A DNA stretch of 31,699 nucleotides from a virus: positions 1 to 31,699 of the IMG/VR virus record IMGVR_UViG_3300025118_004034, one strand, 5' to 3'. The notes under the pieces are model-generated. The model had not been told where the DNA came from and searched no databases. It was given only the letters and a program-made list of their open reading frames with translations. Positions 1-31,699 of this stretch are shown here, piece by piece. Position numbers and translations under genes: made by a program. The number at the start of each line of letters is the position of its first letter. The first letter of the stretch is position 1.

Positions 1-1
1 A

Positions 2-214
2 GCTCAATCAGTAGAAAGAGGCTGCCCTGAATGTGGGGCCAACTCATCTACAATCATGGTTGAAGCACTTACCCAATTAAGGTCGCTGCGCGTGAGGTGC
101 GCAGCGCTTCTTAAGGCCAGTCAACAGATGGCAGGAAAACTAGATGTCTACGATGCAATTAATGAAGCAGAGCAAGCCGCTTACGATCAATGGATAGAAG
201 ATGAAAATAGCTGA
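2..214 (+). CDS. 3' end of a small unidentified gene with a Cys-Pro-x-Cys knuckle (partial)
   Basis: A reading frame is open from the window edge and ends with TGA at 212-214. It overlaps the start of the polymerase gene by 14 bp, which fits the tight packing of the left arm. The visible 70 residues begin with a CPECG motif that looks like half of a zinc ribbon. They end in an acidic, helical tail (DAINEAEQAAYDQWIEDENS). The second half of any zinc site is not obvious; only one more Cys (RCAALL) is visible. The 5' part lies outside the window, so the family cannot be named. It could be the tail of a larger replication protein or a small separate protein. Confidence 0.6.
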   Translation, partial: AQSVERGCPECGANSSTIMVEALTQLRSLRVRCAALLKASQQMAGKLDVYDAINEAEQAAYDQWIEDENS

Positions 215-1907
215 ACACCATACCGCACCCTACCTTAAGCTAACAGACCACGAACTAAGCTCAGCCCTAGATTACTGGAAAGACTACGCCTGGATCCTAG
301 ATACAGAGACCTCTGGATTAAGGGTAATAGGACCAGACAGTCCAGACAGGGCCTACTATGTAGGCATGGTTCCTGACGCAGAAGCTGTCCCGATAGTCAT
401 GAACAGGGACCAATTTGACCGAATCGTCAGGCCAAAGCTATCTGAACTAGCCCTTATCGTGGGGCACAACCTTAGATTTGACCTTCATGCCCTTGATATT
501 ACTGATGCCGATATCCAGATGCACGACACCTCTGTCTGGAGCTACTTCCACTCGACAACATCAAGGAAAAGCCTGGACTTCCTAGCCGCAGCTAGAGGAT
601 GGAAAAAGATAGCTACTCCAGACGAGCTAAAGAATGGGGGAATCCTGAGAATGGAAGAGAAAGTCCTCTACCACTACCTCGCTGATGACTGCATCATAAC
701 TCAAAGGCTATTCAAGGAGCAAATGAAAAGAAAGGAAGTGGACCAGCTCACCTTAGACTTCGACCTAGAGAGGACTATAGCTAAGATGGAGAATAGAGGG
801 GTCCACCTTAATGTTAAGAAGCTACTCAAGGTAAGAGAAAGAGCTACCGAAGAATCCGACATACTAGAATACTCCCTTAGGTCCATGGGATACCGGGGGA
901 TGCTGACCTCACCTAAGCAGCTTGGAGCTTGGCTAGAGGAGAATGGAAGAAAGCTACCTAGGACGCCCAAAGGAAGTATATCGACAAGCAAAGAAGTCCT
1001 CACCTTCCTAGCCGACAACGGGGACACCTTCGCAGGGAAACTCCTCGAATGGAGGAAGATGATAAAGCTAATCCAGGCCTTCTTGAGGCCCCTGCCTGAC
1101 ATGGCTAGAGATGGCGTCATCTATGCTAATGTGAACTCAACGAGGACATCGACAGGACGATTCTCCTACAGCTCCCCTAACCTACAGCAGATACCCAAAG
1201 GAAGGAACTCTACCTTAGGGAAACAGATTAGGGAATGCCTGACACACGAAGGAGGAGTATCTGTAGCCGACTATTCCCAGGTAGAATTAAGAGTAGCCGC
1301 AGCCCTATCCGAAGAAGCTGTCCTATTAGATGCCTTTGCTAGTGGAGGAGATCCTCACGCAGAGACAGCTGCAGCAGTCTTCAAGAAGAAGGCCGAAGAA
1401 GTGACCGACATTGAGAGGCACGCAGCTAAGACGGTGAACTTTGGAATCCTCTTCGGAGCAGGACCTAAGAGACTAGCGACAGAACTAAAGATTCCTCTGA
1501 CAGAAGCTCGAGGTATCTTCGACAACTATAAAAGAGGGCTACCGAGCCTAGCTAAATGGTGCGACACACACTGGGCCTTCTTCGAGAAGAGTCAGGTATC
1601 TAATACCATTAGCGGAAGAACCAGAGTATTCGCTGGCTATGAGGACACTCGGCCTGGGCTATCTGTCCTAGTCCAAGGGACTGCTGCTGAACTAATGAGG
1701 CACGCTCTAATAGGAGCGGAAGAAGCTGGCCTTGAGCCTATCCTTTCAATCCATGACGAGATCGTCTGCAAAGGAGCGGGCAAACACAAAGAGCTTTCAG
1801 AAATCATGCAACTTTCAGCAGAAAAAGCTTTCCCTAAGATACTAGATACTGTATGCTTTCCTGCAGATGGAGCCTCAGGTCCCTCCTGGGGAGAACTAGA
1901 TGAGTGA
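201..1907 (+). CDS. polA: Family A DNA polymerase with 3'-5' exonuclease domain
   Basis: Replicates the phage genome. The 568-residue protein has an N-terminal DEDDy-type proofreading domain: Exo I DTE at residues 34-36, Exo II N90/D94, and Exo III Tyr159-x3-Asp163. The polymerase domain follows: motif A around D357 (DYSQVELR), motif B R406-x3-K410-x3-F414-G, and motif C H518-D519-E520. There is no 5'-3' exonuclease domain, as is usual for phage family A enzymes. The residue equivalent to E. coli Phe762 is Phe414. The position of the normally conserved Tyr766 is also Phe (F418). The ATG at 201 overlaps the preceding gene, and the stop overlaps the next start (ATGAGTGA), so it sits in a coupled operon. 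Motifs make the assignment secure. Confidence 0.97.
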   Translation: MKIAEHHTAPYLKLTDHELSSALDYWKDYAWILDTETSGLRVIGPDSPDRAYYVGMVPDAEAVPIVMNRDQFDRIVRPKLSELALIVGHNLRFDLHALDITDADIQMHDTSVWSYFHSTTSRKSLDFLAAARGWKKIATPDELKNGGILRMEEKVLYHYLADDCIITQRLFKEQMKRKEVDQLTLDFDLERTIAKMENRGVHLNVKKLLKVRERATEESDILEYSLRSMGYRGMLTSPKQLGAWLEENGRKLPRTPKGSISTSKEVLTFLADNGDTFAGKLLEWRKMIKLIQAFLRPLPDMARDGVIYANVNSTRTSTGRFSYSSPNLQQIPKGRNSTLGKQIRECLTHEGGVSVADYSQVELRVAAALSEEAVLLDAFASGGDPHAETAAAVFKKKAEEVTDIERHAAKTVNFGILFGAGPKRLATELKIPLTEARGIFDNYKRGLPSLAKWCDTHWAFFEKSQVSNTISGRTRVFAGYEDTRPGLSVLVQGTAAELMRHALIGAEEAGLEPILSIHDEIVCKGAGKHKELSEIMQLSAEKAFPKILDTVCFPADGASGPSWGELDE

Positions 1908-2130
1908 CATCCCGATACCCGAAAAAATACGCATACGGATTAACCAGCTTCTCGACGACATGGGAGAAGCTAACCCGAGAGAAAGAGTGTTCATGGCTCA
2001 AGCAGTCAAGGAACTCTACCTCTCACTTAACCTCGAAGGTAACTCGTCCTCAACCAACTGGTTGGCAGAGTTAATGAATGAGGAAGAAACCGGTCCGAAA
2101 GGACCCCAACTACTAACTGATAATGACTGA
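1900..2130 (+). CDS. Small hypothetical protein
   Basis: This 76-residue protein is encoded directly after the polymerase, overlapping it by 8 bp, and overlaps the next gene by 8 bp. The first half is predicted helical and mixed charge (EKIRIRINQLLDDMG, then an amphipathic AQAVKELYLSLN stretch). The tail is acidic and Gly/Pro-containing. No catalytic motif, membrane segment or zinc site is visible and I do not recognise the family. Its placement between polymerase and nuclease genes suggests a replication accessory role, which is inference only. Confidence 0.75.
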   Translation: MSDIPIPEKIRIRINQLLDDMGEANPRERVFMAQAVKELYLSLNLEGNSSSTNWLAELMNEEETGPKGPQLLTDND

Positions 2131-2536
2131 ATTCGATCCATCTGCAATCTTGCAGTACCGACCCACCGAGGAAGAGGCTTCTGGCCGCTCTCCTCTCCCA
2201 CCAGAAGGAAATTACCCTAACTGCGAACTGGTCGACCTCCAGGTCTTCCCTCCTTCCGACCGCTACCCAAAGCCCGGAGTCCTCGCTGTTCTGAAAGCAA
2301 CCTTTACCTGCCCTGATTACGACGGAGAGTTAGTGAAACGCATTAACTTCAAAAAGCCTCTCTCTCGTAGATCAACACTTTGGAAGCTAATGAACGCTGT
2401 CTGGGGAGATACCATGAATGACCACACCCCCGAAGAACTTTCGGGAATCAAGGTGAACATCTTCATTACCCACGAATGGACTGATGGAGCTGACTCTGTC
2501 AAGTACGCAGACTACAAATTCACTAATGTTGGATAA
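2123..2536 (+). CDS. Hypothetical protein, possibly a single-strand DNA-binding type replication accessory
   Basis: A 137-residue protein with a short N-terminal tail and then alternating beta-like segments: CELVDLQVFPP, GVLAVLKATFTC, VKVNIFITHEW-type strands and a terminal strand KYADYKFTNVG. The pattern of a proline-rich start (PPEGNY), then strands, then a helix (TLWKLMNAVWG) recalls small phage proteins of the DUF669/SSB-like kind that sit beside recombination nucleases. There is no diagnostic motif, so this is a weak match by layout and neighbourhood. It overlaps the gene before it by 8 bp and is followed by a strong UUCG hairpin. It lies between the polymerase and a Cas4-like nuclease. 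Confidence 0.75.
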   Translation: MTEFDPSAILQYRPTEEEASGRSPLPPEGNYPNCELVDLQVFPPSDRYPKPGVLAVLKATFTCPDYDGELVKRINFKKPLSRRSTLWKLMNAVWGDTMNDHTPEELSGIKVNIFITHEWTDGADSVKYADYKFTNVG

Positions 2537-2543
2537 ACCAATA

Positions 2544-2563
2544 GGGGGGACTTCGGTCCCCCC
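2544..2563 (+). promoter_or_regulatory. Perfect 8-bp GC hairpin with UUCG tetraloop
   Basis: The arm at 2544-2551 (GGGGGGAC) pairs fully with 2556-2563 (GTCCCCCC) around a TTCG loop, giving a C(UUCG)G hairpin, a loop type known for high stability. No T-run follows (ACCCACC), so it is not a standard intrinsic terminator. It lies 7 bp after the upstream stop codon and 7 bp before the ATG at 2571. Likely roles are mRNA 3'-end protection, processing, or damping of translation of the downstream nuclease. Confidence 0.8.
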
Positions 2564-2570
2564 ACCCACC

Positions 2571-3482
2571 ATGCAAGACTACACACCTAAAAATCCCTTA
2601 CCTAAACCAGGTCGACCCTACCCAGATTGGAGTCGATTCCTTATAGCAGCCTGGGAGCACGGCATCCAGAATATGGACCCGAACATCCTGAAGGTAGCTT
2701 CCAGTCGAATCTCCGATCAGCTCTTTCGGTCACTCTGCGAAGAGCAAGACATGACCCCTAAGATTCGCCCGAGTTTTGGACTAACCTGCCCAGCTCAAGC
2801 CTACTTTGTGAGGACAGGGGCTAGCCGAACTCCGATGCCCCCCACTATCAAAGCTACCTTTGTGATGGGGCACTTCGCGCACGAACTCTGCTACGCTACC
2901 CTCCTAAGTGCTCTCCCTAAGGAGATTAATCTAGACGAGGAGCTCGAGGTAGATACAGGATTCCCTGATGACTGCAATCAAAGAGGAACCTGCGACTTCG
3001 TAATCAGCAAAGAAGGGGATACCACTCATGAATGGGTAGACGAATCCGCGCCTAAATACATTCTAGGCGACTTCAAAACTCAAACAGGATTCTCCTTCAG
3101 GTCGCACAAGAAATCAGACTTCACCTCTCAAGGAGTAGATGCCTGGGGATATATAGCCCAGCTCGCTGTCTACGCCAACTCCCCCTCCATGCAGGAAAAG
3201 TACCCTAAAATTGAGGAAAGCGGAGCACTCCTAGTAGGGGTGAACAAAGAGTCCCCTCAGATGGGGATTGCGCCCAGGCTGATATCCCCTAAGGTATTAG
3301 CCGAAGCGAAGAAGCGACTAGACATTGTCCTAGGAACTACGGAATACCCAGGACCATGGCTCATGGACACCTTCGGGCAAAAGGAGACGGCCTTCTATTG
3401 CGGAGCCTCAGGTAGGAAGGGATACTGCGGATTCGTAGAAGAATGTCAGAAGAAGAGAAAGAAAGACACCTACAAAATTTGA
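2571..3482 (+). CDS. Cas4/RecB-like PD-(D/E)XK nuclease, probable Fe-S exonuclease
   Basis: Numbered from the ATG at 2571, the 303-residue protein carries the nuclease core: His101 (MGHFAHE), Asp142 (GTCDFVI), Asp167-x-Lys169 (GDFKT) and the Q197/Y201 motif (AQLAVYA). Cys73 (LTCPAQAYF) plus Cys277, Cys286 and Cys292 match the one-plus-three cysteine arrangement that holds a 4Fe-4S cluster in Cas4 and AddB-type nucleases. The likely role is DNA end processing in replication or recombination. In-frame upstream ATGs exist at 2526 (overlapping the previous stop by 11 bp) and 2484. I prefer 2571 because the earlier starts would translate the UUCG hairpin, but none has a clear Shine-Dalgarno. The stop is one base before the next ATG. 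Confidence 0.88.
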   Translation: MQDYTPKNPLPKPGRPYPDWSRFLIAAWEHGIQNMDPNILKVASSRISDQLFRSLCEEQDMTPKIRPSFGLTCPAQAYFVRTGASRTPMPPTIKATFVMGHFAHELCYATLLSALPKEINLDEELEVDTGFPDDCNQRGTCDFVISKEGDTTHEWVDESAPKYILGDFKTQTGFSFRSHKKSDFTSQGVDAWGYIAQLAVYANSPSMQEKYPKIEESGALLVGVNKESPQMGIAPRLISPKVLAEAKKRLDIVLGTTEYPGPWLMDTFGQKETAFYCGASGRKGYCGFVEECQKKRKKDTYKI

Positions 3483-3483
3483 C

Positions 3484-3735
3484 ATGGACAAAGGAGAAGA
3501 ACTTTTACGCGACTCATTTGCTATGGTCCTAATCCGAGCAGCGGAAGTAGCTACTAATGTGGCTAAGGGCTATGGCGATAAACATAAACACCAAGCCGAA
3601 GGAGCCTTGACAGTAGCCGAGAACATCCTTCGCTTAAGAGAACAGCTACTTGAAGAGATACATGAAAAAACCAAGAAATCAATCGCTGGAGACGATAGAG
3701 GACCAAGTCCAACAGATAGTGAAGGAACTAATTGA
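3484..3735 (+). CDS. Small hypothetical protein, helical
   Basis: An 83-residue protein whose ATG follows the nuclease stop by one base. It is almost entirely helical and Lys/Glu-rich (SFAMVLIRAAEVATNVAKGY, then a second helix AEGALTVAENILRLREQLLEE). The tail is disordered and polar. The last 74 bases overlap the following helix-turn-helix gene in another frame. No family is recognised. The two-helix layout could mean a small dimeric protein, but nothing shows a function. Confidence 0.65.
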   Translation: MDKGEELLRDSFAMVLIRAAEVATNVAKGYGDKHKHQAEGALTVAENILRLREQLLEEIHEKTKKSIAGDDRGPSPTDSEGTN

Positions 3736-3892
3736 CGAGGTCCCGTTGCGCCAGCTCTCTGACGAGACTGGAATTAACAGCGGGTCACTTTGGCGACTAG
3801 CTACAGGGGAACGATTCCCTACATTCAAGACCCTTAATACACTAGCTAACCTACGAGGCTACCACCTCCAGATAACCCTGATACCCCAATGA
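3662..3892 (+). CDS. XRE/Cro-type helix-turn-helix protein
   Basis: A 76-residue putative DNA-binding protein. After a charged N-terminal helix it has a Cro/CI-like unit: PLRQLSDETGINSGSLWRLA, then GERFPTFKTLNTLANL, the usual spacing of helices 2-5 in XRE domains. It probably binds an operator and regulates early or middle genes. The frame is also open from a TTG at 3650, but the ATG at 3662, preceded by GAAGAG, is the more likely start. It overlaps the preceding gene by 74 bp and the next gene by ATGA, suggesting translational coupling. Confidence 0.75.
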   Translation: MKKPRNQSLETIEDQVQQIVKELIDEVPLRQLSDETGINSGSLWRLATGERFPTFKTLNTLANLRGYHLQITLIPQ

Positions 3893-4146
3893 TTGCAGAC
3901 GACCTAACCAAAGACAGAGGTGAGACATACGGCTCACCCTCCGACAACCACCAGAGGACAGCTAAACTATGGACAGCCTACCTCCTCATTAGACCATCGG
4001 GAGAGCTACTGACTCCAGAAGATGTCTGCATGATGAATATTCTGCAGAAGATCTCCCGCGCTCAGCATGGAGCGCGAGACATTGATACCATCCTAGACAT
4101 TCAAGGCTACGCCCAAAATATACTGGAGATATGGGATGAAGCTTGA
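3889..4146 (+). CDS. DUF6378-like small phage protein
   Basis: An 85-residue protein that matches, from memory, the DUF6378 pattern of phage proteins: DRGETYGSPSDNHQRTAKLW near the N-terminus, then LLTPEDVCMMNILQKISR, then DIQGYAQNILEIW. The molecular function of that family is not known to me. It begins at an ATGA overlap with the helix-turn-helix gene and overlaps the next gene by 11 bp. There are no membrane or metal-binding motifs. The product length is typical for a minimal version of the domain. Confidence 0.82.
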   Translation: MIADDLTKDRGETYGSPSDNHQRTAKLWTAYLLIRPSGELLTPEDVCMMNILQKISRAQHGARDIDTILDIQGYAQNILEIWDEA

Positions 4147-4594
4147 CCTAACTACCAGAAGAAGGCTGAAGGAATTAGCTGCAGAAGGATTGACCTGCCC
4201 AGCCATAGCCAGGAAACTATGCGTGAGCACCACCTCTGTAAGAACTTGGGCTAGGATACTAGACATCGACTTAGTCAAGAGCATCTCTCTCAGAAATCCT
4301 AGGAAGCTAGCTGAGATGATTCGGCTCTACGAAGATGGGACATACATCAATAGCTTGGCATCTACCTTCGGATGCTGCAGACAGACTATCGTAAAGATTC
4401 TCAAAGAGAAGGGGAAATATCAGTCCCCTCCCATCCCAAGAGGTAAGTCCCATGTTTGGTCGCTGGCCATAGCGGCAGAGAAGGCTTACCTTGCTGGCAT
4501 ACTAACTATCCAGCAACAGCATGATGTGAGAGCCGCCCTTAAGGTTTATCGGAAGAATCTTGCTGGTCTCGGAGATCCCCCAGGTCCTGCGTAA
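4136..4594 (+). CDS. DNA-binding protein with two helix-turn-helix units
   Basis: A 152-residue basic protein. Residues about 7-40 form a transposase/resolvase-like helix-turn-helix (LKELAAEGLTCPAIARKLCV, then STTSVRTWARIL). Residues about 60-90 form a second (RLYEDGTYINSLASTFGCCR, then QTIVKILKEKG). Two tandem units suggest recognition of an extended or repeated site, so a regulator is more likely than a recombinase; no catalytic residues are seen. The ATG at 4136 is preceded by GGAGAT and overlaps the previous gene by 11 bp. The last 56 bp overlap, tail to tail, the final gene of the late operon. Confidence 0.8.
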   Translation: MKLDLTTRRRLKELAAEGLTCPAIARKLCVSTTSVRTWARILDIDLVKSISLRNPRKLAEMIRLYEDGTYINSLASTFGCCRQTIVKILKEKGKYQSPPIPRGKSHVWSLAIAAEKAYLAGILTIQQQHDVRAALKVYRKNLAGLGDPPGPA

Positions 4595-4970
4595 GGGTCC
4601 TAGCCTGCTCGTGTAGACGCCGGATCTCGATTAGGACTCTCTTCTGCGTCTCACTTTGAATCACTCTATATAGTGCGTCCGTATAGTCGATTCCAGACTG
4701 AGCTACGACATCATAGACCTTCTTCTCTGCGGCCTGAATGAGGGCGAACTCACGGAACCTAGTCCACGCTAGCATGGTGGCCGTAGTAGATACATCAGGG
4801 TCGTCGAGGGCTAAGCCGTACTTTGACGCGTAATGTCTAGCTAATTCGATTTTCTGCGCTCGTGCGACAAGTAGCCCTTCGACTTCCCCGAAATGCTCTC
4901 TGGCTAGCTCTTCGGGGCCTTTCATAACTCCCTGGAATCCGCTCTTCTTCTTCTTGTGGGCAGGCTCCAT
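4539..4970 (-). CDS. Hypothetical protein ending the late operon; weak candidate for small terminase
   Basis: A 143-residue protein counted from the ATG at 4970. That ATG overlaps the RuvC gene's stop in a TAATGG junction, so I prefer it to an in-frame TTG at 5003. The N-terminus is basic (AHKKKKSGFQG). The middle is helical (LAREHFGEVEGLLVARAQKI) and the C-terminal third looks like a coiled coil (QKRVLIEIRRLHEQARTLTQ). A basic N-terminus, helical core and oligomerising tail would suit a small terminase subunit, which is otherwise missing. No recognised domain supports this, and it lies far from the large terminase. Its 3' end overlaps the convergent + strand regulator gene by 56 bp. Confidence 0.78.
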   Translation of the reverse strand: MEPAHKKKKSGFQGVMKGPEELAREHFGEVEGLLVARAQKIELARHYASKYGLALDDPDVSTTATMLAWTRFREFALIQAAEKKVYDVVAQSGIDYTDALYRVIQSETQKRVLIEIRRLHEQARTLTQDLGDLRDQQDSSDKP

Positions 4971-5494
4971 TATACAACCGTCCCTGCCTTCAAGCCATAA
5001 CAAGCAACCGCCGCCAGGATAGCGTCATTCTCATGGCTAGTCCTATTCCCCTCCCCTATCCAAGTAGCCACTAACTCCTTAATCTCCCTCTTCTTGGGAT
5101 ACTTCTTACTCGAGAGAGGGATATCTAGGCACCTCATGGCCACTCGCTTTAGCGAAATTGGATGAAGATGCTTGAATGGAATGTTCTTGTCCTTAGCCCA
5201 AGCTGTCACTATACCTGTTACATGCCAGATAAGAGCAGTAGTTCGGACGCGTCTCATGATTAGCGTCGGCGACTCAGCTCCCACGCCCTTGAAAGGACCA
5301 TAAGTAGCCCAGATTTTGTCCAGCTCAGGATGGAGACGGTCAGCGAAGCGCATCGGAGAAGACGCTGAACCCACAGATATGGACTTAGAAAATAGAAGAC
5401 GCCTAAGAGAGTCCTCACCTTTTCCTTGAGCCACATCCACAACGGCGAGACCGAGGTTAGCATAGCCTGGATCAACTCCTAGAATCAGAGTCAC
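4970..5494 (-). CDS. ruvC: RuvC-like Holliday junction resolvase
   Basis: A 174-residue member of the RuvC/RNase H-fold resolvases, which cut four-way junctions. In a phage late operon this normally clears branches before packaging. The catalytic set is visible: Asp8 in ILGVDPGYANLG, Glu74 in GVGAESP, then H154 and D157 in SHENDAILAAVACYG. A His in the third position is known from Thermus RuvC, so this set should still be active. Translation must start at GTG (5494), because an in-frame stop lies two codons upstream and later starts lose Asp8. The first 23 bp overlap the lipoprotein gene, and the stop overlaps the next ATG (TAATG). Confidence 0.92.
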   Translation of the reverse strand: MTLILGVDPGYANLGLAVVDVAQGKGEDSLRRLLFSKSISVGSASSPMRFADRLHPELDKIWATYGPFKGVGAESPTLIMRRVRTTALIWHVTGIVTAWAKDKNIPFKHLHPISLKRVAMRCLDIPLSSKKYPKKREIKELVATWIGEGNRTSHENDAILAAVACYGLKAGTVV

Positions 5495-5783
5495 TACCTA
5501 GTTTGGCCTCCAACCAGCTTTTCAGAGCAGAAAAGGGGAGAACAAGAAGGTTGAGAATCGTCGTCCAGAGTGTAGTCAAGGGAGCCCGGACGGCAGGAAA
5601 GATGAAGACGAGTAGGACACTTAGCCACGCAAACTTCCAGAGAGATTCTGCTGGAGAGCCGACGAAATCGGGGACAACTGTAGGCATATCAGATGTTTCT
5701 CCGGACGCTCCAGAGAAGGGATTGAGAATGCTACAGGAGGTCACCACTAATGCTGCTACTGCTAGTAATCGGATTTGTTTCAT
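5472..5783 (-). CDS. Putative lipoprotein with an added membrane segment, lysis-module candidate
   Basis: A 103-residue protein. Its N-terminus is a lipoprotein signal: Lys3, Arg5, a hydrophobic stretch (LLAVAALVV) and a lipobox ending at Cys17 (VTSC). After a short Pro/Ser linker comes a strong hydrophobic segment (FAWLSVLLVFIFPAV), then a second amphipathic or membrane-associated stretch (LWTTILNLLVLPFSALKSWL) and a polar tail. The lipid signal recalls outer-membrane spanins, but those rarely carry extra membrane segments, so it may instead be a holin partner or an inner-membrane lysis protein. The start is in an ATGA overlap with the holin-like gene. Confidence 0.78.
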   Translation of the reverse strand: MKQIRLLAVAALVVTSCSILNPFSGASGETSDMPTVVPDFVGSPAESLWKFAWLSVLLVFIFPAVRAPLTTLWTTILNLLVLPFSALKSWLEAKLGSDSDSRS

Positions 5784-6040
5784 TTGTTTAGCCTCTCATC
5801 TATTCGGATGAGGAGATCGTGTACCTTATGGAGGAGCTTATCTTTGTCGTCCTTCTTTGCGAGACGAAGATAGGCGAACACCTCCTTCAGAATTAGGACG
5901 GCGACGCCTGCTCCCACACTCAACTCGAGTAAGGATGAGGATTCGCCTCCTTGAACGGCGGCTCTCACTAAGGCAGCTGAGGCAAAAGCCCCTCCTGCCA
6001 GTGATCCTCCGTAAAGAGTCTTTACTATTGTATAGTTCAT
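5780..6040 (-). CDS. Small membrane protein, probable holin
   Basis: An 86-residue protein with two putative membrane segments: residues about 9-29 (LYGGSLAGGAFASAALVRAA) and about 37-58 (LELSVGAGVAVLILKEVFAY). A highly charged C-terminal helix follows (KKDDKDKLLHKVHDLLIRID). Size, two-span topology, charged tail and position at the end of the late operon fit a class II-type holin. No sequence family is recognised. The ATG at 6040 overlaps the stop of the 1868-residue gene (TGATG); a GTG one codon earlier is possible. The downstream lipoprotein gene overlaps by ATGA, so these form a small coupled cassette. Confidence 0.8.
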   Translation of the reverse strand: MNYTIVKTLYGGSLAGGAFASAALVRAAVQGGESSSLLELSVGAGVAVLILKEVFAYLRLAKKDDKDKLLHKVHDLLIRIDERLNK

Positions 6041-9000
6041 CACTGATGTTTCTTTAGTTTAGTTATCTCACGCTGAAAATGGCTTCGCATATGCTTTAGC
6101 TCGACATTAAGCGCATCCGTATTCTCCGGAGTAGGATCTCGCTCAGCCGCTCTCCTGAACGCAAACTCGTTTCTAAGTTGGAGCCTCCTCAGGTATTCAA
6201 CTCTCTTTTCCGCTTCCAGCATTTTACCACCAGCCGCCTTGAATGCCCCAAAGAAACCAGCGGAAACAAAATCCTCATAGGACTGGTCATCCTCTAAGTT
6301 ATTTCCCAGCTCCTCGAACCCCGAATATCTCGCCGTGTCCTTTGCTATTCGCTGGATGATAGCTGTCTGCTCGAGCCCTTCTACTAAGCCGTTCATGATG
6401 CCCTTATCTATAGAGGTAGAGACAGGGTTAAGCATGACGTTGAGTTGCAGAAAGCCCGGCGCCTCTATCTTCCTGCCTGCTGATACAGACCTAATCTCAT
6501 CGGGAAGTTTGCCTGGGGAATCTAATACAGGAAGCATGTCATAGAACATGCCGATAGCCTGAAGTCCCTCAGTTGCAGGAATTAAGCGCCCTAAGTTAAC
6601 GGACAGTTCGTTCCAGTGAGCATGAGGTCGTCCATAGACGAAGTCGGTAGATACCTGGCTATCTCCTACTTCCATACCTCTATCTAGCGCCAGCATACTA
6701 TGAAGTCCCGTAGAGAACCTAGCAGGGTTCTTAGTGAAGTTGTCGTATGTATTAGACATAATCTTAGAGCCAAAAGTCCAGAAAGAGTTGAGCCTCTTCA
6801 TCACATTCTGAGATGTCGGAGATAGGTCACCGTAATCAAAGAACGTCCCTAATACGTACTTCTTCATGGAATTCTCTGGGGAGAAGCCCATAGCTAGTCC
6901 TGTATTGTATCCCCAAACGCGGGCGAAAATCTCCGACTGCTGACCAAACTCGCCGAGGACATCCATGAACTTCTCGGAGCCTCCTTCTCCTTCCATAATC
7001 ATATCCCGCAGAACTTTTGTCTCTCTCCTGATATCGTCTACCCCCTCTCCTACCATGGTATTGAACCCTCCGCCATGGAGGAACGTCTCCCAATACTCCT
7101 TTTGGGTAAGTTGGATGTCACCCACTTGGATAACGGTGTCGGCAAATACTCTTCTCTCTGCGTTTAACTTAGCTTCCCGGAAAGGGGCTAAACCTCTCCT
7201 ACCTAGGAGAGCACCTGATAGAGCTCCTCCCGCCATAAATTCTGGGCTATCTGCCCCCGCCAAAGAGTAGCCTAGTGCGGCCCCTAATCCTGCTGTCTTA
7301 GGCCGGGCACCTATGGAGCCCCCTGTCAGGCCACCTAGGGCGGCCCCCATGATCCCCTGGTCATCTTCTGCTTGCCACGCGCCTAAGCCCGCACCTGCAG
7401 CCGAACCAAGTAATGTCCTCTTAGCCTGACTCCCTGTGAGGCCACTATGGATGATCCCCATCTGGGTTCCGGGGAGTAGTTTATCTATTAATTGGGCCTT
7501 CTCGTCATACCCAACAGGGTTCTTCCCTATCAAACGTATGGTAGTCATGAGGCCTCGGGAAATGGCAGGTAAGTTAGCTCCATTAGCGTAAAGCATGGGA
7601 GCAGCCCCTAATGTATTGTGGACATGAAAGGCGAATTGAGTCGAAGTCAGCCCCATCTTCATAAGCCTATGGACACTGTCAAATAGGTGCAGCTCTGTTC
7701 CAGCCTGTCTTTCCATCTGCCTGACATTCTCAAGCAAACTAGATACGTGTCTGTTCTCACCAGCAATTACTTGGATACGGGCATCAGTAGGATCATGACC
7801 AAGTTTCCGTAGCCTTTCCGATTCCGCCTTCCTAGCTCTAAAGTGGCTAACCATATCTTCGCTACTCATGGTTGGCTCAAGGAAGTGGTGGACACCTGCT
7901 TCGCTAGACGCGTTACCTCTGAGGTGTGTTCTTGTGAATGCCTGAGAAGGGGTTGGGCCGATCCCGGCAGACAGCATCGTCATATCCTTACCCGTGACAG
8001 CCAAAGGGATCTTGACGAGTTTTCCCGTCCTATTATCTCTAATAAGAGCTATCCGACGAGGAAGATCAATGGTATCTCTGACTACCTTATGTGGATTCGT
8101 GGGTATCTTCCATCCAGCTCCTGCCGCAATGTTACCTGCTTCGGTAGCATCCCCTTCAATCAAGGCGCGAGCTTTGGCGTGACTAAGAAAATTGAGGACT
8201 GACTTTTTATCCTTCCCTCTCAGCGCTGGGTCGGCTTTGAATTGGTCGACCAAGTTACTTACCATCTCCTCCACTTTCTCTTGGCCTGTCGGAGATCCGC
8301 TTAGAAAGCTCGGTCTATCGTTCGGGGCTCGCTTCCCTCTGTTAAGGACGTGGCCCACTTCGTGCCACGCTACTATTTCGTGGAACTTCTTCGCTCCCCC
8401 ATTTTCTTTGAGGAATTCGTGGAAACCTTTGAGGTCACCTCCTGTAACTCGGGACATACTGACGTCATACAAACCCTGCACCAGAACTCTTTTGGCCTCC
8501 TCGGCCTTCTTCTTAGTGAACTGACCTGTGACGCTGGATAGGTATTCGTTAGCGTAAGTCTCATAGTGTTTCCATACCTCCTTCTGGTCTACTCCTGGTT
8601 TGAATGCTGCCTTCAGGAACTTGGCATAGATAGGATTAGTCGCAGATCCTGCCTCGATCGCCTTCAGTCTTTTGGGTATTCTATCAAACCAGGTCTTGCT
8701 GGCCATCGAGTCGATATTAATGTTGACTACACCGTCATTGAAGCTGGAATAGCTGCCCTTCCCTCTCTTAGTAGTGATTTTGACTTCCTTGACCCCTACC
8801 TCCTCCATAAGACGGGCCCTCATGCGGGCTGTCGTATCACCTATTCCGGGTGCTGGATAACTCGTAGGGGAGGGGTGTAACCTTGATTTCTGGGCCTTTC
8901 TTACTTCATCTGCTAGTCTGCCAAACTCCGCTTTGGTCATGGGATCCCCTAAGCCCACTGTCTCTATAGAAGACATATTCATATCTTCCATCCAGCCCAC

Positions 9001-11646
9001 GAGCTCTCCTGACACGAACTTGCGTTCGCCCTTAGTAGTCACGTTATCGATGATATCCGATATCTCTTGGCCTCGGATTAGCTTAGAGGTACTGACTATC
9101 CTAGCTACGAACGGGTCGGTCACCTCCGATGCCAGCAACCGAGGATCTTCCTCCCTGATTATATCTAGAATCTTGTCGACAAACTCCCCTCCCTCATCGT
9201 GTCCGCTTAGTCCTTCAATAAGATCATTCGCTTCTGCTCTCGTGATGGTACGGAATTTCGTTGGCCGACGATGTTTGGCTCTTACCTGGGTAAGAATGTG
9301 ACCCAAGCCCGGATTCTTCTGTAAATCTCCTTCTAGCCGTCCATACAACTCTGAGGCGCTGCTCGACAGTGTCCCGGGCATGTAACCGAAGATTGATACA
9401 TCTCCTACTAACCCTGCTTCCTCGGCTAGTTGCCTATGGGTAACCGATAGGTTAGCGTTGATGTCCATTAATTCGTCGACTATAGCTCCTGCCCCTGCTC
9501 TACGCGCTTCCTCGAATATGGGGGCAACCATCTGATCGTGGAGAATTCCCTGCTGCCTTGCCACAGATTGCACCTCGCCTTTAATCCTACCCCACAGCGC
9601 CGGTCCTCCCTCGAAATTGTCGTGATAGACCTGCTCTCCTGAAGGAGATTTCCAGCCCCTACCTCCACTAGAAGAGACAAATGAATCGTCTATGTGCCTC
9701 TTAATCTCCTCCAGCGACCCCTTAATACTACCTATAGCTAAGTGGTTATCGGCGAATTCTACTTCTTTAGCTGCGTCCTGGAACAGCGGCCCAGCAGTGT
9801 CCTCCGCCTTACGCGCAAAACCCGCTTCCTCGAATGCTCCGAATACCTGCTTCTTCCATCCAGATTCATGCTCGAATAGCAGCGCCCCTCCGGTCAAGCG
9901 GTCGAGATACTCTCCCATCTCGGTAACCATTCTATTTGAGTTGCTGATGTCACCACTTAGTAGGAGTTGCTCCATAGATATGAAATCCTCCTTACCTCCT
10001 GCCACTTGAGCGTAGAATGAGAACCTATCGGATATGTCCTGGGAATCCACCCCAAGAGCATTAGCTAGGGCGTCGTATAGAATGCCTACTCTCTTAGCTG
10101 TTGCCTGAAGATGCCTAGAATTCGCATGAGATGCGGCCCTGTCTGCTCTGACTACATCATCTACCTCTCTGAGCCCTGTGGCCCCTCCTGTGATGACCTT
10201 ATTTACCTTGCGTCTAAAGCTAGCGCCCGCCTCGAGTGCAGACATCTTAGTGATTCCGGCCTTGCTTGGGTCAGTTACGGCCTTCTTCCATTCAGGATCA
10301 ACTGCTGTTCTTTGGGCCACGTAGCCCAGACCCTCGTGAGTTAGTAGGCTATCTCCTGTCGACAAACCTTGAAACTGTTTAGCCAGCTCAAGGATATCCT
10401 CATTAGTTATATGTTTGGCTGCCTGCTCAATGACCTGCTCTCGTGCCTCGCCACTCAGCATCGCTGCTTCCTGAAGCATCTTTAGCCCTTTACTTCTAGT
10501 TCCTGATACGCCAATAAGGACGTCGAGACTGAGTCCAGGGGTGTCGAGAGCAAGGTCCATATTTGCCTGCTTTCCTTTGGAGGCTCCTTCAGCAGTTACG
10601 CGCTCCCAATAAGCGACCAAGTCGTTAATATCCCCCTTATCCGAAACCTTGGTCGGCGTCATAGCCGCTTTCCCCTCCATATAACGAATAAAATCGTCTT
10701 GAACTGGATTAACTAAATCCGAGTTAAATATCTTGGACGCTACTAGAGATAGGTGCCACCTAGATCCCCCCTTCACGAAGGACGACATAAAATCAACGGG
10801 GGCCCGCACTCCAGATGCGGCTACCTTTAGCCACTCTCCGACAGCAGTAGAACCAGATGCCCCAAAGCTATTCGCAACCCAGCTCATACCCTCTAGAGCC
10901 TTGGAGGGTACAGTCAGAGGGGCACTCAGCGTCGATCTAAATGGTTTAACCAGTAGGTCGCGCCAGTTGCCCTGTCTAGGAAGAGGTAAGTACCCTTTAT
11001 CTGCCTTACTGCGCATCCACTTAGGGTGGAATCTCCTGGGCACTAGGCCTAGAGGGTTGAGAGATGCTGTCATCTCCCCTTGATTCTCGATTACGTCGTC
11101 CAGTAAGTCATCACCTATCCCCTCCCTCTTAGCGAAAGCCGTAAAGTCGTCTGTAGTTTTTCCTAGTTTCGCTACCTCTCTCCTTCCTAGTTTTACTGCG
11201 TTACCTGCCTCGTCCACTACCTCGCCTTTCTTGACTACGCCAGCCAAAAAATCGGTTGAGGCGTTTACCGACTTACCTTTGAGCGATGCTTTAATGACTG
11301 GGGCAGCTTTAGCGGATGCGTTAATAGCTTTAGCTCCGTATAAGCCTCCTCTACCCCAAGCCGTGAGACTACCACTGAGATACGTTAGAGGGTCGGTCAG
11401 AATCTCGCCTAGCAGTTGGTTGGGTCCGCTCCTGCCCCACATTTCCTCTGGTGATACGTCTCGATGACGATCCGACAGCATGCTAAGACCTGGAATAAGA
11501 GACCAGTCAAGGAGACCCTCTTGAGTTAGTAATCCCCTCTCTCCCTGTGCTACCCTCATTGCCCTGTAGAGTACCTGCTGAGGCAGACCCAAAGTGGCAT
11601 TCCAGAATCTCTGGAAAGTTCCTAGATCGTTGTATCTTTGTTTCAT
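6040..11646 (-). CDS. Giant ejection (internal virion) protein, gp16-like, with embedded HExxH metalloprotease motif
   Basis: A 1868-residue protein at the place of T7 gp16: last of three large virion genes, before the holin. Such proteins leave the capsid with the DNA and build a channel across the cell envelope. Most of it is long polar helices. Residues about 1095-1099 read HEVGH (AWHEVGHVLNRG), a zinc metalloprotease core. E1123, E1126 and E1127 downstream are possible third ligands, and a beta-like stretch lies about 120 residues upstream (VVNINIDSM). Residues about 1400-1485 are Gly/Ala-rich zippers (MGAALGGLTGGSIGA, GLGAALGYSLAGA) that could insert into membrane. The frame is open to 11724, but the ATG at 11646, with AAGGAT upstream and an ATGA overlap, is the likely start. 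No lytic transglycosylase motif was found. Confidence 0.9.
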   Translation of the reverse strand: MKQRYNDLGTFQRFWNATLGLPQQVLYRAMRVAQGERGLLTQEGLLDWSLIPGLSMLSDRHRDVSPEEMWGRSGPNQLLGEILTDPLTYLSGSLTAWGRGGLYGAKAINASAKAAPVIKASLKGKSVNASTDFLAGVVKKGEVVDEAGNAVKLGRREVAKLGKTTDDFTAFAKREGIGDDLLDDVIENQGEMTASLNPLGLVPRRFHPKWMRSKADKGYLPLPRQGNWRDLLVKPFRSTLSAPLTVPSKALEGMSWVANSFGASGSTAVGEWLKVAASGVRAPVDFMSSFVKGGSRWHLSLVASKIFNSDLVNPVQDDFIRYMEGKAAMTPTKVSDKGDINDLVAYWERVTAEGASKGKQANMDLALDTPGLSLDVLIGVSGTRSKGLKMLQEAAMLSGEAREQVIEQAAKHITNEDILELAKQFQGLSTGDSLLTHEGLGYVAQRTAVDPEWKKAVTDPSKAGITKMSALEAGASFRRKVNKVITGGATGLREVDDVVRADRAASHANSRHLQATAKRVGILYDALANALGVDSQDISDRFSFYAQVAGGKEDFISMEQLLLSGDISNSNRMVTEMGEYLDRLTGGALLFEHESGWKKQVFGAFEEAGFARKAEDTAGPLFQDAAKEVEFADNHLAIGSIKGSLEEIKRHIDDSFVSSSGGRGWKSPSGEQVYHDNFEGGPALWGRIKGEVQSVARQQGILHDQMVAPIFEEARRAGAGAIVDELMDINANLSVTHRQLAEEAGLVGDVSIFGYMPGTLSSSASELYGRLEGDLQKNPGLGHILTQVRAKHRRPTKFRTITRAEANDLIEGLSGHDEGGEFVDKILDIIREEDPRLLASEVTDPFVARIVSTSKLIRGQEISDIIDNVTTKGERKFVSGELVGWMEDMNMSSIETVGLGDPMTKAEFGRLADEVRKAQKSRLHPSPTSYPAPGIGDTTARMRARLMEEVGVKEVKITTKRGKGSYSSFNDGVVNINIDSMASKTWFDRIPKRLKAIEAGSATNPIYAKFLKAAFKPGVDQKEVWKHYETYANEYLSSVTGQFTKKKAEEAKRVLVQGLYDVSMSRVTGGDLKGFHEFLKENGGAKKFHEIVAWHEVGHVLNRGKRAPNDRPSFLSGSPTGQEKVEEMVSNLVDQFKADPALRGKDKKSVLNFLSHAKARALIEGDATEAGNIAAGAGWKIPTNPHKVVRDTIDLPRRIALIRDNRTGKLVKIPLAVTGKDMTMLSAGIGPTPSQAFTRTHLRGNASSEAGVHHFLEPTMSSEDMVSHFRARKAESERLRKLGHDPTDARIQVIAGENRHVSSLLENVRQMERQAGTELHLFDSVHRLMKMGLTSTQFAFHVHNTLGAAPMLYANGANLPAISRGLMTTIRLIGKNPVGYDEKAQLIDKLLPGTQMGIIHSGLTGSQAKRTLLGSAAGAGLGAWQAEDDQGIMGAALGGLTGGSIGARPKTAGLGAALGYSLAGADSPEFMAGGALSGALLGRRGLAPFREAKLNAERRVFADTVIQVGDIQLTQKEYWETFLHGGGFNTMVGEGVDDIRRETKVLRDMIMEGEGGSEKFMDVLGEFGQQSEIFARVWGYNTGLAMGFSPENSMKKYVLGTFFDYGDLSPTSQNVMKRLNSFWTFGSKIMSNTYDNFTKNPARFSTGLHSMLALDRGMEVGDSQVSTDFVYGRPHAHWNELSVNLGRLIPATEGLQAIGMFYDMLPVLDSPGKLPDEIRSVSAGRKIEAPGFLQLNVMLNPVSTSIDKGIMNGLVEGLEQTAIIQRIAKDTARYSGFEELGNNLEDDQSYEDFVSAGFFGAFKAAGGKMLEAEKRVEYLRRLQLRNEFAFRRAAERDPTPENTDALNVELKHMRSHFQREITKLKKHQ

Positions 11647-14600
11647 TGTTCTATCCTTCGACTTTCGACGGCACCTGGGGGGAGCCCTCCCCAGCCCAGC
11701 AGCCCCCATCTTCTGCCGGGCCGCTTAGGTGCCGTTACTGTGCCGGGCAAGTCCGGGGTCCCCTCTCTATTCAGGCGGCCCTGGATTGAGTCATCCAGCA
11801 TATTCTCAGGAATCATGTTATTCCATTCGTCGATTGTCGATCTGTTGGGCATCGGTGTCGTCGAAGCCGCTATCCGGGCCAAAAACTCCCCTAGTGTCCA
11901 CTGGTCTCCGAAGCTGTCGCCATAGGTCGAAGGCTGCAGCCTAAACACTCCATTAGACACGAACTCTTTCAGGACGTTATGCATGTCAGCATCCATTGCT
12001 ATCCCCATACTATTCCATAATCCTCCATTTGCTAGGAGTTTTAGGCAGTCCTCGTTGGTCGTAGTAGAGTTAGCGAACAGCCTGCCTCCCATGGCAAACA
12101 TGGCGGCTTCATTCTCCTCGTTACGCTCAGCAAATGTTTCCCTCTTCCATTTTCTGAAGTCAGCTAGTGTCACTCTAGTCTTTACATCATCACGTAAATT
12201 ATTATATTCCTCGTCGAAGAGTCCTGCGTTGACGGCTGCGTCAGCGATTGTCTCTACTAGGCCTAGGTAGGAGCTTTTGGAGACCGATCTAGGCATGTCT
12301 TCAGATGACTCCCAGACATCCTTACCCCCCATTTCGATGCTGGACGTGAAGAAGGATGCAAGATCTGGGTTACTGGCTATAGCGGCTATCGCATTTTGGA
12401 CCTTCATATTCTCTGAATTTGGGTCTAAGCCGAAAGCTTCTGCGATAGCTTCTTTCCACTTTATAGCTGTGGGGTCAAATCCCTCGGTGCCCCAAAAGCC
12501 TGGACTTCTCCTACCCCCTCCACCTGCAGTTCCCGTAATCCACAATGTGGTAACGCCCCTATTGATCCCTCGGATTGTGGCATCATCTTTCCACGCTATA
12601 CTCTCGTCTTCGTATATTTCATTCTCTAATATCGTTCTTGTGTCTGAAGCATCTAGAGCCCTATCTCTGCCTAATTGCAGGGATCTTGCCCCAAATATAG
12701 CATGGGATTCTGAGATGTTTTCTCTGTTCCTTTTCCACGAAGTGCCTGCTCCCTGAGAAAGGCTGTTTCTCAGGTCCTGAGGGGTTAAGGTCGCCTCCAT
12801 CTTGTTAAGGTTAGGCACATTGCCAAAAGCGAGACTATCCCCGGTGTCTTCATCCTTGAGGGAGAGGGGAGCCATCTTCTGATCACTTAAGTAACTTTGC
12901 GCCGTAGCTTCGCGTTCTCCTAGGCTATTTCTCAAGCTCTCATCTATATACCGTTGGCCCTTTTTTATCATATCGGTAAACGACTCCAGTTCTAATGGGT
13001 TAAGCTCTGCCCTCCGCAGGAGCGTGCTTAATTTCCCTGCCACCTCTAGCATATCATCGGGATCCCTCTCTTCTAGGGTAGTACCTATGAAGTCCTCCAT
13101 ACTTTGTAGCAATCCTCTATCGTAAGCAGACTTAGCGATACCCCAGTTTGCGGTACCTGCGGCCTCTAATGATACGCTTGGGGGTACAGGGAACCCGAAC
13201 ATTGCTGCAGCTAAGGAGCCGAATTCTTCGCGTCCTCCCATCTCGCTTTCGCGCTTTTTGCTGTTCTCCTCCAGCGTCTTCAGCTGGCTTTCCCAGGCGA
13301 TTGTCTGCTCTCGGCTGACTGCCTTAGTGCCCTCTGTCAAGAGGGAGGGATCCCTTTCACTCTCTGCTTGGAGGACTGCTGAGGCTGGGCGCCGCCCACT
13401 AACCCCCATAGCATCCACCATAGTTTGGTACAACTTAGTACCCTCTCCCCCTGGTAAATTCACGAGGCGATCCAGTATCGCGGGAGCCACTTCCTGAGTC
13501 GCTGTTATGCTGGACTGGGCTGCATTGATCCTATCAGAGAACACCTCCTTCTCCTCAGGGGTCATGGCCTCTATAATATCCTGTGCTTTACCCATATCGC
13601 CACTCGCCAAGGCCCCCTCAGCTGCGATTATGTTCCTTTCTCCCTCCACATTCGCTTTATTGACCATTAGCCGATTGTTGAGGTGATCGATAGCCTTGGT
13701 CCTTGCTTTGTTTCCATTTATCATTCCGGATGTGTCGAAGCTATATATTGCTCCATAAAAGGCATCTAGTTGCTCCTGAGTCGCGGGATCGGATGATTTC
13801 CAAACCCAATTCCCCTTCTTAACGTCAAATTGCTGATTCAGCGACCCATACTGAAATGAGTCACCTATAGATGTCTCTATCTGGCCCCGCAGCTGCTCGA
13901 ACTCTGCGCTATCTTTAGCGTTACTTTGTATTAGGGCGTTGGCAGCCCCAGCTATCATTGCCCTTGTCGACGAGTCGTAGCCCCCGCTTGCTATCTCTTC
14001 ATATGAGAGATGACTGAGAGAGGTCCTAGATAACTGGTTGATCCCCTCGTCGCCTAACAGGGCTTCTGTGTTCTCCCAGCCCTGTAAATTGCCCAGGTCA
14101 GCCTCGTGGAAGGCCTCTAGATAGCTTCCTGCCCTTTCCTGGAAGGTCTGCTGGGTAGCTTTCCGTGAGAGCTGACTTAATCTTTCTTTAGGGGAAAGGT
14201 CTTCTGATATTCCAAAGGTATCAGCCAACCTCATCATGTCTGCCACAGGGAGGGCTTTCAACTGTTCCCTCATAGCCTTGTCCCTATCCAGTTCGCCAGC
14301 AACCAGGGATAGGTCCTCCTCGGCCTGCGCCAAGAGGGCGGGAGCTATGTCGCCCTCTGCTTGGAGGACTCCTCCCCATTTATCTAACACTCTCCGTTGC
14401 TCCTGGGTCAGATCCTCCCACTTTTCGAGTCCCTCTTGGACGATGCCCCTCGAGAAACCTTGGGAAGCTTTGTTGGCTCTTAATATACTGCCCTCAACCC
14501 TAGTATTCTTAATGTCAGCCCACGCTTCTTTATATTCAGCGTAAGTGTCGTAGTCTCCTCTAGCCACTCCCTTGAGTAAGCCGGGAGACAGGGCATTCTT

Positions 14601-14894
14601 GTCCTCTTCCCACAAAGTAGTGAGATGAGTTCGGATGCGCCGCCTCTCTTCTACTTCATCGGATCTCTTCCTAGCTAGCCTAGCTCCTGCTCCAGTATCT
14701 CCGGCAGCCCCAGCCAAGAAAGTTAGGAACCAGTCCTTTTCCGATATCTCCTTTTCCTCTGGTTCCTTAATAGCCTCTTGATATAGAGAGTCTAAGTCTT
14801 CCTTAGGTTGGGGAGAAGACACCGGAACCGGATCCTGGGCGATAGATTTCTCGATGTCTTCTTGGAGAAGATTCTTGTTGGGTTCTGTAGTCAT
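11643..14894 (-). CDS. Large ejection (internal virion) protein, gp15-like
   Basis: A 1083-residue, mostly helical and acidic protein between a gp14-like and a gp16-like gene, the position of T7 gp15. It has no signal peptide and no convincing enzymatic motif. The N-terminus is disordered and Glu/Pro-rich, followed by repeated helical stretches (for example DIAPALLAQAEEDLSLVAGE and NIIAAEGALASGDMGKAQDI). The C-terminal 35 residues are Pro/Gly/Arg-rich (APKRPGRRWGLLGWGGLPPG). They are encoded by a strongly structured stretch that overlaps the next frame. The likely role is to form part of the envelope-spanning DNA channel. The assignment is by length, composition and position, not by a recognised domain. 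Confidence 0.9.
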   Translation of the reverse strand: MTTEPNKNLLQEDIEKSIAQDPVPVSSPQPKEDLDSLYQEAIKEPEEKEISEKDWFLTFLAGAAGDTGAGARLARKRSDEVEERRRIRTHLTTLWEEDKNALSPGLLKGVARGDYDTYAEYKEAWADIKNTRVEGSILRANKASQGFSRGIVQEGLEKWEDLTQEQRRVLDKWGGVLQAEGDIAPALLAQAEEDLSLVAGELDRDKAMREQLKALPVADMMRLADTFGISEDLSPKERLSQLSRKATQQTFQERAGSYLEAFHEADLGNLQGWENTEALLGDEGINQLSRTSLSHLSYEEIASGGYDSSTRAMIAGAANALIQSNAKDSAEFEQLRGQIETSIGDSFQYGSLNQQFDVKKGNWVWKSSDPATQEQLDAFYGAIYSFDTSGMINGNKARTKAIDHLNNRLMVNKANVEGERNIIAAEGALASGDMGKAQDIIEAMTPEEKEVFSDRINAAQSSITATQEVAPAILDRLVNLPGGEGTKLYQTMVDAMGVSGRRPASAVLQAESERDPSLLTEGTKAVSREQTIAWESQLKTLEENSKKRESEMGGREEFGSLAAAMFGFPVPPSVSLEAAGTANWGIAKSAYDRGLLQSMEDFIGTTLEERDPDDMLEVAGKLSTLLRRAELNPLELESFTDMIKKGQRYIDESLRNSLGEREATAQSYLSDQKMAPLSLKDEDTGDSLAFGNVPNLNKMEATLTPQDLRNSLSQGAGTSWKRNRENISESHAIFGARSLQLGRDRALDASDTRTILENEIYEDESIAWKDDATIRGINRGVTTLWITGTAGGGGRRSPGFWGTEGFDPTAIKWKEAIAEAFGLDPNSENMKVQNAIAAIASNPDLASFFTSSIEMGGKDVWESSEDMPRSVSKSSYLGLVETIADAAVNAGLFDEEYNNLRDDVKTRVTLADFRKWKRETFAERNEENEAAMFAMGGRLFANSTTTNEDCLKLLANGGLWNSMGIAMDADMHNVLKEFVSNGVFRLQPSTYGDSFGDQWTLGEFLARIAASTTPMPNRSTIDEWNNMIPENMLDDSIQGRLNREGTPDLPGTVTAPKRPGRRWGLLGWGGLPPGAVESRRIEQ
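11668..11735 (-). promoter_or_regulatory. Structured RNA segment at the gp15/gp16-like gene junction, with possible slippery run
   Basis: A 9-bp inverted repeat (ACGGCACCT at 11668-11676, AGGTGCCGT at 11727-11735) encloses a further hairpin at 11675-11694. That hairpin has eight pairs including one G-T, and its stem is CTGGGG/CCCCAG-like. On the - strand, the run CCCCCCA (11682-11676) lies in the register of a -1 slippery heptamer for the upstream frame. The -1 frame is exactly that of the 1868-residue protein and is open from 11724. This may only control translation of the next start, 20-30 bases downstream. Confidence 0.45.
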
Positions 14895-14899
14895 TTTTC

Positions 14900-15508
14900 T
14901 TACGTACCTAAGCCTAGGCCTGAGGCGCCGCCGAAGCCTTTGATTGCTGCTGAGAAAATGTCAGACTGGGACGACTTCCTAGCCGCATACCTAGATGATG
15001 CAGCAGATAGCTTGGCGCTTTCATACTGAACCTGGGCACCTAGTATTCCCATGAGTCCTGGCATTGGGTTTAGTTGACCCGAAACACCCTGAAGGTTGGT
15101 AAGACCAGCCTTTACTGTCTCGGCTCCCATCTGTCTCATGCCTAGCTGGGCTCGACTGCCTACCTCCTGAGCTCGAAGATAGTTATCGTAGCCTGCTCCT
15201 GGCCTTGCATTTAGTAGTCCCGTCCGCCACATGTCTGCTCGGTTCTGGGCCAAGGAAGACCTGACAGCTCCTGCCTGGGCATACCCTGCCTGCGTCTGCA
15301 TGTCGCGCCCCTCCTGAACCAGGCCCAAAGAGGCCTCTAAAGCCTCAGCTATACCCGGCGTATTCATGAGCATCTCTCGGAGCTGCTCCTCACGCCCAAA
15401 CGTCTTGTCTATCATACTGGACATGCTTTTCGACTTAAAGCTCGTTCCCTTTTTCGAAGAGCTCCTGCCAAGAATGCTACCTAAAATCATTGGTCCTAAA
15501 AAACCCAT
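14900..15508 (-). CDS. Small internal virion protein, gp14-like
   Basis: A 202-residue protein. It starts with a short hydrophobic Gly-rich segment (MGFLGPMILGSILG), then a basic Ser/Lys linker, then Ala/Gln-rich helices (GYAQAGAVRSSLAQNRADMW and QYESAKLSAASSRYAARKSS). A glycine-rich end follows (IKGFGGASGLGLG). The MGFLG start and the helical Ala/Gln composition are typical of T7 gp14-type ejection proteins, which are thought to form the outer-membrane part of the DNA channel. It is followed 5 bases later by the gp15-like gene. I infer the role from position and composition; no catalytic motif is present. Confidence 0.85.
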   Translation of the reverse strand: MGFLGPMILGSILGRSSSKKGTSFKSKSMSSMIDKTFGREEQLREMLMNTPGIAEALEASLGLVQEGRDMQTQAGYAQAGAVRSSLAQNRADMWRTGLLNARPGAGYDNYLRAQEVGSRAQLGMRQMGAETVKAGLTNLQGVSGQLNPMPGLMGILGAQVQYESAKLSAASSRYAARKSSQSDIFSAAIKGFGGASGLGLGT

Positions 15509-15509
15509 A

Positions 15510-15818
15510 CTAATACTCCAATACTACGATGATCTCGTCATCTGATGTCTTTGACCTAAGCTTTATTTCTGTCGTAGCGGCTGTAACCAGCTCAGCTTCC
15601 CCTTGAATTCCCGACCTGACCCGCTTAGGTAAACGGCCAAGAGGATGTGGATTGGTGACAGTTACTTCTGCGCCCTCGGCGGAGCTCCGGTATCTGACTA
15701 CACGACCCTGGTCTCTCCAGGTAGAGCCGAATCTAGGTAGGCCATTACTATCCAAAGATAGCCCACCGAAAGTTGATCCGATTCCCTTAAATCTAGCTAC
15801 GAATGAGGGAGAGGTCAT
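15510..15818 (-). CDS. Small beta-rich tail-associated protein
   Basis: A 102-residue protein of alternating strands. Its central motif NPHPLGRLPKRVRSG and the late strand TTEIKLRSKTSDDEIIVVLE fit a pattern I recall in small podovirus tail or fibre-associated proteins: an NPLGRxPxG loop, a variable middle, then a TxxxIxLR strand. The ATGA overlap with the stop of the nozzle gene suggests its translation is coupled to the nozzle. It may be a tail-tip or fibre-attachment component. Its exact role cannot be read from the sequence. Confidence 0.8.
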   Translation of the reverse strand: MTSPSFVARFKGIGSTFGGLSLDSNGLPRFGSTWRDQGRVVRYRSSAEGAEVTVTNPHPLGRLPKRVRSGIQGEAELVTAATTEIKLRSKTSDDEIIVVLEY

Positions 15819-18800
15819 CCGACACTCTCCTGCTCACCTGAGCTATTGACGTCTACATCTAGTAGGCGAACCTTGGTGCTCTTCGGGGCGAGGGATCGGA
15901 GATTAATCCGATGCCACCGACCTCGAGTTGCAAGCCCAACCTTCTGGTTAGGGTTAGCTGCTAGGGCTATCTTATCTCCGACAGTAGACGCGTCCCTAGG
16001 ATCGTCAGGCTTACTGGCTGCTGCGTGGAGAATGTCTATCTCCGCACCAGAGGAGGCGCTGATGCCCACTCCTCTGATGATAGACTGGACTGCGTCGCCG
16101 CCCCCCAGTGAGCCAAAAGAAACACTGCCGGTATCTAGGCCAAATCCTCCCTCAGGAATCCCCAGGTAGACTTCTTCGCCCGCGGCAGGAGCCGAGTTCG
16201 AGAAGGTCCCTGTAAGATTGATGGCGGTAGCCGAATTCCAGTCTGCCGTTCCAGTGGTGATCCCGCCAGATGAGTTATATGAGATGACGAGCATCCCTTT
16301 GTAGTCCTGGTAGTAGGCGTCGGAGTTTTCGTCATACCCTGGATAGAACGACGTCGCACTTAGGTTACCTCCTGTGATGGTCACCTGCGTCGTAGTCGCC
16401 GAAGCTACAGTTCCGCCTCCTAAGGCAGTGCTTCCTGGGAAGTTGTCCTCGTAGACAGTAGCCGAACTCTTCGATACCTGACCTCCTGTATGGATGAAGT
16501 AGGTCTCTCCGTTATAGTCACCTAAGCCGACAATATCTCTATTCTCTACTGACCAAGTCTGAGTTGGGAAGTAGAACCGTAGAGCCGAGCCGCTTGAATC
16601 GTCGATTACATATAGAGAGGCTAGTGCAGACGATATTGCTAGGCGGGCATTGGCCGCACTCGGGAGCAAATCGCGGACTGGAGCTCCGATGTCAGAGGAC
16701 TTGCCTGACTCATCTACAGCCCAGAGGGTTCCATTATAGGCGAAGGCCACTCCGGAGTAGGTAGCTACAGCCTTGGAAGAGTGGGCGCCGACACCTCCTC
16801 CCATCGTAACAGTAGTAGGAGCAGACGGGTCACCTCGGAGGACGACCGCGAATCCCTTACTAAATATCAGTGCGCTCTCTCCTAGGGAGATGGCAGCAGT
16901 AATTGATCCTGCCTCTGTTGCAGGAAGACGGTAGCGCATTGACTCAGGAAATGACTCCCATCCAAATGGCCCTGGCTCTGCGAAGAAAATAGAGGAGGGT
17001 TCCTCTGCGTCTCCCCACACACCTAAGAATCCCTGCCAGGTAAATATCCCTGATATTCTATTCGGGGTAAACCCTGAGTCTTGGTCAACGTAGTTACTTA
17101 GGGAGGACTGAGGAGCATTATCAGTATATTTCTTGGCTCCAATGGGGATAGCTCCTACGACGAAGAAAGGGCCGCCTTGAGAGGATGCCTTCGCTTCATT
17201 GACTTCCGTAGTGTTATCCTCATCTGCGATGCCGTAAGCCAGTGACCTCATAAATTCGATGGCCACTACTTCTCTACTCGGAGATAAGGAGAGAGGAGAA
17301 GCCTGGACCACGCTGTGAGATACGTCTGCTAAGGTTAGGCAGAGCTTATCCCAAGTGAACCCCGACGTTGCGTAGGTCCCTAGGTTAGCGAAGCTCATCG
17401 TTGGGACAGTGCCAAATGTGTAGTCCCCGCTAGCCGGAGTGCCCTTGTCGTCGGTAGTGAACTTATAGTAGAAGAGGAGGTCGGTCCTCTTTTCCACTGG
17501 GACATCTCTGTCTAGGTAGAGATTAAAATCACTGGCTGCCCAGTATGTATCTTTCTTCCAGAATCTCGCGTCGTATATCTTTGATCCTCTTCTACCGACC
17601 TCAGCGGAAGATGAAGCTGGAGCGGAATGTGTCGCGCCCTCAGGATCTAAGCTGTCTGTAATCCTACTACCTAGCCCCCAGCCAATTATGTTAGTAGAAT
17701 CGGGAGACCCCGCCCAGAAACCAACCCACTTACCATCCAAATAGGCAGCCTCGGGAATTAGATCTAGATCGTTCTTGGTATTAGAGGTCGAACCGTCGCC
17801 AAAGGAAACACCTGAGTCGTGTGTCTCAAATGACATCTGGAACCAGTGAGGCTCCCAGGGATTGAAGTTTTGCCAAGGTGAGTCCTCATCCAGGAAGGAG
17901 ATGTAGTCCTGATTCGTTACTAGGTTCGCAGGGATTCTGAGGTAGGTGAATATTCTCTCCTCCCTGGCGAAGGTGTCCCTGTAAGCCGATGTTCCCGTAT
18001 CCCACCCAGTAGGCTTATACGTAAAGTATAGCGATAAATCTCCTATAGGGGAGTAGCCCATCTCTGTAGCCTCTGATCCGAAAGAATCCTGACTGGTACT
18101 GCAGCCCCCTAAGGAGGAGATGGGGATATCTCTATCTGTGTGGAAGTAGACCCGATAAGCTCCCGTTGCGGGCCTGGCGTAGTCCCCTCTATTGGTGTTT
18201 ACCCATCCGGCCTTATCGTATGCCGTCCTACCAGCATCTACATTGTCAGCTAGGTATCCAGGGGCGTTTCTGGAGCACCTGGTGACCCATTCGTTCTTTT
18301 CATCCGTGTATGCCTGTAGCTCGTTCTGAGTCCTTCTACCTACCCAATCCTCGTCCATTACATTAGAGTCGAAGTAGCGGTACTTCAGTAGCTTAACTCT
18401 ATCGTCAGTCCACTGGGCGTCATCTCGCTCGAGGACTTTCATGCCGTATACTCTCTTATCAGTCTCTAGCGCTCTCCAAGAGTAATCCTGATCGGACCCT
18501 CCTAGGTTGGTGCATGCTACTTTATGGGGCTCTACTTCTCGGGTAGATCCCCCTAATATCATGTAGCGAGCATAAGTGCGATCGAAACCTGCGCCATACT
18601 TCCCTGTGGAAGTCATGGTAGAACTAGACTTAGTCCAGGGCTCATTCCCTGCGAGTTCGGCTTCTCTATCGTATACCCAGAGATTCATCTTGGTGTCGTC
18701 CTCTCGGACAGCAACTATAAGATAATCCTTGTCTGGGGTTAGGTCTATATCGCTAAATTTCTGGACGTCATACTTCTTAGGGGATGCCGAGTAAGCCCTG

Positions 18801-21694
18801 ATATCATTATCGGCACTCGAATACCAGTGTCCGTTATAGTCGTTGGTATCCTGGGGGGCGATGAGGGCAGGGTGTATGTCGTTACTACTGTCCTGGTAGA
18901 TAGCCATAATCAGGTCGCTGCTATCTCGATGGGCTGTGTTAGTCGAGTAGTGACCTGTACCTGTCGTTTTAATGCACTGCTGAGAGCCAGCCCTTCCTAT
19001 AGCACCTAGGATAACCAAAGTGTCCTCGGCTGTAGTCTGCTCGGTACTTAGGGCTGGACTACCCATAGAACCGGCGTACCAGAAATCTCTGTACCCGAGA
19101 CCGATGGTCTCATCTTTCCACTGCTGCTGGGATTCCTCTGGGACAAGACTAAGAGAGGGGATTTGTAACCCAATAGCCATGCCTCCTATATTGTCCGCAT
19201 GCAGGTACGTCTCGTCCTTAGTTCTGAGCCGTCGATTATTGTAACAGTTCAGTTGAGGTTCCGAAGATGAGTAAGTCTGATGCTGATATCCTCTGTCCAA
19301 GAATAGCTCTCTCATGTCGTTATCCGTAACAGTAGTCGACAGCGAAGAGAGGACCTCAGTCATTAGGTATTTGTCGTCGTTAGCCTCGAACAGCTCTTGA
19401 ATAGCTGTGGTTCCATTAGTACTCCTGTAGAAGGGGACGAAGGCCATCGCATTGCCTGATACTCCCTCAGGGAAAGATACCCCTTCGCCCGCCAAGGTGT
19501 CTGAGGAAGACCCGATTAGGAATTGACTTCCCCCCTCGGTCCCTATTGGAGGGACCAGCGAGGGCGAAAGAACTCGAGAAGAAGACGCTGTCCCATCCTT
19601 GCTGATAAATCTATACGCATGGGAGACAGCCGAATAGCTAGTCTCTCCTACGGAGCCGCCTGAAAGTACCTGGACACCTGGCGTAGCTGTAGGCCTAGGT
19701 AGCCCGATTGGTCGGTAGGTCCTATCGGTCTCGTCCACTACATACCCTGAATCTCCTGAAGAGATGAATACCTTATCCCCGGCTCTTACACTGGAGCACT
19801 CCTTCGATGGATTCGTCTTAAGCTGACCCGTCAGTTCTGTCCCATCAGGTAACTCCATGCCACCGCTTGTGACTACTACCCCAGATGTCAGGGCTAAGGC
19901 CTCTCCATCAGGGGTGACTCCTCTCGAGAAGAAAGGAGGAGAGGCATTCTGGCCTCTAATAGACCCATGCTCAGTCCTTAGTTGGAAGGGGGTCCTCCCA
20001 TTAGAAGTAATAACTCCTGGTGCCTCTTGGGTAGTAAGGTCAAAGTAGAAGTTAGATTCCTGGGGGCCGCTGCTAAGGGTCTGGTCGGAACCAAGAGCAG
20101 GTTGAGCGAATGGGAAGGCAGCAACTTTTCTGATGCATCCATCGAAATATTGCTCAAGCTCGCCTGATGATGAGCGCTGGGCGCCTAGATAGAGGCGAGG
20201 AGGATCCGTGATATCTATGAGAGGTCGACCTTCACCCAATGCAGAAGAGAAAGCGGTACTACCTGATACTACTACGGTAGCAGTATCCTTCTTCCATAGC
20301 TCGAAGTATATCTTTCTCTCGGCACTATTGCGCGATAGGAGTAGAGTAGATGTCTCCGATATCCCTGCGTAGGATTTATCCGTGGCCTCAAGATCTACGG
20401 TTATATCTCCTACCGTAGCCACCAACTTCCATGTGTCTTCACTTGTCTCACCATACATTACAGCCTCGATCTTTGGGCCACCTCCGGATACCTCGGCTAT
20501 AGTGGCGCTACCTAGAGCTCCGACGCTATTCCTGACTTGGAACATATTAGACTTCAGGTGGTCAGGCTGACTTAGCTCTATAGCTATGGTCCAATCTTCG
20601 CTAGCCTGGATGTAATCCGGAGTGTCGAAGAAGAGGTCTAGGGCCGACGAGGGTTCGGTCTCGGCAAAAGCTGTTACGCCATCGAAATACAGGCCCGAAG
20701 CCGTGCTAGATCGTGATGCTCGTCGAGGAGCTGGGAAGGCCATCATGCCTTCCGGCGACGCTACCAGAGTAGTTCCTTCGTATATGACTGGCTCGATGAC
20801 CTGGGCAGGTGTGTCGAAATACCAGGCAACTCTATTGTAGTCAGCGGTCGTCCACTGTCCCGCTAAGTCGCGGCCTACGAGAATCTTCCAGATGTTGTCT
20901 TCGCTAGGCTGCCCATCAGTTCTCCACTCCCCTGTCATAAGAGCTTCGACTGTAGGTAGGACGCCCCCGGGCTCTACGCCGTAATTAGTACTTCGGTCGT
21001 ATCTAGGGTCTACTCCTAAGAGAGACTCCTTCCAGATATTAGCCGTCCCTGGGTCAGAGTTGCTGACATCCCAATAGGGAGCCTGGCCTAAGGCGCCATT
21101 GGCTCGCGAAGTCTTGACGATTCCACCCGAATCGTTATTGACGACCTGGTTTAGGTTGACGTCACCTGCTGTAGAAAGAGTGAAGCCGAATACGAGGAGC
21201 TCATCCGGATCATAGCTAGGTAGGTTATAAGATAGGGATACTGAATCCGTCGCCCCTCCTGAAGCTGCGTCCCACGTTCTGACGTCCAGAAATATCGAGT
21301 GAACTCCGTCCACATTCCTGAGGCCTAGGACAATCTCCGCACTATCACTCGAATTAATCTGACCAGCTCGCCACAATATGAAGTCCTTCTTAGTCCCGCC
21401 GCTCGGGTAGCTCTCCAGTGCCCCTCCCTTGAATGCCATATATAGGCTGCCAGGAGGATCTGGGAGAGCTGGGGTGTCGCCGATATGAGTCCCACCTTGG
21501 AAGTCTAGATAGCCAGTACTATTGGGCGCCTTAGTGATGCCACAGGATGCAGGGAGAGCGTTACTTACTCTGGCACTCCCTAAGCGCCGCTCAAGAATCG
21601 GCGCAGCTGGGTTCACTTCCCTCTTGGATACTACGGACGAGGACTCCTCATATGAGGATCTGTCCATAGGAAGTTTGTCTAGCCTCTTTCTCAT
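15815..21694 (-). CDS. Giant tail nozzle/adhesin, gp12-like propeller with LamG-like domains
   Basis: A 1959-residue, nearly all-beta structural protein. Residues about 50-290 and 335-560 each look like a LamG/concanavalin-like jelly roll: GYLDFQGG and GLYFDGVTAFAE entry strands, WTIAIELSQ, YFDGCIRKVAAF. Residues about 620-720 (YRPIGLPRPTATP, then HAYRFISKDG) and 1545-1770 (FTWQGFLGVWGD, AFAYNGTLWAVDES, YFPTQTWSVENRD) resemble segments of the beta-propeller of podovirus nozzle proteins (T7 gp12-like). About 700 residues of adhesin-like sequence lie between them. The gene stands right after the adaptor and a small beta gene, the expected nozzle position. It likely closes the tail and also binds host glycans. 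Function is inferred from fold resemblance and position. Confidence 0.88.
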   Translation of the reverse strand: MRKRLDKLPMDRSSYEESSSVVSKREVNPAAPILERRLGSARVSNALPASCGITKAPNSTGYLDFQGGTHIGDTPALPDPPGSLYMAFKGGALESYPSGGTKKDFILWRAGQINSSDSAEIVLGLRNVDGVHSIFLDVRTWDAASGGATDSVSLSYNLPSYDPDELLVFGFTLSTAGDVNLNQVVNNDSGGIVKTSRANGALGQAPYWDVSNSDPGTANIWKESLLGVDPRYDRSTNYGVEPGGVLPTVEALMTGEWRTDGQPSEDNIWKILVGRDLAGQWTTADYNRVAWYFDTPAQVIEPVIYEGTTLVASPEGMMAFPAPRRASRSSTASGLYFDGVTAFAETEPSSALDLFFDTPDYIQASEDWTIAIELSQPDHLKSNMFQVRNSVGALGSATIAEVSGGGPKIEAVMYGETSEDTWKLVATVGDITVDLEATDKSYAGISETSTLLLSRNSAERKIYFELWKKDTATVVVSGSTAFSSALGEGRPLIDITDPPRLYLGAQRSSSGELEQYFDGCIRKVAAFPFAQPALGSDQTLSSGPQESNFYFDLTTQEAPGVITSNGRTPFQLRTEHGSIRGQNASPPFFSRGVTPDGEALALTSGVVVTSGGMELPDGTELTGQLKTNPSKECSSVRAGDKVFISSGDSGYVVDETDRTYRPIGLPRPTATPGVQVLSGGSVGETSYSAVSHAYRFISKDGTASSSRVLSPSLVPPIGTEGGSQFLIGSSSDTLAGEGVSFPEGVSGNAMAFVPFYRSTNGTTAIQELFEANDDKYLMTEVLSSLSTTVTDNDMRELFLDRGYQHQTYSSSEPQLNCYNNRRLRTKDETYLHADNIGGMAIGLQIPSLSLVPEESQQQWKDETIGLGYRDFWYAGSMGSPALSTEQTTAEDTLVILGAIGRAGSQQCIKTTGTGHYSTNTAHRDSSDLIMAIYQDSSNDIHPALIAPQDTNDYNGHWYSSADNDIRAYSASPKKYDVQKFSDIDLTPDKDYLIVAVREDDTKMNLWVYDREAELAGNEPWTKSSSTMTSTGKYGAGFDRTYARYMILGGSTREVEPHKVACTNLGGSDQDYSWRALETDKRVYGMKVLERDDAQWTDDRVKLLKYRYFDSNVMDEDWVGRRTQNELQAYTDEKNEWVTRCSRNAPGYLADNVDAGRTAYDKAGWVNTNRGDYARPATGAYRVYFHTDRDIPISSLGGCSTSQDSFGSEATEMGYSPIGDLSLYFTYKPTGWDTGTSAYRDTFAREERIFTYLRIPANLVTNQDYISFLDEDSPWQNFNPWEPHWFQMSFETHDSGVSFGDGSTSNTKNDLDLIPEAAYLDGKWVGFWAGSPDSTNIIGWGLGSRITDSLDPEGATHSAPASSSAEVGRRGSKIYDARFWKKDTYWAASDFNLYLDRDVPVEKRTDLLFYYKFTTDDKGTPASGDYTFGTVPTMSFANLGTYATSGFTWDKLCLTLADVSHSVVQASPLSLSPSREVVAIEFMRSLAYGIADEDNTTEVNEAKASSQGGPFFVVGAIPIGAKKYTDNAPQSSLSNYVDQDSGFTPNRISGIFTWQGFLGVWGDAEEPSSIFFAEPGPFGWESFPESMRYRLPATEAGSITAAISLGESALIFSKGFAVVLRGDPSAPTTVTMGGGVGAHSSKAVATYSGVAFAYNGTLWAVDESGKSSDIGAPVRDLLPSAANARLAISSALASLYVIDDSSGSALRFYFPTQTWSVENRDIVGLGDYNGETYFIHTGGQVSKSSATVYEDNFPGSTALGGGTVASATTTQVTITGGNLSATSFYPGYDENSDAYYQDYKGMLVISYNSSGGITTGTADWNSATAINLTGTFSNSAPAAGEEVYLGIPEGGFGLDTGSVSFGSLGGGDAVQSIIRGVGISASSGAEIDILHAAASKPDDPRDASTVGDKIALAANPNQKVGLATRGRWHRINLRSLAPKSTKVRLLDVDVNSSGEQESVG

Positions 21695-22128
21695 AGTAAG
21701 CCTGGGCCTCCCGCAGAAGTGCGCTGAGTAAACTTATCCGAGCTCCTAGCTGTTCTAGAGGAAGTAGCCCTGGTTGAATTAGATGCCCTACCTTTGACCC
21801 CTGTCTCTGTATCGTCCCTATCGTCCTCATCAGTAGGTAACTCGTACGTGACTATTACCGTTACGCTAGTAGGTCCTGTAGGAAGGGTTAGACCTAAGCC
21901 GGTAGCGGGGACCCTGGTCAGCCAATCAGGAGTGATCGTCTGAGTAGTCGCCGTATTGAGGAGTGCCGCGATAGTATCGTCAGATCCGTCTACGACCTCT
22001 ACCACGCTAGCGGTAGACCCGTGCGTATTGACGACCGTAAACCCAAGAAATACTACATCTATAGTGTCCGCTTCAAGTGTGGCTCCCGAAGAGGTTAATG
22101 TGACCTTCTTAGACTTAGTGATAGCCAT
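21691..22128 (-). CDS. Small beta-sandwich virion protein
   Basis: A 145-residue protein. Residues 1-95 are alternating beta strands rich in Thr and Val (KVTLTSSGATLEADTIDVVF, SVTVIVTYELPT). The last 45 residues are acidic and then Ser/Thr/Arg-rich and probably disordered (ASNSTRATSSRTARSS). It lies between the adaptor and nozzle genes, so it may decorate the capsid or the tail junction. It starts after a GGAGAT ribosome-binding sequence, and its stop overlaps the nozzle ATG (ATGA). I do not recognise a named family. Confidence 0.82.
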   Translation of the reverse strand: MAITKSKKVTLTSSGATLEADTIDVVFLGFTVVNTHGSTASVVEVVDGSDDTIAALLNTATTQTITPDWLTRVPATGLGLTLPTGPTSVTVIVTYELPTDEDDRDDTETGVKGRASNSTRATSSRTARSSDKFTQRTSAGGPGLL

Positions 22129-22133
22129 GGCCC

Positions 22134-23015
22134 CTATCTCCGGAAAATTTGAGGGGGATTGGCTGTATTACTTAATTCATCTGCTGTATCTAAGACAGTA
22201 GCCTGAGCTACCTGGAGACGAGCAGGATCGTTCTCGCCTGTCCACGCTAGGTAGGCGAAACGCGCTCGCTCCATGATGGCGTCGAGTGCGGGCTCGGGGA
22301 AGAATGCGGCGTCAGTGTCCTCGTCAAGCTGCGCATAGAAGTCGCTCTGAATAATCAGCGCCTCCGTAGCAGCTGTGGGGCAAGGATAGAGACCGACATA
22401 GCTAGTCTCGCTCCCTCGAGCGTCATACCCCTGGACGAAAGATCTGACAGAAGATAGGTCGCCGCAGGTCTGTAGTGGGCTGAAGGCGGCTGAATCCGGG
22501 TCGTGCATGATGTGACTTCCACTGCTCGGAATTCTAGCTGACTTCGTGTTATCAGGATCTGAGACCCTGAATACTGGGCCAGTTGAAGGAATGAAAATGG
22601 ATCGACGGCTGATGGTTACTGTTGTGCCGGTTAGGGCCGAGCCTAATGGCGATCCAAAATTAACTTTTCCATCCGTATCCTGGTCTACATAATCTACTAA
22701 TCTCTTTGAGCCGTCGCCAAAGGTGATGATGTCGCCCGATACTATCTGGGCGCCTGTGAAATCCTGGACCCCAGAGTTCCGGGTGAAGAAGGGATTTGTT
22801 GCTAAGACATCGAATGTTCCAGAAGCTGACAAGTCACCGAGAGTTGACCCGATGACTATCCGACGAGATAAGCCGGGCACTCCGTCAGAGAGTGCCCGAC
22901 TGATCCCTGCATTAATTGCCTCGTTCAGCGTACTCGACTGCATAGTCGACGCGGAAGTAATTCCGAGCCGATTCAAGAGCCGGGTCCTAAGAGCAGAACG
23001 AAGCGTACCAGCCAT
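22134..23015 (-). CDS. Head-to-tail adaptor, gp11-like
   Basis: A 293-residue protein. It has an N-terminal helical part (LRSALRTRLLNRLGITSAST, then STLNEAINAGISRALSDG), a central beta-rich insertion of about 150 residues (VSGDIITFGDGSKRLVDYVD), and C-terminal helices (ALDAIMERARFAYLAWTGEN, LQVAQATVLDTADELS). Helices at both ends around a beta region is the plan of podovirus adaptor proteins (T7 gp11, P22 gp4) that dock on the portal. Its place just after the major capsid gene supports this. The ATG overlaps the capsid stop in a TAATGG junction. Confidence 0.82.
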   Translation of the reverse strand: MAGTLRSALRTRLLNRLGITSASTMQSSTLNEAINAGISRALSDGVPGLSRRIVIGSTLGDLSASGTFDVLATNPFFTRNSGVQDFTGAQIVSGDIITFGDGSKRLVDYVDQDTDGKVNFGSPLGSALTGTTVTISRRSIFIPSTGPVFRVSDPDNTKSARIPSSGSHIMHDPDSAAFSPLQTCGDLSSVRSFVQGYDARGSETSYVGLYPCPTAATEALIIQSDFYAQLDEDTDAAFFPEPALDAIMERARFAYLAWTGENDPARLQVAQATVLDTADELSNTANPPQIFRR

Positions 23016-24163
23016 TAGTCATTGGCTCCTGTCATTAAGAACATGGAACGACGACCATTATCGACGGAGAAATTACGCTTCCATGCGATACGCTTGAAGA
23101 CGTTAGTCTTCGCAGCGTGTGGAATGGTACTTCCTACTTGATGAATGAAGCCTAGTTGTCCGTCAAGGGTATTTGGCTTGGCCACTACGTTCATACGAAG
23201 TGAGTTCAAGTTAAGACCTAAGACTGGATCGCACGCGGCGGTGCTGCCTGGCACATCCCAGTCAGAATCCTTAGACAGGTAACGAGACCAGTGAACCTTC
23301 ACTCCACCAAAGTCGAATGAGTGATCCCAGCTAGCTCCCATGTTCGCTTGAATTGGAGCTGGAAGAGCCCCCATCTCGCGTAGGTACTGTAGAAGACCTT
23401 CATAGACTGCTTTAGTAGTGAAGACATCAGTGCAATGCTCCGCTTCCGAGAAACCGCAAGAGTCGATTACGCTCTGTAGGTCTTGGACAAAAGCTAGTCT
23501 ACCAGTGTCACTATCCGGATCTCCCTCAGAGTTGAGGTATTGAGGGTACCACTCAGACCCTATATCGGCCCCTTTCACGCCAGCAAAGACTTCGGCACTC
23601 AGGTCCGTACCTCCATCGAAATTGGTTCCGCCGATTAGCAGACCTTGGCAGTTCATAGGATAACCAGCGACCCAAGAGGCTCCGTCGGTTGAGGCGGGGG
23701 CATCTCCGCTAAATGGAGCTAAGCCTCGGGTGGCTTCTGCCCACCAAAGCTGCTCTTCCTCGTTCCAGATCTTCATCAAGTTAGCGCGGACAAGAGTGTC
23801 TACGTAGTTGATGACGTCCCCAACGGGCATGGATTGAGGCATGTTGATGTTTCGCGTTCCCGCGACCATCGAGAAGTTGCACTGAGTCAAGATCTCTTGA
23901 GCAACAGAACCCAGATTGTCGGTATCGGGGTCCCCGTCCATGGTGTCAGGGATGTAGTACGAAGAATCTTCGCCATGACCGATGAGGAGTGGGTGACGGA
24001 TCTTCTCACAATCTTTGATGAAGAAGATTCGGCCCTTATCCTTCAGCCGGTTTAAGAATTTCTCGCCAGATTGAGTGACGAGGTTAATTGGGTCGCCTGA
24101 ATAGGCGTCTAGAGTAGTCGATACGAGGGTATCGATATCGTAGCTGTAGCTAGGTGTAGCCAT
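23015..24163 (-). CDS. Major capsid protein
   Basis: A 382-residue protein following a scaffold gene, with the expected length and composition of an HK97-fold shell subunit. Recognisable parts are an N-terminal arm, a central alpha/beta region (VFTTKAVYEGLLQYLREMG, a P-domain-like helix), and a C-terminal strand-rich end (FKRIAWKRNFSVDNGRRSMF) typical of marine podovirus capsid proteins. The start is well supported by AGGAG at 24173-24177, nine bases upstream of the ATG, one of the strongest Shine-Dalgarno sites in the window. No N-terminal protease domain is present. Confidence 0.92.
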   Translation of the reverse strand: MATPSYSYDIDTLVSTTLDAYSGDPINLVTQSGEKFLNRLKDKGRIFFIKDCEKIRHPLLIGHGEDSSYYIPDTMDGDPDTDNLGSVAQEILTQCNFSMVAGTRNINMPQSMPVGDVINYVDTLVRANLMKIWNEEEQLWWAEATRGLAPFSGDAPASTDGASWVAGYPMNCQGLLIGGTNFDGGTDLSAEVFAGVKGADIGSEWYPQYLNSEGDPDSDTGRLAFVQDLQSVIDSCGFSEAEHCTDVFTTKAVYEGLLQYLREMGALPAPIQANMGASWDHSFDFGGVKVHWSRYLSKDSDWDVPGSTAACDPVLGLNLNSLRMNVVAKPNTLDGQLGFIHQVGSTIPHAAKTNVFKRIAWKRNFSVDNGRRSMFLMTGAND

Positions 24164-24172
24164 TATTTAACT

Positions 24173-24177
24173 CTCCT
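24173..24177 (-). promoter_or_regulatory. Strong ribosome-binding site of the major capsid gene
   Basis: AGGAG read on the - strand, nine bases before the capsid ATG and overlapping the scaffold stop codon (TAGGAG). Comparable strong sites precede the scaffold and the 137-residue gene, while many other late genes use stop-start overlaps instead. It fixes the capsid start. Confidence 0.75.
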
Positions 24178-24874
24178 AAGAGTTATCCCCCATAAGCTCG
24201 CGCATCTTGCTGCGAGCGATGCGACTCGGATCATTCGCTGACTCTGCAGTCGGGGCCTCACCGCCTAACTGGATCTCATCCGGAACTTCGGGAACATCGA
24301 AGGCAGTCATGCCCTCCTTTATCTGACTTACGCCAGATGATGGTCCTTGGGCATCCGGGAGGAGAGCGCCAGAGGCATGAATGAGACTCCTGATTCCAGC
24401 TTCACTCAAGAGGGTCGTCCCATCGATTCGGCCAGCCTCTTTCTCGGCAGAGTAATACTCGATTACCTGCTGATGCTGAGTGCCGCCCTCGTCGATATTC
24501 AGATCCGTGAAGATATTCTTGAGGCGTGAAGTTGCCTCATACTTCATTCGCATTTCTGCGTCCCGAGCTTCGAACATCCGACTCACCTCGTCGCGTGATA
24601 GTCCGCCTTTGGAGGTAGGTTTAGATGATGCCGCATCTTTTGCGGCCTTGTTATCCCACGTTGACTTGGCATCATTGACGGACCGGGAAACGTAGGAGCG
24701 AACAGCTTCCCGCAAAGCGGGATCCTGAATGTCCTCGAGGCGATTAAAGTTCACCTCTTCCTTTCCTGTGGCCGCAGTCGCCGCTTCAGCGTCAAGATCT
24801 AGGTTTACCTCCGTAGAGGGCGCAGTATCCTGGGTGGCTTCGGGTGTCTCTGTAGTTTCTTGTTCTTCAGTCAT
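24176..24874 (-). CDS. Capsid scaffolding protein
   Basis: A 232-residue acidic protein directly before the major capsid gene. The first 45 residues are Glu/Thr/Ala-rich and probably disordered. A basic, helical middle part follows (RDEVSRMFEARDAEMRMKYE). The C-terminus carries a basic helix (PSRIARSKMRELMG) of the sort that scaffolds use to contact capsid subunits. A strong AGGAG lies just before the ATG. Position, charge pattern and length fit podovirus scaffold proteins, which guide procapsid assembly and are then released. The family is inferred rather than recognised by motif. Confidence 0.88.
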   Translation of the reverse strand: MTEEQETTETPEATQDTAPSTEVNLDLDAEAATAATGKEEVNFNRLEDIQDPALREAVRSYVSRSVNDAKSTWDNKAAKDAASSKPTSKGGLSRDEVSRMFEARDAEMRMKYEATSRLKNIFTDLNIDEGGTQHQQVIEYYSAEKEAGRIDGTTLLSEAGIRSLIHASGALLPDAQGPSSGVSQIKEGMTAFDVPEVPDEIQLGGEAPTAESANDPSRIARSKMRELMGDNS

Positions 24875-24896
24875 TTTCTTCTCCTGGGGACATCGT

Positions 24897-25316
24897 TCAA
24901 GTTTTCCGGAAATCGGTCTTGACTCTGCCTTGCCCAGACTTGCTCTTTGTCGCCTTATCGACGACGCCCTGATGAGCTCGCTTGCCTGGGGAATTTAGGA
25001 TAGCAGCCTTCCGCGCCTCGAACTTCTTCTCGTCGCGTACTTCGCCTGTATCCATGGAGATGCCTGCTTTATCGTAGACTTCCCTCATTTGCTTTTCTGA
25101 TGTGACATGTCTGTCTGGATCCCTTGGGTGCAGATGGAAAACCTCCTTGCCATCTGACCACCCCGGAGGGACCTTCCCTGATACGCTCTTAGCGCTGATG
25201 ACTTGCGTCATGGTCGATCCGCATGCGCAGACAATCTCTCTTGGGACGGAAGACATGGTGAAGAAGAACTCAGAGGATCCTTCACACTCCTTGCAGGCGA
25301 AATCATAATTAGGCAT
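24897..25316 (-). CDS. FmdB-like zinc-ribbon protein
   Basis: A 139-residue protein. Residues 1-40 form a zinc ribbon like the FmdB family: MPNYDFACKEC, with Cys8 and Cys11, then Cys30 and Cys32 (VCACG). The remaining 100 residues are basic and polar with no clear fold (HPRDPDRHVTSEKQMREVYD). FmdB-type ribbons occur in phage structural clusters between portal and scaffold genes, but the role is unclear; regulation or assembly are both possible. The ATG overlaps the portal stop (TAATG), so the two are coupled. Confidence 0.85.
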   Translation of the reverse strand: MPNYDFACKECEGSSEFFFTMSSVPREIVCACGSTMTQVISAKSVSGKVPPGWSDGKEVFHLHPRDPDRHVTSEKQMREVYDKAGISMDTGEVRDEKKFEARKAAILNSPGKRAHQGVVDKATKSKSGQGRVKTDFRKT

Positions 25317-27316
25317 TAGACTCCCCCCCGTGGTCCTAGTAGCGGAACTTGGCCTCCGCGAAGCGCGGGAGCTGCAATTCCTTCGTCAGCCATGGCTCCC
25401 ATTCCTGGGCCAGCGGCCTGTGTTCCTGCAGCTAGCTTGGCTTGCTGCTCCATAGCTGCCTTCTGTGTCTCCATCTGATGCCCCTGCAGTGCGGCGCCAA
25501 TCCCGACACCCGCCTCAGCAGGCATGAACCCATTCTCTGTCCCCTGGAGTATTAGATTCTGATAGTAAGAAACGTAGAGTTCGTGATCGTCACCAGGGCT
25601 GACTGGAATAGGATCTCCTGTGAGAAGGTACCTAATGATTCTGTCCTCGGGGCCCTGCTCGACAGCTGGGGCTTCGAGAAGTAGGTCGATATCCGTAATG
25701 CCCATCGCCTTGCCAGTCCGACGAAGAATCTCGCGGATGACCTTGGGAATGGAGCCTCGGAAGTTAGCGACCGTCTGAGTGGCCTGCTGGAGGAAAGTGA
25801 GGAGTGACTCAATCTCTCCCTTACGGCTGATATGCTCCAGGTCTACTGGGTCCACTCGGAATGAATAGCTGCAGACGCGTGGGTCTGGGATATCGATGAC
25901 TCGAGTAAGACCTGAGGCGAGAGGGATCTCAGCCTTCTTGCCATAGAGCTTGCGCTGCCACTTATGATGGACCCTGGCAATCTCTCCCCAGGCGTCGGAG
26001 ATAACTTCGAGCCTATCCTTATTCCGCCTAGACGCATTCTGCGTGATGGCGGCTGCCTCGGTCGCACTCTTCTCAGGATTGAGGGGTGTCCCTCTCTCCA
26101 TAGCGGAGACTCCCGTGACGTCATCGAAAAGGGCGATATAAGTATTAAGGGCCGAGAGGTATTGGTCGAGAGTCGCATTCATCTCGACAGGGCGAAGAGT
26201 CGCATTGACCCCCCGCTGCGCATCGTCAACGTCCACGCCTACGAAGAGACGAGAGCCGCGAGGCGATTCTACGATTTGCCTGATGACCTCCTGACGGATG
26301 GCCTGCTTATCGTAGAGGTTAATGTTATTGATTGTCTGAATCTCTCTGTCAATCTGACCGAGGACTCCGATGATCATTCGCATGAGGGGAATCCAAGAGA
26401 GGCACTCAGCTGGGGCGACGTCCTCGTTAGGCGGCGCATCCAAGAATGAGCGGATGACTAGAGGGCAGATAGGGAGAGTCTCGGTCCCGACATAATTGCC
26501 GAGAGCCATTCTCTTCCGTCTACTGCGAGTCTTCTTGCTAGCTACATCGACGAAGATACTCATAGGGCAGGGGCCTTTGGCTCCGCCATAGAGGAATCCT
26601 GGATGGTAGACCTCGGTCACTGCGACGTGGTCCCAATCATTGGGGTCGGCGTCCTTGAGGGCCTGAGACTTCTGCCAGGATTTAGGGAGAGTCCCGAAAT
26701 CTCTCTCGTAGTGGTGATAGTGGAAGCGTCGATGGAAGGGCTCATAGCCGCACTGAGTTGGCTCGAGAGCCTCGAACTCTGCTCGGTCAACTAGCTCCTT
26801 TTCGTCTGGCTTGGGGATAAACTTGAGGCCAAAGTAGGGAGAGACCATCCCAAGGAAGGCCGCCCGTCGCATCGCCTTCTCTAGGCCGCCGTGATCTGTG
26901 ACCCACTCTGTCAGCTCATTCTGGTGCTCGGCTGCGTAGGTCGCACCTGGAGTTCTGGACTTGACCTCCAGAGTCGGACTGCCTGGGACGAGTGCCGTAA
27001 TGATAGTCCTGAGACGAGAGAGAAATAAGTTGGCCGTAGTCTCAGGCGGATGCCATTCCGAGACTCTAGTCGGATGGGGGACGTCGTTAATCGAGATCCC
27101 TCCCTCAGGGATTTCGTCAATCCAGCGATTCCTATTCTCAATGTCTCGGCAAGCGTAGAGATCCGAGATCTCCTTGCTGGTAGCAGAGTAGACCGCGTCT
27201 AGCTTTCCAAAGGAATCCTGGACCAGGGAAGCGAGCTCGTTTACGGCCTCTTCCTTAATTTGGTAGATCTTCTCAGAAGCTGGCTGAGATCTGGGGCCAC
27301 CGCTGTAGCTGGCCAT
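25316..27316 (-). CDS. Portal protein
   Basis: A 666-residue protein, the dodecameric gate through which DNA is packaged and ejected. The central region has the usual portal signature of podoviruses: a long stem helix segment (MIIGVLGQIDREIQTINNIN), a SATEAAAITQNASRRNKDRL helix and EIARVHHKWQRKLYGKK. The C-terminus is Gly/Ala/Gln-rich and likely flexible or forms a barrel (AGTQAAGPGMGAMADEG). Position just downstream of terminase and upstream of scaffold and capsid fits. The start is in a TAATGG overlap with the upstream gene. Length is in the normal range for T7-like portals or slightly longer. Confidence 0.92.
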   Translation of the reverse strand: MASYSGGPRSQPASEKIYQIKEEAVNELASLVQDSFGKLDAVYSATSKEISDLYACRDIENRNRWIDEIPEGGISINDVPHPTRVSEWHPPETTANLFLSRLRTIITALVPGSPTLEVKSRTPGATYAAEHQNELTEWVTDHGGLEKAMRRAAFLGMVSPYFGLKFIPKPDEKELVDRAEFEALEPTQCGYEPFHRRFHYHHYERDFGTLPKSWQKSQALKDADPNDWDHVAVTEVYHPGFLYGGAKGPCPMSIFVDVASKKTRSRRKRMALGNYVGTETLPICPLVIRSFLDAPPNEDVAPAECLSWIPLMRMIIGVLGQIDREIQTINNINLYDKQAIRQEVIRQIVESPRGSRLFVGVDVDDAQRGVNATLRPVEMNATLDQYLSALNTYIALFDDVTGVSAMERGTPLNPEKSATEAAAITQNASRRNKDRLEVISDAWGEIARVHHKWQRKLYGKKAEIPLASGLTRVIDIPDPRVCSYSFRVDPVDLEHISRKGEIESLLTFLQQATQTVANFRGSIPKVIREILRRTGKAMGITDIDLLLEAPAVEQGPEDRIIRYLLTGDPIPVSPGDDHELYVSYYQNLILQGTENGFMPAEAGVGIGAALQGHQMETQKAAMEQQAKLAAGTQAAGPGMGAMADEGIAAPALRGGQVPLLGPRGGV

Positions 27317-27729
27317 TATTTGAATCCATACAGGACTACTACATTGGAGCTGGAGCTAGTGTCTGTGACTCGCATCATATGAGGGATGGCCACTCCATGA
27401 AGGATGCCTGCTTTGGTTGCGGAAGGTTCCATTGCAACTCCTGTGGCATCAAGCTTCCTGGTAGCAGTGTAATCGTCGTTGGGGACGTCGAACTGGACGG
27501 CACCTGCGGCTACGACCACGATGCGTCTATATCGATAGGTCTTAAAGTAGATAGATGATTCCCCAGAGCCAAGTGTGAACTTCAGGACATCGTATGTGTT
27601 ATTGGACCCGTCGACATAATTGCTCTCTGTGCCATCGGCTTCTGCCCCGGCGTCCTCGGGGTCAAGAGTTCTCTGGCCGAAGACATCGTCGGAATCGAGT
27701 TGGGTGACTGGTACAGCTGGAATTGGCAT
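27316..27729 (-). CDS. Small beta-rich protein of the head module
   Basis: A 137-residue protein. Residues 1-35 are polar and acidic; the rest alternates strands (DVLKFTLGSGESSIYFKTYR, RIVVVAAGAVQFDV, SSSNVVVLYGFK). A well-placed AGGAG precedes the ATG. It is located between a large beta protein and the portal. Similar small beta proteins in this position are often structural (decoration or collar), but no named family is recognised. Translation of the portal is coupled to it by TAATG. Confidence 0.8.
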   Translation of the reverse strand: MPIPAVPVTQLDSDDVFGQRTLDPEDAGAEADGTESNYVDGSNNTYDVLKFTLGSGESSIYFKTYRYRRIVVVAAGAVQFDVPNDDYTATRKLDATGVAMEPSATKAGILHGVAIPHMMRVTDTSSSSNVVVLYGFK

Positions 27730-27738
27730 TGTTATCTC

Positions 27739-29616
27739 CTAGGCGCCTTTGTTATGATCAATGAATGGTCTAGCCTCTCCTCGTGAGCCTCTTTTGTGCA
27801 TCTCGACAATAAGATGCCATGTATAGGTGTAGTTATCGTCTACACCCGATAGAGAGACCCTCATACTTTTAGGTGGATCCACTACGTAGCCCGAGAAATT
27901 GGAGTAGGTGGGAGAAGTAGGGCTACCGTTGTGAGAATCTACGTATCCAGTAGTAATTCCGTATGGGGCTAGCGAATTAGCTGTGTCGTAGTCGCCGGTA
28001 TAGAGTATGTCGTCGTCATAAGAGTTGGCTATGTATCCAGAGACGGAGCGCGACTCGAGCTGGTGATCGCCCCCGTCATAGAGATCCGTCATCTTAGGAT
28101 AACTCGAAGTTACCTTTAGGTCTGACTTGCCTAAAGCATAGGTGCTTAGTCCTGTCACCCCCTCCTCTGCCACCCAATGTGGGTAACCTCTTACCTCTCC
28201 GTATGTATTCGTCTTGAAGGCTGAGTGTCCTACGGACCTCATATTGACGTTGCCTCCGTTCCACCCGACTCTAATATTAGCCTGAACGGACGTAAGGGTG
28301 AGAGTTCCCGAACCCTGAGAAGAGAGACTAATGTGGGTGTGGGTAGCGCTGTTGTTGCTGGAATATCCAGAAGTTGTGCAGTGCTCTTTCGATGCGCAGA
28401 ATTTGATCGTATCCTTATCTACTGGATCGATATAGTAGTTCGTAGAGGCAGCTAGGCCCGTAGGAATTGCTCCGCCTCCTGAGACGGATACCTGAACCCT
28501 GGAGCCTACGGTGAATTTGTGGTCCGCTACTGTTAGCGTATTATTGGTTGTGCTGACGATAGCGCCTAAAGTAACAGCAGGAGCGTAGGGCGTATCCTCT
28601 AACCCTCCGTGTACGCCTCCATACCCGTTAGCTGGCCAAAGAGTGCCACTCTTGAAGTAGCTCATGTGAAACGCCGGGGCGGCGCAGAAAGAGTTCCCGC
28701 CATAGTTATTGCGTCCCTTATTGGCTACTACGCTCATCGTCCAGTCTGAGCCGCTGCCCTCGTCAGCAATATCGAGGATAACTTCGCTGTCGACGTCTGC
28801 TTGAGTTGCGGAAAGAGAGCCCCTGCTATTGGTGAGTCGGTTGTAGTAATACTCGGTCCCTGCGGTAATTCCGTCGGGTAAACCTGTTCCGGCTAGTGTT
28901 ACGACTGCTCCCGTCGTAAAGCCGTCTCTATTCTGCCCCTCTCGGTTGCTGAGTCCCACAGACGATTCAGCTGTGTAGGTGTTACCGAAATCGCCTCCAT
29001 ATCCCGGTACGTGAGTGAAGACGTTAGCATACCCTGTGCTTCTATCGGGGTCTACGACGAAAACAGCTTTGCCATCCGCAGAATCATAAATCTTAATGGG
29101 AACATCCTGGCAGAAATTATTGATGAACTCATTAATGGTGCATCGCTTGAGGATGAGCATATGGTCGTGGTTCCCATTCTTTGTGCCAATTGCAGAAGAG
29201 TTAGCTGTAGGCTGGACTATCTTCGTTACTCTTACTGGCACAAACATATCCTCGTCGGAGTGAGAGTAGCTAGTATAGCCGCCTGGACCATAGGCGCGGT
29301 CATGCTCAATTCCGGGTCCTCCCAGTCGGTAATAGGCATCGGTGGAGCCTATCTCGTTGTCGGGATCTGTGACGAATGCAGAGAAATATCGATTGTATGA
29401 CGAGTAGCCATAGAACCGGACATAGTCATATCCCGCAGTATCGATGATCGCGGTCCCTCCGTATCCCCCCCAGCCTAAGTAAGTATAGCGCTGGATCTTG
29501 CAGGTATCATCGTTAGCGTAGATCTTAGTTGGATACTGTCTACGATTGGTTCTAACGTCCTTGCTATGTACTTCGTACCGATCGTAGTGAGATTGAGGGT
29601 AGTGTCTTGAGCTCAT
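27739..29616 (-). CDS. Large beta-rich structural protein, candidate collar or receptor-binding protein
   Basis: A 625-residue protein very rich in Gly, Tyr and Ser (YLGWGGYGG, RFYGYSSYNRYFSAF). Two segments resemble the FCCH-like repeat common in phage fibre and collar proteins: residues about 234-298 (GLPDGITAGTEYYYN) and 364-442 (AIPTGLAASTNYYID). Each is followed by a strand pair ending in GSG plus a Thr-rich strand. The C-terminal domain has many Asp/Tyr-rich loops. There is no enzymatic motif. It sits between terminase and portal, and may bind host surface or decorate the collar. This is inference from composition and repeats. Confidence 0.82.
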   Translation of the reverse strand: MSSRHYPQSHYDRYEVHSKDVRTNRRQYPTKIYANDDTCKIQRYTYLGWGGYGGTAIIDTAGYDYVRFYGYSSYNRYFSAFVTDPDNEIGSTDAYYRLGGPGIEHDRAYGPGGYTSYSHSDEDMFVPVRVTKIVQPTANSSAIGTKNGNHDHMLILKRCTINEFINNFCQDVPIKIYDSADGKAVFVVDPDRSTGYANVFTHVPGYGGDFGNTYTAESSVGLSNREGQNRDGFTTGAVVTLAGTGLPDGITAGTEYYYNRLTNSRGSLSATQADVDSEVILDIADEGSGSDWTMSVVANKGRNNYGGNSFCAAPAFHMSYFKSGTLWPANGYGGVHGGLEDTPYAPAVTLGAIVSTTNNTLTVADHKFTVGSRVQVSVSGGGAIPTGLAASTNYYIDPVDKDTIKFCASKEHCTTSGYSSNNSATHTHISLSSQGSGTLTLTSVQANIRVGWNGGNVNMRSVGHSAFKTNTYGEVRGYPHWVAEEGVTGLSTYALGKSDLKVTSSYPKMTDLYDGGDHQLESRSVSGYIANSYDDDILYTGDYDTANSLAPYGITTGYVDSHNGSPTSPTYSNFSGYVVDPPKSMRVSLSGVDDNYTYTWHLIVEMHKRGSRGEARPFIDHNKGA

Positions 29617-29619
29617 TAA

Positions 29620-31167
29620 TTATTTCCAGATTGTGGTCCCGTAGTCTGTAATGGGAGCGGGGGCCTCTAGTCCGGGCAGGGATCCCCTCCGCTCGAGCAT
29701 TGTCGACAATAATGCGAATGCTGCAAGTAAATCGTCCGAATCTGACAGGGGAAATTCGTGAAGTCGCCTAAAAAGAAGTTCTTTTCCCTCAAATTCTCCC
29801 GGAAATCTGATCAGTCCCTTCCTCATCGCCGTCACTAGACCCATTAGCCTATTGCTGAGAGCGGTGGAGGAGATGGACTGAGATCTAATCCTAACCCCAC
29901 GCATCCGCCCGCGTTCCTCAAGCCATGGGGCCAATGTCTCCTGCGCTGCCTTCTTCTCTATCCAGAGCGACGCCATAGTTGGCCGACGCTGAGCGAGATC
30001 CTCGATGAAGCAGACAGCTTCGTCAGTCCCACCGTGCACCTCCCAGGCGCCGGTAGGTACGAAGATGTTTCTATCTGGCTCGAATCCCACTAGGCCTAGC
30101 TCCTTGGCCGGAATTGGCGCGACCATGAGGAGGCCATTCACGCTCTGCTTGCCAGACCTGTCGCCCTCGAGTCGATGGACTGGGTCGAAGAGGAGAATCT
30201 CCCTTAGCCTGTCGTCGCCGGGGAGCTTCATGTCTCTGTCGCTCGCCTCGGAAGTCAGGTAGGTGTCGAATAGGGCCTCCTCCGAGGGGATTGGGTCGCA
30301 GAGATATTGGGCGGCAAAGAAGACCTTCGACACGTCTCGCTGAATCCCTACTATCTCCTCTGCTGACAAGAAGGTAGGGCAGAGAGGCCACCTTCCGTCG
30401 GGACCTGGTCCTTCCCCGTCATCATCCCCTGTGTTCGGATTTGTTCCGTCCCAGACTCCGTGGCTCATCCCTGCCCAACCGTCGTGATGCCTGAGGTAGT
30501 CGAGGATATCCCCGAAGGCCCAAGGCGTCCCGATGACCGTTATCGGGCTATCAGGATAGCGCATCAGGGGGACCGCTTGTTGGACAAATTCAATAACTTT
30601 TTGTCTCTGCCCATAAGTCCTGGAATTCTGCTCGTTACAGAGGTCGTCGAAGTGGGCGTCTGTGGGGTGGTTTCCCGCTAGGTTACTGGTCACTGCGCCA
30701 GCGAAGATGGAGGGCTCACGGCCACCGGAAGCAGTCCGGCCCATGACGTTGAGTTTGGCCGTGGGGCCCTGGCTTCTCTTGTCGCTGGCGTCGAGGGCCA
30801 AATGAGGGAAGACCTCACTGACTGGGACATAGAGACCAGGCTTGATTTCGAGGGACCCGTTCAGTCTGTCTCGGATCTCCCCGATTAGCTTCTTGGCTAG
30901 GTCCAGCGTGGCCGAGGCGACGAGGACTCGGCGGTCGGGATCTCGGAGAAGCTTCCATATAGGTAGTATTACAGATAGGAGGGTACTCTTCGCATGGCCC
31001 CGAGGGACCTGACAGAAAGTCCAAGGCTGAGTCTGCGCATGCGCTATGATTTTTTGGTGCAGATCTCCGAAGACCTTTCGGCCAGATGCATCCCCCTTGT
31101 ACCCGAGGGCCTCCCCAAGTGCTATCGGGTCGTCAAAAAGTCTCTTTATCGGTTGGGGTATCGTCAT
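29620..31167 (-). CDS. terL: Terminase large subunit
   Basis: The DNA-packaging motor, 515 residues. The ATPase half has a deviant Walker A (PRGHAKST, residues 55-62) of the type seen in T7-like enzymes, a Walker B-like HFDD (D174, D175), and motif III with TPWAFGD near residue 215. The nuclease half has D328 (ILLFDPVHR), E404 (SLWIEKKAAQ) and D476/D478/D479 (SDSDDLLAAFALL), a plausible acidic triad. Length is normal. There is no Shine-Dalgarno before the ATG at 31167, and the first 35 bp overlap a 32-codon membrane peptide gene, suggesting coupled translation. Confidence 0.95.
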   Translation of the reverse strand: MTIPQPIKRLFDDPIALGEALGYKGDASGRKVFGDLHQKIIAHAQTQPWTFCQVPRGHAKSTLLSVILPIWKLLRDPDRRVLVASATLDLAKKLIGEIRDRLNGSLEIKPGLYVPVSEVFPHLALDASDKRSQGPTAKLNVMGRTASGGREPSIFAGAVTSNLAGNHPTDAHFDDLCNEQNSRTYGQRQKVIEFVQQAVPLMRYPDSPITVIGTPWAFGDILDYLRHHDGWAGMSHGVWDGTNPNTGDDDGEGPGPDGRWPLCPTFLSAEEIVGIQRDVSKVFFAAQYLCDPIPSEEALFDTYLTSEASDRDMKLPGDDRLREILLFDPVHRLEGDRSGKQSVNGLLMVAPIPAKELGLVGFEPDRNIFVPTGAWEVHGGTDEAVCFIEDLAQRRPTMASLWIEKKAAQETLAPWLEERGRMRGVRIRSQSISSTALSNRLMGLVTAMRKGLIRFPGEFEGKELLFRRLHEFPLSDSDDLLAAFALLSTMLERRGSLPGLEAPAPITDYGTTIWK

Positions 31168-31231
31168 TGGAGTCGCAGCGCCCTAAAGCATACCCTAGCA
31201 GGAACAAAATTAGAATAGATAGTGTCTCCAT
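31133..31231 (-). CDS. 32-codon membrane peptide gene upstream of terL
   Basis: A frame of 32 codons from ATG at 31231 to TGA at 31133, below the size used in usual ORF calling. Residues 3-17 are strongly hydrophobic (TLSILILFLLGYALG), followed by Arg-Cys and an acidic, polar tail (DSNDDTPTDKETF). A GAGGAT Shine-Dalgarno lies at a good distance before the ATG. The gene fills the otherwise unexplained 70 bp between the metallopeptidase and terminase genes and overlaps terL by 35 bp. It could be a membrane micropeptide (lysis-related or envelope-active) or simply a leader that couples terL translation. An LGYALGRC string weakly resembles a lipobox, but the residue before Cys is Arg, which argues against lipidation. 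Confidence 0.6.
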   Translation of the reverse strand: METLSILILFLLGYALGRCDSNDDTPTDKETF

Positions 31232-31237
31232 ATATCC

Positions 31238-31570
31238 TCACTCGTCGATTATCGCCCGATATACCCGACTGAAGGCCACCCCCCATTCGGGGCCGTGGTC
31301 CTCCTGAGTCGAGAACCAGCTAAGGCAGTGGGCGTATTCATGCATTAGCGTATCCTCTGCCTGGGCTGATTCCATGCCCGTGCAGATCCCTATTATAAAG
31401 GACCGTCCCCGCTTTGGGGTCTCCCTAAAGTCGGAATATCCGTGTTCTTCTTCTAATTTCCTGATGACAAGGCGAACCGAGAAGGGCAAAGGAAGCTTTA
31501 CCTCCAGGATATTGAGCATTTTGAGGAGCCGATCCCTGTATTCGGCCTTGCTGGGTGGGGCATTCTCCAT
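31238..31570 (-). CDS. Zinc metallopeptidase, SprT-like
   Basis: A 110-residue protein. It has the core H77-E78-x-x-H81 (MHEYAHCLSW) and H92 in DHGPEWG, so the ligand pattern HExxH-(10)-H, with a conserved-looking HGPxW loop and a final helix (FSRVYRAIIDE). This matches the minimal SprT/WLM-like metallopeptidases found in many phages, whose targets are mostly unknown. It is the first visible gene of the late operon, ahead of terminase. A weak GTGAG precedes the ATG. There is no signal peptide, so it probably acts in the cytoplasm. Confidence 0.85.
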   Translation of the reverse strand: MENAPPSKAEYRDRLLKMLNILEVKLPLPFSVRLVIRKLEEEHGYSDFRETPKRGRSFIIGICTGMESAQAEDTLMHEYAHCLSWFSTQEDHGPEWGVAFSRVYRAIIDE

Positions 31571-31604
31571 ATGAGGCTCACTATATCAGTTTAGGAGTCC
31601 CGGT

Positions 31605-31647
31605 TCCTGGGGGGAGGGGGACCCATTTCCCCCATACCCCACCCCCC
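31605..31647 (-). promoter_or_regulatory. G-quadruplex-capable tract with competing inverted repeat in the late-operon leader
   Basis: On the - strand, runs of 6, 4, 5 and 3 G are separated by loops of 1, 3 and 4 bases (31647-31622), which satisfies the usual quadruplex rule. The C-runs just downstream (31620-31609) can instead pair with the G-runs to form a hairpin. The tract lies 50-75 bp before the metallopeptidase start, so it would be in the 5' leader if transcription begins upstream. I see no canonical sigma-70 promoter here; a TATAGT is present near the start but has no matching -35. Confidence 0.55.
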
Positions 31648-31662
31648 ATCAGTCGATAGCGT

Positions 31663-31684
31663 GCCTCGCGGCAGACGGCGAGGC
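31663..31684. repeat. 7-bp GC-rich inverted repeat near the window edge
   Basis: GCCTCGC at 31663-31669 and GCGAGGC at 31678-31684 form a 7-bp stem with an 8-base loop. No T-run follows on either strand, so it is not a typical terminator. It could be an operator or an RNA leader hairpin. The noncoding stretch 31571-31699 otherwise holds only the G-rich tract; no gene was found in it on either strand. Confidence 0.6.
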
Positions 31685-31699
31685 TCAAGTAGCAGTGGT

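Follow-up and report, generated by a model that had tools for sequence, protein, structure and literature searches.

The giant late protein of this virus, a chain of 1868 residues, carries the zinc-protease motif HEVGH, and the locus raises the question of whether a metalloprotease is built into an ejection-type protein and, if so, what it would do there. The window, that is, the whole stretch of 31,699 nucleotides that was analysed, is a 31.7-kb virus record. A near-identical record, IMGVR_UViG_3300006754_000044, shows 13 differences from it in 21.6 kb and none in the giant gene. Rightward replication-type genes, including a family A DNA polymerase gene, converge on a leftward late module that runs through terminase, scaffold-, capsid- and portal-like genes to two genes of 202 aa and 1083 aa and then the giant gene; the scaffold-, capsid- and portal-like genes were assigned by sequence inspection and order. 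The giant gene lies on the same strand as the terminase and capsid-/portal-like genes, and downstream of them. The last three genes stand in a gp14/gp15/gp16-like order, with size and position as the sole basis for assigning the first two.

Because this gene order resembles T7 gp14, gp15, gp16 and N4 gp52, gp51, gp50, an ejection role for the giant protein is plausible, as judged from order and size. The name of giant ejection protein given in the first-pass annotation fits on both of these counts, but no family match in Pfam, PHROGs or NCBIfam supports it. The same three collections revealed no enzymatic domain in the giant protein, and no hydrophobic segment rose above threshold. Likely lysis genes come after the giant gene: by eye, the downstream region (window 4970-6043, minus strand) holds a likely holin (5780-6043), a lipoprotein-like spanin (5472-5783) and a RuvC-like resolvase (4970-5494), and the last of these is conserved in relatives. 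Further along, an 85-aa ORF on the plus strand (3889-4146) matches PHROGs families labelled phosphofructokinase (1e-17), a label that is doubtful at such length.

A motif scan of the ORF confirmed HEVGH at residues 1095-1099, and E1123, E1126 and E1127, which had been named as candidate third zinc ligands, were found downstream in a predicted helix (Table 1). All 10 positions of the context VAWHEVGHVL fit the PROSITE zinc-protease signature. When the 1868-aa protein was shuffled, 0.061 HExxH and 0.002 full-signature matches were expected; for all ORFs of the window (10,409 aa) the corresponding values were 0.17 and 0.0085. The worry that a single motif in so long a chain might arise by chance thus holds to some degree for plain HExxH but hardly for the full signature, which is unlikely to be present in the giant protein by chance. 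HExxH occurs in only one other ORF of the window, a 110-aa SprT-like ORF located upstream of the terminase (31238-31570, minus strand). This ORF has HEYAH and a weak SprT-like Pfam match (8e-5, below cut-off), and may be regarded from its sequence as a second, independent zincin candidate; the contig L143 encodes a homologue of it near 1408-1515, with HEWAH.

Relatives of the giant protein were searched for by several routes. With the module around the motif or the whole giant protein as query, only the near-identical strain was found among IMG/VR, INPHARED phages and genome contigs. Nothing of use came from searches with the terminase, portal, gp15-like and capsid proteins, and the aligned terminases proved too divergent to serve as a route. 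An alignment of the DNA polymerase led to a pair of contigs with identities of 48% and 43%, one of which encodes a giant orthologue of 1883 aa whose N-terminal block aligns with that of the present giant protein at z = 27 relative to shuffled sequences. Further members came from alignments of the N-terminus: L145, L146, L147/L148, L149 (partial), L150, L152, L153, L154, L155 and L156 (partial). The resulting set comprises ten orthologue sequences on other viral contigs, nine of which cover the motif site while L156 stops short of it, and the complete ones measure 1826-2057 aa as stop-to-stop frames. Four giants of relatives that were tested, from this family of about 1830-2060 aa, matched no convincing Pfam or PHROGs family. 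The giants of L145, L146, L147, L150 and L152-L155 apparently represent an undescribed podovirus-like lineage. In L141, a 1290-aa gene precedes the giant orthologue.

Neither HExxH nor HExxxH was present anywhere in the protein in any of the ten orthologue sequences. Profile alignment placed HEVGH inside an insertion of about 265-270 residues in an otherwise orthologous giant protein; it was used instead of a whole-length MAFFT alignment, which paired the module with scattered, unrelated residues in the relatives. Residues 8-134 at the N-terminus matched the relatives by HMMER at 1.4e-27, and residues 890-1190 alone gave no match to them. Among the three hhalign matches the block at residues 725-889 is the weakest, and the left edge of the module is therefore less certain than its right edge. 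Since HEVGH lies within a bounded insertion, it behaves as a domain would. In the relatives the linker between the two motif blocks ranges from 48 to 100 residues, and this variable length suggests a site that tolerates insertions.

Table 1. Features of the giant gene and its product (window positions; residue numbers of the 1868-aa protein).
Feature	Residues	Window	Strand	Basis
Giant ejection-type protein (position gp16-like; final large gene in the late module)	1868 aa	6040..11646	-	gene order, size, ten orthologue sequences
Conserved N-terminal block	7-123	11278..11628	-	hhalign 96.2% vs relatives' profile 27-144
Conserved block before module	725-889	8980..9474	-	hhalign 79%, P 1.6e-5, template 1021-1208
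Inserted module, candidate zincin	890-1191	8074..8979	-	302 residues vs ~35 in family profile
Predicted N-terminal helix of module	935-949	8800..8844	-	AF2 models
Predicted three strands	954-960, 966-970, 973-979	8710..8787	-	AF2 models
Predicted all-helical insert, sheet to active-site helix	980-1084	8395..8709	-	AF2 models
Predicted active-site helix, AKKFHEIVAWHEVGHVLN	1085-1102	8341..8394	-	AF2 models
HEVGH, putative zinc-binding roles	1095-1099	8350..8364	-	motif scan of ORF
Predicted second helix, E1123/E1126/E1127	1119-1136	8239..8292	-	AF2 models
Conserved block after module	1192-1704	6535..8073	-	hhalign 98.7%, P 3.6e-16, template 1243-1684

Two further segments were observed in these alignments. 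The linker of L150, between its GKVVGVLDD and FIVLETDQG blocks and at the same site as the module, spans 100 residues and has a SAP-like appearance by eye; Pfam did not confirm this likeness. In the giant protein, Gly/Ala-rich repeats at residues ~1411-1490 (window 7177-7416, minus strand) mostly coincide with a gap in the alignment of the relatives, and possibly form a second lineage-specific insertion, which is perhaps membrane-active.

One check proposed for the motif was whether homologues keep both histidines and the glutamate. HExxH is indeed absent from each of the nine orthologues spanning the site, but what they lack is the whole module, not a motif lost by mutation; IMG/VR, INPHARED and the genome contigs yielded no homologue of the module in which His and Glu could be compared. 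This distribution bears on the possibility that a zinc enzyme is obligatory for virion maturation or for building the DNA channel across the phage family. Tailed phages commonly mature by proteolysis, and the giant gene sits in the late module, as such an enzyme would; the nine site-covering orthologues, however, have HExxH nowhere in the protein. An obligatory role was rejected because of these orthologues without the module, and maturation of the channel, one of the tasks originally suggested, is argued against in that form; we consider it very improbable. The module is unlikely to be needed for virion or channel building, because nine orthologues apparently manage without it, and for the same reason an effector fits better than obligatory maturation.

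We then examined whether the module is predicted to fold as a zincin. Two single-sequence AlphaFold2 models were made with different limits, and both were of low confidence (pLDDT 44.7 and 48.1, pTM 0.40 and 0.45). They agree on the order of elements: a helix, three strands, a helical insert, the HEVGH helix and a Glu-bearing helix. Without the helical insert, this is the order of the zincin core described by Iyer et al. (PMC5512222). When the module models were compared by Foldseek with the PDB and with viral proteins, nothing fell below E 0.05, and TM-scores were ~0.1-0.2. The best 50 PDB matches, all non-significant, include MATCAP, SPRTN, an M48-type peptidase, PprI, BlaR1 and abylysin, and the viral matches, likewise non-significant, include IrrE and SprT-like proteins; Foldseek also scores amino acids, and the motif itself may explain part of this recurrence of unrelated zincins. 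Of the two checks initially proposed, structure prediction gave a zincin-like order at low confidence, and fold search gave no significant fold.

Sequence searches gave no match in Pfam, PHROGs, NCBIfam or the PDB, and the MPTase-PolyVal profile PF18818 did not match at E 10. In hhalign comparisons with phage MPTase and IrrE profiles the module scored no better than decoys that kept only the motif; sequence profiles thus tell no more than the motif does. A scan for AWHE[VIL]GH picked out other giant phage proteins that have an HExxH domain, but in none is this a homologue of the module. These searches leave some room for a real insertion that is not a protease but helical, perhaps with a structural role or one in binding DNA or the envelope, and with HEVGH present by chance or as a relic. 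Such an insertion would agree with the mostly helical prediction, the lack of any sequence match or significant fold match, the profile scores at the level of motif-keeping decoys and the expectation of 0.06 plain HExxH in the giant protein. It agrees poorly with a full ten-position signature that is expected 0.002 times and with the zincin order of the predicted elements around the motif in both models, and we judge it somewhat unlikely. The metalloprotease proposed at the outset is favoured over a chance motif by the discrete inserted module and the zincin-like order, and is weakened by the low-confidence fold and the lack of a profile match. Overall, we regard a zincin as the likely identity of the module.

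Giant phage proteins that are injected have been described before as carrying zincin-like domains (PMC5512222; N4 vRNAP, PMC12633501), and the module probably represents a small zincin clade of its own in a carrier family that is itself uncharacterised. Zincin-like MPTases are reported to occur more widely than any other domain in the giant proteins that phages and plasmids deliver into hosts, and both self-processing and host targets have been proposed for them (Iyer et al. 2017, PMC5512222). Like the polyvalent MPTases of that study, the module is an HExxH domain inside a giant protein whose gene adjoins late virion genes, and shares, as predicted here at low confidence, their helix, three strands, HExxH helix and Glu helix. 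In contrast to them, it has no PF18818 match, resembles phage MPTases only at decoy level, and has a predicted helical insert of ~105 residues that separates the sheet from the active-site helix; nor did Pfam, PHROGs or NCBIfam show the giant protein to join several enzymatic domains of unrelated kinds, as polyvalent proteins do.

The ejected virion RNA polymerase of phage N4, gp50, has an HExxH-bearing C1 domain (PMC12633501), and we found HELVH at 2228 of this protein. In both cases an HExxH module sits within a giant protein that is ejected, presumably so in ours, and whose gene is the last of the large ones in a convergent late module. However, Pfam and PHROGs show no RNA polymerase module in the giant protein, and there is no significant sequence similarity between the two; a hairpin before HExxH in gp50 looks like that of the module, at a similarity that is not significant. 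Ejection proteins are modular and mosaic (PMC8954989); the word 'protease' is not mentioned in that review. Like T7 gp16 and gp16-like proteins (PMC8954989), the giant protein is large and placed after putative gp14-like and gp15-like genes, but it has no detectable sequence match to T7 gp16, and neither PHROGs nor the INPHARED phages gave a match to known internal virion proteins. No transglycosylase, which some internal virion proteins of T7-like phages carry, was found in it.

If the module is an enzyme, its substrate could be the giant protein itself, cleaved in the virion or after ejection so that its parts are sent to different places. Self-processing has been proposed for polyvalent proteins and for phage P1 DdrB (PMC5512222), and a position in mid-chain at a linker site would suit it. 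Nine orthologues, however, keep the flanking scaffold without the module, which argues against any general need of self-cleavage, and N4 vRNAP, with such a domain, is packaged unprocessed (PMC5512222). We therefore hold self-processing to be decidedly unlikely. Among the enzymatic readings, cleavage of a host protein ranks first and self-cleavage second, with a non-enzymatic insertion as a serious rival to both.

The explanation that we tentatively prefer, and that seems quite possible, is an optional zincin metallopeptidase carried as cargo in an ejection-type protein and most likely cleaving a host protein after injection. An ejection-type protein of the undescribed podovirus-like lineage would have gained an accessory module of ~270 residues. 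H1095 and H1099 of HEVGH would bind zinc, the catalytic Glu1096 would, by analogy with the family, activate water on the zinc, and the third ligand would come from the following helix, as Glu1123 or Glu1127. Carried by the ejection protein, the module would reach the host envelope or cytoplasm and most likely cut a host protein there at entry, any particular target being a guess. The data establish the motif, how rare it is, the orthologues and the insertion, and predict the zincin order of elements with low confidence; zinc binding, proteolysis, injection and target are what we infer for the module. A fuller version, in which a new zincin clade with a helical insert was spliced into a cargo-accepting linker of a giant ejection family and cuts one specific host protein at entry, is unlikely when taken as a whole.

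Phage proteases delivered at entry have often been predicted and seldom tested. Here the protease-like module is cleanly separable from its carrier, which belongs to a family that Pfam and PHROGs do not recognise, and the relatives offer natural with-and-without pairs for the role of a passenger enzyme. The linker in these ejection-type proteins is marked as a site able to accept cargo.
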